From NCBI RefSeq assembly GCF_000801315.1, contig NZ_CP010054.1:3720001-3784000 (forward strand): 64,000 nt of DNA, written 5' to 3'. The translations under genes were made by a program, and so were the position numbers. Within the stretch, counting starts at the first letter, position 1. Each line of letters starts with the position of its first letter. The notes under the pieces are model-generated. The model saw only the letters and a program-made list of their open reading frames with translations. It had not been told where the DNA came from and searched no databases. The stretch comes from Hymenobacter sp. DG25B. Lineage in GTDB: Bacteria; Bacteroidota; Bacteroidia; Cytophagales; Hymenobacteraceae. Positions 1 to 64,000 of this stretch are shown here, one piece after another.

Positions 1-638
1 GCAATGCCCAAGTAGTTGCTGGTGTGGTAGGTGGCATCGGTAGCAGTACCCTCGGTGGTATAGCTCTGGCCGGTGCCGGTCAGGTCGGTTTCCAGGGTCC
101 AGGTATCATTGGCGGCGCGGGTTACCCGCACGCGCACCACGTTGTTGTTGCTGGAGTTCAGGGACTGGTCGCGGCCGTTTATCACGTAGGCCGCGCTGGT
201 GGAGGCATCTTTGCGAAACAGGCTTATTTCATCGGGCGTGCCGCCCAGGCGCACATAGTAGCCGTGGTTGGTGGTGGCCCGCAGGTCGTTTTGGTCGGAG
301 AGCAGCCACACATCGGCCAGGTTCCCGCTGCTGGTGGCCAGCTTCAGGTTGGCGTAGAACTCCCACGTAGTGCCGGAGACAGCCAGGCTGGGCGTGACCA
401 GCTGCAGGCTGGTGCCCGTTACGGCGGGGCCGTTGCTTTGCAGCTGCAGCGCGGTGTTTACTTCAAAGCTGGCAACGTCTCCCGTCCAGGCAGGATTTTC
501 GACGAAATTTCCATCGGTGAAAGACTCACTTAACTGTGCCTGGGCTGGAACAGCGCCTGCTATAAGAAAAAGAAGAAGGCCGGCAAGGAGAGAAAGATGC
601 GCAAAACGGGGCGCCAACGCGGAGGAAACGTGGTTCAC
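1..638 (-). CDS. Secreted surface protein, N-terminal part (cut by window edge)
   Basis: Reading leftwards from a GTG at 638, the frame stays open to the window edge (about 212 codons). It begins with a signal peptide: a short N-terminus, a Leu-rich core (LLAGLLLFLIAGAV) and a PAQAQ cleavage region. The mature part starts LSESFTDGNF and continues as a beta-rich domain with alternating polar and hydrophobic residues (WEFYANLKLATSS, NHGYYVRLGGTPDEISLF). This resembles the concanavalin/laminin-G-like domain that opens many large Bacteroidota surface proteins, often ones with lamin-tail or T9SS C-terminal domains; that family link is from memory and the C-terminus is outside the window. No ATG lies in this frame near the signal peptide, so GTG is chosen. 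It is divergent from asd. Confidence 0.72.
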   Translation of the reverse strand, partial: MNHVSSALAPRFAHLSLLAGLLLFLIAGAVPAQAQLSESFTDGNFVENPAWTGDVASFEVNTALQLQSNGPAVTGTSLQLVTPSLAVSGTTWEFYANLKLATSSGNLADVWLLSDQNDLRATTNHGYYVRLGGTPDEISLFRKDASTSAAYVINGRDQSLNSSNNNVVRVRVTRAANDTWTLETDLTGTGQSYTTEGTATDATYHTSNYLGI

Positions 639-773
639 GAGGGAAACTGACAAAAAAGAAAGGGGCAACCCGGCCGGGCACATGCCGGATCATGCATCTA
701 AGTAACTGGCTTTTCCCGACATTTGCCACGTTTTGGGCTTTGCCCGAAGCTTCATTTTTTGCTGCACGATTTT

Positions 774-1769
774 ATGAAAGTCGCAATTGTAGGTGCCACC
801 GGCCTGGTTGGGGGCGAAATGCTGAAAGTGCTGGCCGAACGCCGGTTTCCCGTTACCGAGCTACTGCCCGTTGCCTCGGAAAAATCAGTGGGTCAGGAAA
901 TCGAATTTCAGGGCCGGAAATTCAAAGTAGTGAGCATGGACGACGCCATTGCGGCCCGGCCGGACGTAGCCATTTTCTCGGCGGGCGGCTCCGTGTCCAA
1001 AGAGCAGGCGCCCCGGTTTGCGGCAGTGGGCACCGTGGTAATTGACAACTCCTCGGCCTGGCGCATGGACCCCACCAAAAAACTGGTAGTGCCCGAAATC
1101 AACGCCAAAGCCCTCACCCCCGAAGATAAAATCATTGCCAACCCCAACTGCTCCACCATTCAGATGGTGCTGGCCCTGCACACCCTGCACGATGCCTACC
1201 GCATCCGGCGCATTGTGGTAAGCACCTACCAGAGCGTGACGGGCACCGGAAAAAAAGCCGTGGACCAGCTTATGCAGGAGCGCGCCGGCACTGAGGTAAC
1301 CAACCCCGCTTATCCGCACCGCATCGACCTGAACGTGCTGCCCCACATTGATGTATTCGAGGACAACGGCTACACCAAGGAGGAGATGAAGATGGTGAAG
1401 GAAACCAAGAAAATCATGGGCGACGACTCCATTCAGGTAACGGCCACCACCGTGCGCATCCCCGTAATGGGTGGCCACTCAGAGTCTGTGAACGTGGAGT
1501 TTGAGCAGGAATTCGAACTGGCCGACGTCTATAAAATCCTGGCCAAAACCGAAGGCGTGGAAGTAGTAGATGACCCAGCGCAGAACCGCTACCCCATGCC
1601 CAAAGATGCTCACGGCAAAGATGCCGTGCTGGTAGGCCGCATCCGCCGCGACGAGTCCCAACCCCGCACCCTGAACCTGTGGGTAGTGGCTGATAACCTG
1701 CGGAAAGGTGCCGCTACCAATGCCGTGCAGATAGCGGAGAAAATGCTGAAAATGGGGCTACTGAAGTAG
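774..1769 (+). CDS. asd: Aspartate-semialdehyde dehydrogenase
   Basis: Converts aspartyl phosphate to aspartate semialdehyde with NADPH, the branch point to lysine, threonine and methionine. The 331-residue protein opens with the Rossmann loop GATGLVGGEML; the catalytic cysteine is in NPNCSTIQ near residue 128 and the active-site histidine in GGHSESVNVEF near residue 225. The frame is open further upstream, but the family starts at MKVAIVGATG, so the ATG at 774 is used. It supplies the same pathway as hom, metX and metY 16 kb away but is a separate transcription unit, closed by a hairpin terminator that includes its own stop codon. Confidence 0.97.
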   Translation: MKVAIVGATGLVGGEMLKVLAERRFPVTELLPVASEKSVGQEIEFQGRKFKVVSMDDAIAARPDVAIFSAGGSVSKEQAPRFAAVGTVVIDNSSAWRMDPTKKLVVPEINAKALTPEDKIIANPNCSTIQMVLALHTLHDAYRIRRIVVSTYQSVTGTGKKAVDQLMQERAGTEVTNPAYPHRIDLNVLPHIDVFEDNGYTKEEMKMVKETKKIMGDDSIQVTATTVRIPVMGGHSESVNVEFEQEFELADVYKILAKTEGVEVVDDPAQNRYPMPKDAHGKDAVLVGRIRRDESQPRTLNLWVVADNLRKGAATNAVQIAEKMLKMGLLK

Positions 1770-1783
1770 CCCCATTTTTTTAT
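1751..1783 (+). terminator. Rho-independent terminator of asd
   Basis: Perfect 10-bp stem (AATGGGGCTA / TAGCCCCATT) with loop CTGAAG, followed by a T tract. The asd stop codon TAG is part of the 3' arm. Confidence 0.9.
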
Positions 1784-1808
1784 TTAAATAACTATTGCCG
1801 TCTTTACT

Positions 1809-2300
1809 ATGCTACGTGGATTCCGGGCGCTACTATGGAGCGCCGTTATTCTTGCAAGTTCGTCCCAGCTGCAAGCTCAAAGTCAGAATGGCCCTGATGG
1901 GAATGCAGTGTATACGTATGTTGAGCAGATGCCCGTATTTCCCGGCGGGCAACAGGCTTTATTTCAGACCCTGGGCCAGACGTTAGTTTACCCCACAGAG
2001 GCCTTGCGGCAGCGTGTAGCAGGAACTGTATTTGTTACTTTTGTAGTGGCCACTACTGGTATGCCGTCGAACATTAAAGTTAACAAGGCCAATAACCCTT
2101 TGCTTGATGCGGAAGCGGTAAGAGCCGTGAGTAGCCTACCGGCTTTTATTCCGGGCAAGCAAGTGGGCCGCCCCGTTCCGGTTGCTTTCACTATCCCCAT
2201 TCGTTTTGTGCTGCCACCTAATCTGGATCAGATTTTGGCGTACCGGGATAGTGTAGAGAGTGCCCAAAAGCAAGTTCCTTTAGTGCCAGGCAATAAGTAA
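1809..2300 (+). CDS. Secreted TonB C-terminal domain protein
   Basis: 163 residues with a signal peptide (MLRGFRALLWSAVILASSSQLQAQ) and a single TonB C-terminal-like domain at about residues 45-140: FPGGQQALFQTLGQTLVYP, then RVAGTVFVTFVV and PVAFTIPIRFVL. In Bacteroidota such domains occur both in true TonB energy transducers and in stand-alone periplasmic proteins. There is no N-terminal membrane anchor plus Pro-rich spacer, so coupling to ExbB/ExbD is doubtful. It lies alone between asd and a convergent hydrolase. The function is unknown beyond the domain. Confidence 0.8.
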   Translation: MLRGFRALLWSAVILASSSQLQAQSQNGPDGNAVYTYVEQMPVFPGGQQALFQTLGQTLVYPTEALRQRVAGTVFVTFVVATTGMPSNIKVNKANNPLLDAEAVRAVSSLPAFIPGKQVGRPVPVAFTIPIRFVLPPNLDQILAYRDSVESAQKQVPLVPGNK

Positions 2301-2337
2301 AAATCTGTTCCCTGAGCTCAGAGTTGCTGGGTATGAA

Positions 2338-3093
2338 TCAACTAAACACACCGCCCGCAAAATCCACTACCGCCCGGCAGGTCACTTCGGGTTCTTCAAA
2401 GTAGCCCAGGTGGCCTACATTACTAAGCAGTAGTGCATGGCTTTGGGCGGGCAGCGCCAGTTGCGGCAGAATACTCTCTACCGATACGGCCACGTCCTCT
2501 TTTCCTACAATAAACAGCACCGGGAACCGGGCATTGCGCAGCACGTGCGTCCGGTCGGGCCGGTCCCGCATGGCTTGCAGGGCGCCTAGTACGGTTTCCT
2601 GCGGAGTGGCTTTGCCGATATCCTCCAGAAACTCGCGGCGCTCCAGCAGCCGTTCCCGGTTCACGGGCGCAAACAGCGGCCGGATAAAGGACTCCATAAA
2701 TTTCTCCACCCCATTGCGGCGCACAAAGTCCATGTTCTTGTTGCGGTTAGCTTTCTTCTCGTCCGGGTCGGGCAGGGCGGTGGAGTGGAACAGCACCAAA
2801 CCGGCTACCATTTCCGGGTAGCGCTCAGCAAAGGCCAGCGCCACGTAGCCGCCCATGCTGTGGCACACCAGCAGGGCTTTCTCCACATTTTTCTGGCGCA
2901 GCTGCTCCGCCACATAGCGGGCCTGCGCTTCCATGGAATAGTCCCGAATATCGTGCACGTTAGTGCCGTGGCCCAGCAGGTTCAGGGTGAGCAAACGATA
3001 CTCGTCCGGAAAGCCGCGGGTAAAGTCCGTCCAGACCTCGCGCGATTCGCCGAAGCCGTGGAGGAAGAGCAACGTGGGATGTAAATCAGACAT
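2338..3093 (-). CDS. Alpha/beta hydrolase
   Basis: 251-residue cytoplasmic alpha/beta-hydrolase-fold protein. Visible landmarks are the oxyanion-loop HGFGESREVW near residue 13, the nucleophile elbow CHSMGG near residue 80, a likely acid in IVGKEDVAVS and the catalytic histidine in NVGHLGYFEEP near the C-terminus. It has no signal peptide. The substrate cannot be told from the sequence; relatives include esterases and haloperoxidase-like enzymes. It converges with the TonB-domain gene and is transcribed in the same direction as the large surface-protein gene downstream of it. Confidence 0.88.
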   Translation of the reverse strand: MSDLHPTLLFLHGFGESREVWTDFTRGFPDEYRLLTLNLLGHGTNVHDIRDYSMEAQARYVAEQLRQKNVEKALLVCHSMGGYVALAFAERYPEMVAGLVLFHSTALPDPDEKKANRNKNMDFVRRNGVEKFMESFIRPLFAPVNRERLLERREFLEDIGKATPQETVLGALQAMRDRPDRTHVLRNARFPVLFIVGKEDVAVSVESILPQLALPAQSHALLLSNVGHLGYFEEPEVTCRAVVDFAGGVFS

Positions 3094-3174
3094 GTACTGC
3101 TGGCCTTGTAGTAATAATAGTGGAAGCCAAAAGTAGGCAATCTAGGGAGACCGTAATGGTGGGTTTCCGCAAAC

Positions 3175-3208
3175 AAAAAAACCAGGACCTTACTGGCCCT
3201 GGCTTTTA
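3175..3208 (-). terminator. Terminator of the 1322-aa surface-protein gene
   Basis: On the minus strand CCAGGGCC and GGTCCTGG pair (8 bp with one G-T) around a 5-base loop, followed by seven T residues. It lies directly downstream of the stop at 3233. Confidence 0.85.
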
Positions 3209-3232
3209 TTCTGGCTTAGATAAGGCGCTGGT

Positions 3233-6200
3233 TTAGCGGTGGCTCATCTTCACTACTTTTTGCTGATTCCCCTGGCGGATGGTCAGGTAGTACACGCCTA
3301 CTGGCCAGCTGGTGGCCTGCGGTAGCTTCAGCTCCTGCTCACCGGCCGCGTTGTAGGTCATGGTTTTCTGCAGCAGGCGCTGCCCCAGTACATCATGCAC
3401 GGTGATGGACACCGGGCCCGCACCCAGGGTGTTGAACTGCACCGTTACCGTATTCTCGTACGGGTTCGGGAACACACCGGCCTGGAAGGTATGCGCTGCT
3501 GCAGGAACCTGCACGGAACGCACAACCGAGGTGGCAGATTTCTTATCCAGATCAACTTGGCGCAAGCGGTAGAAGACAGTACCCACCGTAGCTTGGGTTA
3601 GCGTCATGTCATCATACTTATAGTCCGTGCGGGTAGTTGCTGTACCAGCGCCGGTCACCTGACCTACAACTTTAAAAGTGCGGCCGCCATCCAGGCTGCG
3701 CTCTACATCAAAGTAGGCACTGTTCCGCTCAGAAGCCGTAGCCCAGTTGAGGGTGGGGTGTTTACCTGTCCAGGTAGCCGTGAAGCTCGTCAACTCAACT
3801 GGCAGAGGCGCCGATACAGTTACCGTTACTTGCTGTGTGTTGAGGCAGCCGGAAGCACTAGTGCCCGTTACGGTGTAGGTAGTTGTAGCGGTGGGGCTAG
3901 CATTTACAGTAGCGCCCGTTGTAACGTCCAACCCATCTGCCGGCGACCAGGAGTAGGAAGCAGCACCACTAGCTGTAAGAGTAGTAGATGACCCTTTATT
4001 GATAGTAGCATCCGCAGGCGTTACCTCAATAGCAGGCTTGGGATTTACGGTTACTGTTACGGTAAAGGTGCTCTGGCAGCCGTTGGCATTGGTACCCGTA
4101 ACCGTATAGTCCGTTGTGGTAGTGGGTGAAGCAATTACTGTGGCACCCGTCGTTGTGTTCAGGCCCGCAGCCGGCGACCAAGTGTAGGAAGTAGCTGGGT
4201 TAGCACCTGTGCTAGAAGCCGTAAGGGTATTAGAGTTACCCTCACATATGGAGGCTGAAGCTGGAGTTGCCGATACTACCGGCAAGGAATTCACAGTAAT
4301 TGTGATTACCCGAGGATTAGTTTGATTACATCCGAAGCTGCTGATTCCCACTACCTCATATTGCGTAGTGGCGCTTGGGGTCACGGTCAACGAAGCAGAG
4401 GTTTCTCCAGTTAATGTAGTAAAGGCACCTGTAGTCCCCAGTCTGCTACGCCACCGGTAACTAGACACGTCTGTGCCAGTGGTAGTGAGTGTAATCTGCG
4501 TTCCACTGCAAACAGGTGAACCAGGATTTGAGGTGATGGCCGTAATCGTGGGCAGTGGGTTCACCGTCACTGTTACTGTAGCCGTGCTTGTGCAGCCGTT
4601 GGCGTTTGTGCCAGTTACCGTATAGGTATAGTCGCCAGGCGTAGTAGAATTAAATACGGGGTTGGCAATGGTCGCATCACTGAGGTTCGTGGCCGGTAAC
4701 CAGCTGTAGGTGGTAGCACCGCTAGCCGTTAGCTGGCGATTTACGCCTGCACAAACAGAGGGCGAAGCTGGTGATATTATGATAGTGGGCAGCGGGTTGA
4801 CGGTTACCGTAACGCTGGTCGTGCTGCTGCAACCGCTGGCACTGGTACCCGTCACCGTGTAGGTAGTGGTGGTGGTCGGGTTAGCTGTTACCGTGGCGCC
4901 CGTCGCGGCGCTCAGGCCCGTGGTCGGCGACCAAGTGTAGGTGGAAGCGCCGCTGGCCGTCAGACTCGTCGAGCTACCCGCACAAATGGCCGGGGCAGCA
5001 GGCGTCACCACAACCGTGGGCAGTGGATTGACGGTTACCGTAACGGTAGTCGTGTTGGTGCAACCGCTGGCACTGGTACCCGTCACCGTGTAGGTAGTGG
5101 TGGTGGTCGGGTTAGCCGTTACCGTGGCGCCCGTCGCGGCGCTCAGGCCCGTGGTCGGCGACCAAGTGTAGGTGGAAGCGCCGCTGGCCGTCAGGCTCGT
5201 CGAGCTACCCGCACAAATGGCCGGGGCAGCAGGCGTCACCACAACTGTAGGCAGTGGATTCACCGTAATGGTGAGTGTTCGGACTGCACTATTAGCACAG
5301 CCAAAGCTGCTGAGTCCCACAACTTGGTATTGGGTGCTCTCACCTGGAGTAACCGTCAGCGAAGCAGAGGTCTCCCCGGTTATAATGAAATAGCTACCAG
5401 TGCTACCTGCAGGACGTGAGCTCCAGCGATACCCAGAAACATTAGTACCAGTGGTAGTGAGGGTAACTTCTGTGCCAAGGCAAATAGGCGAAGCCGGATT
5501 AGACGTAATGGCCGTAATAGTGGGCAGCGGATTCACCGTCACATCAACCGTACGCTGGGTGGAAGAGCAGTTAGTATTGCTGGCTACCACCCCATAAGTA
5601 TAGATGGTCTGGCTGGTAACCGAAGGAGCGGTGGTGCTATACGTGTTGGTCGTGGTCGTAGCCAGCGTGGTGGTCGTGCCGTTAAGCGTACGCGTCCAGG
5701 TGTAGTTGGCCGCGTTGCTGGCCGTGGCCGTCAGCGTCACAGTGTTGCCCGAGCAAATCGGACTGGGTGTGCCCGTCAGGGCCGACACTACCGGTGTTGG
5801 ATTTACCGTAACGGTAACCTGCTTAGTAGCCGTACCGCAAGAGGAACTAGTCGCGGTGACAGTATATGTTGTAGTAACTGTAGGATTAGCCGTTACAGTT
5901 GCGCCAGTGGGTGTGTTCAGGCCTGTTGCAGGAGACCAGCTGTAGGTAATAGTACCGACCGTAATATTGCTACTGGCAACTAAAGAGGTGGAACCACCAG
6001 AGCAGATAGTGGCCGAGGCCGGAGTAACGGTAACGGCTAGTGGGGCCACCGTAACGGTAACCGTTTTTGTAGCACTGCTGCCACAAGTTGAGTTAGTAGC
6101 AGTTACGGTATAGGTGGTGGTAGTGGTGGGGTTAGCGGTAACAGTAGCACCAGTAGCGCCACTGAGGCCAGTACTGGGCGACCAAGAGTAGGTTGTAGTA

Positions 6201-7201
6201 CCAGAAGTAATATTAGTGCTGGCCGTAAGCGAAGTAGAGCTACCCGCGCAAATAACAGGAGCAGCTGGCGTAATCGTAATAATGGGCGTAGCTACTGTTA
6301 TAGGAACTGCTACCGTTTGTCCTGAGCAGCCTGATGAGTTTGAGGCTGTTATGGTGTATGCGGTATTGGCCGTTGGTGCTACTGTGAAAACCCCTGTAGT
6401 GTTCGTAGTAGTAGTAGTATTTACGTTGTTGGTTATCGTATACGAAGTACCAGGGATATTGGAAGTAGCGGTTAGCGTGGTAGAAGCGCCTGAGCAGATT
6501 GTGGCCGCTGTAGGGGTTACAGCTAAAGTAGGCACCGTTACCGTAATGCTCTGTGTAGCATTACCGCAGCCAGTGGTGGCAGCACTAACTGTGTAAACGG
6601 TAGTAGCAGTTACCGTCCTCGTGAGGGTGCTCCCGGTTGCGCCAGCAATAGTGGTAGTAACACCATTTACTGTTTGCGTCCAAGTATATCCAGTAGTTGA
6701 TGTAGCCCCATTAGCCGTCAGATTTACCGTACCATTTGCACAAACTACCAAAGAGCTGGCAGTTAATGATAAGGTAGGAGCTAATGTGAATGTGATATTG
6801 GAGCTCTTCGTGTTATTACAATTAATAACACTATTGATTGTATAGTTAGTTTGAGAAGTCGCAGCTACTGTAAACGTATAGGACGTATTAGCATTCACTT
6901 CTGCATCCGTGAAATAGCGACTGCCCAATACAGCCCCATCAGACTGACGGATCAGCGAAACAGTACTTTCAGATTCCGGTGTAACCGTAATAGTGGTCGT
7001 ACCTGAACCATTAGGACAATAAGTAGCGGTTACTGCACCGGAACCGTTATTAATATCTGTAAAAGCAGTACCGGTTCCGGATGGATAAACCAGTCTGTAC
7101 TGTCCTGAACAACCGGCCCACGTTGGTAAAGACCAAGCCACAGTTGGCAGAAGGAAGAAGAACAGCGCGAAACTGCCCAGCAATTTGTACAATGTCCTCA
7201 T
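3233..7201 (-). CDS. Giant Ig-like-repeat surface protein, T9SS type A
   Basis: 1322 residues. Signal peptide at 1-24 (LLGSFALFFFLLPTVAWS), then a unique N-terminal domain (about 25-135; CSGQYRLVYPSGTGT, YCPNGSGTTTITVTPES) shared with the two downstream paralogues. Residues about 135-1130 are some twelve Thr/Ser-rich beta modules of 75-85 residues built on the pattern P-x-I-C-x-G-x-x-x-x-L-T-A ... Y-T-W-S-P ... G-A-T-V ... T-Y-T-V-T-G-T ... G-C, with a Cys near each end that could form one disulfide per module. A conserved block beginning PVELTSFTATW follows near 1137, then a T9SS type A sorting domain (VFPNPYENTVTVQ ... GVYYLTIRQGNQQKVVKM). Expected at the cell surface via SprA. An adhesin or matrix role is inferred; no enzyme domain is seen. 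Confidence 0.9.
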   Translation of the reverse strand: MRTLYKLLGSFALFFFLLPTVAWSLPTWAGCSGQYRLVYPSGTGTAFTDINNGSGAVTATYCPNGSGTTTITVTPESESTVSLIRQSDGAVLGSRYFTDAEVNANTSYTFTVAATSQTNYTINSVINCNNTKSSNITFTLAPTLSLTASSLVVCANGTVNLTANGATSTTGYTWTQTVNGVTTTIAGATGSTLTRTVTATTVYTVSAATTGCGNATQSITVTVPTLAVTPTAATICSGASTTLTATSNIPGTSYTITNNVNTTTTTNTTGVFTVAPTANTAYTITASNSSGCSGQTVAVPITVATPIITITPAAPVICAGSSTSLTASTNITSGTTTYSWSPSTGLSGATGATVTANPTTTTTYTVTATNSTCGSSATKTVTVTVAPLAVTVTPASATICSGGSTSLVASSNITVGTITYSWSPATGLNTPTGATVTANPTVTTTYTVTATSSSCGTATKQVTVTVNPTPVVSALTGTPSPICSGNTVTLTATASNAANYTWTRTLNGTTTTLATTTTNTYSTTAPSVTSQTIYTYGVVASNTNCSSTQRTVDVTVNPLPTITAITSNPASPICLGTEVTLTTTGTNVSGYRWSSRPAGSTGSYFIITGETSASLTVTPGESTQYQVVGLSSFGCANSAVRTLTITVNPLPTVVVTPAAPAICAGSSTSLTASGASTYTWSPTTGLSAATGATVTANPTTTTTYTVTGTSASGCTNTTTVTVTVNPLPTVVVTPAAPAICAGSSTSLTASGASTYTWSPTTGLSAATGATVTANPTTTTTYTVTGTSASGCSSTTSVTVTVNPLPTIIISPASPSVCAGVNRQLTASGATTYSWLPATNLSDATIANPVFNSTTPGDYTYTVTGTNANGCTSTATVTVTVNPLPTITAITSNPGSPVCSGTQITLTTTGTDVSSYRWRSRLGTTGAFTTLTGETSASLTVTPSATTQYEVVGISSFGCNQTNPRVITITVNSLPVVSATPASASICEGNSNTLTASSTGANPATSYTWSPAAGLNTTTGATVIASPTTTTDYTVTGTNANGCQSTFTVTVTVNPKPAIEVTPADATINKGSSTTLTASGAASYSWSPADGLDVTTGATVNASPTATTTYTVTGTSASGCLNTQQVTVTVSAPLPVELTSFTATWTGKHPTLNWATASERNSAYFDVERSLDGGRTFKVVGQVTGAGTATTRTDYKYDDMTLTQATVGTVFYRLRQVDLDKKSATSVVRSVQVPAAAHTFQAGVFPNPYENTVTVQFNTLGAGPVSITVHDVLGQRLLQKTMTYNAAGEQELKLPQATSWPVGVYYLTIRQGNQQKVVKMSHR
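4799..5260 (-). repeat. Near-identical tandem copies of one 77-residue module
   Basis: Two adjacent 231-bp units (5260-5030 and 5029-4799) inside the 1322-aa gene differ at only about eight positions by eye, while the other modules of the gene have diverged much more. Each unit encodes one module, from NPLPTVVVTPAAP to TSVTVTV or TTVTVTV. This points to recent duplication or gene conversion. Confidence 0.9.
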
Positions 7202-7244
7202 ATACAGGAACCCTTAGTTTGTGAATAACACCTTAATCAACACT

Positions 7245-7252
7245 CAAAGGTA
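7245..7252 (-). promoter_or_regulatory. Bacteroidota -7 box for the 1322-aa gene
   Basis: TACCTTTG on the minus strand, matching TAnnTTTG, 43 bases before the ATG at 7201. No clear -33 TTTG is seen upstream. Confidence 0.6.
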
Positions 7253-7633
7253 CTACGAAACCCTGAAATATATATTAAAATATTATTATTCAATTAACAT
7301 ATCAGGGGCTTTATTGATAATGTCATATTGGAATTTTTATATATAATTATTATTAAAACATTATTTTATATAATTATTTTAAATATAAAAACAACCAAAA
7401 ATGTAACTTTTTATAACCCTTAATCGTATGCAGCCGCTGTACTTAAGGCTTACGTGGTTTTAGATAAGCTGGAAATAGGACTGTTTATCCACGGAAAAAG
7501 GAAGCTATACAGTTGTATGGCAAACAGTAAATAAAGGAATTGTCCTATCAAATTAGCTTACGAATACAAGGTAGAGTTACAAATAAGGCCTGTAGCCCGG
7601 CGGTACTGACCCTGAATTAAGCTAGCTAAAACC
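7253..7633. other. Gene-free, strongly AT-rich intergenic stretch
   Basis: Positions about 7260-7420 are almost pure A/T with runs such as TATATAATTATTATT, against a GC-rich background; 7430-7630 returns to mixed composition. No credible gene is present. It lies upstream of the 1322-aa gene and downstream of the terminator of the 735-aa paralogue, so it is probably promoter-proximal DNA that may bind regulators. Confidence 0.7.
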
Positions 7634-7664
7634 AAAAAAGACCAGGCCCCTGACGGACCTGGTC
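7634..7664 (-). terminator. Terminator of the 735-aa surface-protein gene
   Basis: GACCAGG / CCTGGTC stem with an 11-base loop, followed by a T tract on the minus strand, just after the stop at 7693. Confidence 0.85.
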
Positions 7665-7692
7665 TTTCCATTGACCATAATAAGCTGGCTTA

Positions 7693-9900
7693 TTACTTAC
7701 GATTCAGGCGAATCACCTGGGACTGACCACCTTGCTGTACACGCAGGTAGTACATACCCGTGTGGAGTGAAGCTGCTTCCGGGAAATCAATTTCTTGGGT
7801 AATAGTACCCTTGGCAGCTACTTTACGGGTTATCAGGCGCTTGCCAACTACATCATACACCGTGCAGATAATATCATTGGTGCCCAATGTTTCTACCTCA
7901 ACCGTTAGGGCTTTCTCATATGGGTTAGGGTAAACGGAAGCCGCGAAATTCCGACGCTTGGTAGGCACCTGCACCGTTTTAACATCGGAGTAGCTAAAGC
8001 TGCCGGTAACATCTACCTGCCGCAACCGATAATATACTGTTCCAGAAGCAGAAACTGGCAAGGCTCCATCGGTGTAGCGGTAGCTGGTACGGTTCTGGGA
8101 ATTGCCAGCGCCTTGCTGCTGGCCAATTACCTCGAATGTAATACCATCATAGCTCCGTTCAATCAGGAACATAGCATTTTCCTTCTCAAAAGCAGTTGCC
8201 CAGGTCAATTTGGGTGACTGACCATGCCAAACCGCCTTGAATTCTACGAGCTCTACCGGCAGGATAACTGACGCCACTGTTACCGTTACCGTAGAAGTAT
8301 TCACGCAGCCATTGGCATTAGTGCCGGTCACGGTATAGGTGGTGGTGGCAGAAGGCGTAGCCGTTACGCTAGCTCCCGAAGTGGTATTCAGGCCCGTTGC
8401 CGGTGACCAGCTGTACGCGGTAGCGCCGCTGGCCGTAAGAACGGCTGAGCCACCTGGCTGAACAAAAGCACTACCCGGCGTAACCATAATGGTAGGCTTG
8501 GGATTCACCGTTATGGTTGAGCTCAGCGTTTGCGTACCACAGCCACTGATAATATCTACCTGATAGGTAGTAGTAGTAGTGGGGCTGGGTGAATAGGTAG
8601 CGGAAGTAGAAAGCGACTGCCCGGCAGTAGTATACCATACAAAGCGGGCATTGGAAATATTGGAAGCGGCCGTTAAGGTTACGGGAGAACCAGCGCAGAC
8701 CGTAGCCGAACTGGGGCTGGTACTGAGCGAATTAATAGCCGCCGCAACTTTGGTTACTGTTACAGGAACAGAAACGGCAGAACAGTTAGTAGAGGAAACC
8801 ACAACCTGATAGTTTTCAGGGTTGGTATTATTACTAGCGGTAAATACCGAGTAAGTGGAGCTGGTAGCACCCGCAATGTTGGAATAGTTACCGTTAGCAC
8901 CCTGTGACTGCCACTGATAGGTTACGTTCGGGTTATTCGAAGACGCTGTTAAGGTAACGGCACTACCCGCACACACCGTGGGGGCGCTGGGCGAAATAGC
9001 GGCCGTAAGAGCGCCAATGGTAACACTTGCTGTCTGCGAAAGGGTAGTACCACAATCAGCAGTTACGGCATCTACCCGGTAGGAAGTATTGCCCGCAACG
9101 TTGGTATCCGTATAAGAGGAAGTAGTTCCGATAGAAGTATACACCAACGTATTCGCCGCGTTGTACCAGTTAAAAGTGGCGTTGCTTCCTGTGTATGCAG
9201 CCGTAAACGTGGCCGATCCGCCGGAGCAGACCGTAGCCGTGGTTGGTGTCAGCGTTAAGCTGTTTACCGGAACCACCAACTCCTGGGAGCTGGTACCGCA
9301 GGAAGTAGTAGGAGCACTTACCAAAAAGGTGGTCGTGGCCAACAGATTTGTGCGGATAATGGTGGCGCCGGTTTCGCTTTGCAGAACCCCATCCTGATAC
9401 CACGTATAGGTACCCGAAGAGCCGCTGGCCGTAAGCGTGACCGTACCGCCCGTACATACGCTGGCAGCATTGGAAGTAAGCGTCAACGAGGGCTGCAACG
9501 TAATGTCGGCATAGTTGCTGGAAGTGCCGCTACCACCGCATTTTGTGGTCAGTGAACGAATACGGAACACCGTCGTCGTATTCAAGGGCGTTGACAGAAT
9601 TAATTCTGAACCCGCCGCCCTTGCTCCAGTAGTGAGCAACGTCTCCGTAGTACCAACTACCTTATACCAGTACAGGTTGGCATCGGAAGTAGACGTTGCT
9701 TTCAGAACAAAGTTGGTCCCAGCCGTAGGACAGACTGGAATAACGCCCCCCGACTGACCATTGTTAATTGTTTGGGTAGTAGCAGTCCCGGCAGAGTTGT
9801 AGTACGTTACGTTAATCTGGTTGGAACACTGCGCGTAATCCTTTAAAGGAATACCCAAAAGCATGAGCAGGCATGCTAAGAAACTGTAGAGTGTTTTCAT
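7693..9900 (-). CDS. Ig-like-repeat surface protein, T9SS type A (paralogue 2)
   Basis: 735 residues from the ATG at 9900. An ATG 14 codons earlier (9942) lies inside the -7 box, so the later start is preferred; it gives a clean signal peptide (MKTLYSFLACLLMLLGIPLKDYAQ). The N-terminal domain (CSNQINVTYYNSAGT ... VIPVCPTAGT) is homologous to those of the two neighbours but more diverged. Several Ig-like modules, each opening with VCxGGxxxxTA, span about 125-540. Then come the shared VILPVELVEFKAVW block and a type A sorting domain (VYPNPYEKALTVEVETLG ... MYYLRVQQGGQ). Likely a SprA-exported surface protein; binding partner unknown. Confidence 0.9.
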   Translation of the reverse strand: MKTLYSFLACLLMLLGIPLKDYAQCSNQINVTYYNSAGTATTQTINNGQSGGVIPVCPTAGTNFVLKATSTSDANLYWYKVVGTTETLLTTGARAAGSELILSTPLNTTTVFRIRSLTTKCGGSGTSSNYADITLQPSLTLTSNAASVCTGGTVTLTASGSSGTYTWYQDGVLQSETGATIIRTNLLATTTFLVSAPTTSCGTSSQELVVPVNSLTLTPTTATVCSGGSATFTAAYTGSNATFNWYNAANTLVYTSIGTTSSYTDTNVAGNTSYRVDAVTADCGTTLSQTASVTIGALTAAISPSAPTVCAGSAVTLTASSNNPNVTYQWQSQGANGNYSNIAGATSSTYSVFTASNNTNPENYQVVVSSTNCSAVSVPVTVTKVAAAINSLSTSPSSATVCAGSPVTLTAASNISNARFVWYTTAGQSLSTSATYSPSPTTTTTYQVDIISGCGTQTLSSTITVNPKPTIMVTPGSAFVQPGGSAVLTASGATAYSWSPATGLNTTSGASVTATPSATTTYTVTGTNANGCVNTSTVTVTVASVILPVELVEFKAVWHGQSPKLTWATAFEKENAMFLIERSYDGITFEVIGQQQGAGNSQNRTSYRYTDGALPVSASGTVYYRLRQVDVTGSFSYSDVKTVQVPTKRRNFAASVYPNPYEKALTVEVETLGTNDIICTVYDVVGKRLITRKVAAKGTITQEIDFPEAASLHTGMYYLRVQQGGQSQVIRLNRK

Positions 9901-9941
9901 AGTGGTAGGAAGAGGTTTAGTGACAACATCACGATTCAGCA

Positions 9942-9971
9942 CAAACTTACCATTTAGCGGAAACTTTCAAA
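9942..9971 (-). promoter_or_regulatory. Promoter of the 735-aa gene (-33 TTTG, -7 TAAGTTTG)
   Basis: On the minus strand TTTG (9971-9968), an 18-base spacer and TAAGTTTG (9949-9942), a full match to the Bacteroidota vegetative promoter. The leader to the ATG at 9900 is about 40 bases. Confidence 0.8.
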
Positions 9972-10281
9972 TTAAATAGCATTATTTATCTTTTAATATA
10001 CTATATAATGCTATTAATAAGCACTATACAAATAATACCAATTTTACTTGCACTTAATAAGTACAATAAAATCCTCCGTAAATTTGATCTGATATTGCTC
10101 TTAAATTGGGATGCAGGTTTTCACTATGGGCCCCACTACTCTTAGCTGCCCGTAATCCTACCTTAAAGGATTTTGTCCGATAGATCAGGTCTTTACCAAC
10201 CGATACCCCTATAGATTTAGAGCCTTCTATATAATGACTCTTACAACTGAAATTTGGCTGCGCTGCCAGATAACTACCAAC
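9972..10281. other. Gene-free intergenic region, AT-rich in its first part
   Basis: About 9972-10080 is AT-rich (TATACTATATAATGC and similar), then the composition becomes mixed. No credible gene, tRNA or strong hairpin was seen apart from the terminator that follows. Confidence 0.65.
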
Positions 10282-10315
10282 AAAAAGCCCAGACCGACAT
10301 CGGCCTGGGCTTTTT
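10282..10315 (-). terminator. Terminator of the 496-aa surface-protein gene
   Basis: AGCCCAG / CTGGGCT stem with T runs on both sides, directly beyond the stop at 10341. Confidence 0.85.
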
Positions 10316-10340
10316 ACAAATTCGGGGTTTGTTAGTTTAT

Positions 10341-11831
10341 CTATTTGCGGCTGATCCTGAGCACTTGCTGCTGATTACCCTGGTGCACCGTGAGGTAGTA
10401 CACACCCGCCCGTGGAGTAGCGCTTTGTGGTAAGTTGATTTTCTGCAGGCCAACGCCCGAGGCTGCCACTGTGCGTAGCAGCAACTGCTTGCCCAGCACA
10501 TCGTGCACTGTATAGGTAATGGCACCGGCACCCAGCGCCTCTACTTCTACTGAAACACTGGTTTCAAAAGGGTTGGGGAATGCCGTAGCTTTGAAACCGG
10601 CCTTTCCTGTAGGAATCAGGAGTGTTTTCACCGCCGAGTAGCTGAAAGTGCCATCGGTGTTTACCTGTCGCAAGCGGTAGTACACTGTACCCGCAACCGA
10701 GGAAGAAAGGCTAAGATCTGAATACTGGTACTCATTGCGGGTGGTGGTGCTGCCAGCCCCGGCGCGCTGGCCAATGGCGGCAAAGGTCAGCCCGTCCAAA
10801 CTGCGCTCTATCACAAAAGAGGCGCTGTTCTTCTCTGAGGCCGTGGCCCAGCTCAGCTGTGGGGCTTTACCGGCCCATACTGCCGTGAAGCTCGCAAACT
10901 CTACCGGCAGAATCACTGCATTTACGGTGATAGTCAAAGAAGCTGAAGTTGGACAGTTACCAATGGCAGTCCGACCACTTACGGTATATTGAGTAGTTAC
11001 TCTTGGGTTAACCGTTACCTGGGAGCCAGTTGAAGTAATAGCAGTACCATCACTGGCAGTCCAAGTGTATCCACCAGCAGTACCACCGCCTGCTGTAAGG
11101 ATAACCGCTGTGCCTGACGATACCGTATTATCGGCATCATTTGAGGTTAGGGTCAGATTATTGGTAGCAACCGTGATGCGCTGTGTAACTGTGTTTGCAC
11201 CACAATCAGCAGTGGTGTTTTCTATAGTATATGAAGTAGTTGTTCCTGGATATACCGTGAAGATACCCGAGTTATTAGTTCCCAGAATTGCTCCGTTAGC
11301 ATCTCTTAAAGTATAGGTACCAGTACCACCGGTAGCAGTAAGTGTAACAGCAGTGAGCGGACAAACAGCATTATTACCTGCACTGGAAGTAATAGCAAGC
11401 GAAGGGGCTAAGGTTAACTCAACAGAAATTGTTTTCGGATTATTACAATTGATAGTGTTTATAAACGTGTAAGTTGTTTGAGACGATATTGGTAAAGAAA
11501 AGGTAAATGTTGCCGGGGCAGTTGGGAAAACATTGGTATACAAAGTAGTACCGGCAGCATTTTTAACGGTGAACGATCCACCAGTAGAGGTTTCCGTTAC
11601 CGTTAAAGCAATACTACCAGTACCATCTGGGCAATACGTTACCACCGGATTACTATTACCATTGTTGAAGGTCCTGGTAGTAACTCCGGCACCAGAAGGG
11701 TAGGTCAGATCAAATTGGCCAGAGCAGTTTTCACTGGTTCCGGGTGCTTGGCCCTGGCCCTGACTGTAGCCAGATGTTACGGTACCAACTAAAAACAGGA
11801 AGAAGGTCAAAAACGCGTATTTATTTTTCAT
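10341..11831 (-). CDS. Ig-like-repeat surface protein, T9SS type A (paralogue 3)
   Basis: 496 residues, the shortest of the three. Signal peptide MKNKYAFLTFFLFLVGTVTS, then the shared N-terminal domain (CSGQFDLTYPSGAGVTTRTF, VTYCPDGTGSIALTVTETS, TINCNNPKTISVELTLAPS), clearly closest to that of the 1322-aa protein. Only about two Ig-like modules follow (about 145-310), then the VILPVEFASFTAVW block and a type A sorting domain (AFPNPFETSVSVEVEALG ... GVYYLTVHQGNQQQVLRI). The three genes are separate transcription units, each with its own terminator. Comparison with the others shows length variation comes from module number, while both ends are conserved. Confidence 0.9.
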   Translation of the reverse strand: MKNKYAFLTFFLFLVGTVTSGYSQGQGQAPGTSENCSGQFDLTYPSGAGVTTRTFNNGNSNPVVTYCPDGTGSIALTVTETSTGGSFTVKNAAGTTLYTNVFPTAPATFTFSLPISSQTTYTFINTINCNNPKTISVELTLAPSLAITSSAGNNAVCPLTAVTLTATGGTGTYTLRDANGAILGTNNSGIFTVYPGTTTSYTIENTTADCGANTVTQRITVATNNLTLTSNDADNTVSSGTAVILTAGGGTAGGYTWTASDGTAITSTGSQVTVNPRVTTQYTVSGRTAIGNCPTSASLTITVNAVILPVEFASFTAVWAGKAPQLSWATASEKNSASFVIERSLDGLTFAAIGQRAGAGSTTTRNEYQYSDLSLSSSVAGTVYYRLRQVNTDGTFSYSAVKTLLIPTGKAGFKATAFPNPFETSVSVEVEALGAGAITYTVHDVLGKQLLLRTVAASGVGLQKINLPQSATPRAGVYYLTVHQGNQQQVLRISRK

Positions 11832-12035
11832 GTTGCAGGTTTTTCAAAGAGGTCGAAAACTGAATTTCCTGCAATACGCAAGCTCTACATCTAATGACTG
11901 TACAATAGAAGAAAATATATTATTTACCTCATATATAACTATATATATAAGATCTATATATTAAAACAGTAGGCACAACTTTGAAAATGATTCCATTATT
12001 TGATAAAAATTTCAGACTCTATAGCATGCTATAAA
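11832..12035. other. AT-rich gap upstream of the 496-aa gene
   Basis: The part at about 11900-12010 is very AT-rich (ATATATAACTATATATATAAG). A weak promoter-like CCTCTTTG with TTG 19 bases upstream lies on the minus strand about 20-50 bases before the ATG at 11831. No gene seen. Confidence 0.5.
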
Positions 12036-12071
12036 AAGAAAAAAGCCAAAGCAGCTAACGCTACTTTGGCT
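12036..12071 (-). terminator. Terminator of dxs
   Basis: AGCCAAAG / CTTTGGCT stem, 12-base loop, then a T-rich tail on the minus strand, just past the dxs stop at 12095. Confidence 0.85.
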
Positions 12072-12094
12072 CTAAAAACCATTGCTGAAGAATC

Positions 12095-14038
12095 TTACAG
12101 CAATACCGTAGTCCTGGGTTCTGTCGCTGCCACCTTGCCACTCATTTCGCGCAGAGCAGCGGCAATTCCATCAGCATCAAAACCACATTCTTTATACAGC
12201 TCGTCCTGAGTGCCGTGTTCCACCACGCGGTCCGGGATACCGAGGCGCTTTACGGGCAGGCTATAGCCGTGGTCGGCCATAAATTCCAGCACGGCCGCCC
12301 CGAAGCCGCCTTGCAGGCAGCCATCTTCCACGGTTACAATGGCTTTGTACTGGCGCAGGATGTTATGGAGCATTTCCTCATCCAGCGGCTTACAGAAGCG
12401 CATATCGTAGTGCCCGGGGTTCAGGCCCTCAGCTAAAAGCTTTTGGGTGGCTTTCACAGCGTAATTACCGATATGGCCAATGCTGAGCACCGCCACACCT
12501 TCTCCTTCGCGCACAACCCGGCCGGTACCAATTGCCAGCTTTTTGAGCGGCTTGCGCCACTCTGGCATCACGCCTTCGCCGCGCGGGTAGCGGATGCTGA
12601 ACGGACCGGCGTTTTCGGGCAAGGAGGCCGTGTACATCAGGTTGCGGAGCTCTTCCTCATTCATAGGCGCCGAAACCACCATGTTGGGGATGCAGCGCAT
12701 ATAGGCCAGGTCGTAGCAGCCGTGGTGCGTGGGGCCGTCGGCGCCGGCAAAACCGGCGCGGTCCAGGCAAAATACTACGTGCAGGTTCTGCAGGGCTACA
12801 TCATGCACCACCTGGTCGTAGGCGCGCTGCATGAAGGAGGAGTAGATGTTGCAGAAAGGCACCAGGCCCTGCGTGGCCAGCCCGGCAGAGAAAACCACCG
12901 CATGCTGCTCGGCAATTCCCACGTCGAAGGCGCGGTCGGGCATGGCTTCCATCATGATGTTCAGCGACGAGCCCGAAGGCATGGCCGGCGTCACGCCCAT
13001 GATCTTGTCGTTCTTCTCGGCCAGCTCTACCAAGGTGTGCCCAAACACGTCCTGATACTTGGGCGGCTGCGGCGTGGCGTAGGTTTTCTTATGAATTTCG
13101 CCCGTTACCTTATCAAACAGGCCGGGAGCGTGCCACAGGGTCTGGTCTTTTTCGGCCAGCGCATAGCCTTTGCCCTTCACCGTAACGCAGTGCAGCAGCT
13201 TGGGGCCGGGAATGCTCTTGAGGTCGTGCAGGATGGTAGCCAGATGCTGCACATCGTGGCCATCTACCGGGCCGAAGTAGCGGAAGTTGAGGGCCTCAAA
13301 CAGGTTGCCCTGCTTGAGCAAGGTAGCTTTCATGGCCTGCTCCACACGCTTGGCAATCTGCTGCGGATTAGGGCCAAACTTAGAAAGCTTGCCTAGTACA
13401 TTCCACAGCTCGTCGCGCACTTTGTTATAGGTACGGGAGGTGGTGATGTCCGTCAGGTATTCTTTGAGCGCGCCCACGTTGGGGTCGATGCTCATGCAGT
13501 TATCATTCAGAATAACCAGCAGGTTGGATTTCTCCACGCCGGCGTGGTTCAGGGCTTCAAAGGCCATACCGGCCGTCATGGCACCATCGCCAATAACGGC
13601 AATGTGTTGCCGGTCGAATTCGCCTTTATAGTCGGAGGCCACGGCCATGCCCAGCGCCGCGCCAATGCTGGTGGAGCTGTGGCCCACGCCAAAGGCATCG
13701 TACTCACTTTCCTTGCGCTTGGGAAAGCCCGACATGCCGCCGTAGCGGCGGTTTGTGGGAAACTGCTCCCGCCGGCCAGTCAGGATTTTGTGGCCGTAAG
13801 CCTGGTGGCCTACGTCCCACACCAACTGGTCGTAGGGGGTGTTGAAAACATAATGCAGGGCTACCGTCAGCTCTACCACGCCCAGGGAGGCGCCAAAATG
13901 GCCGCCGTAGATGGACACGGAATCAATGATGAATTGCCGCAGCTCCTGGCTTAGCTGAACCAATTGGTCCGGGCTGAGCTTTTTCAGGTCGTCAGGCGAG
14001 TCAATAGCTGCCAGCAGGGCACCGGGTTCAACAATCAT
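12095..14038 (-). CDS. dxs: 1-deoxy-D-xylulose-5-phosphate synthase
   Basis: First enzyme of the MEP isoprenoid pathway; condenses pyruvate and glyceraldehyde 3-phosphate using thiamine diphosphate. The 647 residues are normal for the family. Landmarks: GGHFGASLGVVELTVALH near 45-60, the thiamine diphosphate-binding GDGAMTAGMAFEALNHAG ... LNDN around 150-180, the pyrimidine-domain DRAGFAGADGPTHHG near 430-445, and a transketolase C-terminal domain. It is a single-gene unit with its own promoter and terminator, divergent from the flippase-like gene. Confidence 0.97.
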   Translation of the reverse strand: MIVEPGALLAAIDSPDDLKKLSPDQLVQLSQELRQFIIDSVSIYGGHFGASLGVVELTVALHYVFNTPYDQLVWDVGHQAYGHKILTGRREQFPTNRRYGGMSGFPKRKESEYDAFGVGHSSTSIGAALGMAVASDYKGEFDRQHIAVIGDGAMTAGMAFEALNHAGVEKSNLLVILNDNCMSIDPNVGALKEYLTDITTSRTYNKVRDELWNVLGKLSKFGPNPQQIAKRVEQAMKATLLKQGNLFEALNFRYFGPVDGHDVQHLATILHDLKSIPGPKLLHCVTVKGKGYALAEKDQTLWHAPGLFDKVTGEIHKKTYATPQPPKYQDVFGHTLVELAEKNDKIMGVTPAMPSGSSLNIMMEAMPDRAFDVGIAEQHAVVFSAGLATQGLVPFCNIYSSFMQRAYDQVVHDVALQNLHVVFCLDRAGFAGADGPTHHGCYDLAYMRCIPNMVVSAPMNEEELRNLMYTASLPENAGPFSIRYPRGEGVMPEWRKPLKKLAIGTGRVVREGEGVAVLSIGHIGNYAVKATQKLLAEGLNPGHYDMRFCKPLDEEMLHNILRQYKAIVTVEDGCLQGGFGAAVLEFMADHGYSLPVKRLGIPDRVVEHGTQDELYKECGFDADGIAAALREMSGKVAATEPRTTVLL

Positions 14039-14129
14039 CTTGGGTCAGGACAAATAGCAGGAACTAAGAGGGCAACAGATAACCTTAGAAAAGGTTAAGG
14101 GCCGCTACCAGATAGCATCCCATAGTGGG

Positions 14130-14137
14130 CAAAGGTA
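14130..14137 (-). promoter_or_regulatory. -7 box of dxs
   Basis: TACCTTTG on the minus strand, matching TAnnTTTG; it implies a leader of roughly 90 bases. No clear -33 element. Confidence 0.6.
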
Positions 14138-14251
14138 CGAGTTTTCCGGGGCAGCGGTTTATCCCTGTCGTACAGGTTTTCCGCTTCGTATCTTCCCTAC
14201 GCAGCTCTGGCCGAATAATGGCTACTTTTGCCACTACCACACCGCTTGCTT

Positions 14252-15331
14252 ATGCCGCTTACCCAGGACTCCGAGGAACAGCAACTGCTCGATAAGCTTC
14301 GGCCCTCGCGCATTGTGCTGCCTGTGCTTATTGGCCTGGGCGTGGTGGGCTTCATGTTCTGGCGCAGCTACAAGCCCGGCGACCTGGCTCCCCTGAGTAA
14401 CGCCAGCCCCATGTGGCTCCTTATTTCCCTGCTGGTATTGGTAGCCCGCGACGCTGGCTATGTCTATAGAATCCGGGAAATATCGGAGCGGGTGCTGAGC
14501 TGGCGCGCTTCCTTGGATATTATTATGATCTGGGAGTTTGCTTCCTGCATTCTGCCCTCGGCCGTGGGTGGCACCTCGGTAGCGCCCATACTGCTGCATA
14601 AGGAAGGTATTACGCTGGGCAAATCGGTGGCGTATGTGATGGTCACGGCCCTGCTGGATAACCTGTATTATGTGGTGATGGTACCGCTGGTGGTCTGGCT
14701 GGCGCACGAGGGGCTGTACCCGGCCGAATCCTTGCAGAGCGGATTCATGACTACGCTCAAAATAGCCTTTGGGCTGAGCTACGTGATGGTTTCGCTGTAT
14801 TCCGGTCTCATGCTGTATGCGCTGTTTATCAACCCCATGTCGGTAAAGCGGCTGCTGGTACGGCTGTTTTCCCTGCGCGGCCTGCGGCGCTGGCGTGCCA
14901 AAGCCTATCAGCACGGCAATGAAGTAGTGTGGGCCTCAGCGCAGCTGCGCGGCAATGGCGCGGGCTACTGGCTGCGGGCGGCCCTCAGCACCGCCTTTGT
15001 CTGGACGGCGCGCTACCTCGTCATTGGCTGCCTGATTGCGGCTTTCGTGAACGTATCAGCCCAGGAATTTACCATGATGTTTGCCCGCAACATTACTTAC
15101 AAAGTCATTCTGCTGGTAGCTATTACGCCGGGTGGTGCGGGCATTGCGGAAGGCGCTTTCCCCACGTTTTTCGGCAAGTTTATCGGTACGGCTACCATGA
15201 CCAGCTTCATGGTGCTGCTCTACCGCATGGTAACGTACTACCTGTATCTGGTGCTGGGCGCCGTGTTCCTACCCCGCTGGGTGGCCCGCATATACGGCCG
15301 GCGCACCGCCGAGAAACTGATGCATTCCTAG
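14252..15331 (+). CDS. Flippase-like integral membrane protein (UPF0104 type)
   Basis: 359 residues with about eight hydrophobic segments, related to the transmembrane region of lysylphosphatidylglycerol synthase. Family signs are EFASCILPSAVGGTSVAPIL near residue 100, where an invariant GG follows the helix, and KVILLVAITPGGAGIAEGAF near 290. It lacks the soluble aminoacyl-transferase half of MprF, so lipid transport or glycolipid flipping is more likely than lipid modification. A TTG at 14228 is in frame, but TACTTTTG at 14223-14230 looks like the -7 box, so the ATG at 14252 is the likelier start. Confidence 0.85.
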   Translation: MPLTQDSEEQQLLDKLRPSRIVLPVLIGLGVVGFMFWRSYKPGDLAPLSNASPMWLLISLLVLVARDAGYVYRIREISERVLSWRASLDIIMIWEFASCILPSAVGGTSVAPILLHKEGITLGKSVAYVMVTALLDNLYYVVMVPLVVWLAHEGLYPAESLQSGFMTTLKIAFGLSYVMVSLYSGLMLYALFINPMSVKRLLVRLFSLRGLRRWRAKAYQHGNEVVWASAQLRGNGAGYWLRAALSTAFVWTARYLVIGCLIAAFVNVSAQEFTMMFARNITYKVILLVAITPGGAGIAEGAFPTFFGKFIGTATMTSFMVLLYRMVTYYLYLVLGAVFLPRWVARIYGRRTAEKLMHS

Positions 15332-15350
15332 ATATCCAGCTTGTATCAAC

Positions 15351-15392
15351 ACAAAAAAGCCTTTCTACCGCTGGCAGAAAGGCTTTTTTGTG
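15351..15392. terminator. Bidirectional terminator
   Basis: AGCCTTTCT / AGAAAGGCT stem flanked by A6 on the left and T6 on the right; serves the convergent genes ending at 15331 (+) and 15424 (-). Confidence 0.9.
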
Positions 15393-15423
15393 TTTTTTCA
15401 GACTTCGAATTCTCAACCGGAGC

Positions 15424-15837
15424 TTAGTCGGCCTCCAGCATCATTTGCGAGCCATCGGGGGCGCGCAGGGTAATTTCATCTTTGGTGAGGTTTACGACAT
15501 CAAACGTCAAAGTGTTGCTGCTGCCGGTGGGCGTGAGCGTAATTTTTTTAGCCGTCTGGTCGAACGTGTAGGTTCCCTGCATGGTCTGGGAGGGCGACGT
15601 CATGTTGAAATTGCCGTTGGCGAAGAAGCGCAGCTCGGTTTTCTTATCAGCGCTGCTCTGGTCTACTTTGTCGCCGGTGGCGGTGGTTTCCTTATCGGTC
15701 TTCCAGACTTTGCTGTCGGTACCGTAGAGCATATTGGTTTCGCCTACTTTATTTTCCTGGTTACAGGAGGTAGCAAACAGGGCCACCAGCACCAACAGGC
15801 TGGCCAGATAGCGAAATGGGAAAGGCATCAGTTTCAT
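15424..15837 (-). CDS. Lipocalin-like lipoprotein
   Basis: 137 residues. Lipoprotein signal peptide with lipobox LFATSC (Cys near residue 24). The mature part reads ELRFFANGNFNM ... GTYTFDQTAKKITLTPTG ... FDVVNLTKDEITLRA, a strand pattern typical of small lipocalin-like proteins of Bacteroidota. The same pattern recurs in the lipoprotein at 38361-38834. The frame extends 20 codons further upstream, but only the ATG at 15837 places the signal peptide at the N-terminus. Ligand unknown. Confidence 0.82.
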   Translation of the reverse strand: MKLMPFPFRYLASLLVLVALFATSCNQENKVGETNMLYGTDSKVWKTDKETTATGDKVDQSSADKKTELRFFANGNFNMTSPSQTMQGTYTFDQTAKKITLTPTGSSNTLTFDVVNLTKDEITLRAPDGSQMMLEAD

Positions 15838-16076
15838 AGGGAAAGGATGAGAAGTTGGGAGAAACTTGCAAGGTGAACTACCCGCCGGTTGAGCCATGCT
15901 TTTTCCGGCAGATAGCCACTTCTTACGCTAGGCGGCACAAAGAGTTGGGATAAGTCTATGCTCTCCCGGAATAACAACTAAATCCGGCAGGCCACGTAAG
16001 ATCAGCAGTACATAACCATGGCTATCAGGCCGATGCGGTACTTCCACTCCTCTCCTACTCCTAATTAACCACTCCC

Positions 16077-16364
16077 ATGGGACTCTTCGATTTTCTGAAT
16101 AAAGGCGAACAAAAACCCGTTCAGCCCGCCAATAAGCCCGCCACCGGCAACACCGATTTCTTCGGCAATACCAACCAGCCGGCCGCTACCACGCAGGGCG
16201 ATTCGTACACCGTAGTATCCGGTGATTCGCTGTCTAAAATTGCCAAGCACCACTACGGCGACGCCAGCAAGTGGCACCAGATTTACGACGCCAACAAAGC
16301 CACCATTGGCTCCAACCCCGACCATATTGAAGTAGGCCAGGTATTGAATTTGCCAAAAATTTAG
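16077..16364 (+). CDS. Small LysM-domain protein
   Basis: 95 residues. Residues 1-42 are a flexible Pro/Ala/Asn-rich segment (MGLFDFLNKGEQKPV ...), and 43-95 form one LysM domain: SYTVVSGDSLSKIAKHHYGD ... WHQIYDANKATIGSNPDHIE ... QVLNLPKI. There is no signal peptide, like the cytoplasmic LysM/BON protein YgaU, but the BON half is missing. LysM domains bind peptidoglycan or chitin-like glycans; the role here is unknown. It ends in a strong terminator and is a single-gene unit. Confidence 0.88.
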   Translation: MGLFDFLNKGEQKPVQPANKPATGNTDFFGNTNQPAATTQGDSYTVVSGDSLSKIAKHHYGDASKWHQIYDANKATIGSNPDHIEVGQVLNLPKI

Positions 16365-16385
16365 TCTCCGACGCTACTTCCTCCA

Positions 16386-16419
16386 AACGCCGCTCTGCTC
16401 CGCAGGGCGGCGTTTTTTT
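16386..16419 (+). terminator. Terminator of the LysM gene
   Basis: ACGCCGC-CTGC / GCAG-GCGGCGT imperfect stem followed by seven T residues. Confidence 0.88.
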
Positions 16420-16485
16420 GTGCATTTACCTGCGTATAGCTTGTTTCATTTTAAGCTAAAGCGGTTAAAAAATTGCGCTTAAAAT

Positions 16486-16515
16486 TTTGAGTTCTGAATC
16501 TGGCGCTTACATTTG
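16486..16515 (+). promoter_or_regulatory. Promoter of the metY-metX-hom leader
   Basis: TTTG (16486-16489), an 18-base spacer and TACATTTG (16508-16515) match the Bacteroidota promoter exactly. Transcription would begin near 16520, about 45 bases ahead of the SAM riboswitch and about 540 bases ahead of metY. Confidence 0.8.
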
Positions 16516-16564
16516 CCCTCACCAACCCGGTACTCCCCCGCTCGCGGCGGGGCAGTTTTCATAG

Positions 16565-16678
16565 GATTTATATAGAAGCGGCGAGAGAACAGGCTCCGTG
16601 ACCCGCTGGCAACCTTCGACCGCGCGAAAGGTGCCAATTCCTGCCCAGACCAGCTGTTGCTGGCGGGAGATATAAGTT
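16565..16678 (+). promoter_or_regulatory. SAM-I (S-box) riboswitch
   Basis: All core parts of a SAM-I aptamer are visible. P1 is GATTTATAT / ATATAAGTT with two G-T pairs; P2 is AGCGG / CCGCT enclosing GAGAGAACAGG and the kink-turn region; P3 is ACCTT / AAGGT in the signature GGCAACCTT ... AAAGGTGCCAATTCCTGC; P4 is CCAGC-TGTT-GCTGG within CCTGCC/GGCGGG. It senses S-adenosylmethionine, the downstream product of the metY/metX/hom pathway. No usual terminator with a T run follows it, so the output may be translational or act through the short reading frame that starts eight bases after P1. Confidence 0.93.
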
Positions 16679-16685
16679 GAGTGCC

Positions 16686-16838
16686 ATGGAAAACACCCTC
16701 GCTTTCGCCTGCTCAAATCCGCTTGCCCCGGCCGCCTTGCTGCGTCCCGGCCCCTCAACAGATGTCTGTGTTTCCGCCTTCGTCACTACGCGAATGCGAA
16801 TGCGCTGCTGTTGCAGCGCGTGTTGTTGCTGTTGCTAG
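16686..16838 (+). CDS. Candidate cysteine-rich leader peptide
   Basis: A 50-codon frame begins with ATG eight bases after the SAM riboswitch. Its last 14 residues are MRMRCCCSACCCCC, directly followed by TAG. In-frame ATGs at 16794 and 16800 would give 14- or 12-residue peptides that are almost entirely Arg, Met and Cys. The eight Cys codons mix TGC and TGT. A 7-bp hairpin, GCGCTGC-TGTT-GCAGCGC (16802-16819), is formed by the Cys codons themselves. By analogy with the cysteine-responsive short frames known in mycobacteria, a ribosome slowed by low Cys-tRNA could change folding or coupling downstream. Translation is not proven; the alternative is a chance TGY-rich stretch. Confidence 0.5.
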   Translation: MENTLAFACSNPLAPAALLRPGPSTDVCVSAFVTTRMRMRCCCSACCCCC

Positions 16839-18442
<1,604 letters not shown>

Positions 18443-18458
18443 TTTCAGTTGCCAGTTG

Positions 18459-18510
18459 TGAGTTGCCGGTTGCCCATTCGTTTAAAACCATCCTGGCAAC
18501 CGGCAACTCA
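18459..18510. repeat. Perfect 16-bp inverted repeat between metY and metX
   Basis: TGAGTTGCCGGTTGCC (18459-18474) is exactly complementary to 18495-18510, with a 20-base loop. The bases before it (CAGTTGCCAGTTG) repeat the same GTTGC theme. No T run follows the second arm, so it is not a normal terminator. It could be an intergenic repeat element or an mRNA-processing hairpin. Confidence 0.8.
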
Positions 18511-18516
18511 ACACCT

Positions 18517-18588
18517 GGGTTGAGCTCCGTCGGCACTATAAGAGTCTATTGGGTGGGACTAGGACTCGCCGGCCTTTGGGCTCAACCC
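18517..18588 (+). ncRNA. Candidate structured RNA upstream of metX
   Basis: Three nested helices can form: GGGTTGAGC / GCTCAACCC (9 bp), GTCGGC / GCCGGC (6 bp with one G-T) and GAGTC / GACTC (5 bp), separated by asymmetric internal loops (TCC versus CTTTGG; ACTATAA versus none) around a 16-base apical loop. I do not recognise it as a known riboswitch class. It lies 62 bases before the metX start. Confidence 0.5.
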
Positions 18589-18597
18589 TTTCTATCA

Positions 18598-18623
18598 CGG
18601 CGCTGCCCGCCTGGGCAGCGCCG
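18598..18623 (+). other. 11-bp perfect hairpin just before metX
   Basis: CGGCGCTGCCC-GCCT-GGGCAGCGCCG with no following T run; ends 26 bases before the metX ATG. Could stabilise or pause the transcript or limit translation. Confidence 0.7.
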
Positions 18624-18649
18624 ATTAGGAATTCCCTGCCGAATACATC

Positions 18650-19681
18650 ATGCCCGAAGACTTGGTTTTTACGCTCCCTAAACCGTTGCCGCTGGAAGGT
18701 GGCGGCGTGCTGCCCGGAGCTCAGGTGGCCTACCGCACCTACGGCACCTTGAATGAAGCCCGCGACAACGTCATCTGGGTGTGCCACGCTCTCACGGCCA
18801 ACGCCGAGGTGCTGGCCTGGTGGCCCGGGTTGTTTGGCGAGAACTGCTATTTCGACCCTGCCGACTGGTTTATTGTGTGTGCCAACGTGCTGGGCTCTTG
18901 CTACGGCTCTACTGGCCCGCTCACGGAGAACCCAGAAACCGGCCGGCCCTGGTATCAGGCGTTTCCCCTGCTTACTATCCGGGACTTGGTGGCGGCCCAT
19001 GAGCAGTTGCGGCAGCATTTGGGTTTAACCCGGATTCATACCCTTATTGGCGGCTCGCTGGGCGGTCAGCAGGCACTGGAGTGGGCCGTAGAGCAGCCCG
19101 GCGTGTTTGCGCATCTGGTGGTGCTGGCTACGAATGCCCGGCACTCTCCCTGGGGCATTGCCTTTAACGAGGCTCAACGGCTGGCTATTCTGGCCGATGA
19201 AACCTACCATCAGGCTACACCTTCGGGTGGGCAGCGCGGACTGAAAGCGGCCCGGGCCATGGCCCTGCTCAGCTACCGCAGCTACGAGGCTTACCACCAA
19301 ACCCAGGCCGAGCCGGGCGATGATACGCTGGAATACTTCCGGGCCAGTGCTTATCAGCAGTATCAGGGCGAAAAATTGGTAGCCCGCTTCAATGCCTATA
19401 CCTACGTGGTGCTTTCCAAAGCCATGGACTCGCATCACCTGGGCCGCGGCCGCGGTACTATTGAAACGGCTTTAAGCCGCATTAAAGCCCGCACGCTTAT
19501 CATCGGCATCAGTTCCGATGTACTGTTTCCGCCAACTGAGCAGCGCCTGCTGGCGCGCCATATTCCGGGAGCCATGTACGCTGAGATGGAGTCCCGCTTT
19601 GGCCATGATGGCTTCCTGATTGAAACCGACCAAATCACGCATTTTCTCGAACGTTTTCATGCCCAGACCTTCGCACATTAG
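18650..19681 (+). CDS. metX: Homoserine O-acetyltransferase
   Basis: Transfers acetyl from acetyl-CoA to homoserine. 343 residues with an alpha/beta-hydrolase fold. Nucleophile elbow GGSLGGQQALEW near residue 135; the acid is likely the Asp of ISSDVLFPP and the histidine is in GHDGFLIE near residue 320. NVLGSCYGSTGP near 80 is a MetX-family signature. The family also includes succinyltransferases, which the sequence alone does not exclude; the neighbouring O-acetylhomoserine enzyme favours acetyl. Its 3' end overlaps hom by 23 bases, so the two are probably translationally coupled. Confidence 0.95.
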   Translation: MPEDLVFTLPKPLPLEGGGVLPGAQVAYRTYGTLNEARDNVIWVCHALTANAEVLAWWPGLFGENCYFDPADWFIVCANVLGSCYGSTGPLTENPETGRPWYQAFPLLTIRDLVAAHEQLRQHLGLTRIHTLIGGSLGGQQALEWAVEQPGVFAHLVVLATNARHSPWGIAFNEAQRLAILADETYHQATPSGGQRGLKAARAMALLSYRSYEAYHQTQAEPGDDTLEYFRASAYQQYQGEKLVARFNAYTYVVLSKAMDSHHLGRGRGTIETALSRIKARTLIIGISSDVLFPPTEQRLLARHIPGAMYAEMESRFGHDGFLIETDQITHFLERFHAQTFAH

Positions 19682-20930
19682 CCTGCCGCGCCCCGTTCCT
19701 TCTCCCCTGCGTATTGGCCTGATAGGCTTTGGCTGCGTAGGCCAGGGCCTGTATGATATTCTGCAGCAGCTGCCGGAATTTGGGGCCGAGGTGCGGCGTA
19801 TTGCGGTAAAGAACCCCGCCAAACCCCGCTCCCTGCCCGCTCATCGTTTTGAATACCATGCCGAGGACCTACTGGCTGACCCGTATCTGGACGTGCTGGT
19901 TGAAGTAATTGATGATGCTGCCGAAGCCTTCCGCCTGGTGAAGGCGGCCCTGCTGCAGGGCCGTCGGGTAATAACGGCTAATAAAGCCATGCTGGCCCGC
20001 CATCTGCCGGAATTGGTGCAGCTTCAGCAGCAGTTTGGCGGCACGCTTTTGTACGAAGCCGCCGTGTGTGGCAGTATCCCCATTCTGCGCACCCTGGATG
20101 CTCACTTCAGCAGTGAACCACTGCGCTCAGTTAGTGGCATTCTGAATGGCTCCTCCAACTATGTGCTCACGCGCATGACGCAGGAAGGAACCGATTACGC
20201 CGCCGCCCTGGCCGAAGCGCAACTCCTGGGTTTCGCTGAAACCGACCCTACCCTGGATATGGCCGCTTTCGACCCGCGTTCCAAAGCCGTTATTCTGGCC
20301 GCTCATGCCTACGGCCTCCTCCTCCAGCCGGAACAGGTACTGCACTTGGGCATTGAAGCCATAACGCCCACGGATATTGCTTATGCGCAGGCCCAAGGCT
20401 ATAAAATAAAGGTAGTAGCCACGCTGGAGCAGCTGCCCGACGGCCGCGTAACGGCGTTGGTGGCGCCCACCTTTGTGTCGGCCGAATCCCCCTTGTACAC
20501 CGTTGAGCATGAGTTTAATGGGGTATCTGTAGAAGCGGCATTTGCCGGTGCGCAGTTCCTGCGCGGGCGCGGAGCCGGCGGACACCCCACGGGTTCGGCC
20601 GTTTTATCCGATCTGGCCGCTTTGCAACGCCAACAGACTTACACTTATACCAAGCTCCGGCAGGCAGCACCGGCCTTCACCAATCAACTGGCGGTAGAAA
20701 TCTATTTGCGCACGCCGGAGGAAAATGGGCTGGCCGACTTGGCGCTAACGGATATTTCAGTGGAAGGCAACGGGCCGGAGGGATATTTCGCCGTAGGCTA
20801 CACCACCTTGGCTACCTTACTGGAGCAACGGGAAAACCTACGGCAAGCCGGCGCCCTGATAGTGCGTACTGGCGCTATGCGCGTAACGGAGGCAGCGCAG
20901 GAGGTTACTGAATCGGCGCTGGCGCAATAA
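19659..20930 (+). CDS. hom: Homoserine dehydrogenase
   Basis: Reduces aspartate semialdehyde to homoserine. 423 residues from the ATG at 19659 inside the end of metX. NAD(P)-binding loop GLIGFGCVGQGL near residue 20; substrate region GILNGSSNYVLTRM near 155; catalytic lysine in FDPRSKAVILAAHAYG near 200. The last 80 residues do not show a clear ACT signature. It is a stand-alone enzyme, not the aspartokinase fusion (ThrA/MetL) common in other bacteria, so the methionine cluster carries its own homoserine supply under the SAM-sensing leader. Confidence 0.94.
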   Translation: MPRPSHISLPRPVPSPLRIGLIGFGCVGQGLYDILQQLPEFGAEVRRIAVKNPAKPRSLPAHRFEYHAEDLLADPYLDVLVEVIDDAAEAFRLVKAALLQGRRVITANKAMLARHLPELVQLQQQFGGTLLYEAAVCGSIPILRTLDAHFSSEPLRSVSGILNGSSNYVLTRMTQEGTDYAAALAEAQLLGFAETDPTLDMAAFDPRSKAVILAAHAYGLLLQPEQVLHLGIEAITPTDIAYAQAQGYKIKVVATLEQLPDGRVTALVAPTFVSAESPLYTVEHEFNGVSVEAAFAGAQFLRGRGAGGHPTGSAVLSDLAALQRQQTYTYTKLRQAAPAFTNQLAVEIYLRTPEENGLADLALTDISVEGNGPEGYFAVGYTTLATLLEQRENLRQAGALIVRTGAMRVTEAAQEVTESALAQ

Positions 20931-21083
20931 GGCAGACAAAAGGTAAGGCGGGCACTTATTCCAGCTTAGGAATGTGTATATTCCAGTATGGAATCGGGCC
21001 AGGTTTTTCATCATGGAAAAACCAGATGGCTCAGGCATTTCCCTCGGCCCAAAAGGTGTTGTTTGTTTTTACCGCCTTGCCCT

Positions 21084-21965
21084 ATGCTTGCCGCTCTACT
21101 TTTGCCCCTCTTCAGCCTCTTAACTGGCTGGTACGCGCAGCCAGTCCCGGCCGCACGGCCCGATAAAACCGTACGCAACGACCTGGAAACCTTGGTAGAA
21201 GCCGAGCGAACCTTTGCTGCCTACGGTCAGGAGCATTCCGTGCAAAATGCCTTCGGCAAATACCTTAGCAATGCCTTTCTGCTGCACAAGGGACAGTTTA
21301 TGCGCGGCCGTGACATTTATGCTCAGGCCCCGGAGCAGCCCGGCCGCCTGGTCTGGCGGCCGGTGTTTGCAGATATAGCCGCCTCCGGCGACTTGGGCGT
21401 TACCACCGGCCCCTGGGAGTTTCGGCCCAATACCCTGGCCGATGCGCCTACACGTTTCGGTAATTTTGCTACCATCTGGCGCAAAACAGCGGCCGGCGAC
21501 TGGGAGGCAGTATACGATGGAGGCATAAGCCACGCAGCCCCCGCCAAACCCGCCGCCCAGCAGCTTCGGCCGGCCAAATATGGCCTCAAGCAGGATTCAG
21601 CGCCGGCCGATACGGCTAGCCGCCGGGCCGAGTTGGGGCAGGTAGAAGCAGAATTTGCCAGCCGGGCCAGCAAATGTCTGCGCCAGGCCTACCAGCCAGT
21701 ATTGGGGCCCACGGCCGAGCTGCGCTTGCTGCGCGAAGGCGAGCCGCCATTCCTGAATACAGCTGCCTGGGCCTTAACTAAAACCTCTACTCAGCCGCTG
21801 CACATGCAGCCTGTAAAAACGGAGGTATCGGCGGCCGGTGATTGGGGCTACACCATCGGCTATATTGGGCAGCTACCCGAGCGCGGCCAGTTCCTGCACG
21901 TATGGCGCCGCACCGATGGTCAGTGGAAGTTAACCATGGAAGTCCTCAGCTTGCGGGTAATCTGA
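21084..21965 (+). CDS. Secreted protein with two SnoaL/DUF4440-like halves
   Basis: 293 residues from the ATG at 21084, which gives a signal peptide (MLAALLLPLFSLLTGWYA). A longer frame begins at 20988 but would bury this segment. Residues about 30-155 and 175-293 have the same layout: LVEAERTFAAYG / LGQVEAEFASRA, then a central LLHKGQFMRG / RLLREGEPPFL, GDLGVTTGPWEF / GDWGYTIGYIGQ, and FATIWRKTAAGDWEAVYD / FLHVWRRTDGQWKLTMEV. This is the pattern of SnoaL-like/DUF4440 domains duplicated in tandem. No catalytic residues were identified; function unknown. Confidence 0.75.
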   Translation: MLAALLLPLFSLLTGWYAQPVPAARPDKTVRNDLETLVEAERTFAAYGQEHSVQNAFGKYLSNAFLLHKGQFMRGRDIYAQAPEQPGRLVWRPVFADIAASGDLGVTTGPWEFRPNTLADAPTRFGNFATIWRKTAAGDWEAVYDGGISHAAPAKPAAQQLRPAKYGLKQDSAPADTASRRAELGQVEAEFASRASKCLRQAYQPVLGPTAELRLLREGEPPFLNTAAWALTKTSTQPLHMQPVKTEVSAAGDWGYTIGYIGQLPERGQFLHVWRRTDGQWKLTMEVLSLRVI

Positions 21966-21995
21966 CCCATCTAGCTACAAAAGGTATAATAGCGT

Positions 21996-22022
21996 AGCCC
22001 TGGCCTTTGCCGGGGCTTTTTG
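21996..22022 (+). terminator. Terminator after the two-domain secreted protein
   Basis: AGCCCTGG / CCGGGGCT stem (one mismatch) with loop CCTTTG followed by T5. Confidence 0.82.
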
Positions 22023-22088
22023 CACCCGTTTGCTGCCAGTGCTCCGGGTTTTGTTCCGTAGGTTTACGCTCGTACTTTTTGCTGCGCT

Positions 22089-22991
22089 ATGCCTACTGCT
22101 CCTGCTCCGCTTCGCCCGCAAGACCGGGTTGCCATTGTCTGTACTGCCCGGAAAGCTTCGCACGAAGAACTTTCCGCCGCCGTAGCTACGCTCACTGGTT
22201 GGGGCCTGCAAGTGGTACTGGGTGAAAGCACGAACATTGCCCATCACCAGTTTGGTGGCGACGATGAAGTACGGCGCCGCGACTTCCAGCGCCAGCTGGA
22301 TGACCCCGGCATTCGGGCTATTCTGATTGCGCGCGGCGGCTACGGCACCCCGCGTATCATCGACCAGCTGAATTTCTCCCACTTCACCGAGGACCCCAAA
22401 TGGATAGCCGGCTTCTCGGATATCACCACGCTCAACTGCCACCTGCTGCGCCTGGGCCACGAGAGTATTCATGGTGTGATGCCGCTGCTCTTCCACCAGC
22501 CCGGTGGCGAGGCCGCTCTGGAAAGCCTGCGCAGCGCTTTATTTGGTGAACCTATAACGTATACCGTAGCACCCCAACCCCTCAACCGTTTCGGGCGGGC
22601 GGAAGGAGAATTGATTGGCGGCAACCTCAGCCTGCTCCAAAATCTGACGGGCACGGCCTCCGATTGCCCCACCGCCGGGCGCATCCTGTTTCTGGAAGAC
22701 ACCGATGAGTACCTCTACGCCATTGACCGGATGCTGGTACACCTGGACCGCACCGGCAAGCTGGCCGGGCTGGCCGGGCTGCTGGTGGGCCACTTCTCCA
22801 ACCCCCAGGACAACCTGGTGCCCTTCGGCCAAACGCCCTACGAAATCATTGACACCTATGCCCGGCGGTATAATTTTCCGGTAGCCTACGGCTTTCCCGT
22901 GGGCCACGAGCCCGAGAATATGGCCTTGATTTGCGGCCGGCGGGCCAGCCTGACGGTGGATGCGAACGGGGCACGAGTGGAATATGTGTAG
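22089..22991 (+). CDS. LD-carboxypeptidase (peptidase S66)
   Basis: 300 residues, family S66, which removes the terminal D-alanine from murein tetrapeptides during cytoplasmic recycling. Catalytic serine in AGFSDITTL near residue 106, the glutamate in FLEDTDEYLY near 200, and the histidine in GFPVGHEPENMAL near 280; RGGYGTPRIIDQLNF is also typical. No signal peptide, as expected. TACTTTTT sits eight bases before the ATG and may be a degenerate -7 box. It converges with the hydrolase gene three bases downstream. Confidence 0.92.
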   Translation: MPTAPAPLRPQDRVAIVCTARKASHEELSAAVATLTGWGLQVVLGESTNIAHHQFGGDDEVRRRDFQRQLDDPGIRAILIARGGYGTPRIIDQLNFSHFTEDPKWIAGFSDITTLNCHLLRLGHESIHGVMPLLFHQPGGEAALESLRSALFGEPITYTVAPQPLNRFGRAEGELIGGNLSLLQNLTGTASDCPTAGRILFLEDTDEYLYAIDRMLVHLDRTGKLAGLAGLLVGHFSNPQDNLVPFGQTPYEIIDTYARRYNFPVAYGFPVGHEPENMALICGRRASLTVDANGARVEYV

Positions 22992-22994
22992 CCG

Positions 22995-24302
22995 CTAGTT
23001 TGCGGAGTGCTGCCGCAGGAAACTGAGCACCGTTTCATTAAATAGCGGGCCATTTTCCTGGGGTGCGTAGTGCGTGAGGCCGGGCAGGATAACCAGTTGG
23101 CTGCCGGTAATGTGCTGTGCAATAAGGCGGGTGTGGGCTTCCTTAATTACATCTTTTTCGCCGGCCAGCACTAGTACCGGCGCCGTTATGGCGTGCAGTT
23201 CAACGGGTTTCATATTGGGGTATTTCAGCAGCAGGGTACTGAGGCGGTAGCCCTTGTGCCACTGTTTCTTGAAAGGCCTTAGCACCGTCAGGATCCGCTT
23301 GGTCTGGCGTATCTCTTTCAAGAGGTTAGCATCTACGGCGGTGGTATCAGCGTAAAGGTTAGCACCCATGGTTACCAGGCTTTTCACCTGGGCCGGATAG
23401 CGCAGGGCCATGCTTAGACCCGTGTTGCCGCCGTCGCTCCAGCCCACAATGTGGGTGGCGGGTATCTGTAAGTGCTGCAACAGCGCGTGCATGTCATCAG
23501 CAAACAAGTCGTAGCTTAGGCGCCCGTGGGTGGTGGCCGATTTGCCTTGGTCGCGGGTATCCACGGCAATAACCTGATAAGTCTGAGCCAGGGTTTTTAT
23601 CTGCTGCCGGAAGCTGCTGATGGACTCGCCGTTGCCGTGCAGCAATAGCAGCGGCTGGCCCTGCCCGTAGGTTTCATAGTAGAGTTTCACGCCATTCACC
23701 GTAGCATAGTGGCCAGCGCGGCTGTTCCGCCCATAGGGCACAATCTGCTGCCCGGCGGCTGCCAAATAGTGGTTGCCCGCAGCATCCGTGGCTATTTCCC
23801 GGGAGAAGCCCGTAACCTGCTGAAACTCCCGCCAACCTTGGTTGCCCGCCAGCAGTGGCAAAGAAGTTTCAAAGTCAGCATTTTGCAGCGGGACCGTTAT
23901 CCACTGGTTTTTGGCCTGCTCTATTTCCAGCTTAAAATCATCAAAGGCAAAGCGGCCATTCATGTAGTAGCCCAGCACTACCTGCAGCGTATCGGCGTTT
24001 TTTGGGAGCTTGCCCTGCACCGTATACGTGCGCCACTGCTTCTCCACAATGTTTTTGGGCAGGCGCGCCGCGCCTAAAAACTTATCCTTCGGTCCCAGCA
24101 CCGAGGCCGCAATCCAGGCATCAGCTTTATCCGAGCGGGTAGTATCTACCATAGCCCGGGCCGATAAACGGTAAGGCCGACCAGCATGAGCCCGCACACT
24201 CACGCGCTGGAACAGGCCGTCAGCCACAGATTCTTTAGCAGCCTGAGCCCAGGCCATTTGGGGCAGCAATAGGGCTACCAACATGAGGAGAGAAGTTCGC
24301 AT
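22995..24302 (-). CDS. Secreted alpha/beta hydrolase with N-terminal beta domain
   Basis: 435 residues with signal peptide MRTSLLMLVALLLPQMAWAQ. Residues about 20-150 form a beta-rich domain (RPYRLSARAMVDT ... VVLGYYMNGRFAFDDFKLEI) like the jelly-roll carbohydrate-binding modules of secreted enzymes. Residues about 195-435 are an alpha/beta hydrolase: LLLLHGNGESISSF, nucleophile in GWSDGGNTGLSMAL, acid in LAGEKDVIKEAH and histidine in LPGLTHYAPQENG. The substrate is unknown. The stop is four bases from that of the LD-carboxypeptidase. Confidence 0.87.
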   Translation of the reverse strand: MRTSLLMLVALLLPQMAWAQAAKESVADGLFQRVSVRAHAGRPYRLSARAMVDTTRSDKADAWIAASVLGPKDKFLGAARLPKNIVEKQWRTYTVQGKLPKNADTLQVVLGYYMNGRFAFDDFKLEIEQAKNQWITVPLQNADFETSLPLLAGNQGWREFQQVTGFSREIATDAAGNHYLAAAGQQIVPYGRNSRAGHYATVNGVKLYYETYGQGQPLLLLHGNGESISSFRQQIKTLAQTYQVIAVDTRDQGKSATTHGRLSYDLFADDMHALLQHLQIPATHIVGWSDGGNTGLSMALRYPAQVKSLVTMGANLYADTTAVDANLLKEIRQTKRILTVLRPFKKQWHKGYRLSTLLLKYPNMKPVELHAITAPVLVLAGEKDVIKEAHTRLIAQHITGSQLVILPGLTHYAPQENGPLFNETVLSFLRQHSAN

Positions 24303-24348
24303 ATGCCTGTTAGAGCCTGCTCTTCCAGCAGAGGTGGCATCAACCCAT

Positions 24349-24384
24349 AAAAAAAGCCCCGGCCCTATACTAGGGTCGGGGCTC
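24349..24384 (-). terminator. Terminator of the M28 peptidase gene
   Basis: AGCCCCGACCCTA / TAGGGCCGGGGCT strong stem with one mismatch, then T7 on the minus strand; it also insulates the hydrolase gene that starts at 24302. Confidence 0.9.
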
Positions 24385-24407
24385 TTCGGGGTTATGGAGC
24401 AAGAAAG

Positions 24408-25430
24408 CTACTCCCCGTATATCACCTGCAGCACCGTCTGGCCCACGGCTTTGAGCGTGCGCCGGTCAACGATGTTCATATTATCCTCAGTGGTATGGTG
24501 GTAGGCGGGAAATACTTCTTCGCCGAAGGGGAGCGTGTCAATGATGTCAATGGTGCGCACCCCCGCCTTGTTGGTATACACGTGGTCATCGGTGAGGGCG
24601 GGGCCGTCGCGGAACAGGAAGAAATCGGAGAAACCGATTTTAGCCGCCGTATTCCACACTTTTTCCACCACATCGGCGGCCATCTGGCGCGACTCGCCTT
24701 CGCGGCTGAACTTGGCATTTTTCGCGCCTACCATATCCAGCAAAATGCCGTAGCTGGGCTTGTAGCCGGCGGGCAGTATATGCTCGGCCCAATACTGGGA
24801 GCCCAGGCACCAGCTGTCGGTATCGGGCAGTTGGTTGCGCAACTCGCTCTGCGTCGATTCGTCGTAGCCGTAGTCTTCGGCATCAAACAAAATAAAATCG
24901 ATACCCACGTTGGGACGGAGGCTGTCGGGCTGGGCGGCCAGCACGCGGGCCATTTCCAGGGCTATGCCTACGCCGCTGGCACCATCTACGGCACCATCCA
25001 GAGGGGCATTTTTCCTGGTTTTGTCTTTGTCGGCGAAGGGGCGGGTGTCCCAGTGCGTGAAGATGGCAATGCGCCGCGCGGCTTGGGGCTGATACTGCGC
25101 TACGATGTTGCGCGAGCGGAGCATTTTGCCATCAAAGGCCATGGCCTCAAACGGCTGTTCCTTTACCGCCAGGCCCAGGCTTTTGAAGGTGCGCACAATC
25201 CAGTCGCCGGTTTTTACGTGCGCGGCGGAGTTGGGCACGCGGGGGCCAAAGGCTACCTGCCGGGCCGTGTAGGCATAGGCCGAGTCGGCGTTGAAGACGG
25301 GTGCTTTCGGCAGCGACACCTCGGCCTGCGTGGCGGTGGTTTCGGTGGTGGTTTTCTTCTCTGTACAGCCAGCAGCCAGCAACAGGGCAGCCAGCGCAAC
25401 GGAGCTAAGATGAGAGAGGCGGAGGTTCAT
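24408..25430 (-). CDS. M28-family peptidase / glutaminyl cyclase-like lipoprotein
   Basis: 340 residues from the ATG at 25430, which places a lipoprotein signal (LSSVALAALLLAAGC) at the N-terminus. The mature protein has the zinc-peptidase layout of family M28: THWDTRPFAD (His, Asp), the bridging Asp in LDGAVDGASGVGIALEMA, LFDAEDYGYDE (Glu/Asp pair), LDMVGAKNAKFS, and a C-terminal histidine in AYHHTTEDNMN. The WCLGSQYWAE stretch resembles glutaminyl-peptide cyclotransferases of the same fold, so N-terminal pyroglutamate formation is an alternative to peptidase activity. It follows cysS on the same strand with a 44-base gap. Confidence 0.87.
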   Translation of the reverse strand: MNLRLSHLSSVALAALLLAAGCTEKKTTTETTATQAEVSLPKAPVFNADSAYAYTARQVAFGPRVPNSAAHVKTGDWIVRTFKSLGLAVKEQPFEAMAFDGKMLRSRNIVAQYQPQAARRIAIFTHWDTRPFADKDKTRKNAPLDGAVDGASGVGIALEMARVLAAQPDSLRPNVGIDFILFDAEDYGYDESTQSELRNQLPDTDSWCLGSQYWAEHILPAGYKPSYGILLDMVGAKNAKFSREGESRQMAADVVEKVWNTAAKIGFSDFFLFRDGPALTDDHVYTNKAGVRTIDIIDTLPFGEEVFPAYHHTTEDNMNIVDRRTLKAVGQTVLQVIYGE

Positions 25431-25474
25431 AGAGTCAGGAAGAGGGAGTATGCCGGTCAGGAAACGGAGGTTGC

Positions 25475-26980
25475 TTATTCTTCGCTGTAAGCCCAATCGA
25501 TACCGGATTTAGTGTCTTTTACCACAATGCCCTGCTCTTTCAGCGCCGCCCGAATTACATCTACTTTGGCGTAATCTTTAGCCGCTTTGGCTTCCTGATA
25601 AAAGCTCAGCGTGAGGCCCAGCAGGTCTTCGGCATTGGCCCGCGGCTCGTCCTGCAGACCCAGTACTTCCTGCACCAGCGTGCGGAAAGTGGTAGCAGCT
25701 TCCAGCAAAGCAGCTTCGCTCACCTGGCCCAGCGTGGCCAGGTTGGCAGCGTAGCCATTAAACTTGCGCAGCAGGTTAAACAAGGAAGCAATGCAGCGGG
25801 CCGTGTTCAGGTCGTCGTTCAGGCCGGTGAAGCAGTCCTGCGTGAGCTTGCGCAGCTCGGCATTGGCGGCCGTGGTGTCGGCGGCGCGCTCGGTGCCTTC
25901 CGGCAACACCAGCTTATCCAGCACGCGCAGCCCGTTCATGAGCTTGCGGTAGCCTTTGCGGGCGGCCTGCATGGCATCGTCCGAAATATCAATGGGGCTG
26001 CGGTAGTGCGCCTGCAGTAGGAAGAAGCGTGCCACCATGGGCGAGTACGCCTGCGACAACGTAGCATTGGTGCCCGCAAACAGCTCGGAAATGGTAATGA
26101 AGTTACCGAGCGACTTGCTCATTTTGGCGCCATTCACCGTAATCATGTTGTGGTGCACCCACACCCGGGCCTCATCGGTATGGCTGTGGCTGCCCTGGCT
26201 CTGCGCAATTTCGCACTCGTGGTGCGGAAACATCAGATCCAGGCCACCGCCGTGGATGTCCGACATCTGCCCCAGATACTTGCGGCTCATGGCCGAGCAC
26301 TCCAGGTGCCAGCCGGGGAAACCCTGGCCCCAGGGCGAGGGCCACTGCATAAGATGACGCGCATCGGCCTTTTTCCAGAGGGCAAAATCCAGGGGGCTGC
26401 GTTTTTCTTCCTGCCCGGCCAGGTTGTCGCGCGAGCCGGCCAGCAGCTCATCTACTACCCGGTTGGAAAGCTTGCCATAGCCGCGGCCGGCGGCGTTATA
26501 AGCGGGCACATCAAAGTACACGGAGCCATTCACCTCGTAAGCAAACTTGTTGCTGATGATTTCCTGAATCAGCTCAATCTGCTCGGTGATGTGGCCGCTG
26601 GCGCGGGGCTGAATATCGGGCGGCAGGCAACCCAGCACCTCTACGTGGCGCTGGTAGAGGTTGGCAAACTGCTCGGCCACCTGCATGGGCTCCAGCTGCC
26701 GGGCGCGGGCCATTTTGCTGATTTTGTCCTCCCCTTCGTCGGCGTCACTTTCCAGGTGGCCCACATCGGTAATGTTGCGCACGTAGCGCACGGTGTAGCC
26801 CAGATAGCGCAGGTAGCGCGTGAGTACATCGAACACCACCGGGCCGCGGGCGTTGCCCACGTGGGCTTCGCTGTACACGGTGGGGCCGCACAGGTACACC
26901 CCCACAAAGGGTGCGTGCAGGGGTTCGAAGGATTCCTTCTTGCGGGTAAGGGTGTTGTAGAGCGAGAGCGGGTGGTGCAT
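25475..26980 (-). CDS. cysS: Cysteinyl-tRNA synthetase
   Basis: Charges tRNA-Cys. 501 residues. HIGH-type motif in AHVGNARGPVVFD near residue 40; zinc ligands in LCGPTVY, ECSAMSRKYLG and FPHHECEIAQ; KMSKS motif in NGAKMSKSLGNF near 275. The start matches the family (MHHPLSLYNTLTRKKESF). The -7 promoter box TATCTTTG lies only four bases before this ATG, suggesting a transcript with almost no leader. Its product sets the Cys-tRNA level that a cysteine-codon leader upstream of metY would read. Confidence 0.97.
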   Translation of the reverse strand: MHHPLSLYNTLTRKKESFEPLHAPFVGVYLCGPTVYSEAHVGNARGPVVFDVLTRYLRYLGYTVRYVRNITDVGHLESDADEGEDKISKMARARQLEPMQVAEQFANLYQRHVEVLGCLPPDIQPRASGHITEQIELIQEIISNKFAYEVNGSVYFDVPAYNAAGRGYGKLSNRVVDELLAGSRDNLAGQEEKRSPLDFALWKKADARHLMQWPSPWGQGFPGWHLECSAMSRKYLGQMSDIHGGGLDLMFPHHECEIAQSQGSHSHTDEARVWVHHNMITVNGAKMSKSLGNFITISELFAGTNATLSQAYSPMVARFFLLQAHYRSPIDISDDAMQAARKGYRKLMNGLRVLDKLVLPEGTERAADTTAANAELRKLTQDCFTGLNDDLNTARCIASLFNLLRKFNGYAANLATLGQVSEAALLEAATTFRTLVQEVLGLQDEPRANAEDLLGLTLSFYQEAKAAKDYAKVDVIRAALKEQGIVVKDTKSGIDWAYSEE

Positions 26981-26984
26981 GGAG

Positions 26985-26992
26985 CAAAGATA
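26985..26992 (-). promoter_or_regulatory. -7 box of cysS, adjacent to the start codon
   Basis: TATCTTTG on the minus strand, separated from the cysS ATG (26980-26978) only by CTCC. Transcription would start at or within a few bases of the ATG. Confidence 0.6.
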
Positions 26993-27082
26993 GAATAATG
27001 AAGTATGAGGAAGGAAGCAGGAGGAATTGCCTGGATGTTGTCAGTCGCCGGGGCTCATTCCCTCTTCTTTATTCTTCATATT

Positions 27083-28255
27083 TCATTTTTTAAGCCGATA
27101 CGTGCCGGTGAGAGGGAAGTGGTCAGAATACGGAATTTCGTAGTGCACGCCAAAGTCATCAATGGCCCACTGGGAGCTGGCAAACTGCTGGTCGATGCGC
27201 AGAAAAGGCAGGCGGCCGTTGTAGGTGGTGCCAATTCCATTGCCGATGGTAGCGTGGGCATTCTGCAGGTGGTCGGCCAGCTGGTCGTAGGTATAGCTGT
27301 AGGGCAGGTCATTTAAATCGGCACAAAAAAGAATGGGGTAGCGGCACTGTTGCATGTGCTGCACCAGCTCATCTACCTGCCGGCTGCGCGCCACCAGCCC
27401 GCGCTTAAACCGGCGCAGCAGCCCCACGCCTTTCGCCTTCAGCCCGTCCTTGCTGGAGTAGCTGTCCACGATGTCGCGCTCATCCATGCTCATGCTTTGC
27501 AGGTGGGCGTTGTACACCCGGATGGTGTCGCCGCTGGGCAGGCGCAGGTCGGCAAACATGGCGTGGTTCTGCGTGAGCTTGCCAAAGTGAATGGTGCCCC
27601 GGTGTACAATTGGAAACTTTGAGAAAATAGCCAGCCCAAACTCCGCCCCAATGGCATTACGCAGGGTTACGGACACGAAAGGCGTGCGGTGGGCCTCGGG
27701 CCCAATGCGCCTTACGGACTGGAATACGTCTTTATTTGTGCGGGATGGCCGGGGCTCATTGTAGAACTCCTGCAGGCAGATAACATCGGCCGGCTGCTCG
27801 GCCAACCACTTAATCAGCTTACGGGATGACGAAAAGTTCTTGTCTCGCAGCTGTGCGTACACGTTGAAAATGCGCACGTTGGCACTCAAGAGCTGTACTT
27901 TCTGGCCGGCCGCTTTTTCGCCTGAAGGCACCAGATGCAAAGGGTGCAGCGCAAAGCCCCGCTGCACGTGGGGCCACATGAGCACCAGCATCAGAATAGG
28001 GAGTAGCGCTACCCGCCAGTTGCGCAGCAGCCAATATACCGCCAGCCCGCCGGTTAGCACCAGCGCCACGGGCAAAGAAAGCCCCAGAAAGGCGGCGGGC
28101 CAGAACTGATGCGCCGGCACCTGCAGAGCGGCAATAGCCACCAACACCCATCCCAACACCAGCAGGGTGCATTTAAAAGCAAAGGAACGTCGCACAGATA
28201 CAAAGAAAGACAGCGGCAAATTACGACATCCTGCCTGTTTAGATGCCAATGGCAT
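27083..28255 (-). CDS. Membrane-anchored endonuclease/exonuclease/phosphatase-family protein
   Basis: 390 residues. Residues about 25-105 form three hydrophobic helices (CTLLVLGWVLVAIAALQVP, AFLGLSLPVALVLTGGLAVY, VALLPILMLVLMW). The rest is an EEP-family domain: KVQLLSANVRIFN, the metal-binding Glu in CLQEFYNEP, YNAHLQSM, FCADLNDLPYSYTY and the C-terminal SDHFPLTG. This arrangement is common in Bacteroidota; the substrate (nucleic acid, phospholipid or other phosphodiester) is not evident. The start could lie later, at a GTG before RRSFAF, because an upstream stretch resembles a promoter. Confidence 0.85.
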   Translation of the reverse strand: MPLASKQAGCRNLPLSFFVSVRRSFAFKCTLLVLGWVLVAIAALQVPAHQFWPAAFLGLSLPVALVLTGGLAVYWLLRNWRVALLPILMLVLMWPHVQRGFALHPLHLVPSGEKAAGQKVQLLSANVRIFNVYAQLRDKNFSSSRKLIKWLAEQPADVICLQEFYNEPRPSRTNKDVFQSVRRIGPEAHRTPFVSVTLRNAIGAEFGLAIFSKFPIVHRGTIHFGKLTQNHAMFADLRLPSGDTIRVYNAHLQSMSMDERDIVDSYSSKDGLKAKGVGLLRRFKRGLVARSRQVDELVQHMQQCRYPILFCADLNDLPYSYTYDQLADHLQNAHATIGNGIGTTYNGRLPFLRIDQQFASSQWAIDDFGVHYEIPYSDHFPLTGTYRLKK

Positions 28256-28312
28256 TAATCGGTGCCTACTTTAGACTATATTTCAGGGTTGTATTTCGCC
28301 GGCTATGCTATT

Positions 28313-31300
28313 ATGAACCAAAGGCTCTACTATTGCCTGTTTCTGGGCTTTATTTCATTGTTATTAGGGCCAGGACAATCCACCTATGCTGCGGCTCCTA
28401 CCACGCGCAGCCTGGAGTTTGTGGAAAACCGCGGCCAATGGCCTCAGCCGGTACGCTTTGCAGCTGATATTCCGGGCGGGCGCCTGTTTTTGCAGCCTGC
28501 CGGCTTTACCTACACGCTGTACTCGCCCCAGGACCTGAGCGCGCATAACCATCACGACGACCGCAGCGAAACCACCACCGTTCCGCCGGAGCGCCTGCGC
28601 GGCCACGCCTATACCGTCTCCTTTGTGGGCGGGCGGGCCGCGGCCACTATCAGCTCGCAGGAACCCACTGACGGTATGCGCAATTATTTTCTGGGGAAAG
28701 ATTCCCGCCAATGGGCCCGCCACGTGCGCGGCTTCCGCCAGCTGCGCTATGAAAAGGTGTACCCCAATACCGATGTGCAGCTGTATGAAAACGTGGGCGG
28801 CCAGCTGGAGTATGATTTCCTGGTAGCGCCGGGCGGCAAGCCCGATGCCATCCGGCTGCGCTACGAGGGGCAGGAAAGCCTCACGCTGCAGGAAGGGGTG
28901 CTGGTAGTGCGCACCTCGGTGGGCCAGGTGACGGAAACAGCCCCGCGGGCCTGGCAGAATATTAATGGCCGCCGCGTACCCGTGCCCTGCGCCTTTGTGC
29001 TGCGCGGCCAGGAAGTATCCTTCAGCCTGCCCCAGGGCTATCAGCGGAAATACCCGCTCGTTATTGACCCCACGGTTATCTTTTCCTCCTTCACCGGCGC
29101 TACCGATGATAACTGGGGCAACACGGCTACTTATGATGAGGAAGGCCACCTGTATTCCGGCGGCACGGCCTTCGGTCCAGGCTATCCGGTTTCCCCAGGG
29201 GCTTTCGACCAGAGCTTTAATCAGGTAATTGATATTGCCATCATTAAATATAACACCAGCGTTAATGGACCTGGCGCCCGCCTGTACGCAACATTTCTGG
29301 GCGGCAAAAGCGTAGAAACGCCCCATAGCTTAGTAGTAAACTCTAAGGGCGAGCTGCTGATTATGGGCACTACATCTTCCGCTGACTTTCCGACCAGCAC
29401 TACCGCCTTCGACCGGAAATTTAACGGAGGCGCTTCTATCACGCCCCTCAGCGGCTCCAACTATACCCAAGGCTCTGATATTATTGTCAGCACTTTATCA
29501 ACGGATGGCAGCCAGTTGTTGGCCTCCACTTTTTTGGGTGGCAACGGCAACGACGGCCTCAATACGGATAAAGCCGGGGACGATTATCTCTCCCGGAACT
29601 ACGGCGACTCGTTCCGGGGTGATATTGCGGTAGATGCCGCCGACAACGTGTACCTCACTTCCAATACCATCAGCACCGATTTTCCGGTGCGCAATGGTCT
29701 GGGCCGCACTTACGGCGGTGGTGGCAGCGACGCCATAGTGACCAAGCTCCCCGCCGACCTCAGCAGCCTGTTGTGGTCCAGCTACCTGGGCGGACGCGGA
29801 GCCGATGCGGCCTACTCCATTCAGCTGGCTAAAGATGGCTCCGTTTACCTGGCCGGCGGCACCAACAGCACCGATTTCCCCACCACCACCGGCTCCTATC
29901 AGCCCGGCAAGGCCGGCAATGCCGATGGATTTGTGGCGCATATTTCCGCCGATGGCACGAGCCTGGTGCAGGCCTCTTACCTGGGCACCGCGCAGTATGA
30001 TCAGGCCTATTTCCTGCAGCTGGATGAGCTGGACAATGTGTATCTGCTGGGGCAAACGTTTGGCGCGTATCCCGTAACATCCGGCCTGTACAATAATAAT
30101 AAGCAGCGCGGCGGGCAGTTTATTCAGAAGATGGACCCGCGGCTGGCCACGCGGGTGTACTCGGTGGTTTTCGGCAGTGGCCGCAATGGCGTGGACCTGT
30201 CTCTGACGGCTTTCCTGGTAGATGCCTGTGAGCGGATTTACGCCTGTGGCTGGGGCGGCCGGGTCAACCAAGGCTACACAGGCGGTTCCACCGATGGGCT
30301 GCCGGTAACCTCCAACGCCATCCAGCCCACTACCGATGGTTCCGATTTCTACCTGATTCAGTTTGGGGCCGGCGCAAAGAGCGTAGAGTACGCCACTTTC
30401 TTTGGGGAGAATGGCGGCCGGGGCGAGCATGTAGACGGTGGCACCAGCCGCTTTGATAAGCGCGGCGTCGTGTACCAGGCCGTGTGCGGCGGCTGCGGCG
30501 GCACCTCCGGCTTTCCGGTGCCGCCCGGGGCCAATACCTACTCCAGCCGTAACAATAGCCGCAACTGCAATAACGCGGCGTTTAAAATTGATTTCGGGCT
30601 GAACTTTGCGCAGGCCGGCCCCGCCCGAATTGTGTGCGCCGATGATGATGCCTTTGTGCTGGGCGGCAGCCCGGCCGGCGGCACCTGGACCGGCCCCGGC
30701 GTAACCCTACGGGCAGATGGTAGCTACCTTTTCACGCCCAGCGCCACTTTAGTAGGCGAGCAAAAGCTGACTTACTCCGTAGCCTCTACCGGAGTCTGCA
30801 TCACCACTAGCGTGCTGAGCCTCACGGTAAACCCGGTGGTACCGGTTGACTTCCCCGCTGTTACAGGCGCCTGTACCAATCAATCCAGCATCATCCTGAC
30901 GGCTACACCCGCAGGGGGCACTTTTTCCGGCCCCGGCGTCAGTGGCAATCAGTTTAATCCGAACCAGGCCGGTACCGGCACTCATACTATCACCTACACC
31001 CTGCCCGCCGGGCAGTGCGGTCAGGCCAGCCAAAACATTACCGTACTAACCGCACCCACCGTAAAAGCCGGGCCTGACTCAGCGCTTTGCAGCTTTCAAC
31101 TGACGCCCTATCAGCTTTTGGGCGCTACTCCGCCCGGTGGGGTCTGGAGCGGCGTAGGCGTTACGCCGGGTGGCTTGTTTACTCCTCCACCTGCCGTAGA
31201 TACGGCGCAGGTCATTCGCCTTACCTATACTTTTCAAGGAGCCGAAGGCTGCAGCGAATCCGCCTTCCGAAAGGTGGTCATAGCGCCCCTCAACACGAAT

Positions 31301-31798
31301 AAGGAGCCACTCCTCATCCCTGAATGTGCTGCCTACCCCGGCAAAACCGGCCTGGCCCCACTCACGGTACACTTCACCTCCCCCGCCCGCTACGCTACCA
31401 GCTACGACTGGGATTTCGGCGACGGTAGCCCTCATAGCACCGACCCCGACCCCACCCACGTGTACACCAACCCAGGCTCTTACCCGGTCACCTGTATTGC
31501 TTACTATAATAGTAGCTGCCAGGTAGACACCCGTTTTATGACCGTGGAAGTAGGCAAGGCCAGCGTGCCCAACATTTTCACCCCTAACAACGACAAGCGC
31601 AACGACACCTTTGTGCAGCACTTCACCTGCCTGCCGGTTTCTTTGAAGATATTCTCGCGCTGGGGCAATGAGGTGTACAGCACCGCCGACTACCATAATG
31701 ACTGGACCGGCGACAAGCTTGCTGATGGCATTTATTATTTTCTGCTGCGCGATACCGACGGCAAGCAATATAAAGGGTGGGTGGAGGTGCGCCGCTAA
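28313..31798 (+). CDS. Large secreted SBBP-repeat/PKD protein, T9SS type B
   Basis: 1161 residues from the ATG at 28313 with signal peptide (YYCLFLGFISLLLGPGQSTYA). Residues about 30-260 match the N-terminal domain common to such proteins (LEFVENRGQWPQPVRF, NYFLGKDSRQWARHVRGF, YPLVIDPTV). About 260-750 holds beta-propeller-like repeats with recurring ASTFLGG, SSYLGG and ASYLGT and the motif DFPTT (SBBP repeats). Then come two SprB-like segments (GGTWTGPGVTL, GGTFSGPGVSG), a PKD domain (YDWDFGDGSPHSTDPDPTHV) and a type B C-terminal domain (VPNIFTPNNDKRNDTF ... GIYYFLLRDTDGKQYKGWV). Expected to be exported by SprA. It differs from the Ig-like trio in using the type B signal. Confidence 0.9.
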   Translation: MNQRLYYCLFLGFISLLLGPGQSTYAAAPTTRSLEFVENRGQWPQPVRFAADIPGGRLFLQPAGFTYTLYSPQDLSAHNHHDDRSETTTVPPERLRGHAYTVSFVGGRAAATISSQEPTDGMRNYFLGKDSRQWARHVRGFRQLRYEKVYPNTDVQLYENVGGQLEYDFLVAPGGKPDAIRLRYEGQESLTLQEGVLVVRTSVGQVTETAPRAWQNINGRRVPVPCAFVLRGQEVSFSLPQGYQRKYPLVIDPTVIFSSFTGATDDNWGNTATYDEEGHLYSGGTAFGPGYPVSPGAFDQSFNQVIDIAIIKYNTSVNGPGARLYATFLGGKSVETPHSLVVNSKGELLIMGTTSSADFPTSTTAFDRKFNGGASITPLSGSNYTQGSDIIVSTLSTDGSQLLASTFLGGNGNDGLNTDKAGDDYLSRNYGDSFRGDIAVDAADNVYLTSNTISTDFPVRNGLGRTYGGGGSDAIVTKLPADLSSLLWSSYLGGRGADAAYSIQLAKDGSVYLAGGTNSTDFPTTTGSYQPGKAGNADGFVAHISADGTSLVQASYLGTAQYDQAYFLQLDELDNVYLLGQTFGAYPVTSGLYNNNKQRGGQFIQKMDPRLATRVYSVVFGSGRNGVDLSLTAFLVDACERIYACGWGGRVNQGYTGGSTDGLPVTSNAIQPTTDGSDFYLIQFGAGAKSVEYATFFGENGGRGEHVDGGTSRFDKRGVVYQAVCGGCGGTSGFPVPPGANTYSSRNNSRNCNNAAFKIDFGLNFAQAGPARIVCADDDAFVLGGSPAGGTWTGPGVTLRADGSYLFTPSATLVGEQKLTYSVASTGVCITTSVLSLTVNPVVPVDFPAVTGACTNQSSIILTATPAGGTFSGPGVSGNQFNPNQAGTGTHTITYTLPAGQCGQASQNITVLTAPTVKAGPDSALCSFQLTPYQLLGATPPGGVWSGVGVTPGGLFTPPPAVDTAQVIRLTYTFQGAEGCSESAFRKVVIAPLNTNKEPLLIPECAAYPGKTGLAPLTVHFTSPARYATSYDWDFGDGSPHSTDPDPTHVYTNPGSYPVTCIAYYNSSCQVDTRFMTVEVGKASVPNIFTPNNDKRNDTFVQHFTCLPVSLKIFSRWGNEVYSTADYHNDWTGDKLADGIYYFLLRDTDGKQYKGWVEVRR

Positions 31799-31819
31799 GC
31801 GCCTATACCAGAAGGGGTA

Positions 31820-31850
31820 TTGCATTTAGGCGGAATATGTCCTATCTTTG
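31820..31850 (+). promoter_or_regulatory. Promoter of the rimP-nusA-infB operon
   Basis: TTG (31820-31822), a 20-base spacer and TATCTTTG (31843-31850). The leader to rimP is about 65-70 bases. Confidence 0.75.
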
Positions 31851-31874
31851 CACCTGCAAACTACAAGTTAAGAG

Positions 31875-31904
31875 GAGGGGACGTGCAGTCCCCTCTTTCT
31901 TTTA
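31875..31904 (+). terminator. Terminator-like hairpin in the rimP leader (candidate attenuator)
   Basis: GAGGGGAC-GTGCA-GTCCCCTC perfect 8-bp stem followed by TTTCTTTTA, 19 bases ahead of rimP. A second TCCCCT at 31904-31909 could compete for the 5' arm. Its place between promoter and first gene suggests attenuation of an operon that includes the termination factor NusA. Confidence 0.65.
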
Positions 31905-31922
31905 TCCCCTAGGTTCAGCCGT

Positions 31923-32393
31923 ATGAGATTTGACCGTGAACGAATTGCCGAAATGCTACAGGACAGCCTGCCTGGCACAGAGCTGTTCGTTGTCGGCCTG
32001 ACTATCTCTGATGCTATCCGCCCTAAAGTGACGGTTATTCTGGACGGAGAGCAGGGATTGGGCATTGATGAATGCGCAAAAGTTAGCCGCCGGCTGGCCC
32101 ACCGCATCGATGAAGCCTACGGAGAAGATGCCAGCTACACGCTGGAAGTTACCTCCCCCGGCGCCGACCAACCTCTCCTCGACCCGCGCCAGTACACCCG
32201 CCACGTAGGCCGCGACCTGAATCTGAAGCTGGCCGACGGCACCGAGAAAACCGGTACGCTGGAAGCCCTCGAAGCCGAAGGCATTCAACTGGCCGAAGTC
32301 ATTAAAGAGAAAACCAAAAAGAAAGTATTGCCCGCCGTTTCTATTCCGTTCACGGACATCAAGGAAGCCCGGGTCGTCATTTCTTTCAAATAA
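31923..32393 (+). CDS. rimP: Ribosome maturation factor RimP
   Basis: 156 residues; helps assemble the 30S subunit. Family signs: VTVILDGEQGLGIDECAKVS near residue 40, YTLEVTSPGADQPLLDPRQY near 78 and a C-terminal SH3-like domain ending FTDIKEARVVI. First gene of rimP-nusA-infB, an order conserved in many bacteria. Confidence 0.96.
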   Translation: MRFDRERIAEMLQDSLPGTELFVVGLTISDAIRPKVTVILDGEQGLGIDECAKVSRRLAHRIDEAYGEDASYTLEVTSPGADQPLLDPRQYTRHVGRDLNLKLADGTEKTGTLEALEAEGIQLAEVIKEKTKKKVLPAVSIPFTDIKEARVVISFK

Positions 32394-32519
32394 CTTACTA
32401 GCGAATGGCCCCGGGTCATCCGCTTTTTCGTTCTGCTCACCTTTCATCTGTCTCGTCTGCTGGCTAATTTCCCCACGTAAGCCAACCGCCGGCAGCGCAC
32501 AGTCAAAAGCTCAAAAAAT

Positions 32520-33800
32520 ATGAACAGCCACGTTCTGATCGAATCGTTCGCCGAGTTTGCTCGGAGCAAGAACATCGACCGTCCCACGATGATGAGCATC
32601 CTGGAAGACGTGTTCCGGACGATGATTCGCAAAAAGTACACGACGGATGAGAACTTCGACGTCATCATCAACGTGGACAAGGGCGACCTGGAAATCTGGC
32701 GCAACCGCGAAATCGTGGACGATAACTCAGAGGATATCTGGGATTTCGACAAAATTCCGCTGGCCGAAGCGCAGAAAATTGAGGCCGACTTTGAAGTAGG
32801 CGAACAGGTAGCCGAAGAAGTAAAGCTGGAAGATTTCGGCCGCCGCGCCGTGCTCATGGCCCGTCAAACGCTGATTCAGCGCGTGAAGGACCTGGAGCGG
32901 GATAACCTCTACCAGACCTATAAGGATCAGGTAGGCGAAATCATTGCCGGTGAAGTGTACCAGGTTTGGAGCCGCGAGGCTCTGATTCTGGACAAGGACG
33001 AAAACGAGTTGGTACTGCCCAAATCCGAGCAGATTCCCAAGGACCGCTACCGCAAGGGCGACACCGTGCGCGCCGTGGTACACCGCGTGGAAATCATCAA
33101 CGGTACGCCCAAAATCATCCTCTCCCGCGCTGCTCCGGCTTTCCTGGAGCGGTTATTTGAGCAGGAAGTACCTGAAATCTATGATGGCCTCATCACCATC
33201 AAGAACATTGTGCGCGAACCCGGCGAGCGGGCCAAAGTAGCCGTAGAAAGCTACGACGACCGTATCGATCCGGTGGGTGCCTGCGTAGGTATGAAAGGCT
33301 CCCGTATCCACGCCGTGGTGCGCGAGCTGGAGAATGAGAACATCGACGTCATCAACTACACCGATAACCTCGAGCTCTACATTCAGCGTGCTTTGTCGCC
33401 GGCTAAAATCGGCTCAATGAAAATAAACGAACAAACCGGTCGTGTTTCGGTGTTCCTGAAACCCGACCAGGTATCACTGGCCATTGGCCGTGGTGGTGCC
33501 AACATCAAGCTGGCCTCGCGGTTGGTAGGCATGGAAATCGACGTATTCCGGGAAGCCGGCGACTACGAAGAGGACATTGCCCTGGATGAATTCCAGGATG
33601 AAATTGAAGACTGGGTTATTGCCGAGCTGAAAAAAATCGGCCTCGACACGGGCCGCGCCGTATTGGCTGTCAGCAAGGAAGACCTGGTTCGTCGGACGGA
33701 ACTGGAGGAAGAAACGGTGGAAGATGTCTTCCGCGTGATTCGCCAGGAGTTTGAAGACGAAGAAGAACAAGAAGTACCGAATACCGGCGACGCGCAATGA
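32520..33800 (+). CDS. nusA: Transcription elongation/termination factor NusA
   Basis: 426 residues that modulate pausing, termination and antitermination by binding RNA polymerase and RNA. N-terminal polymerase-binding domain (about 1-130), an S1 domain (about 135-205; GEVYQVWSREALI), and two KH domains with the loops GACVGMKGSRI near 255 and AIGRGGANIKLASRL near 325. After KH2 there is only a short acidic tail (EFEDEEEQEVPN), so the C-terminal acidic repeats of E. coli NusA are missing, as usual outside proteobacteria. The 126-base gap after rimP shows no gene. Confidence 0.97.
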   Translation: MNSHVLIESFAEFARSKNIDRPTMMSILEDVFRTMIRKKYTTDENFDVIINVDKGDLEIWRNREIVDDNSEDIWDFDKIPLAEAQKIEADFEVGEQVAEEVKLEDFGRRAVLMARQTLIQRVKDLERDNLYQTYKDQVGEIIAGEVYQVWSREALILDKDENELVLPKSEQIPKDRYRKGDTVRAVVHRVEIINGTPKIILSRAAPAFLERLFEQEVPEIYDGLITIKNIVREPGERAKVAVESYDDRIDPVGACVGMKGSRIHAVVRELENENIDVINYTDNLELYIQRALSPAKIGSMKINEQTGRVSVFLKPDQVSLAIGRGGANIKLASRLVGMEIDVFREAGDYEEDIALDEFQDEIEDWVIAELKKIGLDTGRAVLAVSKEDLVRRTELEEETVEDVFRVIRQEFEDEEEQEVPNTGDAQ

Positions 33801-33824
33801 GTGCGTGGCGGCCGGTACGGCAAA

Positions 33825-33859
33825 GGCGTTAAATCGGGCCCCGGGCTGGATTTAACGCC
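33825..33859 (+). repeat. 11-bp inverted repeat between nusA and infB
   Basis: GGCGTTAAATC and GATTTAACGCC are perfectly complementary around a 13-base loop holding GGGCCCCGGG. The hairpin stands between the nusA stop and the infB promoter box and could pause or partly stop read-through. Confidence 0.75.
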
Positions 33860-33880
33860 GCCCGGCAAGATTTAATATAG

Positions 33881-33888
33881 TACCTTTG
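33881..33888 (+). promoter_or_regulatory. Internal -7 box in front of infB
   Basis: TACCTTTG, 34 bases before the infB ATG, preceded by TTTAATATAG. It suggests infB can be transcribed independently of rimP-nusA. Confidence 0.6.
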
Positions 33889-33921
33889 CAACTGGATAAG
33901 AGTATCGTTCGCGAGCATAGA

Positions 33922-36900
33922 ATGGCGGAAGCAGCAACCAAGAGGCTGAATCAGGCAGCCAAAGACCTGAACGTTGGATTGTCCACGATTGTGGATTTTC
34001 TGGCGGAAAAAGGGATTCAGATCGACAATAAACCGACGACTAAGCTGACGGCGGAGCAGGTATCCCTGCTCAACAAAGCGTTTGAGTCGTCGGCGCAGGA
34101 TAAGATCGAGGCAGCCAAACTCAGCCAGGCCAAGCGCCAGAGTGAGTTGGAGGCACACCCGCGTCCGGAGCCTACCGCTCCGAAAGCAGAGGTGGCCGCT
34201 CCTGCCCCGGCTCCCAAGCCAGCCGAGGAGCCCAAGCCAGCAGCTCCGGCTGCTCCCGCTCCGGCACCTGTTGCTGCTAATCCCGCCGCTGCTCCCGCCC
34301 CCGCCATTACGGAAGAAGCGCCTAAAGTACCCGGCCTGAAGGTGATGGGGAAAATTGAGCTGGATGCCAAAGGTCGTCCGGTACCACCCCGGCCTGCTCC
34401 GGCAGCCGCGGCGCCAGCCCCGGCACCTGCGCCCGCTCCCAAAGCGGAGGAAAAGCCTGCGCCCGCTCCGGCCCCGGCACCTAAAGCAGAGCCCGCCCCG
34501 GCCCCCGTGGCCGCAGCGCCGGTAACGCCGCCTGTTCCTAAAGGAGAACCAGCCCCTGCTCCCGTAGCGCCGGCCCCCACGCCTGCTCCTGCTCCGGCAG
34601 CACAGGCCCCAGCATCACCCGCTGCTGCGGCCCCGGAAGTTCCGGCCGCCGCCGCCCCGGCATCTGAAGCAGGCACTCCTTCCACAGAAGAACCCGCCGG
34701 TACCATCGTTGCCAAAGCCGACCAGCTGAAAGGCCTGACGGTTCTGGGTAAGATTGAGCTGCCCACGGATTCCTCGCGCCGGGGAGGCCGCGGTGCCCGC
34801 CCGGTTGCTTCTTCTGATGTTCGGAAAAGCGGTCTGGCGCCCGATAACAAGAAAAAGCGTCAGCGTATTCCCACGCCCGGTACCGGTCAGGGTGGTCCGG
34901 GTGGTGCCCAGCAAGGCAACCGCCCCGGTCCCGGCCAGAACAACCGTCCGGATCAGAACAGCCGCCCGGTGCAGCGTTCCATGCATGCAGGTCAGCGGCC
35001 CGGCCAGGGCGGTGCCCAGCGCCCAGTAACGCCCGCTACGCCTGAGCAGAACGACAAGCAGATTCAGGAGCAGATCAAAGCCACGCTGGCTAAGCTCAGC
35101 GGCGGCCGTGGTGGCAACCAGACCAACCGCGCCAAGTACCGCCGCGACAAGCGGGCCGGTGCTGCCGAAGATCGGGAAGCCGTACGCCAGCAAAACGAGC
35201 TGGATGCCAAGATCCTGAAGGTAACCGAGTTTATCTCGGCCAACGACCTGGCGTCGTTCATGAACGTTTCTGTGAACGAGGTTATCAAGGTTTGCCTCAC
35301 GATGGGCATGTTTGTATCCATCAACCAGCGCCTCGATGCGGAAGCCATTACCGTTATTGCCGATGAGTTCGGTTATGACGTGGAGTTCCTGTCGGCGGAG
35401 GAAGAGGAAACGGACCTCGGCATCGAAGACAACGAAGAAGACCTGCAGCCCCGCGCGCCTATCGTGACCATCATGGGTCACGTTGACCACGGTAAAACCT
35501 CGCTGCTTGACTATATCCGGAATGCCAGCGTGGCCAAAGGCGAAGCCGGCGGTATTACGCAGCACATTGGTGCCTACGATGTAATGACCCAGTCGGGTAA
35601 GCGCGTTACTTTCCTGGATACTCCTGGTCACGAAGCGTTTACCGCCATGCGTGCCCGTGGTGCCAAGATTACGGACATTGCCATTATTGTGGTAGCCGCC
35701 GACGACTCGGTGATGCCGCAGACGAAGGAAGCCATCAACCACGCACAAGCGGCTGGGGTACCTATCGTAATTGCGCTGAACAAGATTGACAAGCCTGGTG
35801 CTAACCCCGATAAGGTCCGTGAGGAGCTGTCGGCCATCAACATTCTGGTAGAAGAATGGGGTGGTAAGTACCAGTCGCAGGAAGTATCGGCTAAAACTGG
35901 CCTGGGTATTGACGACCTGCTGGAAAAAGTATTGCTGGAAGCCGAGATTCTCGAGCTGAAAGCCAACCCGGACCGCAACGCTGTGGGTGCCGTTATTGAA
36001 GCCTCGCTGGACAAAGGCCGGGGCTACGTAACTACCATTCTGGTGCAAACCGGTACCATGAACGTGGGCGATATTGTGCTGGCTGGTCCGCACTACGGCC
36101 GCGTGAAGGCCATGACCGACCACCGCGGTAAGAAGATGAAGTCGGCTGGTCCTGCTACTCCGGTACAGGTGCTTGGTCTGACCGGCGCGCCACAGGCCGG
36201 CGACAAGATTCAGGTGATGGAGACCGAGCGCGAAGCCCGGGAGCTGGCTACGCAGCGGCAGCAGCTCTCGCGTGAGCAGAGCCTGCGCACCAAGAAGCAC
36301 ATTACCTTGGATGAAATTGGTCGTCGTCTGGCAATCGGTTCGTTCAAAGAGCTGAACGTTATTGTAAAAGGTGACGTGGACGGCTCAGTGGAAGCACTGG
36401 CCGACTCTCTGTTGAAGCTGAGCACGCCGGAAGTAGCCGTAAACATCCTCAACAAAGGGGTGGGTGCCATTTCGGAAGGCGACGTTCTGCTGGCCTCGGC
36501 CTCGGATGCCATCATCATTGGTTTCCAGGTGCGGCCCTCGCAGAGTGCCCGCAAGCTGGCGGAGCAGGAGCAGATCGATATTCGTCTGTACTCCATCATC
36601 TACAATGCCATCAACGAGGTAAAGGATGCCATGGAAGGCATGCTGGCTCCAACGGTGAAGGAAGTAGTGGTGGCCAACGCCGAAGTTCGTCAGGTGTTCA
36701 ATATTACCAAGGTGGGCACCATTGCCGGCTGTATGGTAACGGACGGCAGCTTCACCCGCAAAACCAAAGTACGCGTGGTACGCAACGGTATTGTGGTGTA
36801 CGCCGGCGAAGTGCAGGACCTCAAGCGTTACAAAGACGATGTGTCGGAAGTACGCCAGGGTTACGAATGCGGTATTTCGGTTAAGGGCTTCAATGACCTG

Positions 36901-36957
36901 CGCGAAGGCGACAACATTGAGGGCTTCGAAGAGCAGGAAGTAAAACGGACGCTGTAA
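33922..36957 (+). CDS. infB: Translation initiation factor IF-2
   Basis: 1011-residue GTPase that places initiator tRNA on the ribosome. N-terminal IF2_N domain ([19 protein letters not shown]), then a long Ala/Pro/Lys/Glu-rich spacer (about 75-265), a basic Gly/Gln/Arg-rich segment (about 310-400), and the conserved core: G1 GHVDHGKTS near 518, G3 [10 protein letters not shown]4 NKID, G5 SAKTG, followed by domains II-IV ending [10 protein letters not shown]. The spacer makes it much longer than the core alone; its composition resembles the Ala/Pro linker of the outer-membrane protein at 37570. ATG 33922 is preferred to an in-frame upstream ATT/ATG-less extension. Confidence 0.97.
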
Positions 36958-36978
36958 GCGCCCAGCAAATAGCGAATA

Positions 36979-37014
36979 CACAACGCCCCGGTCTGCAAAG
37001 GCCGGGGCGTTGTG
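36979..37014 (+). terminator. Terminator hairpin after infB
   Basis: CACAACGCCCCGG / CCGGGGCGTTGTG perfect 13-bp stem; only a weak T content follows (CGTTTA). Confidence 0.75.
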
Positions 37015-37460
37015 CGTTTAGGGCCTGCCAACAGTCAGGCCACTTTTCAGGCAAACATTTCAGACGAAAGTTCTAAATCAACAATTTCCCCTTAGCCGGC
37101 TCTCACATCATTGGGTAACCTATTGCGGCTGCTTATTCCTGTGGCAGAGCGGTTGCATGGTAGATAAGCCAGCCGATTTCGTGCTGTTCCTTTAGTAAAG
37201 CCAGCTGATACCAAGTGTAGCCAGCCTTACTGCTGCAGAAAAAAACTGAGGCCCTTTAACGCCTTACAAGCTATTAGCGCGGGTTTTCATAGAGCTATTG
37301 TATTCTGACACGAGGCTTGTACTTGTTGTAGAACACACTTCACTCTCGCCCAACAGCAGCAACCGGCAGGAATAGCATTCCTGGTGGCTCCAACTCTAAG
37401 ATCCGCATTGGAAGTAGGCTTTAGTGCGTGGTATGATGATTTGGTCACATCATCATGCGA
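37015..37460. other. Intergenic region without recognisable gene
   Basis: About 450 bases of mixed composition, lower in GC than the coding DNA. I see no credible frame, tRNA or repeat. The right end leads into the promoter at 37461. Confidence 0.6.
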
Positions 37461-37491
37461 TTGACCCTGTTGCCCGCCTGAACTAGTTTTG
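37461..37491 (+). promoter_or_regulatory. Promoter of the outer-membrane protein gene
   Basis: TTG (37461-37463), 20-base spacer and TAGTTTTG (37484-37491); leader of about 75 bases to the ATG at 37570. Confidence 0.7.
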
Positions 37492-37569
37492 CATCATGCC
37501 TTGAAGGAATTGAATCTTCTTACGCCAAACAGTTCCCACTAACCTAAACCAACCTACTTACTACCTGCT

Positions 37570-38313
37570 ATGAAAACGCTGGCTACCTCTTTATGCTTTA
37601 GCGCGCTGCTCCTGAGCGGTGCGGCGGAAGCGCAAACTAAATCATCCCCACGTCCTGCTGGCAAAGTCGGCAATGCTACAGCCCGGGTTACCACGGCTCA
37701 GCCAGCGGCCAAGGGAGCGGCCCCGGTGAAAGCGGCGGCCGTGGCGCAGGTTGCCCCGGCGGCACCAGCACCCGCCGCCAAGACCGTGGTAGCCGTGGCA
37801 CCCAAAGCAACTGCCGGTACTGCCGGCTTTGGCAAAGGCTCCATGGCCGTAAACCTGGGCGTTGGCTTGGGGTTGGGTTATGACTACCTGGGCAACGCCA
37901 ACTTACCAGCGCTTAACCTGTCGGTGGAGCGGGGCATTATCGAGGGCATCGGACCCGGCACTATTTCGGTGGGTGGCCTGGTGGGCTACAAAGCTTACCG
38001 CTACAACTACCCCGGCACCGATTATAAAGCTACCTGGACGGATATCTATGTGGCCGCCCGGGGCATTTACCACTACAATCTCACCGAAAACCCCAAAGTA
38101 GATACCTACGCCGGCATTAGCCTGGGCCTGCGCCTGGAAAGCTGGAAGGATACTTACTACGGCAACGATTACAATAGCAGCTACGGTGGCGCTTATGCTC
38201 ACTCCGGCATTTTCGTGGGGGGCCGCTACTACTTCTCTGATAAGGTAGGCGCCTTTGCGGAAGCCGGCTATGATATGTCTTACCTGAAGCTGGGCCTGAC
38301 AGCCAAATTCTAA
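37570..38313 (+). CDS. Outer-membrane beta-barrel protein with Ala/Pro/Lys-rich linker
   Basis: 247 residues. Signal peptide MKTLATSLCFSALLLSGAAEAQ; then a low-complexity Ala/Pro/Lys/Val segment (about 23-90) that could cross or bind peptidoglycan; then about 150 residues of alternating Gly/aromatic strands (MAVNLGVGLGLGYDYLGN, VGGLVGYKAYRYNYPG, WTDIYVAARGIYHYN, HSGIFVGGRYYFSDKVGAFA) ending LKLGLTAKF, with a terminal Phe typical of outer-membrane barrels. Eight strands seem likely. Function unknown. Confidence 0.83.
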   Translation: MKTLATSLCFSALLLSGAAEAQTKSSPRPAGKVGNATARVTTAQPAAKGAAPVKAAAVAQVAPAAPAPAAKTVVAVAPKATAGTAGFGKGSMAVNLGVGLGLGYDYLGNANLPALNLSVERGIIEGIGPGTISVGGLVGYKAYRYNYPGTDYKATWTDIYVAARGIYHYNLTENPKVDTYAGISLGLRLESWKDTYYGNDYNSSYGGAYAHSGIFVGGRYYFSDKVGAFAEAGYDMSYLKLGLTAKF

Positions 38314-38360
38314 TAACACCCCTAATTCATTCTTTCTACTCCCTCCTTCCTTTCTGACCT

Positions 38361-38834
38361 ATGAAAACCAACCTGAAATTTGTTGCTGCCGCGCTATTGC
38401 TTGCCCTTACTGCCTGTGATAAAGACAAGGACTCCTCCCCCAATCCAGCGGCTTCGGAAAACCAACTGGTCGATAAAAACTGGCAGATGTCGGCTATGCA
38501 GATTAGCCCCGCTATGGAAACGGAGGCCGGCCCCATATCCGACCTGTATGCCTGGATGCCCGGCTGCTCCAAAGACGACTTTCTGCGCTTTGAAAAGAAC
38601 GGCACCTTTAAGGGCGACGAGGGTTCCAGCAAGTGCGAAGACGAGGACCCACAGACCACCAGCTCCGGCACCTGGACGCTGACCGATGGCAATAAGAAAC
38701 TGACGATAGTGGAAGACGGCGAGCCGCAGACTTTCACGGTGGTCAACCTCAGCAAAGAGGAGCTGAAGCTTAGCCTGCAGGAAACCGAAGAAGGCGTAAC
38801 CTACACGCTGGTTACCACTTTCCGCAAGAAATAA
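38361..38834 (+). CDS. Lipocalin-like lipoprotein
   Basis: 157 residues with lipobox LLLALTAC near residue 19. Mature region: NQLVDKNWQMSAMQISP, DDFLRFEKNGTFKGDEG, SSGTWTLTDGNKKLTIVED, QTFTVVNLSKEELKLSLQE. This matches lipocalin-like proteins of Bacteroidota and parallels the lipoprotein at 15424-15837. Two cysteines (CSKDDF and KCEDED) could form a disulfide. Probably outer-membrane anchored; ligand unknown. Follows the barrel gene by 47 bases and may be cotranscribed with it. Confidence 0.83.
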   Translation: MKTNLKFVAAALLLALTACDKDKDSSPNPAASENQLVDKNWQMSAMQISPAMETEAGPISDLYAWMPGCSKDDFLRFEKNGTFKGDEGSSKCEDEDPQTTSSGTWTLTDGNKKLTIVEDGEPQTFTVVNLSKEELKLSLQETEEGVTYTLVTTFRKK

Positions 38835-38840
38835 AGCTAG

Positions 38841-38880
38841 CAAAGCGCCCCGCAGTTTTGGCAAACGGCGGGGCGCTTTG
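38841..38880 (+). terminator. Terminator hairpin after the lipoprotein gene
   Basis: CAAAGCGCCCCGC / GCGGGGCGCTTTG perfect 13-bp stem with a 14-base loop; the T tract is weak. Confidence 0.75.
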
Positions 38881-38928
38881 TCTGGCAAGCTGTTTTATTC
38901 TTTAACTCATTTTAGGCTATTCGCTTCT

Positions 38929-39483
38929 ATGAAAACCTTATATCATCTTCGTTGGGCGCTGGTGCTGGTCATTTTTTTACCACTGGGCGCGCAGGCCCAG
39001 CTTGGGCTGCTGTGGCGAGTAGAGGACAAGCTGGCGGACAAAGCCGCTCAGAAAATCGTGAACAAATTGGATAAGAAAGCCGAGGCGGCCATAGAGCGTC
39101 GGGTGGCGGAGGCTGGTTCGGAGTACTACAGCTCTTTGCTGGCCGATGGCAAAATCGTTTGTCACGGTATTCAGTTTGAGCCCGGCACCGCCACCATGAC
39201 GGCGGAGTCTCAGCCCGTGATTGATGCACTGGTGCGGGCGCTGACTGATAACCCGGAGCTGCGCGTGCGCATTGAAGGGCATACGGCGCTGGAAGGCGAC
39301 GCGGCCACTAACCTCAAACTCTCGCAGCGGCAAGCAGAAGCAGTACGGGTAGCGCTGGTGCGGGGTGGCGTAGAGGCGGCGCGCCTGACCACCAAAGGAC
39401 TGGGCGAGACTCGGCCGCTGGAACCAGACACCACCACGGGACTGGACAGCCTGAACCAGCGCCTGGAACTCGTTAAGATATAG
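38929..39483 (+). CDS. OmpA-family protein
   Basis: 184 residues from the ATG at 38929, giving signal peptide MKTLYHLRWALVLVIFLPLGAQAQ. A short helical stretch (RVEDKLADKAAQKIVNKLDK) is followed by an OmpA C-terminal domain at about 80-184: GIQFEPGTATMTAESQPVID, LRVRIEGHTALEGD, LKLSQRQAEAVRVALVRGGV and LTTKGLGETRP. Such domains bind peptidoglycan diaminopimelate; the usual Asp of GHTD is replaced here by GHTALEGD, though the Arg of SxxRAxxV aligns with SQRQAEAV. No N-terminal barrel. It may tether an envelope complex to the wall. Confidence 0.86.
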   Translation: MKTLYHLRWALVLVIFLPLGAQAQLGLLWRVEDKLADKAAQKIVNKLDKKAEAAIERRVAEAGSEYYSSLLADGKIVCHGIQFEPGTATMTAESQPVIDALVRALTDNPELRVRIEGHTALEGDAATNLKLSQRQAEAVRVALVRGGVEAARLTTKGLGETRPLEPDTTTGLDSLNQRLELVKI

Positions 39484-39699
39484 ATATAACCATAATAAAG
39501 CACCGGCAGAGGTCAACGCCCCTCTAAAGATGCAACAACAGGCTGACGCTGAACTTAGTACCTTCGTTTTACATCAGGGCCACAGCCTTGGTGCCGGCTG
39601 CCGGGCACCCCGGCGGAACCCTCAGATGAAAGATGATATCTAGGCTTCTTCTTTGGCCGAACCGGAGGCGAACGGTGGCTCTGGTTTTACTGAAGAAGC

Positions 39700-39733
39700 A
39701 AAAAGCCCCGGAACACTGTTCCGGGGCTTTTTT
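39700..39733. terminator. Bidirectional terminator
   Basis: AAAAGCCCCGGAA / TTCCGGGGCTTTT stem with A and T runs on either side, just past the stop of the minus-strand gene at 39742. Confidence 0.9.
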
Positions 39734-39741
39734 ATGGCTGT

Positions 39742-40176
39742 TTACTTGGAGTAGATAAATCCTCGCTTGGTTTTGCGCACCAGCGGCTTGCCTTCAGGGT
39801 CGATGCCGCGGGCGGCGCGCGCCATGCCGCGTTTCTGCATGGCACTGCCGCGCTTATCGCGGAAGCGCTTTACCACAAACCCGCCGGAGCCGCGCTCAAA
39901 CGCCCGCGAGCCGCTGCCGTAGCTGGAGTTTCCGCCGCCGCGGGCTTCCAGCACTTCAATCTGCTGGTCGCGCTTTACTTCGTTGGGGTTCATGCTCATG
40001 CGGCGCTGCATGCGCGCAATGTCCGCAGCAGAAGCTTTCTTCTTACGTGGCGTTGCCTGCTTTTTAGGAGCTTCAAATACGGGGCCGGCCGGACCAGCCG
40101 GGGCCGTTTGCGCTACGGCGGCCGTGGAAACCAGTGTAACCGCCAGCAATACAGCGGCTATTATATACTTCTTCAT
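39742..40176 (-). CDS. Small basic secreted protein, no family recognised
   Basis: 144 residues with a signal peptide (MKKYIIAAVLLAVTLVSTAAVAQ). The mature protein is strongly basic (APKKQATPRKKKASAAD, FVVKRFRDKRGSAMQKRGMA, PLVRKTKRGFIYSK) with a Gly/Ser-rich centre (GGGNSSYGSGSRAFERGSGG). No enzymatic motif or known fold was identified; it looks partly disordered and could bind acidic polymers such as LPS, DNA or teichuronic-type polysaccharide. Two in-frame ATGs upstream would lengthen the N-terminus before the hydrophobic core. Confidence 0.65.
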   Translation of the reverse strand: MKKYIIAAVLLAVTLVSTAAVAQTAPAGPAGPVFEAPKKQATPRKKKASAADIARMQRRMSMNPNEVKRDQQIEVLEARGGGNSSYGSGSRAFERGSGGFVVKRFRDKRGSAMQKRGMARAARGIDPEGKPLVRKTKRGFIYSK

Positions 40177-40281
40177 ATCCATCAAAAGCAAAATACCTGT
40201 AGCCACCTCTGAAGCACATGCCGTGCCACACTCCTGGGGTTATGGTGCCGAAACGGCTGGTTAGCTAAGGTAGTTCATTTT

Positions 40282-41274
40282 CTAAAATTTGTAGGTAAGC
40301 CCTAAACCCAGGGTTTCCTTGAATTGAATGCGCTTGCCGCGCGTGTCGGGCTGGTCGGTGTGGCGAATGGGCACCAGAATGTCGTCATCATACACCAGGG
40401 TGGCGGCTACGTTGGCACTAAAAAACTTGTTGATCTTGAAATCGAGCAGGTTCTCCCAGTTGACATCGACATTCTGGGGGTTGTGGAAGTAGTTACTGAA
40501 CAGCTCCAGGCGGGACTGATACGTTACGTTTTCCATGATGGGCTGCCGCAGGCGCGCATTCAGGTAGGCGCCCATCTCCTCGCGCAGCCGCTCACCGGTG
40601 CCGGCAATGGGCAGGCCATCGGGGCCGCGGCGCGCGGCGCGCACACCAAAGGCGCCGGCATCGGCCAGCGTCTGGTCGCCTACAATGGTGAACTTGCCCG
40701 TGGCGGGCGAAAGGAACAGGGAAAACCGTTCCGTGGGCTTATACTCAATACCCACCGAAGCCAGTATAAAAGCCGGCGCGAAAAAGCGGGACAGCAGCGA
40801 ATCCGGCTTTTCTATATCAGTGGTGGGCGTGAGCTGGGTTTTCAGGTTAAGCTGGGCGGCGTAGGAAAGCACGTTAGTAAACTGCCGGCCGTAGCGGCTG
40901 TTCAGCTCCAGCCGGTCGTCGTTTTTGCGCAGGCGCGACTTGCCGGGCTTCAGCAGGCCATATACCAGGTCGGCGGCGGCATCGAAGCTGTGCACTCCCT
41001 CTTTATAGTGCGTATAGGCATTCCCGATGGCCAGCAGCGAGAGGGAGCTTTGTCCGCCCGCGGCCCAGTTGCTTAAGCTCACCTGGCTAAAATTGAGCGT
41101 GCCGGCCCCACCACGGTGCCAGCCCTGCATGGTATCTACCTCCGCCGATACTTTATAGGCCTCGGCCGGTACCGGGGCCCGGTTGGGCACTTGTGCCAAA
41201 GTAGTGACTGGCCGCAGCATGAGCAGCAGAACTAGTGCGCAGGAAGTAAGAGCGGAAAGTAAAAGCTGTTTCAT
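40282..41274 (-). CDS. DUF3078 outer-membrane protein
   Basis: 330 residues with signal peptide MKQLLLSALTSCALVLLLM. WHRGGAGTLNFSQVSLSNWA near residue 55 is the hallmark of DUF3078, where a WKKGG-like start and the NWAAGG repeat recur. The rest alternates beta strands (LSYAAQLNLKTQLTP, ASVGIEYKPTERFSLFLSP, RQPIMENVTYQSRLELFSNY) and ends LGLGLTYKF, consistent with an outer-membrane barrel. Function unknown. Confidence 0.88.
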   Translation of the reverse strand: MKQLLLSALTSCALVLLLMLRPVTTLAQVPNRAPVPAEAYKVSAEVDTMQGWHRGGAGTLNFSQVSLSNWAAGGQSSLSLLAIGNAYTHYKEGVHSFDAAADLVYGLLKPGKSRLRKNDDRLELNSRYGRQFTNVLSYAAQLNLKTQLTPTTDIEKPDSLLSRFFAPAFILASVGIEYKPTERFSLFLSPATGKFTIVGDQTLADAGAFGVRAARRGPDGLPIAGTGERLREEMGAYLNARLRQPIMENVTYQSRLELFSNYFHNPQNVDVNWENLLDFKINKFFSANVAATLVYDDDILVPIRHTDQPDTRGKRIQFKETLGLGLTYKF

Positions 41275-41298
41275 AAGAGTGAAGTGGTGAAGAAGCAG

Positions 41299-41341
41299 AA
41301 AGGCCAGCTCTTGCTCACTACCGGAGAAAAAGCTGGCCTGG
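41299..41341 (-). terminator. Possible terminator after mscL
   Basis: AGGCCAGCT / AGCTGGCCT 9-bp stem with a 21-base loop and a weak T tail on the minus strand. Confidence 0.45.
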
Positions 41342-41362
41342 AAGCCTGAAACGAAAGTTTGG

Positions 41363-41785
41363 TTACACGCGGCTACGCAGCGAGTCCCGAATTTCCATCA
41401 GCAATACCTGGTCTTTGGTGGGCAGCGGGTCCGTAACCACTACCTCAGCCGGCTTCTTAAAGCGGTTAGCCAGCTTTACCAGCCAGAAAATGGCGAAGGC
41501 AATGATGATGAAGTAGAAAATGGCATTGATGAGGTTGCCATAGTTGAGGGTAGCGGCCCCGGCCGTTTTGGCGGCTTCTATGGTGGGGTACGATTTGCCA
41601 TCCAGCGAAACAAACCAGTTCTTAAAATCGACTCCGCCGGTTATAAGGCCCAGAATAGGCATCAGGATATCATCGGTCAGGGAACCTACAATTTTGCCAA
41701 AGGAGGCCCCAATGATAACGCCGACGGCCAGGTCAAGCACATTCCCTTTGGAGATGAACTCCTTGAATTCGGATACAAAACCCAT
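41363..41785 (-). CDS. mscL: Large-conductance mechanosensitive channel
   Basis: 140 residues from the ATG at 41785. Forms a pentameric inner-membrane pore that opens under membrane tension to relieve hypo-osmotic shock. Family N-terminus MGFVSEFKEFISKGNVLDLA leads into TM1 (VGVIIGASFGKIVGSLTDDI) with the Gly/Ala-rich gate; a periplasmic loop; TM2 (AIFYFIIIAFAIFWLVKLAN); and a basic/acidic C-terminal helix. Length is usual. The frame is open 18 codons upstream, but those residues are unlike the family. Confidence 0.96.
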   Translation of the reverse strand: MGFVSEFKEFISKGNVLDLAVGVIIGASFGKIVGSLTDDILMPILGLITGGVDFKNWFVSLDGKSYPTIEAAKTAGAATLNYGNLINAIFYFIIIAFAIFWLVKLANRFKKPAEVVVTDPLPTKDQVLLMEIRDSLRSRV

Positions 41786-41972
41786 AAGCGGTGCTGGTAA
41801 GTTGGTGGAGAGTGAAAGTATAGCTGGGTAAATATACAATTACCGTTATTATATCCTATCACAGCAGTATTTTCATACCTGTGGCGTTAACCAGCGTGGT
41901 GGGCAACTTCCCCGGCTTGTATTCAGCAAAATGGCCGCCTGGAATACCACCCGCCGCGCAGGGCTTTTGCGT

Positions 41973-41980
41973 TATCTTTG
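41973..41980 (+). promoter_or_regulatory. -7 box of the enoyl-CoA hydratase gene
   Basis: TATCTTTG, 27 bases before the ATG at 42008; no clear -33 element. Confidence 0.6.
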
Positions 41981-42007
41981 CCGCCGTTCCCAACCTACCC
42001 ACGCCCT

Positions 42008-42796
42008 ATGCCTTCTTTCGACAACCTGCTGTATGAGCTGGACCCCGCCTCCGGCATTCTGACAATTACCATCAACCGGCCTACCAAGCTGAATGCGCTG
42101 AATGCCGCTACCATTACCGACATTAAAGCGGCCATGCAGCAGGCCCAGGACGATGCCCAGGTGCGCGGCATTATTCTGACAGGCAGCGGCGAGAAGGCCT
42201 TTGTGGCCGGCGCCGATATTGCCGAGCTGGCTCAGATGACCGAAATAACCGGCCGCCGCGTGGCCGAGTACGGCCAGGAGGCTTTCTGCTCTATTGAGGA
42301 AAGCACCAAGCCCGTTATTGCGGCCGTGAATGGCTTTGCGCTGGGCGGCGGCTGCGAGCTGGCCATGGCCTGCCACCTGCGGGTAGCTTCGGAAAACGCC
42401 CGCTTTGGCCAGCCCGAGGTAAACCTGGGCCTGGTGCCCGGCTACGGTGGCACCCAGCGCCTGGCCCAGCTCATTGGCAAAGGCAAAGCCCTGGAGCTCC
42501 TCATGACGGCTGACCTGGTGAATGCTGAGGAAGCCCTGCAGCTGGGCCTAGTCAACCACGTAGTAACCCGCACCGAGCTGCTGGACTTTTGCCGACAGCT
42601 GCTGAGCCGCATCTTAACGAAAGCGCCGCTGGCCGTGGGCCTCATCATCGACTGCGTAAACGCGGGCTACGACTCCGAGCGCCACGGCTACCAGACGGAG
42701 GCCAATGCCTTCAGCCGCTGCTGCGCTTCCGAGGATTTCCATGAAGGCACGCAGGCTTTCCTGGAGAAGCGCCCGGCCGTTTTCACGGGCCGCTAA
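42008..42796 (+). CDS. Enoyl-CoA hydratase/isomerase family protein
   Basis: 262 residues with the crotonase fold; probably hydrates 2-enoyl-CoA in fatty-acid or amino-acid degradation. Oxyanion-hole segments KAFVAGADIAEL near residue 66 and GFALGGGCELAMA near 110. Both catalytic glutamates are present: in GGCELAMA and in GQPEVNLGLVPGYGGTQRL. C-terminal FLEKRPAVFTGR is typical. Substrate range cannot be read from sequence. The start follows the promoter box; an in-frame ATG-less extension begins at 41978 inside that box. Confidence 0.93.
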   Translation: MPSFDNLLYELDPASGILTITINRPTKLNALNAATITDIKAAMQQAQDDAQVRGIILTGSGEKAFVAGADIAELAQMTEITGRRVAEYGQEAFCSIEESTKPVIAAVNGFALGGGCELAMACHLRVASENARFGQPEVNLGLVPGYGGTQRLAQLIGKGKALELLMTADLVNAEEALQLGLVNHVVTRTELLDFCRQLLSRILTKAPLAVGLIIDCVNAGYDSERHGYQTEANAFSRCCASEDFHEGTQAFLEKRPAVFTGR

Positions 42797-42841
42797 GCAA
42801 CCTGACCTTGAGTTGAATACTGGTTCTTAGCCTATTTAACT

Positions 42842-42873
42842 CATCACTTCACCATTTCACCACTTCACCTTTT
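42842..42873 (+). repeat. Four 8-bp tandem repeats before the flippase gene
   Basis: CATCACTT, CACCATTT, CACCACTT, CACCTTTT: four imperfect copies of an 8-base unit, the last overlapping the TTG start codon of the next gene. Confidence 0.8.
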
Positions 42874-44380
42874 GAGTGTAGCGAAAAAACTGGCTGGGCA
42901 AACGGCCGTGTATGGCATTAGTAGCATTGTAGGGCGGGTGCTGTCCTACCTGCTGGTGCCCATTTATACCAGCCGGTTTGCGGCCGCCGAGTACGGTATA
43001 GTAACGGCGCTGTATGCCTACGTTTCGTTTCTGAACGTGGTGTTCACCTACGGGATGGAAACGGCCTACTTCCGCTTCGCCAACCGCCCCGATACCGACC
43101 GGAAAGCGCTGTACAGCCAGGTACTCAGTCTGCTGCTGATTAGCAGCGTGGTGCTGAGCGGTCTGCTGGCCCTGCTGGCCACGCCGCTCATGAACCTGAT
43201 GCACCTGCCGCCCGGCCATGAGCGTTACGCCGTCTGGATTGCGCTGATTCTGGGCCTGGATGCCATGGCTGCCATTCCGTTTGCGCGCCTGCGCCTGGAA
43301 AACAAGGCCCGTAAGTTTGCCACCATCCGGCTGGTCAATATCCTGCTCACAGTAGGCCTGAACCTGTTTTTCCTGGTGCTGTGCCCCGATGTGCTGGCCG
43401 GCAAATACCTCCCTGGCCTACAGTCCATCCTCGCGCCGCTGTATGACCCCAGCATTGGCGTGGGCTACGTGTTCCTTTCTAACCTGGCGGCCAGCGCCCT
43501 CACGCTGCTCCTGCTGTGGCGTGAGCTGACGGACTTCCGCTTCCGCCTGGATTTGCCTGCACTCAAACCCATGCTGCGCTATGCCTACCCTCTCATGCTC
43601 ATGGGCCTGGCGGGCATGGTAAACGAAACCCTGGACCGGATTCTGCTGGGCTCCTGGCTACCCCAAGGCTTTTACCCGGGCAAGACCAACCTGGCGGCAG
43701 TGGGTATTTACGGGGCCTGCTACAAGCTCAGCATCTTCATGTCCCTGGTTATTCAGGCCTTCCGCTACGCGGCCGAGCCTTTCTTCTTTTCGCAAAGCAC
43801 CAACAAGAACTCTCCGGCCACTTTTGCCCTTATTCTGAAGTGGTTTACCATCTGCTGCGCGCTGATTTTCGTGCTCATCAGCGTGAATATTGAGGACTTC
43901 TCTCTGCTGTTCCTGCGCCGGCCGGAGTACCGCGAGGGTATTGTGGTGGTGCCGGTATTGCTGCTGGCCAACCTCTTTCTGGGCATGTACTACAACCTTT
44001 CGGTATGGTTTAAGCTCACCGATAAAACGTATTTCGGGACGTACATTGGTTTTGGCGGTGCTTTGCTTACCATTGCCCTTAACTTCCTGCTGATTCCGCT
44101 GCTGGGCTATATGGGTAGCGCCCTCACCACGCTGGCCTGTTATTTCTCCATGGCAGCCATTTGCTGGTGGCTGGGCAACCGGCATTTCCCGGTGCCTTAC
44201 CCTATTTTCCGCCTGGGGCTTTGGCTGGCGCTGGCCATTGGGCTGGTAGCCGTTTCCTGGTACACGCCGGTAGCAGGGTACTGGCTGCGCCACTTGTTCC
44301 ACCTGGTTTTGTGCGCGGCTTTTGCCGGGCTGGTGTACCTGGTGGAAATCCGGGGGCGGCGGGCCGCCCTGGTTTCGTAG
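42872..44380 (+). CDS. Polysaccharide/lipid flippase (Wzx-like, MATE fold)
   Basis: 502 residues with about fourteen membrane helices, starting at TTG. Family signs: LAGQTAVYGISSIVGRVLSY at the N-terminus, LVPIYTSRFAAAEYGIVTAL, and a second-half repeat beginning MLRYAYPLMLMGLAGMVNET. Members move lipid-linked oligosaccharides across the inner membrane for O-antigen or exopolysaccharide. No glycosyltransferases are adjacent, so the substrate is open. The ATG-less N-terminus forces a TTG (or GTG-less) start. It is followed by dut, whose promoter overlaps this stop. Confidence 0.9.
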   Translation: MSVAKKLAGQTAVYGISSIVGRVLSYLLVPIYTSRFAAAEYGIVTALYAYVSFLNVVFTYGMETAYFRFANRPDTDRKALYSQVLSLLLISSVVLSGLLALLATPLMNLMHLPPGHERYAVWIALILGLDAMAAIPFARLRLENKARKFATIRLVNILLTVGLNLFFLVLCPDVLAGKYLPGLQSILAPLYDPSIGVGYVFLSNLAASALTLLLLWRELTDFRFRLDLPALKPMLRYAYPLMLMGLAGMVNETLDRILLGSWLPQGFYPGKTNLAAVGIYGACYKLSIFMSLVIQAFRYAAEPFFFSQSTNKNSPATFALILKWFTICCALIFVLISVNIEDFSLLFLRRPEYREGIVVVPVLLLANLFLGMYYNLSVWFKLTDKTYFGTYIGFGGALLTIALNFLLIPLLGYMGSALTTLACYFSMAAICWWLGNRHFPVPYPIFRLGLWLALAIGLVAVSWYTPVAGYWLRHLFHLVLCAAFAGLVYLVEIRGRRAALVS

Positions 44381-44385
44381 CTTTG
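44378..44385 (+). promoter_or_regulatory. -7 box of dut, overlapping the upstream stop codon
   Basis: TAGCTTTG; its TAG is the flippase stop codon. The dut ATG is 44 bases further on. Confidence 0.55.
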
Positions 44386-44428
44386 TTTGGTGCCTGCGCA
44401 CAACTTCTCCGCGTTCTTCCCGTTTCCG

Positions 44429-44863
44429 ATGCAGATTCCCATCATCAACCGTTCTCATCATCCTTTGCCTGCTTACCAGACGGCCCACGCCGCCGGCCTC
44501 GACCTGCGCGCCAACCTGACGGAAAGCGTTACGCTGAAACCTTTGCAACGCGCCCTGATTTCCACGGGTCTTTTCCTGGAAATTCCGGTGGGCTATGAGG
44601 CCCAGATCCGGCCCCGCAGCGGGCTGGCCTACAAGCATGGCATCGGCATCGTAAACAGCCCCGGCACCATTGATGCCGATTACCGGGGCGAGCTGAAGGT
44701 GCTGCTGGTTAACCTTTCTGACCAGGAGTTTGTGGTGGAAGATGGGGAACGAATTGCGCAGCTCATCGTAGCCCGGCACGAAACTATTGTGTGGGAGCCG
44801 GTAGCAGAGCTAAGCGAAACGGGTCGGGGTGCGGGTGGCTACGGCAGTACCGGCGTCCACTAG
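44429..44863 (+). CDS. dut: dUTP diphosphatase
   Basis: 144 residues; hydrolyses dUTP to dUMP, keeping uracil out of DNA and feeding thymidylate synthesis. All five trimeric dUTPase motifs are present: [44 protein letters not shown] and the P-loop-like [11 protein letters not shown] at the C-terminus. ATG 44429 gives the family-like start MQIPIINRS. Confidence 0.97.
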
Positions 44864-44923
44864 CCCTGGTTTTTATAGCTGATTTAACTACTTACACATC
44901 CATACCAAAACTGACCTTCTGAT

Positions 44924-45934
44924 ATGAGAATCATTGTCCCGATGGCCGGCATGGGCAAACGCATGCGCCCCCACACGCTTACTGTTCCCAAACCCCTGAT
45001 TCCGATTGCCGGCAAGCCGATTGTGCAACGCCTGGTAGAGGATATTGCTAAAGTATGCGGCGAGCAGGTAGAGGAAGTAGCCTTTATTGTGGGTCGTTTC
45101 GGGGCGGAAGTAGAGAAAAGCCTCGTGCAGATTGCCGAGTCAGTGGGCGCCAAAGGCTCCATCTACTATCAGGACGAGCCGCTGGGCACGGCCCACGCTA
45201 TTCTCTGCGCCAAAGAATCTCTGACCGGCCCGGTAGTAGTGGCTTTCGCCGATACGCTGTTTAAAGCAGATTTTACCCTGGATTCCTCCGTGCCCGGCAC
45301 CATCTGGGTGCAGCGCGTGGACGACCCCAAGCCGTTTGGCGTGGTGAAGCTGGACGAGCAGGGCCACATCACGGATTTCGTGGAGAAGCCTCAGGAGTTT
45401 GTTTCCGATCTGGCCATCATCGGCATTTACTACTTCCAGGACGGTGACTACCTGCGCGACGAGCTGCAGTACCTGCTGGATAACGACATCAAGGACAAAG
45501 GCGAGTACCAGCTCACTAATGCCCTGGAGAACATGAAAAACAAAGGCACCGTGTTCGTGCCCGGCCGCGTAACCGAGTGGCTGGACTGCGGCAACAAGGA
45601 TGCCACCGTATACACTAACCAGCGCTACCTGGAATACCTGCAGGAGCGCGGCGAAAACCTGGTTGCCTCCTCGGCCCAGCTCACCAACAGTGTGGTAATT
45701 CCGCCGGTGTATATCGGCGAAAATGCCATCATCAACAATTCCGTGGTGGGTCCGCACGTTTCCATCGGCAACAATACCGCCGTGCGCGACTCCGTGCTTT
45801 CCAACACCATCGTGCAGCAGTCGGCTACGGTACTGCACGCCAACGTGACCAACTCCATGATTGGCAACCACGCCACGGTAACGGGCAAGCCCGACGACCT
45901 GAGCCTGGGCGACTACAACGTGGTGCGCGTTTGA
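44924..45934 (+). CDS. Sugar nucleotidyltransferase
   Basis: 336 residues. N-terminal nucleotidyltransferase domain with the signature PMAGMGKRMRPHTLTVPKPL and the metal-binding FADTLF near residue 108; C-terminal left-handed beta-helix repeats (VVIPPVYIGENAIINNSVVG, VSIGNNTAVRDSVLSNTIV). Related to glucose-1-phosphate thymidylyltransferases and mannose-1-phosphate guanylyltransferases; the exact nucleotide and sugar are not decidable by eye. It could supply activated sugar for the polysaccharide moved by the neighbouring flippase. Confidence 0.9.
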   Translation: MRIIVPMAGMGKRMRPHTLTVPKPLIPIAGKPIVQRLVEDIAKVCGEQVEEVAFIVGRFGAEVEKSLVQIAESVGAKGSIYYQDEPLGTAHAILCAKESLTGPVVVAFADTLFKADFTLDSSVPGTIWVQRVDDPKPFGVVKLDEQGHITDFVEKPQEFVSDLAIIGIYYFQDGDYLRDELQYLLDNDIKDKGEYQLTNALENMKNKGTVFVPGRVTEWLDCGNKDATVYTNQRYLEYLQERGENLVASSAQLTNSVVIPPVYIGENAIINNSVVGPHVSIGNNTAVRDSVLSNTIVQQSATVLHANVTNSMIGNHATVTGKPDDLSLGDYNVVRV

Positions 45935-46023
45935 TAAAAGGCACTTTTCGGCCGCGGCGTTGTTCTGGCATTACCAGTGGCACGCCGCGGCCGATTATCT
46001 TGTTTGCTCCCCGTTTTCCGTTT

Positions 46024-47835
46024 ATGCCTCGTTCTTCCGCTTTTGTTGTTCTGCTACTTCTGGCATTAGGGCTGGGGGCTGGGCCGGTTATGGCACAGCA
46101 GCCCGCGGCCAAAACGGAGAAACCGGCCAAGCGCCAAAAGCTCACGCGCAAAGAAAAGCGCGAGCTGAAGCACCGCGCGGCCGTAGAGCAGGCCCGCCAG
46201 CAGGTGCACGAGCTGACGGAAAAAGAGCGGGAGCTCAGCGAGTCTTACTTTGTGGAGGGCGTGAAGTATGCCCTGCTGGAGGACTACACCAAGTCTCTGG
46301 AACGGCTGCTGGCCGCCTACCGCATCAACCCCAATAATGCCGCCATCAACTACAAGATTGCGGAAACCAACCTGCTGACCGGCAACCTGAAGGATGCCAC
46401 CAACTTTGCTACGGCAGCCCTGAAGCTGGACGGCAAGAACCCCTACTACTACCTGTTGCTGGCCCAGATTTACGCCTCCCAAAAGCAGTTTGATGAGGCA
46501 GCGCAGGTGTATACCTCCCTCATTAAGGACGTGCCCGACTCGGGCTACTACCTCTTTAACCTGGCCGACCTGTACCTGGCGCAAAACAAGCTGCCGGAAG
46601 CCCTGGCTACCCTGGAGCAGGCCGAAAAGCAGTTTGGCCCGCTGGATGAGGTATCCTTCAAGAAGCAGCAGATCTACCTGCGCCAGAACAACCTCGACAA
46701 AGCCCTGCAGGAAGGCGAGGCCCTGATTACGGCTAACCCTAACGAAGTGCGCTACGTGCTGGCCCAGGCCGAAATGTACGCCGCCAACAACCGCCTGCCC
46801 GATGCCATTCGGGTGGCCAACCAGGCGCTGGCGCAGGACCCCGACAACCCCCAGGCGCACATGATTCTGGCCGACGTATACCGCCAGCAGAACAACCCCG
46901 CGGAGTCGCAGGTACATTTAAAGCAGGCCTTCAGCAGCCCCGGCCTGGATATTGATCAGAAAGTCCGGATTCTGGTAGACTACATCAAGCAGCTGCCCAA
47001 CCCCGCGCTGGAAAAGCCCGCCCTGGAGCTGGCCGACCTTACTATGCGGGCTCACCCCAAAGAAGCCAAGGCGTTTGCCGTGGCCGGCGATATTCAGTCC
47101 ATCACGGAGCACAAGAAAGAGGCCCGCACTTCTTACCTGAAAGCCCTGAAGCTGGATAACTCCAAATTTCAGATCTGGCAGCAGGTGGTTTTAATTGACG
47201 CCGAGCTGAACCAGACGGATTCTCTGTTGGTGCATTCCAACCGCGCCCTGGAGCTGTTCCCCAACCAGGCCGTTTTCTGGTTTTATAACGGCACGGCGCA
47301 TCTGCTGAACAAAAGCGCCTCCAAGGGCGTGAAGGCCCTGGAATACGGCAAAAAGCTGGCCGCCGACAACCCCGAGCTGCAGGCACAGTTTGATATTCAG
47401 CTGGGCGATGCTTACCACGAGCTGAAGGACTACCCCAAGTCAGACGCGGCTTATGATGCGGCCTTGGTGTTTGACGCCAACAATGCTCAGGCGCTGAATA
47501 ACTACAGCTACTTCCTGTCGTTGCGCGGTGAGAAGCTGGACAAGGCCAAGGAAATGTCGGGCAAACTGGTGAAGCAGTTTCCCGACAATGGCACCTACCT
47601 GGACACGTATGCCTGGGTGCTGTACAAAATGAAAGACTATACCGGTGCCCGGCAGTACCTGGAGAAGGCGCTGAAGTCCTCCAAAGACGGCACCGTAACC
47701 GAACATTACGGCGACGTTCTGTTCCAGCTTGGCGATATTGCCGGCGCATATACGCAATGGCAGCAAGCCAAGCGCCTGGGCGGGGCCTCCAAACTCCTCG
47801 ACCGGAAGCTCAAAGACCGTAAATTGTATGAATAG
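46024..47835 (+). CDS. Secreted/periplasmic TPR-repeat protein
   Basis: 603 residues from the ATG at 46024, which gives signal peptide MPRSSAFVVLLLLALGLGAG ... AQ. A basic, charged helix (KRQKLTRKEKRELKHRAAVE) is followed by ten or more tetratricopeptide repeats, for example YFVEGVKYALLEDYTKSLER, YYLLLAQIYASQKQFDEAAQ and YYLFNLADLYLAQNKLPEAL, up to the C-terminus. TPRs act as protein-binding scaffolds. It overlaps the DUF4292 lipoprotein gene by eight bases, indicating coupled translation and a shared envelope role. Confidence 0.92.
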   Translation: MPRSSAFVVLLLLALGLGAGPVMAQQPAAKTEKPAKRQKLTRKEKRELKHRAAVEQARQQVHELTEKERELSESYFVEGVKYALLEDYTKSLERLLAAYRINPNNAAINYKIAETNLLTGNLKDATNFATAALKLDGKNPYYYLLLAQIYASQKQFDEAAQVYTSLIKDVPDSGYYLFNLADLYLAQNKLPEALATLEQAEKQFGPLDEVSFKKQQIYLRQNNLDKALQEGEALITANPNEVRYVLAQAEMYAANNRLPDAIRVANQALAQDPDNPQAHMILADVYRQQNNPAESQVHLKQAFSSPGLDIDQKVRILVDYIKQLPNPALEKPALELADLTMRAHPKEAKAFAVAGDIQSITEHKKEARTSYLKALKLDNSKFQIWQQVVLIDAELNQTDSLLVHSNRALELFPNQAVFWFYNGTAHLLNKSASKGVKALEYGKKLAADNPELQAQFDIQLGDAYHELKDYPKSDAAYDAALVFDANNAQALNNYSYFLSLRGEKLDKAKEMSGKLVKQFPDNGTYLDTYAWVLYKMKDYTGARQYLEKALKSSKDGTVTEHYGDVLFQLGDIAGAYTQWQQAKRLGGASKLLDRKLKDRKLYE

Positions 47836-48607
47836 ACGCTTCGCACCCTTGGTGCTTGGGCTGATTCTGATGCTGTTGGGTGCCTGCACCCGCAAAGCCG
47901 TACCTACCCGCCCGGCCGCCACGGAAGTGCCCAAAGTGGTGGATCTGGTACACGCCGATAACCTGGATTTCAAGTTTCTCTCGGCCAAGGGAAAAGCTCA
48001 GATTGAAACCAACGGCGAGAAAATGCCCAATGCTAACCTGTCCTTGCGCATGCGGAAAGACAGCATTATTTGGGTATCCGTCTCGGTGGTAGGTGTGGAA
48101 GTGCTGCGTGCTCACCTCACCCCCGATTCCGTGCAGATTCTGGATAAGCTGCACCGGGAGTACTACGCCGGTAACTTCGAGTATCTGCGGCAGCGCTTCA
48201 ACCTGCCCGTCACTTTCCAGCAGATTCAGGCCCTGGTGGTGGGCAACTACGTGCCTTCCTCTGATGTGAATACCCCGCCTACGGTAAGCACTGAGGGGCC
48301 GCTGCAGAAAGTGCAGTACCAGCAGTCCTCGCTGTTTGTGGAGCAGCTGATTGAGCAAACCCGGCAGCGGGTGCAGAAGCTGGCCGTAAAAGACCAGAAC
48401 AGCAAAACCAACTTCACGGTAGACTATTCCGATTTTAAGCCCCTGCTGCCCCAGCCGCAGCAGTTCGCCAATGCGCTGCTGGTCATGATTCAGCCACCCA
48501 ACGGCCCGGCCTCCACTGCTTCCATTAATTTCCGTAACATCGACGTGGATAAGGAGCGTCTATCGTTCCCGTTCTCGGTGCCCTCAGATTATGTGCGGAA
48601 AAAGTAG
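47828..48607 (+). CDS. DUF4292 lipoprotein
   Basis: 259 residues. Lipoprotein signal with LILMLLGAC (Cys near residue 19). The body (LDFKFLSAKGKAQIETNGEK, NANLSLRMRKDSIIWVSVSV, GVEVLRAHLTPDSVQILDKL) has the beta-sheet pattern of DUF4292, which resembles LolA/LolB-type lipoprotein carriers by layout; that link is an inference. It overlaps the TPR gene (8 bases) and the EnvC-like gene (17 bases), so the three are one translationally linked unit. Confidence 0.88.
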   Translation: MNRRFAPLVLGLILMLLGACTRKAVPTRPAATEVPKVVDLVHADNLDFKFLSAKGKAQIETNGEKMPNANLSLRMRKDSIIWVSVSVVGVEVLRAHLTPDSVQILDKLHREYYAGNFEYLRQRFNLPVTFQQIQALVVGNYVPSSDVNTPPTVSTEGPLQKVQYQQSSLFVEQLIEQTRQRVQKLAVKDQNSKTNFTVDYSDFKPLLPQPQQFANALLVMIQPPNGPASTASINFRNIDVDKERLSFPFSVPSDYVRKK

Positions 48608-49928
48608 GGCACGTTTTGCCATTTTACTGATGCTGGTGCTGCTGGCCTTCTCCGGCATGTCTCAGACGCGGCGCACCAGCCGTACGGGGCGCACCAAGGC
48701 CCAGCTGGAGCGCGAGAAGCGCAACGCCCTGCGCGATATTCGCGAGACCAGCCGTATTCTGCAGCAAACCCAGCAGCGCAAGGAAGCCACCATTGGCCAA
48801 CTGAACGCGCTGAAAGAGAAAATTGCGGGCCAGCAGAACGTCATCAATAATATTTCCAGCGAGCTGAAATACCTGGACTCCGACGTGCGCCAGACGGAAA
48901 CCCAGGTGCAGCAGACCCAGCATACCCTGCAGCAGCTAAAGGAGGAATATTCCCGGCTGATTTATGCCTCGGCCAAAACAGCTAACAGCTACAACCGCAT
49001 CATGTTCCTGTTCGCCTCGGAGTCGTTCAACCAGATGCTGCGGCGCCTGCAGTACGTGCGCCAGTACTCGGAGGTACGCAAGGCCCAGGCCGCCCAGATT
49101 ACCGACACCCAGGAAAAGCTGAACCGGCAGCTAACCGGGCTGCACGCCAAACGGCAGGAGAAATCGAGCCTGCTCTCTTCCCAGCTAACTGAAAACCGCA
49201 ACCTGCTGACCATTAAAACCCAGCAGGACCAGGTTGTCACGCAGCTCAGCCGCCAGGAGCAAACCCTGCGTCAGAAGCTGGCCACCCGCCAGAAAGCCGT
49301 GAGCCGCTTGGATAACCTGATTGCGCAGCGCGTGCGGGAGGAAATTGCCCGGGCTGCCCGCGCCGCGGCCGCCAAAGCAGCCGCGCGGGCAGCAGCGGCC
49401 AGCCGGGGCAATGCGCCGGTGCGCAGCCCCGGCAGCACGGCCCGTAACGCGCCGGCCGAGGCCGAGGTGGAACGCACGGACCGCGTAACGCTGACCCCCG
49501 AAACAGCGGTGCTCTCTTCTTCCTTTGCGGATAACCGGGGCCGTTTGCTCTGGCCCGTGGGCCGGGGCTTTATTGCCCAGCGCTTTGGGAAGCACCCGCA
49601 CCCCGTGTTAAAGCACGTGGTAGTAGAAAACCGGGGCGTAGATATTCAAACTAACTCCGGCGAGACGGTGCGCTCCGTGTTTGAGGGCAAAGTGCTGACG
49701 GTGGCCAGCATTGCGGGCATGAACAACATTGTCATGATTCAGCATGGGGAATACTTCACGGTGTATGCTAAGCTGCGCAGCGTGAGCGTGAGCGAGGGCC
49801 AGCATGTAGAGGCCCGGCAGGCCATTGGCACCGTGTACACGGACTCGGAGGGCACCAGTGAGGTACAATTCCAAGTATGGCGCAACAGCGCGAATCTGAA
49901 TCCGGAAAACTGGCTGGGCCGCAAATAA
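48591..49928 (+). CDS. EnvC-like protein with degenerate LytM (M23) domain
   Basis: 445 residues. Signal-like N-terminus (RFAILLMLVLLAFSGMSQ); long coiled coil at about 33-250; Ala-rich hinge (about 255-290); M23/LytM domain at about 320-445. The zinc ligands of active M23 enzymes are lost: the first His of HxGxD is replaced (ENRGVDI) and the HxH pair is VQFQ. Such degenerate domains, as in E. coli EnvC and NlpD, activate amidases instead of cutting murein. So this is probably a division- or envelope-related amidase activator, not a peptidase. Confidence 0.9.
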   Translation: MCGKSRARFAILLMLVLLAFSGMSQTRRTSRTGRTKAQLEREKRNALRDIRETSRILQQTQQRKEATIGQLNALKEKIAGQQNVINNISSELKYLDSDVRQTETQVQQTQHTLQQLKEEYSRLIYASAKTANSYNRIMFLFASESFNQMLRRLQYVRQYSEVRKAQAAQITDTQEKLNRQLTGLHAKRQEKSSLLSSQLTENRNLLTIKTQQDQVVTQLSRQEQTLRQKLATRQKAVSRLDNLIAQRVREEIARAARAAAAKAAARAAAASRGNAPVRSPGSTARNAPAEAEVERTDRVTLTPETAVLSSSFADNRGRLLWPVGRGFIAQRFGKHPHPVLKHVVVENRGVDIQTNSGETVRSVFEGKVLTVASIAGMNNIVMIQHGEYFTVYAKLRSVSVSEGQHVEARQAIGTVYTDSEGTSEVQFQVWRNSANLNPENWLGRK

Positions 49929-49956
49929 GGTACCCTGAAACCGGCCGGAAATAGCA

Positions 49957-49984
49957 CAAAAAAAACACCGTACAGCGCACGGTG
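49957..49984 (-). terminator. Terminator downstream of the LytTR gene
   Basis: On the minus strand CACCGT-GCGCTGT-ACGGTG is followed by T8. It is about 200 bases past the stop at 50188, implying a long 3' untranslated region. Confidence 0.8.
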
Positions 49985-50187
49985 CCTTTCTGAGCTATGA
50001 AAACAAACTTAGCTATCAGTCTATTCTCTACCGCTGGCGGCAGCGAGTGGCAGAGAATGCCCCCGATAACAGGCGAAAGATAGGAAAATTCCGTCGTTTA
50101 TAACAGCGGTTTTTCGTCGAATCTGTATTTTTTCTCGGTGTATTCCCTTATTTTACGATAAAGGACATTTCATAGTTTTGGGATTTA

Positions 50188-51135
50188 TCAAATAAGATTT
50201 AGGCGTCCCATAAGACCTGCCCGGTAAGACTGGCCAATGGGTATCTCCAGGCCTCCTTTCGGACCATCTATTATCACCGCATCAGCTTCGATAGAGTTAA
50301 TTTTATCCAGCTGCACAATGTACTTGCGGTGTACCCGCAGAAAGGTGCGCGTCGGTAGCTTGGACTCAATATCCTTCATGGTGGTATAAATCGTCAGGCG
50401 CTCAGTGATGGTGTGAATGTTCACGTAGTCGCCCAGCGCTTCGATGAAATTGATATCGGTGATTTTTACGCGCTGCAGCTTCTGCTCGTGCTTTACGAAA
50501 ATCTCATTGCGGCTGCTCATGTACAGAGCCTGCGCCGAGTCGTTGGCCATTTTCAACAGCCCTTCCAGCTTCTGCTTCTCCTGCTCCAGCAACAGCTGAG
50601 TGCGCCGCAGTTCCAAATGCATGGATACTTCCCGGGCCAGAATAGTGAGGGCCTCCCGTTGTTGAACAGAAAGGGCGTGTGGTTCAGTATGCAGTGTACA
50701 CAGCGTACCTAGTGGTATGCCTTCCGGCGTGAGCAGCGGCGCCCCAGCATAAAACCGGATGCTGGGCTCGTCGGTTACCAGGGGGTTGTTCTGAAACAGG
50801 GGGTCTTCGGTGGCATTATTCACTTCGTAAACGCCCTTTTCAGTGAACATGGCGTGTTGGCAGAACGCCATATTACGCGGCGTTTCCGGCGTGGCTTCCA
50901 GGCCCAGGTTAGATTTAAACCACTGCCGCTCGGCATCTACTAGCGAAACCAGTGAAATTGGCGTTCCGCAGATGATAGCAGCCAGCCGGGTTAAGGCATC
51001 CAGTGAAGGCTCGGGTGGCGTATCCAGCACCTGATAGCTATGCAGAGCCTCTAACCGCTCTTCTTCACTCACTACTTTCATGGTAGGAGCCGCTGGCAGA
51101 CCAGTTTCGGAGGCGGAAGCTTTGTAAGGAATCAT
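50188..51135 (-). CDS. GAF-LytTR transcription regulator
   Basis: 315 residues. Residues about 25-185 are a GAF domain (ALTRLAAIICGTPISLVSLV ... FYAGAPLLTPEGIPLGTLCT); about 185-215 form a linking helix (LLLEQEKQKLEGLLKMANDS); about 215-315 are a LytTR DNA-binding domain (INFIEALGDYVNIHTITERL ... TFLRVHRKYIVQLDKINSIE). There is no receiver or kinase domain, so a small ligand in the GAF pocket is the probable input. Divergent from tatA, with promoter boxes on both strands in the 276-base gap; self-regulation and control of the tatA unit are possible. Confidence 0.9.
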   Translation of the reverse strand: MIPYKASASETGLPAAPTMKVVSEEERLEALHSYQVLDTPPEPSLDALTRLAAIICGTPISLVSLVDAERQWFKSNLGLEATPETPRNMAFCQHAMFTEKGVYEVNNATEDPLFQNNPLVTDEPSIRFYAGAPLLTPEGIPLGTLCTLHTEPHALSVQQREALTILAREVSMHLELRRTQLLLEQEKQKLEGLLKMANDSAQALYMSSRNEIFVKHEQKLQRVKITDINFIEALGDYVNIHTITERLTIYTTMKDIESKLPTRTFLRVHRKYIVQLDKINSIEADAVIIDGPKGGLEIPIGQSYRAGLMGRLNLI

Positions 51136-51179
51136 AACAGGAAGTTCAACTGGCCCACTACTTTAGAGTAAGCTCTTAA

Positions 51180-51209
51180 CAAAAGTACTGGGTGAAGGTG
51201 GGATTTCAA
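51180..51209 (-). promoter_or_regulatory. Promoter of the GAF-LytTR gene
   Basis: On the minus strand TTG (51209-51207), 19-base spacer and TACTTTTG (51187-51180), with a leader of about 40 bases. Confidence 0.75.
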
Positions 51210-51331
51210 CCGTTGTAAACCCATAGGACTTGGTTTAATTGGCGAATACCTACGTAGTTACCGCACCATTCAGATTGTCAAAATGTGCACAGCAAGCCTG
51301 GCCATTCAATCTGCATTTGGAAATTATAGGG

Positions 51332-51339
51332 TACCTTTG
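51332..51339 (+). promoter_or_regulatory. -7 box of the tatA-gatA unit
   Basis: TACCTTTG, 73 bases before the tatA ATG; no well-spaced -33 element is evident. Confidence 0.6.
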
Positions 51340-51411
51340 CCAATCCTGTAGCTGCACGAAGTGCGTATACAAGATTTCAACTTCAAAACCGGCCCTCAAG
51401 GGCCTTGTGCC

Positions 51412-51636
51412 ATGACATTCGCCACACTTCTACTGGGTATCGGTAACTTCGGAGGCACTGAGCTTCTGCTTATCGGCCTGGCCATTATTCTGCTTTTTGG
51501 GGCTAAGCGTATTCCGGAGCTATTCCGGGGCATGGGCCAGGGTATCCGCGAGTTTAAGGATGCCTCCAAGGAGGAAAAGCCCGAGTACCGGGACGGTCCT
51601 TCCAACCCCAACAATCCTACGCAACCACGTCAGTAA
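51412..51636 (+). CDS. tatA: Twin-arginine translocase subunit TatA (copy 1)
   Basis: 74 residues. Short N-terminal stretch, one membrane helix (GGTELLLIGLAIILLFGAKR), the conserved hinge FGAKRIPELFRGMGQGIREF and a short charged tail. TatA oligomerises at TatBC to pass folded proteins across the inner membrane. The frame is open back to 51361, but the ATG at 51412 gives the family start. Ten bases separate it from a second tatA. Confidence 0.93.
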   Translation: MTFATLLLGIGNFGGTELLLIGLAIILLFGAKRIPELFRGMGQGIREFKDASKEEKPEYRDGPSNPNNPTQPRQ

Positions 51637-51645
51637 TTTTCTGTC

Positions 51646-51996
51646 ATGAATACTCCATTTCTTCTTTTTCTGGGTGACCTAGGCGGTGGTGAGCTGATGC
51701 TGATCATGGTGGTTATCCTGATCTTCTTTGGCGCCAACAAGATTCCGGAGCTGGCGCGGGGCCTGGGCAAAGGCATTCGGGAGTTCAAGGATGCTTCGCG
51801 GGAAATCCGCAGTGAGATTGAGAACTCCGGGCAGCCGCAGCAGCCGTACCAGCAGCAATTCAACCAGCAGTATGCCGCGCCGCAGCAGCCGGTGGCCCCT
51901 CCGGTGGCACCCACGCACGTAGCACCGCCCATGGATGGGGGCATTACCCCGCCTACGCCGGAAGAACAAACCCGCCTCGATCAACCGACCAACTGA
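51646..51996 (+). CDS. TatA/TatB-family protein (copy 2) with Gln/Pro-rich tail
   Basis: 116 residues. Membrane helix GGGELMLIMVVILIFFGANK, hinge FGANKIPELARGLGKGIREF, amphipathic helix (DASREIRSEIENSG), then a long Gln/Pro-rich tail (PQQPYQQQFNQQYAAPQQPV and onwards) missing in copy 1. Paralogue of the preceding gene. It may fill the TatB role, though no TatB-specific residue pattern is clear. No tatC occurs in the window. Ten bases before gatA. Confidence 0.9.
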   Translation: MNTPFLLFLGDLGGGELMLIMVVILIFFGANKIPELARGLGKGIREFKDASREIRSEIENSGQPQQPYQQQFNQQYAAPQQPVAPPVAPTHVAPPMDGGITPPTPEEQTRLDQPTN

Positions 51997-52006
51997 TTCT
52001 CTGACT

Positions 52007-53446
52007 TTGAGACGCTTTAACTCCCTCACGGAAGTTCGCCACGAGCTGACGGCAGGCACCATGACCTGTCGTCAGCTCGTGGAGTATTATCTGGATAATA
52101 TCCGGCAGAAAAGTGACCTGAATGCTTTTCTGGAAGTATTTACTGATGAAGCCCTGGCCCAGGCCGATGCCGTGGACGCCAAGCTGGCGGCCGGTACTGC
52201 CGGCCGCCTGGCGGGTATGGTACTAGGCATTAAGGACGTGCTGGCTTACAAGGACCACGCCCTGCAAAGCAGCAGCCATATCCTGGACGGCTTCAAGTCG
52301 CTGTACACGGCCACGGCCGTGCAGCGCCTCCTTGATGAAGATGTTATCATCATCGGCCGCCAGAACTGTGACGAATTTGCCATGGGTGCCTCCAATGAGA
52401 CGTCCTATTTTGGCCCCGTGCGCAACGAGGCCGACCCGGAGCGGGTGTCCGGGGGCTCCTCGGGCGGCTCGGCCGTGGCCGTACAGGCCGATATGTGCCT
52501 GGCTTCGCTGGGTACGGATACGGGCGGTTCCGTGCGGCAGCCGGCTGCTTTCTGCGGTATTATTGGCTTCAAGCCTACGTATTCGCGCATCTCACGCTAC
52601 GGACTTTCTGCTTATGCTTCTTCTTTTGACCAGGTAGGTACCCTCACCCGCTCCGTGGAAGATGCGGCGCTGCTGCTGGAGCTGATGGCTGGCCCCGATA
52701 ATTTCGACAGCACCGGTAGCCAGCGCGAGGTGCCGGCTTACAGCCAGTTGCTGGAGCCTGCCCCACACTACCGCATTGCCTACATTCGGGATTGTATGGA
52801 GCGCCCGGGCCTGAACCCGGAAATTAAAGCGGCCACGGAAGATGCCCTGGAGCAGCTGCGCAGCCAGGGCCACGTGGTGGAAGCGGTAGAATTCCCCTAC
52901 CTCGACTACATCGTGCCCACTTACTACATCCTGACCACCGCCGAAGCCAGCTCCAACCTGAGCCGCTACGACGGGGTGAAATTTGGCTACCGCGCCCCCG
53001 ACGCTACTGATCTGGAGTCGCTCTACAAGAAAACCCGCTCCCAGGGCTTCGGCCCCGAGGTACAGCGGCGCATTCTGCTGGGCACCTTCGTGCTTTCGGC
53101 CAGCTACTACGACGCTTACTATACCAAAGCGCAGCGCGTACGCCGCCTCATCAAGGAAACTACCGATGAGCTGCTGCGCCAGTACGATTTCCTGGTGCTG
53201 CCTACTACCCCCACTACTGCTTTCCGCATCGGGGAGAATAAAAAAGATACTTTAGCAATGTATCTTGCTGATATCTTTACTGTTCAGGCTTCTTTGGCAG
53301 GCGTACCAGCTGTTTCTGTTCCTTTTGGTCAGGACGCGGCCGGGCTGCCTATTGGCTTGCAGATTCTGAGCGGCGCCTTCCGCGAAGAGCACCTGTTTGC
53401 CTTTTCCAAGTCCGTCACGGAAACCTTAACCCCGGCCGCTACTTGA
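52007..53446 (+). CDS. gatA: Asp-tRNA(Asn)/Glu-tRNA(Gln) amidotransferase subunit A
   Basis: 479 residues. GatA releases ammonia from glutamine to amidate misacylated Asp-tRNA(Asn)/Glu-tRNA(Gln). Ser-cisSer-Lys triad: Lys in GIKDVLAYKD near residue 80, Ser residues in SGGSSGGSAVAVQ near 155 and GTDTGGSVRQPAAFCGIIGF near 175. The start is TTG at 52007, because MRRFNSLTEVRHEL matches the family start and the upstream open frame overlaps the tatA copy. gatB and gatC are not in the window. Its stop codon shares a base with the next ATG. Confidence 0.94.
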   Translation: MRRFNSLTEVRHELTAGTMTCRQLVEYYLDNIRQKSDLNAFLEVFTDEALAQADAVDAKLAAGTAGRLAGMVLGIKDVLAYKDHALQSSSHILDGFKSLYTATAVQRLLDEDVIIIGRQNCDEFAMGASNETSYFGPVRNEADPERVSGGSSGGSAVAVQADMCLASLGTDTGGSVRQPAAFCGIIGFKPTYSRISRYGLSAYASSFDQVGTLTRSVEDAALLLELMAGPDNFDSTGSQREVPAYSQLLEPAPHYRIAYIRDCMERPGLNPEIKAATEDALEQLRSQGHVVEAVEFPYLDYIVPTYYILTTAEASSNLSRYDGVKFGYRAPDATDLESLYKKTRSQGFGPEVQRRILLGTFVLSASYYDAYYTKAQRVRRLIKETTDELLRQYDFLVLPTTPTTAFRIGENKKDTLAMYLADIFTVQASLAGVPAVSVPFGQDAAGLPIGLQILSGAFREEHLFAFSKSVTETLTPAAT

Positions 53447-55473
53447 TGAGTCCATCGTTCCGCACCTCCGCCCTGCTTCTCTTCCTGGCCACCGTGGCGC
53501 GCCCTACTTTGGGGCAAACCCTGCCCGAACTGAAACCGGACGCCCTCCGTGCGGACGATACCCTGCGCGCCCAGCAACAGCTGCTGCGCGCTGACTCGCT
53601 GGTAGCTGAGCCGGTGTTTTCGCCGGACTCTGCCCTGCTGGTGTGGCGGCAAACTCCACCGGCTGTGCGCGACCTGGTGGCCGACCGGATTGCGTGCTAC
53701 GAGTCCGACATGCCGCTGGTGTTCAATAACACGGTGATGGCTTTCGTGAATTACTTCACGGTGCGCAACCGCACGTATACCCAGCGGGTGCTGGAGCGCC
53801 AGAACTTATACTTCCCGCTGTTTGAGAAGTATCTGGCCAAGTACCATCTGCCGCAGGATTTGAAATATCTGGCGGTAGTGGAATCGGCACTCTTGCCCCA
53901 GGCCCGCTCCCATGCCGGGGCGGTGGGCCTGTGGCAGTTTATGGGCCCCACCGCTGGCGACCTGCGCCTGCGCCGCGATGAGTTTGTGGATGAGCGCATG
54001 AACCCGGAGAAATCGACGGAGGCAGCCTGCAAGTACCTGCGGGATTTGTACCGCTACTTCGGCGACTGGGAATTGGTGCTGGCCGCCTATAATTACGGCA
54101 GCGGCAACATCAACAAGGCTATCCGGCGGGCCGGTGGGCAGCGTAGCTTCTGGGCTATTTACAACTACCTGCCCAAGGAAACGCGCAACTACGTACCCAC
54201 TTTCACGGCCACGCTCTACACCCTCAACTACGCCAAAGAGCACGGCCTGCATTCCGAAACGCTGAACTACCGCTACCCGGAGCCAACGGATACGCTGCTG
54301 ATTTCCGGCCGCTCGCTGGATTTGTACAAGCTGGCGAAGTCGATGGGGCTGGACTCCACCACGATTCTCAGCTATAACCCGGAGCTGCGCAAGCATTACA
54401 TCCCCGAGACATTTCGCAACTACCCGCTGCAGGTACCCAGCTGCGTGCGTACCGAGCTGGTAGCCCAGGACCGCAACACGCTGCTGGACTACTGCAAAGT
54501 AACGCTGCTCCCACCGGCGCCCATCGTCCCGCTTAATCCCTTGCTGAACGGGGCTGATTCCACCGATACAATGGTGGCCGCCAGCGAGCCAGCCATTCCG
54601 GCAGAGAAGCCCCGCTACCGCCGGGCCCGCCACACGGTGCGCCGGGGAGAAACCGTAGCCAGCGTAGCCAACCGCTACGACGTAGACCCCAGCCAGATTC
54701 GGCGGTGGAACAAGCTGCGGAAAGGACAAAAATTGGTGGCCAGGCAGCAACTGTATGTATATGTGCCGGTAGCCGTTGAGAAACCCGAAGCGGTGGTAGC
54801 GGTAAAGCCCAAACGGACCGCACCAGCTAAGCTGCCGGTGGTAGTGGCGAAAAACGACGCCGATACGGCCACGGTAGTAGCTCAAATTGCTGTCCCGGCC
54901 CCGGTAGCGGCGGAGGAGCTTATGCAAGCCAAGACTCCGGAAGTAGCCGTTCTAACCCGCAAGGTTACGGAGAAGCCTTCGCCACGCCCGGCACCGGCGC
55001 GCACAGTGGCTGCCGTTGCCACGGAGAAAAATACTTCGGAGCCTCCCGTAGCCCGCCCGGCTACCAGCTCCGACGATGACAGCCTGCCCGCGGAATATGT
55101 AGTCCGCCCCGGCGACTATCTGACTAAAGTAGCCCGCGAGCAAGGCGTAACTGTTGCCCAGCTAACCGCCTGGAACCGCCTGGAATCAAGCCAGGTGGTG
55201 CCAGGGCAGAAGCTGGTACTGCACGCGCCGGCCCCGGAAGAAGTCGTAGCCGAAGCTCGTCCCAAAATCCAGGAGCCTCGTGCTACAGCAGGCACTAAAA
55301 CGGCCGGCCGCCCTACCCCCATGCCAGCCCGCGTACATTTAGTACAGCCCGGCGACACGCTCTATAATATCTCCCGGCGCTATCAGGGAGTAACGGTGGA
55401 GCAGCTGCGCAAGCTCAACCATCTTACTTCCGATGAAGTGAAGCCCGGCCAGAAGCTGATAGTACAGAGCTAA
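53446..55473 (+). CDS. MltD-like lytic transglycosylase with LysM repeats
   Basis: 675 residues with signal peptide (SALLLFLATVARPTLGQ). The SLT domain (about 120-260) cleaves the murein glycan strand; catalytic Glu in LAVVESALLPQ, followed by SHAGAVGLWQFMGPTAG and YNYGSGNINKAI. Three LysM domains follow: HTVRRGETVASVANRYDVDP near 385, YVVRPGDYLTKVAREQGVT near 545 and HLVQPGDTLYNISRRYQGVT near 628, joined by Ala/Pro/Val-rich linkers. Starts in the overlap TGATG with gatA. Confidence 0.95.
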   Translation: MSPSFRTSALLLFLATVARPTLGQTLPELKPDALRADDTLRAQQQLLRADSLVAEPVFSPDSALLVWRQTPPAVRDLVADRIACYESDMPLVFNNTVMAFVNYFTVRNRTYTQRVLERQNLYFPLFEKYLAKYHLPQDLKYLAVVESALLPQARSHAGAVGLWQFMGPTAGDLRLRRDEFVDERMNPEKSTEAACKYLRDLYRYFGDWELVLAAYNYGSGNINKAIRRAGGQRSFWAIYNYLPKETRNYVPTFTATLYTLNYAKEHGLHSETLNYRYPEPTDTLLISGRSLDLYKLAKSMGLDSTTILSYNPELRKHYIPETFRNYPLQVPSCVRTELVAQDRNTLLDYCKVTLLPPAPIVPLNPLLNGADSTDTMVAASEPAIPAEKPRYRRARHTVRRGETVASVANRYDVDPSQIRRWNKLRKGQKLVARQQLYVYVPVAVEKPEAVVAVKPKRTAPAKLPVVVAKNDADTATVVAQIAVPAPVAAEELMQAKTPEVAVLTRKVTEKPSPRPAPARTVAAVATEKNTSEPPVARPATSSDDDSLPAEYVVRPGDYLTKVAREQGVTVAQLTAWNRLESSQVVPGQKLVLHAPAPEEVVAEARPKIQEPRATAGTKTAGRPTPMPARVHLVQPGDTLYNISRRYQGVTVEQLRKLNHLTSDEVKPGQKLIVQS

Positions 55474-55494
55474 CTTTCAGTTAGTACTGCATGA

Positions 55495-55530
55495 AAAGGG
55501 AGCACCGCTACTGTGGTGCTCCCTTTTTAT
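55495..55530 (+). terminator. Terminator of the tatA-tatA-gatA-MltD unit
   Basis: AAAGGGAGCACC / GGTGCTCCCTTT stem followed by TTTTTATTTT. Confidence 0.92.
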
Positions 55531-55819
55531 TTTACAGTTTACACAGATTCAATTAACAACCCGCCCGGACAAATAAGGCATATTTCCGAAGCGTTTAAAC
55601 CACTCCAACAAAGGGTACAGCAGTCAGTTTTTGCCTGACACATTCTCCTATTTAAAGTGCCAGTAGTGCACTGGTTTTTGAGGCATTTTCCGGCACCGGC
55701 GCACCTCTTTCCGGAGCGACTCTGTTTACGCTGCATGCCGCCTAAACTTTGATTCCGGGCAAATTCGCCCCAACTTGCTTCTTGCCTCACACCCGAGGAA
55801 CCACCCTACCATTGCACGC
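55531..55819. other. Intergenic region before maeB
   Basis: About 290 bases with lower GC than its neighbours. A near-promoter TAAACTTTG (one base too long) lies at 55743-55751. A Cys-rich minus-strand frame exists here but is not convincing as a gene. Confidence 0.5.
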
Positions 55820-58093
55820 ATGCTGAAAATAAATAAACAGGAAGCGCTGGATTATCACTCCCGCACACCCGCCGGCAAGATTGAAGTTGTTCCCACCAAG
55901 CCCGTCAGTACCCAGCTGGATCTGGCGCTGGCTTACTCCCCGGGAGTTGCCGAGCCCTGTAAGGAAATTGCCGCCGATAAGGACGCCGTTTATAAGTACA
56001 CCGCCAAGGGAAACCTGGTCGCCGTTATCAGCAACGGCACGGCGGTGCTGGGCCTGGGCAACATTGGCCCCGATGCCTCCAAGCCCGTGATGGAAGGTAA
56101 AGGCGTACTGTTCAAGAAGTTTGCCGGCATCGACTGCTTTGATATTGAAATTGATGCCACCGACCCCGACGAGTTCATCAAGATTGTAAAGGCCCTGGAG
56201 CCCACCTTCGGCGGCATCAACCTGGAAGACATTAAAGCACCGGAGTGCTTCCGCATTGAAACCGAGCTGCGGGAGAAGATGAACATTCCGCTGATGCACG
56301 ACGACCAGCACGGCACCGCCATTATTTCCTCGGCGGCGCTGCTTAACGGGCTGGAAGTTGTGGGCAAGCGCATTGAGGATATTAAGCTGGTAGTAAGCGG
56401 CGCCGGGGCGGCGGCCATTTCCTGCCTGCGCCTGTACCTGGCGCTGGGTTTGAAGCTGGAAAACGTAGTGGTGTTCGATAAGGACGGCGTTATCAACTCC
56501 AGCCGCACGGAGCTCGACCCACTGCAGTTCCAGTTTGCCACCCAGCGCCCCATCACCAAACTGGCCGAGGCCATGGAAGGCGCCGACGTGTTCCTGGGTC
56601 TTTCAGCGGCCAATGTGCTGCCCGCCGAGCTGCTCCTGCTGATGGCCGACAACCCCATTGTGTTTGCCCTGGCTAACCCCGACCCGGAAATTGCCTACGA
56701 GCTGGCCATGGCTACCCGCCCGGACATTATAATGGCTACCGGCCGCTCCGACCACCCCAACCAGGTGAACAACGTGCTGGGCTTCCCTTACATTTTCCGG
56801 GGAGCCTTGGACGTGCGCGCTACGGAAATCAATGAGGAAATGAAGCTGGCGGCGGTAAAAGCCTTGTCCGAGCTGGCGAAGGAAGCCGTGCCGGATATGG
56901 TAAACCGCGCCTACGGGGACAACACGCTGGCTTTTGGCCGCACCTACCTCATTCCGAAGCCGCTGGACCCCCGCCTGATTACCACCGTAAGCCCGGCCGT
57001 GGCCAAAGCCGCCATGGAAAGCGGCGTGGCCCGTATTCAGATTGATGATTTCCTGGCCTACGAAGACGAGCTGCGCAGCCGCCTGGGCGTCAATCAGAAG
57101 CTGATGAACCGCATTACGCAGGCCGCCCGCAGCAACCCCAAGCGCGTGGTGTTTGCCGATGGCGACAGCTACAAAACCCTTAAAGCCGCCCAGATTCTCA
57201 GCGAAGAAGGTATTGCCAAGCCTATTCTGCTGGGCAACCGCAACAAAATTGCGCGCCTGGCTGCCGAAAACAGCCTGGACCTGGAAGGGTGCGAAATCAT
57301 TGATATTCTGCAGCAGGAAGCGAAGCGGGAAGAGTATGCCAACCTGCTCTACCAGAAGCGCCAGCGCCGGGGCATTACACTGTATGAAGGCCGCCGCCTG
57401 CTGCGGGAGCGAAACTATTACGGCTCCATGATGCTGGAAACCGGCGAGGCCGATGCCTTCATTACCGGCCTCAGCAAGGACTACGGCAAGTCTATTGTGC
57501 CTTCTCTGCAGGTGATTGGGGTGGAAGCCGGCGTGCAGCGTGTGGCGTCTATGTACATCATTCAGCACAAGAAAGGCCCATTCTTCTTTGCCGATACCAC
57601 TGTGAACATCGACCCCACGGCTGAGGAGATGGTGGACATCATTGGCCTCACGGCCCGTGCCGTGCGCTTTTTTGATGCCGAGCCCCGGGTGGCGGTTATC
57701 AGCTACTCCAACTTCGGCTCCAACCCCGGCGAGCTGCCCGACAAAGCCCGCAAGGCCACCGAGCTGGCCAAGAAGCGCTATCCAGAGTTGATTATCGACG
57801 GCGAAATGCAGGCCAACACCGCCCTGAACCCAGAGCTGCTGCGCGAGCAGTATCCCTTCTCCGAGCTGGCCGAAAAAGGCGGCGCCAACACCCTCATTTT
57901 CCCCAACGTTATCAGCGGCAACATTGCCTACAAGGTAATCCAGGAAATTGGCGGGGCCGAGGTAATTGGGCCGGTGCTGATGGGTATGCGCAAGCCGGTG
58001 CACATTCTGCAGCTGGGCGCCTCCGTGCGGGAAATCGTGAACATGGCCGCCATTGCGGTGGTAGATGCCCAACAGCCGCAGGACCGCCTGTAG
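55820..58093 (+). CDS. maeB: NADP-dependent malic enzyme with phosphotransacetylase-like domain
   Basis: 757 residues. Oxidatively decarboxylates malate to pyruvate, supplying NADPH. Malic domain (about 1-170): [50 protein letters not shown](P)-binding domain (about 170-420): [21 protein letters not shown]-terminal PTA-like domain (about 430-757): [19 protein letters not shown] and [17 protein letters not shown]. The PTA-like part is usually regulatory, not catalytic, in MaeB. The order maeB-ruvA-sprA is familiar from Bacteroidota. Confidence 0.95.
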
Positions 58094-58104
58094 TATACCA
58101 ACTG

Positions 58105-58152
58105 ATGGCCGTAGCGCAACGCTTTTCGGAGGGTTGCGTTACGGCCATTTTA
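58105..58152 (+). terminator. Terminator of maeB
   Basis: ATGGCCGTAGCGCAAC / GTTGCGTTACGGCCAT 16-bp stem with one G-T pair, then TTTTATT. Confidence 0.9.
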
Positions 58153-58263
58153 TTGCCCTAAAGTGCAGTTTGCAGGATAGAAAACCGGCTTTCTGGTGTT
58201 AGTTGCGTACCTTCTGGGCTCAAAGCCTACTTCCTCTGATTCTCTAAATCTACCCACCCCTGC

Positions 58264-58869
58264 ATGATTGCCTACCTCGACGGTAAACTAGCCTATAAAG
58301 ATCCTACCCTGGCCATTATCGACCTTAACGGCCTGGGTTATGAAGTAAAAATATCCCTGGCCACCTATTCAAAGCTGCCGGCCGAGGGTGAAAAAGCGAA
58401 ACTTTACACTTATCAGCATATTAAGGAAGACGCGCAGGCCCTGTACGGCTTCCTGGACCCCAACGAAAAGTCGCTGTTTATGCAGCTGATTTCTGTGTCG
58501 GGCATTGGGCCGGGCACGGGTATTGTGATGGTATCTTCCATGTCGGTGGGGGAAATCCGGCAGGCTATTGTGCAGGAAGATGTACGCTCTATTCAGAGTA
58601 TTAAAGGCGTGGGGCCCAAAACGGCCCAGCGCGTGGTGCTGGAGTTGAAAGATAAATTCCGGAAGGAAGAGCTTTTGGCTAAAGCCGGTTATGATACGGT
58701 GCCTTTGGCCCGGCAGCACAATACCAACCGCTCGGAAGCGTTAGCAGCTTTGGTTACCCTGGGCTTTGCCCGGGCGGCGGCCGAGAAACAATTAGACCAG
58801 ATCCAGCACCGCCATGGCAACGATCTGAGCGTGGAAGAATTAATTAAATTTGCCCTTAAGTCCCATTAG
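58264..58869 (+). CDS. ruvA: Holliday junction branch-migration protein RuvA
   Basis: 201 residues; the tetramer holds Holliday junctions for the RuvB motor. Domain I (OB fold): MIAYLDGKLAYKDPTLAIID. Domain II with two helix-hairpin-helix motifs: LISVSGIGPGTGIVMVSS near 78 and IQSIKGVGPKTAQRVVLEL near 115. Domain III (about 155-201) ends LSVEELIKFALKSH. Complete and of normal length. It precedes sprA by 24 bases. Confidence 0.96.
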   Translation: MIAYLDGKLAYKDPTLAIIDLNGLGYEVKISLATYSKLPAEGEKAKLYTYQHIKEDAQALYGFLDPNEKSLFMQLISVSGIGPGTGIVMVSSMSVGEIRQAIVQEDVRSIQSIKGVGPKTAQRVVLELKDKFRKEELLAKAGYDTVPLARQHNTNRSEALAALVTLGFARAAAEKQLDQIQHRHGNDLSVEELIKFALKSH

Positions 58870-58893
58870 GAATCCCCCTGTCCCTGCTGACAA

Positions 58894-61800
58894 TTGAATA
58901 CCGGTAAGCACTCCTTCACCGCCGTATCCGTCGTTTTTGCGTCACTACTGGCTTGGTGGTCGCAGGCTGAGGCCACCGGAGCCGGCGCTTTTGCATTTCA
59001 GGACCTATGGTCAGCAGGCCGGTTAATGCTGGCCGTGGATACCCCGCGCACGGTGTTGCCAGCCGATACCAGCCGCTACCGGCCCAGCCGCCGCCCCAAA
59101 GTAGCCCCGGCCGACCGGGTGGGCAACCGCCTGAGCCCGCAGCGCCGCGAGTCGCCGCTGCTGCTGGACCTGCCCTCCAACGTGAACCTGAACGTGACCG
59201 TGGACGACAGCCTGCAGGGCGTGGATCTGTCGGAAACTGTGGGGGACAGCATCAACTACCGCGACCCCACGCGGATGACGTTTGAGGAGTATTCCCGCTG
59301 GCAGGAACAGCAAACCATCCGCAACTACTTCCGCAATAGGGCGGCTGGTGGCGTAGCCGGCGAGGCTAACACGCCGGCCGTTGCCCAGCGCCTGATTCCC
59401 AAAATCTACCTGGGCCCGGCCGCTGACCGTATTTTTGGCGGCAGCTTTGTGGATATCCGCCCCAATGGTTCGGTTACCGTGCGCGCGGGCGCCAAGTTCA
59501 ACCGCAACCGCAACCCCACGCTCACGCTGCGCCAGCAGAAAACCGGCGACTTCAACTTTGAGCAGCAAATGAATCTGAACCTCGCCGGCCAGATTGGTGA
59601 GAAGCTGCGGGTGACGCTCAACTACGATACGAAGGCGGCTTTCGACTTTGAGAATAATATGAAGCTCGATTTCACGGGCTTCGATACCGATATCATCCGC
59701 AAGATTGAGTTGGGCAACGTGAGTCTGCCGCTCAATAACTCGCTTATTCAGGGCGGGCAGAATCTGTTTGGCGTGAAAACCCAGCTGCAGTTTGGCAAGC
59801 TGGCCGTAACGGCCGTGGCCGCTACCCTGCGCGGCCAGGCCGATGAGGTGCGCGTGCAGAACGGCGGCCAGAGCCGGCCCTTTGAGATTAAAGCCAGCCA
59901 GTACGAGCGGGACCGGCACTTCTTCCTGTCGCAGTTTTTCCGCGACCGGTACGATGCTGCCCTGCGCAACCTGCCCACCATTCAGTCGGGCATTGAAATC
60001 CGGCGCCTGGAGGTGTACGTGACCAACGACAACCGCGCCACCGACAACCTGCGCAACGTGGTCAGCCTCATGGACCTGGGCGAGCCCCGCGTGATATACC
60101 GCAATGAACTGTTCAGCAAGCAGCTGCCCCCCCGTACCCCGGCTGCCAATGATGCCAACAAGGAATTTCAGACAGTATTAGGGGGCGGTCAGGCTGCCCG
60201 CAGCAACCTCACTACGGATAACTTCCTTAACTCCATTGGCCTCTCAAAATCCGTGGACTATGAGCACGTGCGGGCCCGCCGCCTGGACCCACGCGAGTAT
60301 ACTTTTAATGCCCAGTTAGGCTACCTCTCCCTGAACACCTCTCTGCTGCCGGAGCAGGTATTGGCCGTTTCCTACGAGTACACCTACAATGGCCGCGTGT
60401 ATCAGGTGGGCGAAACCGTAAATGAGTACGGCCCCGATGTGCAGCAGGATGAAGTGGTTTTCCTGAAGATGCTGAAGAGCACTAACCCGGCGCTGCAGTT
60501 CCCTACCTGGGATTTGATGATGAAAAACATCTACTCCCTGAATGCCAACCAGCTGAACCGCGACAATTTCCGCCTCGATATTATCTACAAAGATGATGCG
60601 TCGGGCATCGACCTGATTTCGCTGAAGGAGGGCGAGAAAGTACAGAACATTCCGTTGGTGCAGGTTTTCAACCTCGACAACGTAAACGCTAATAACGACC
60701 GGCCCGCCGACGGCAACTTCGACTTTCTCTCCGGCATTACCGTGGACCCCGAACAGGGCCGCATCATATTCCCGGAAGTGGAGCCCTTTGGCTCTTACCT
60801 GAAGAGCAAGTTTGATACGGTAAGCGAGAAAGACCTGGTAGACAAATACGTGTACCAGGAGCTTTACGAGCAGACCCAGAGCGATGCGCAGCAGCGGCAG
60901 GAGAAAGACAAATTCTACCTGCAGGGCCGCTATCAGGCTACCTCCACCGACGAAATCAGCCTGCCCGGTATCCGGGTGGCGGAGGGCTCCGTGCGGGTAT
61001 ATTCCGGTAGCACACTGCTGCAGGAAGGCACCGATTATCAGGTGTTTTATGATCAGGCCAAGGTGAAAATTCTGAACCCGGCTTATCTGAATGCGGCCAA
61101 TGAGTTGCGGGTAGCCTTTGAGAAGGATGCCTTGGTGCAGGTGCAGCCCCGCCGCCTGCTGGGCGCGCGCTTTGATTACCGCCTCACCGATGACATCAAT
61201 TTTGGCGGCACGGTGCTGCACCTGGTGGAAAATCAGGCCCCGGGCATCAACCGCGTGAATATTGGCGACGAGCCCGGCAACAACACCATGTACGGGCTGG
61301 ACGTGAATATGCGGCGCGAGTCCCGGGTACTGACCAAGTACCTGGATATGCTGCCGCTGATTGAAACCAAGGCGCCTTCGTCGGTGGCCTTTAGCGGGGA
61401 GTTTGCGCAGCTGGTGCCGGGCAAAACCAAGCTGGGCCGCGGCGAAAACGGGGTATCCTACTTGGATGACTTTGAAGGAGCCCGCACGCCGTACACGCTC
61501 AGCGGCATCAGCTCCATTACCTCCTGGCGGCTGGCGGCCACGCCCCTGCCGCTGCTGCAGGGTACCGACCGGGAAACGGCCTACAACCGCGCCAAACTGG
61601 CCTGGTACACCATTGACCAGTCGTACTACAACAACGGCTCCAGCAAGCCCAACAACATCCGGGCCGCCGACCTGCTGAACCACTACACCCGCGGCATTGC
61701 GCGCACGGAAATCTTCCCCAACCGCGACAACGGCACCCTGGGCAACGGCTACGAGTACCCGCTGGACCTAGCGTATTTTCCCGCCGAGCGTGGCCCCTAC

Positions 61801-64000
61801 AACTACAACCCGGCCGTAGGCGCCGATGGCAAAACGCTGCCCACACCGGATAAAAACTACGCCGGCATCAGCCGCGAAATCACCTTTGATACGGACTTCG
61901 ACAACGCCAACGTGGAGTACTTGGAGTTCTGGCTGATGGACCCCTTCATTAAAGGCAAAAATGGCCTGATTGACGACAGTGAGCACCCGGCCGTGAACAA
62001 TACCACTGGCGGCGAGCTGTACCTCAACCTGGGGGCCGTGTCAGAAGATGTGCTGAAGGACCAGAGCCGCTACGAGTTTGAGAATGGCCTATCGGATGAT
62101 GAAGCCAACCCCGACCGGGACACGGAGCGTACGGCGTGGGGCCGCGTGAGCACCCAGCAATTCCTGACCGATGCCTTCTCTACCGCCCCCGGCGGCCGCA
62201 ACCGCCAGGACATCGGTCTGGATGGCCTGAACGATTCAGAGGAAAAAAGCTTCTTTCAAGGCGTTTACAGCACCCTGGATGACCCCTCGGCGGATAACTT
62301 CCGCCACCACCTGAACGACTACTACAACTCCAACGGCCGCGACATAAAGATTCTGGGCCGCTACAAGGAGTATAATGGCATGGAGGCTAACTCGCCCGAG
62401 AACAGCCAGCAGAGCTCCACGCCCCTGCCCGATAAGGAAGATCTGAACCGCGACAACGTTATTTCCGACACGGAGCGCTACTACGAATACAAGATTTCGC
62501 TGAAGCCCGGGCAACTGCGCGTGGGCGAGAACTTCATTGTAGACAAAGTCTCCAAAAATGTGAATGGCGACGCCGTAACCTGGTACCAGTTCCGGGTGCC
62601 AGTGCGCCAGCCCACGGCCGTGCGCGGCACCCCTGATGGTCAGCCCTTCGGCTTTAAGTCTATCCGGTTTATGCGGCTGTATCTCACGCAGTGGCAGCAA
62701 CCTGCCGTGCTGCGCTTTGTGCAGATGCAGTTTGTGGCTAACCAGTGGCGCCGTTTCCTGGGTACTGTGGCGGAGCCCGGCAAGCCCAACGTGAATACGG
62801 ACGCTGACGCTGACGCCTTTGCCGTATCGACGGTGAGCCTGGAAGAAAACGGCCGCTCCAGCACCAATGCCGTAACGGATGCTATTCCTTACGTGCTGCC
62901 GCCCGGCATCCGCCGCGACCGGGAGTTTGGCTCCAGCACCGTAAACCGGGAGCAGAACGAACAAAGTCTGCGCCTGTGCGTGGAAGGCCTGCGCGAAGGC
63001 TACGGCAAAGCCGCTTACAAGAACGTGAGCATAAATATGCTGCGCTACAAGCGCCTGCGCATGTTCCTGCACGCCGAAAGCGAAACTGGTACGCGCAATG
63101 ACCAGGTGCGCGCCTTCGTGCGCATTGGCACCGACTATACCCAGAACTACTATGAGTACTCGCTGCCGCTGAAAATTACGCCGCAGGGCAGCATCAACGA
63201 ATCCGAAATCTGGGACCCGGCCAACAACATTGACATTGCTTTCCAGGAGTTTGTAGATGCCAAAATGGAGCGCTACAAAGTGCTGGGTGGTGCTAATCTA
63301 CAGGTGCCGTATGTAAAGCAGCTGGCCGATGGCCGCACCATTACCATTGTCGGCAACCCCGATTTCTCGGAGGTGCAGGGCGTGCTGATTGGCGTGTTCA
63401 ACCCTACTAATGACGGCGCCGAGCAGTCGGTGTGTATTTGGGCCGATGAGCTGCGCGTGGATGACTTTGACCGCACCGCCGGCTGGGCCGCTACGGCCCG
63501 CTTCAATACGCAGCTGGCAGACTTGGCTAATGTAACGGCCACGGGCAGCTACCTCACGGTGGGCTTTGGCGGCCTGCAGGACAAGGTGCAGCAACGTTCC
63601 CTGGACGATGTAGCCCGCGGCGACCTGAATGCCACCGTGGCAGCCGAAAAGCTGCTGCCCAGCAAGCTGGGCCTGCGCATTCCGGTGCTGCTGCAGGCCG
63701 GCACGGAGTCCCGCTCGCCCCGCTACGACCCGCTGGACCCCGATGTGGAGCTGAAACAGTCTTTGGAGAAGTTTGAAACCGATGGTGAGCGGGCGGCTTA
63801 CCGCCGCGAGGTAACGGACCAGACGCGCAGCCGCAGCATCAGCGTACTGAACCTGCGCAAGGAGCGTGTGAACCCGGAAAAGAAAGTGCGCCCCTATGAT
63901 ATCGAGAACTTTGCGCTGAGCTACTCCCTGAATGAGCAGCTGCACACCGATATCCGCACGGACCGGGACTTCACTAAAACCTTTAATGCCGCGCTGGCCT
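58894..64000 (+). CDS. sprA: T9SS outer-membrane translocon SprA (cut by window edge)
   Basis: About 1702 codons are visible; SprA proteins run to about 2400, so the C-terminal part is missing. SprA forms the giant outer-membrane barrel through which T9SS cargo leaves the cell, and is needed for gliding in motile relatives. Start taken at TTG 58894, since it alone gives a signal peptide (FTAVSVVFASLLAWWSQAEA); the first ATG, at 59026, would skip it. Family hallmarks: RLIPKIYLGPAADRIFGGSF, LVPGKTKLGRGENGVSYLDD and FEGARTPYTLSG. The four cargo proteins in this window would depend on it. Confidence 0.93.
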   Translation, partial: MNTGKHSFTAVSVVFASLLAWWSQAEATGAGAFAFQDLWSAGRLMLAVDTPRTVLPADTSRYRPSRRPKVAPADRVGNRLSPQRRESPLLLDLPSNVNLNVTVDDSLQGVDLSETVGDSINYRDPTRMTFEEYSRWQEQQTIRNYFRNRAAGGVAGEANTPAVAQRLIPKIYLGPAADRIFGGSFVDIRPNGSVTVRAGAKFNRNRNPTLTLRQQKTGDFNFEQQMNLNLAGQIGEKLRVTLNYDTKAAFDFENNMKLDFTGFDTDIIRKIELGNVSLPLNNSLIQGGQNLFGVKTQLQFGKLAVTAVAATLRGQADEVRVQNGGQSRPFEIKASQYERDRHFFLSQFFRDRYDAALRNLPTIQSGIEIRRLEVYVTNDNRATDNLRNVVSLMDLGEPRVIYRNELFSKQLPPRTPAANDANKEFQTVLGGGQAARSNLTTDNFLNSIGLSKSVDYEHVRARRLDPREYTFNAQLGYLSLNTSLLPEQVLAVSYEYTYNGRVYQVGETVNEYGPDVQQDEVVFLKMLKSTNPALQFPTWDLMMKNIYSLNANQLNRDNFRLDIIYKDDASGIDLISLKEGEKVQNIPLVQVFNLDNVNANNDRPADGNFDFLSGITVDPEQGRIIFPEVEPFGSYLKSKFDTVSEKDLVDKYVYQELYEQTQSDAQQRQEKDKFYLQGRYQATSTDEISLPGIRVAEGSVRVYSGSTLLQEGTDYQVFYDQAKVKILNPAYLNAANELRVAFEKDALVQVQPRRLLGARFDYRLTDDINFGGTVLHLVENQAPGINRVNIGDEPGNNTMYGLDVNMRRESRVLTKYLDMLPLIETKAPSSVAFSGEFAQLVPGKTKLGRGENGVSYLDDFEGARTPYTLSGISSITSWRLAATPLPLLQGTDRETAYNRAKLAWYTIDQSYYNNGSSKPNNIRAADLLNHYTRGIARTEIFPNRDNGTLGNGYEYPLDLAYFPAERGPYNYNPAVGADGKTLPTPDKNYAGISREITFDTDFDNANVEYLEFWLMDPFIKGKNGLIDDSEHPAVNNTTGGELYLNLGAVSEDVLKDQSRYEFENGLSDDEANPDRDTERTAWGRVSTQQFLTDAFSTAPGGRNRQDIGLDGLNDSEEKSFFQGVYSTLDDPSADNFRHHLNDYYNSNGRDIKILGRYKEYNGMEANSPENSQQSSTPLPDKEDLNRDNVISDTERYYEYKISLKPGQLRVGENFIVDKVSKNVNGDAVTWYQFRVPVRQPTAVRGTPDGQPFGFKSIRFMRLYLTQWQQPAVLRFVQMQFVANQWRRFLGTVAEPGKPNVNTDADADAFAVSTVSLEENGRSSTNAVTDAIPYVLPPGIRRDREFGSSTVNREQNEQSLRLCVEGLREGYGKAAYKNVSINMLRYKRLRMFLHAESETGTRNDQVRAFVRIGTDYTQNYYEYSLPLKITPQGSINESEIWDPANNIDIAFQEFVDAKMERYKVLGGANLQVPYVKQLADGRTITIVGNPDFSEVQGVLIGVFNPTNDGAEQSVCIWADELRVDDFDRTAGWAATARFNTQLADLANVTATGSYLTVGFGGLQDKVQQRSLDDVARGDLNATVAAEKLLPSKLGLRIPVLLQAGTESRSPRYDPLDPDVELKQSLEKFETDGERAAYRREVTDQTRSRSISVLNLRKERVNPEKKVRPYDIENFALSYSLNEQLHTDIRTDRDFTKTFNAALA

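Follow-up and report, generated by a model that had tools for sequence, protein, structure and literature searches.

A cysteine-codon leader ORF in series with a SAM-I riboswitch upstream of metY in Hymenobacter and other Bacteroidota: a putative two-input leader

Riboswitches and leader-peptide attenuators are usually treated as alternatives. In the tna operon of E. coli, which has no aptamer, a ribosome stalled at the end of the TnaC leader peptide keeps Rho off the adjacent RNA, the arrest requiring the nascent peptide together with free tryptophan. The poly-cysteine leaders of mycobacteria are reportedly leaderless, according to the title of a 2020 paper by Canestrari. Bacteroidota, for their part, rarely rely on Shine-Dalgarno sites. 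For Actinobacteria, poly-Cys leader peptides in the neighbourhood of cys genes were predicted (Seliverstov, 2005; PMC1262725), with Rho-dependent control on the model of tna suggested for them in what the passage concerned calls a weak prediction (PMC1262725), and such leaders were later reported in mycobacteria (cited in PMC13236596). For the uORFC-8-2 motif, found upstream of cysS in Rhodobacterales, ribosome-mediated attenuation involving tandem Cys codons in an upstream ORF has been proposed (PMC8632094). The SAM-I riboswitch of Xanthomonas campestris is described as having a second input that reports amino-acid supply through tRNA (PMC7270179); the terms 'uORF' and 'leader peptide' do not occur in the main text of that paper. 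Among the Bacteroidota, leader-peptide attenuation has been inferred for amino-acid operons of Flavobacterium (PMC9723704), and B. thetaiotaomicron is noted to have short ORFs that resemble leaders (PMC7366714).

The locus described here lies upstream of metY in Hymenobacter sp. DG25B, within a window of 64,000 nt (the whole stretch of DNA that was analysed), and its parts are collected in Table 1. The aptamer scores above the gathering score of the SAM-I covariance model and is the sole Rfam match in the window at gathering thresholds, no second aptamer or T-box being found in the leader. Seven bases separate its end from the ATG of a short ORF that translates to MENTLAFACSNPLAPAALLRPGPSTDVCVSAFVTTRMRMRCCCSACCCCC, with the tail RMRMR-CCCSACCCCC-TAG. 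An initial annotation had placed a short frame with eight Cys among its last ten codons, TGC and TGT both used, between the SAM-I aptamer and metY, with its ATG just past the closing helix of the riboswitch and an operon metY-metX-hom behind it; frame, start and Cys codons are as it read them, and the operon is confirmed by family matches of all three products. The family name of TIGR01326, O-acetylhomoserine aminocarboxypropyltransferase/cysteine synthase, makes a cysteine link of the MetY enzyme itself plausible. The locus thus has the short ORF with a run of related-amino-acid codons 5' of a biosynthetic operon by which attenuators are recognized, and no intrinsic terminator of the classical trp/his type was found between leader ORF and gene in the window's copy. 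Between the likely promoter and the aptamer, at 16532-16559, a hairpin ACTCC..GGNAGT followed by TTTT can be made out by eye; at the same place in L005, L006, L007, L026 and L027 the stem letters differ between Hymenobacter species and the pairing, again by eye, seems kept.

Table 1. Parts of the metY leader and operon (positions within the window)
Feature	Position	Strand	Remarks
Candidate promoter box TACATTTG	16508..16515	+	Read from the sequence; fits TAnnTTTG, the Bacteroidota promoter box consensus (PMC9723704)
SAM-I riboswitch aptamer RF00162	16565..16678	+	66.6 bits; gathering score 44.4
P1 5' strand GATTTATAT	16565..16573	+	A/U-rich P1 type with TTTATA
P1 3' strand ATATAAGTT	16670..16678	+	Directly 5' of the short ORF's ATG
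Short ORF / leader peptide	16686..16838	+	50 codons + TAG (16836-16838)
Two Met codons ATG CGA ATG	16794..16802	+	Just 5' of the Cys run (sequence)
Cys run CCCSACCCCC	16806..16835	+	TGC and TGT mixed; 8 Cys in last 10 codons
C/U-rich, G-poor stretch 3' of the stop	16853..16886	+	Proposed piece of a Rho-loading region
metY, O-acetylhomoserine/O-acetylserine sulfhydrylase	17060..18442	+	TIGR01326, 674 bits
metX, homoserine O-acetyltransferase	18650..19681	+	NF001209, 335.9 bits vs cut-off 331
hom, homoserine dehydrogenase	19620..20930	+	NF004976, 319 bits vs cut-off 205; listed from TTG, true start uncertain

What is new in this arrangement is the combination; both kinds of device are known. With the actinobacterial and mycobacterial poly-Cys leaders it shares a short ORF, a Cys run near the stop, a place 5' of sulfur genes and the lack of a conserved terminator (PMC1262725); those leaders are described, in the passages concerned, with no mention of a riboswitch, whereas the present ORF, which belongs to Bacteroidota, follows a SAM-I aptamer and has Met codons in addition. 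Membership in the leaderless mycobacterial type is doubtful; the short ORF starts behind a 114-nt aptamer, which must share its RNA to act, and this speaks against a leaderless start, though an internal transcription start is possible. The X. campestris riboswitch differs in that its expression platform is itself bound by uncharged tRNA-fMet, which exposes the Shine-Dalgarno site (PMC7270179). The uORFC-8-2 motif has two Cys codons, an intrinsic terminator and another gene and phylum, and the passages describing it make no mention of a riboswitch (PMC8632094). No description of a Cys leader together with a SAM riboswitch was found among the matches listed by a word-match search of the open-licence literature, a body of text outside which most subscription journals and bioRxiv lie.

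The Cys run is a rare sequence. Its 30-base pattern occurs once in the window and in none of 100 shuffles, and four TGY codons followed by TAR occur twice on both strands of the 4.36-Mb genome (4 contigs), as against zero for a reversed control pattern. Both sites end short ORFs linked to SAM-I aptamers, one being the metY leader of the window and the other lying at C1:1976623-1976637 (L003). With three TGY codons before TAR the counts are 12 for the pattern and 2 for the reversed control; one three-Cys-then-stop match, TGTTGCTGCTAA, lies at window positions 34269-34280. The genome contains four SAM-I matches, and three are followed by a short ORF with a Cys run: besides metY these are L003, before an amino-acid permease, and L002, before a phosphoadenylyl-sulfate (PAPS) reductase, where the ORF ends ...HGCCAMMGMPCCC; both of these ORFs begin with GTG. 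At the fourth match, before metH, a Cys-ending short frame is absent.

Relatives retain the arrangement. Among 80 named metY loci from Hymenobacter, Mucilaginibacter, Pedobacter, Cytophagales and others, a script that sought the aptamer by text pattern detected its signature and a nearby start in 72; in 70 of these the start follows the P1 signature by 9-13 nt, and at least three of the last eight codons encode Cys in 68. Loci L027, L055, L074 and L079 fall under this threshold, yet their tails contain Met and Cys (e.g., MQPFICMCCGIYKH). The script missed the start of L037, which is therefore outside the 72; cmscan places an aptamer there, and its frame ends GCCCCCW (by eye). Five of the seven named metY loci without a detected aptamer (L060, L070, L075, L076, L081) have neither aptamer nor Cys frame. 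Across relatives the bodies of the ORFs vary and the tails are kept: in Hymenobacter, nearest-neighbour change per site is about 0.08-0.12 in the last 24 bases and 0.46-0.52 after the stop, in a gapless comparison that indels inflate. Codon-position rates in the tails are weakly biased towards the third position, and tests based on codon position and synonymous change do not settle the matter, since Cys has only two codons and no gaps were allowed in the comparison. The distance from stop to gene is mostly about 90-240 nt and exceeds 300 nt in 12 of the 72 named loci. In 11 Hymenobacter loci (L025, L031-L033, L039, L045-L048, L050, L068) the leader ORF ends 913-978 nt 5' of metY, a gap in which another gene probably lies; in L209 the intervening place holds a frame of 145 aa starting MSNLLKFSIQSKSTSAAR, which we take to be an OsmC-like protein. 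By the initial annotation's own standard, relatives that keep the riboswitch and lose the Cys frame would count against it. The named metY loci pass this test, with a variable body and a kept tail; in the wider set described next the frame is common without being universal, 24 of 53 metY-like SAM-I loci having none.

For that wider set, 59 genomes from the order and 64 from the class were scanned for RF00162, and 180 SAM-I loci were read (113 + 67): all 119 order matches, 52 of 53 further class matches (the one left out is below the cut-off) and nine picked from a phylum list to spread families, two of them outside the class; L281 was dropped as a repeat of L140. A frame that starts close to the aptamer's end and finishes in Cys codons is present at 42 of the first 113 order loci, compared with 0.40 in dinucleotide shuffles. 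Such leaders precede 29 of 53 metY-like genes (a class assigned by best tblastn match, which includes cystathionine-synthase-like relatives without Cys runs), 4 of 7 cysH genes, 9 of 36 "other" genes (the unclassified ones) and 4 of 4 permease genes, the last all in Hymenobacter. The nine in the "other" class stand before one nitrite/sulfite reductase, two cysteine desulfurases, one NhaC/DcuC-type transporter, one TonB receptor and, at four loci, RimK-like ATP-grasp proteins (two by family search, two by eye). None of the 180 SAM-I loci has a Cys leader before metH (0/68), metX (0/11) or hom (0/1), where a few metH labels rest on matches more than 500 nt away, seven formerly unclassified loci were re-labelled metH by sequence motif, and more metH-like loci without Cys runs remain in "other". 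This gene context, sulfur uptake and assimilation but not metH and metX, fits a sensor of Cys supply.

By source, Cys leaders were found at 43 of 119 order loci, 3 of 52 class loci (all metY-like, 3/8) and none of the nine picked loci; there are thus few outside the order in this sample, yet many in the named Mucilaginibacter and Pedobacter loci and in the family of the L054 genome (see below). Cys leaders are associated with an A/U-rich P1 (TTTATA), being present at 41 of 75 loci with such a P1 and at 5 of 105 without it (Fisher p 1.4e-14, an optimistic value because the loci are related). At 40 of 46 Cys loci an in-frame ATG or GTG lies 7-14 nt past the aptamer's end. Since 14 of 39 metY-like loci with an A/U-rich P1 lack a Cys run, the module is dispensable. 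By eye, three of these 14 (L155, L176, L190) retain a short frame in that position, and it contains a C-M pair (MLYYQQCMPPAKWPCRA, MLYLQQCMSSGAY, MPIHPDRRCMPPRAAN). A phylum-wide search gave no Cys-run end among the frames listed (at most four per locus, L098 excluded) at 30 loci (L085-L114), an unfair sample made up of the best-scoring aptamers, mostly of one family. Many of these loci, which belong to another Bacteroidota family, carry GATGATGTATGCAT or a close form just 3' of the aptamer without a Cys run, and SAM-I leaders with GATGATGTATGCAT probably have a different expression platform. The SAM-I leaders of L107 and L108 run into a metY-like start.

Methionine codons accompany the Cys run. 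In a leader set for tail and composition counts that fell from 110 to 108 when two duplicates were dropped, Met makes up 88 of 479 non-Cys residues in the last 16 codons (start codons excluded) in Hymenobacter, 29 of 201 in the other named loci and 36 of 413 in the order set; in the rest of the peptides the figures are 18/1694, 1/443 and 6/856. The Hymenobacter counts reflect shared ancestry; the enrichment recurs in the other two sets. Among 40 order-set tails, 22 contain Met and 18 do not. The enrichment may be read as sensing of both sulfur amino acids.

Leaders of this kind also occur without an aptamer. Neither L054 nor L080 has a SAM-I match near metY or elsewhere in its genome (of unstated completeness), and a Cys/Met leader lies 5' of metY in both (MKINYAKLNPGTFGNAVCCMCCCASPAQ... 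and ...VDCMCCCCAF...), followed by what appears by eye to be a strong GC hairpin and a U-run; the L054 fold has a z of -4.25. These leaders resemble the uORFC-8-2 motif (PMC8632094). The ATG of the L054 leader stands, by eye, a few bases past a TATCTTTG box, so its mRNA may be close to leaderless, as in mycobacteria. A survey of the family of the L054 genome, which for aptamer-less leaders covered metY loci, comprised 61 genomes, 25 of them with a match; 20 metY loci were scanned by cmscan, a set that leaves L303, L310, L316, L317 and L318 outside. SAM-I was found at 14 of the 20, and at 13 of those 14 (all but L295) at least four Cys fall within eight residues, in stop-to-stop frames whose starts were unchecked. 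Among the six metY loci without SAM-I at the locus, L294 (= L054), L313 and L314 have a Cys/Met frame (e.g., NMCMCCCCMCMMSG* in L313), and L307, L308 and L311 have none. Cys/Met leaders without an aptamer mark the leader as a module also occurring alone, and they fit a sensor of Cys supply. Judged by their architecture, the terminator-bearing stand-alone leaders would be classical attenuators in which starvation leads to expression.

That a composite leader sensing cysteine exists here is, in our judgement, very probable. It is probable that the SAM-I aptamer and the Cys(/Met) ORF in series form a two-input leader in which ribosome occupancy would block termination; that SAM acts through initiation of the short ORF seems slightly better than an even proposition, and Rho is put forward as the readout only tentatively. 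When SAM is low, a loosened P1 would leave free its A/U-rich 3' strand, on which ribosomes load for the ORF, and the ORF would be translated. If charged Cys-tRNA, and probably Met-tRNA, is short, ribosomes would dwell or queue at the ORF's end and shield from Rho the C-rich, G-poor stretch, within the ORF and immediately beyond it, on which it would load; the leader would then escape termination and the sulfur-assimilation genes would be expressed. High SAM (no translation) or plentiful Cys (fast clearance) would lead to termination. What the sequences establish is the anatomy, how it is conserved and the gene context, with chance-level terminators and an open gene start as predictions; we infer translation of the ORF, SAM gating through P1, the polarity of the response and the Rho readout. 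Since the 3' strand of P1 lies directly 5' of the ATG at near-constant spacing, a SAM-stabilised P1 would be expected to block ribosome loading. The proposed readout is like that of tna, where the ribosome stalled at the leader's end keeps Rho off; it differs in that tna arrest depends on peptide and tryptophan and involves no aptamer. The leader is not of the classical terminator type of attenuator, yet it would work like a leader-peptide attenuator.

Rho-dependent termination fits best because intrinsic terminators between ORF and gene are about as frequent as expected by chance and gene starts seem accessible. In three sets of loci such terminators number 9/48 against 7.6 in shuffles, 0/20 against 0.3 and 4/39 against 3.6, and an intrinsic terminator was accordingly rejected as the readout of the combined class. 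The gene start is predicted to be more open than the rest of the leader at 32 of 37, 18 of 20 and 32 of 37 loci. After the aptamer, the excess of C over G is 0.135 in 42 Cys loci and 0.029 in 35 metH/metX/hom leaders, a contrast for which the Mann-Whitney p overstates the support because the loci are related and differ in GC. From +23 to +43 after the stop, the mean composition in Hymenobacter is C 0.43, T 0.38, G 0.13 and A 0.06, and this pyrimidine stretch is predicted to be more unpaired than its neighbours in the mean; a clear tract of this kind is a Hymenobacter feature, weak in the other sets. Rho-loading sites are described as having C over G, being rich in YC and being little structured (PMC12121999), and these traits, with the C excess behind the aptamer and the unpaired pyrimidine stretch of Hymenobacter, make Rho the first choice of readout. 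Composition and openness fit the C-rich, G-poor, little-structured profile of a Rho attenuator in part.

The alternative that survives best, though we consider it rather unlikely, is a pair of independent devices, with the SAM-I aptamer using its own expression platform, the Cys leader working by RNA-structure attenuation (1:2 vs 2:3), and SAM not controlling translation of the ORF. The stand-alone Cys/Met leaders with terminators speak for it, as does folding stronger than shuffled after the stop in the non-Hymenobacter named set (+3..+75, z -1.72, n 20). The remaining set gives z -1.19 over the same stretch and Hymenobacter z -1.50 at -3..+25, no other window near or after the stop being stronger than shuffled; Hymenobacter +20..+60 is slightly less structured than shuffles (z +0.31). 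Such folding around or beyond the stop could point to RNA-structure attenuation in place of Rho. In ten Sphingobacteriaceae-like leaders (by eye, A1) an ACACGU lies between AUGUGU, which spells Met-Cys codons, and a downstream ACGUGU and can pair with either, again in favour of independent devices, covariation of these alternative pairings not being demonstrated. The Cys run also pairs with downstream RNA slightly better than shuffled in two sets (z -0.64 and -0.58, vs +0.20 and -0.21 for body controls), but the effect in Hymenobacter is small (z -0.24 vs -0.17) and covariation is lacking; as a general switch this long-range pairing is weak. Against independent devices stand the chance-level intrinsic terminators of the combined class and the near-constant spacing of ATG and P1, which suggests that P1 and initiation of the ORF are coupled.

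Three structural candidates were set aside. The initial annotation had pointed to a hairpin formed by the Cys codons at 16802-16819 (GCGCTGC-TGTT-GCAGCGC); it is present, by eye, but drops out as part of a general pattern. A 7-bp hairpin (G-U allowed) occurs in the last 45 ORF bases of 12 of 48 Hymenobacter leaders and the window's kind in five of the 48 (L005, L007, L009, L011, L013), and it was rejected as a working part since it looks incidental. A hairpin at the Hymenobacter stop codon has a fold z of -1.5, but shuffles reach its observed covariation score 416 times in 500 (alignment A2, 23 hand-chosen sequences, 21 distinct). Just 5' of the aptamer, a hairpin is predicted at the 20 non-Hymenobacter named loci (pairing 0.62 vs 0.44 shuffled; above 0.5 at 15 of 20) and not in Hymenobacter (0.12 vs 0.22, n 47) or the order/class Cys set (0.35 vs 0.32, n 46). 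In L063, L056, L066, L077, L078 and L083 it often takes in the first P1 bases, so it could compete with P1; being confined to the non-Hymenobacter named loci, it was rejected as a general part.

Less probable still is translational attenuation in the style of the mycobacterial poly-Cys leaders, in which a ribosome stalled on the Cys codons would be needed to free the metY start from sequestration. Translational attenuation is what has been reported for the nearest poly-Cys leaders with an experimental description (PMC13236596), but the predicted openness of the gene starts in all three sets and the usual stop-to-gene distances, including those above 300 nt, weigh against this reading. It is quite improbable that the Cys-rich nascent peptide is itself the sensor, through binding of metal, redox state or sulfide or through nascent-chain arrest, in place of tRNA supply. 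Cys-rich tails could bind metals, and some tails are alike within groups (RMRMCCC in Hymenobacter, CMC in Mucilaginibacter and kin); however, the spacing, number and neighbours of the Cys residues vary freely (CCCCCCCCC, CCMCICCPCC, CMCMCCCCC, CCWCPCCC), the genes are mostly sulfur genes, and Met joins Cys. Finally, that the TGY run is a by-product of an RNA element or repeated DNA with no peptide made can hardly be right: the window's run can form its 7-bp hairpin, and the weak third-position bias of the tail means that codon statistics alone do not decide, but few relatives retain that hairpin, TGT and TGC both occur (171/139, 85/36 and 156/78 in three sets), sequences that otherwise differ greatly agree in having the run in frame with a start in the same position and in ending it no more than a few codons from the stop, and shuffles yield 0.40 where 42 are observed.

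The two-input leader of the initial annotation thus stands in altered form. Its sensing of Cys supply is supported by conservation, gene context and the aptamer-less leaders; Met codons have been added to it and the Cys hairpin dropped, and the step governed may be Rho-dependent termination, another termination or translation. Both types of device appear in series, in near-fixed geometry, before genes for sulfur uptake and assimilation and not before metH, which offers a natural two-input gate open to testing, gives the long leaders that follow these SAM-I riboswitches a use, and allows short ORFs of a class absent from the literature searched to be annotated. Natural variants with aptamer only, leader only or both may help to trace how ribosome occupancy leads to gene output. 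In its fullest form the proposal is a nested RNA gate, which we advance with some reserve: the aptamer would decide whether the ORF is translated, charging of Cys- and Met-tRNA would set how long ribosomes dwell, and occupancy, read out by Rho, would integrate SAM, Cys and Met. If this is true, many Bacteroidota would share a common control of their sulfur-assimilation regulon, with metH keeping a plain riboswitch.
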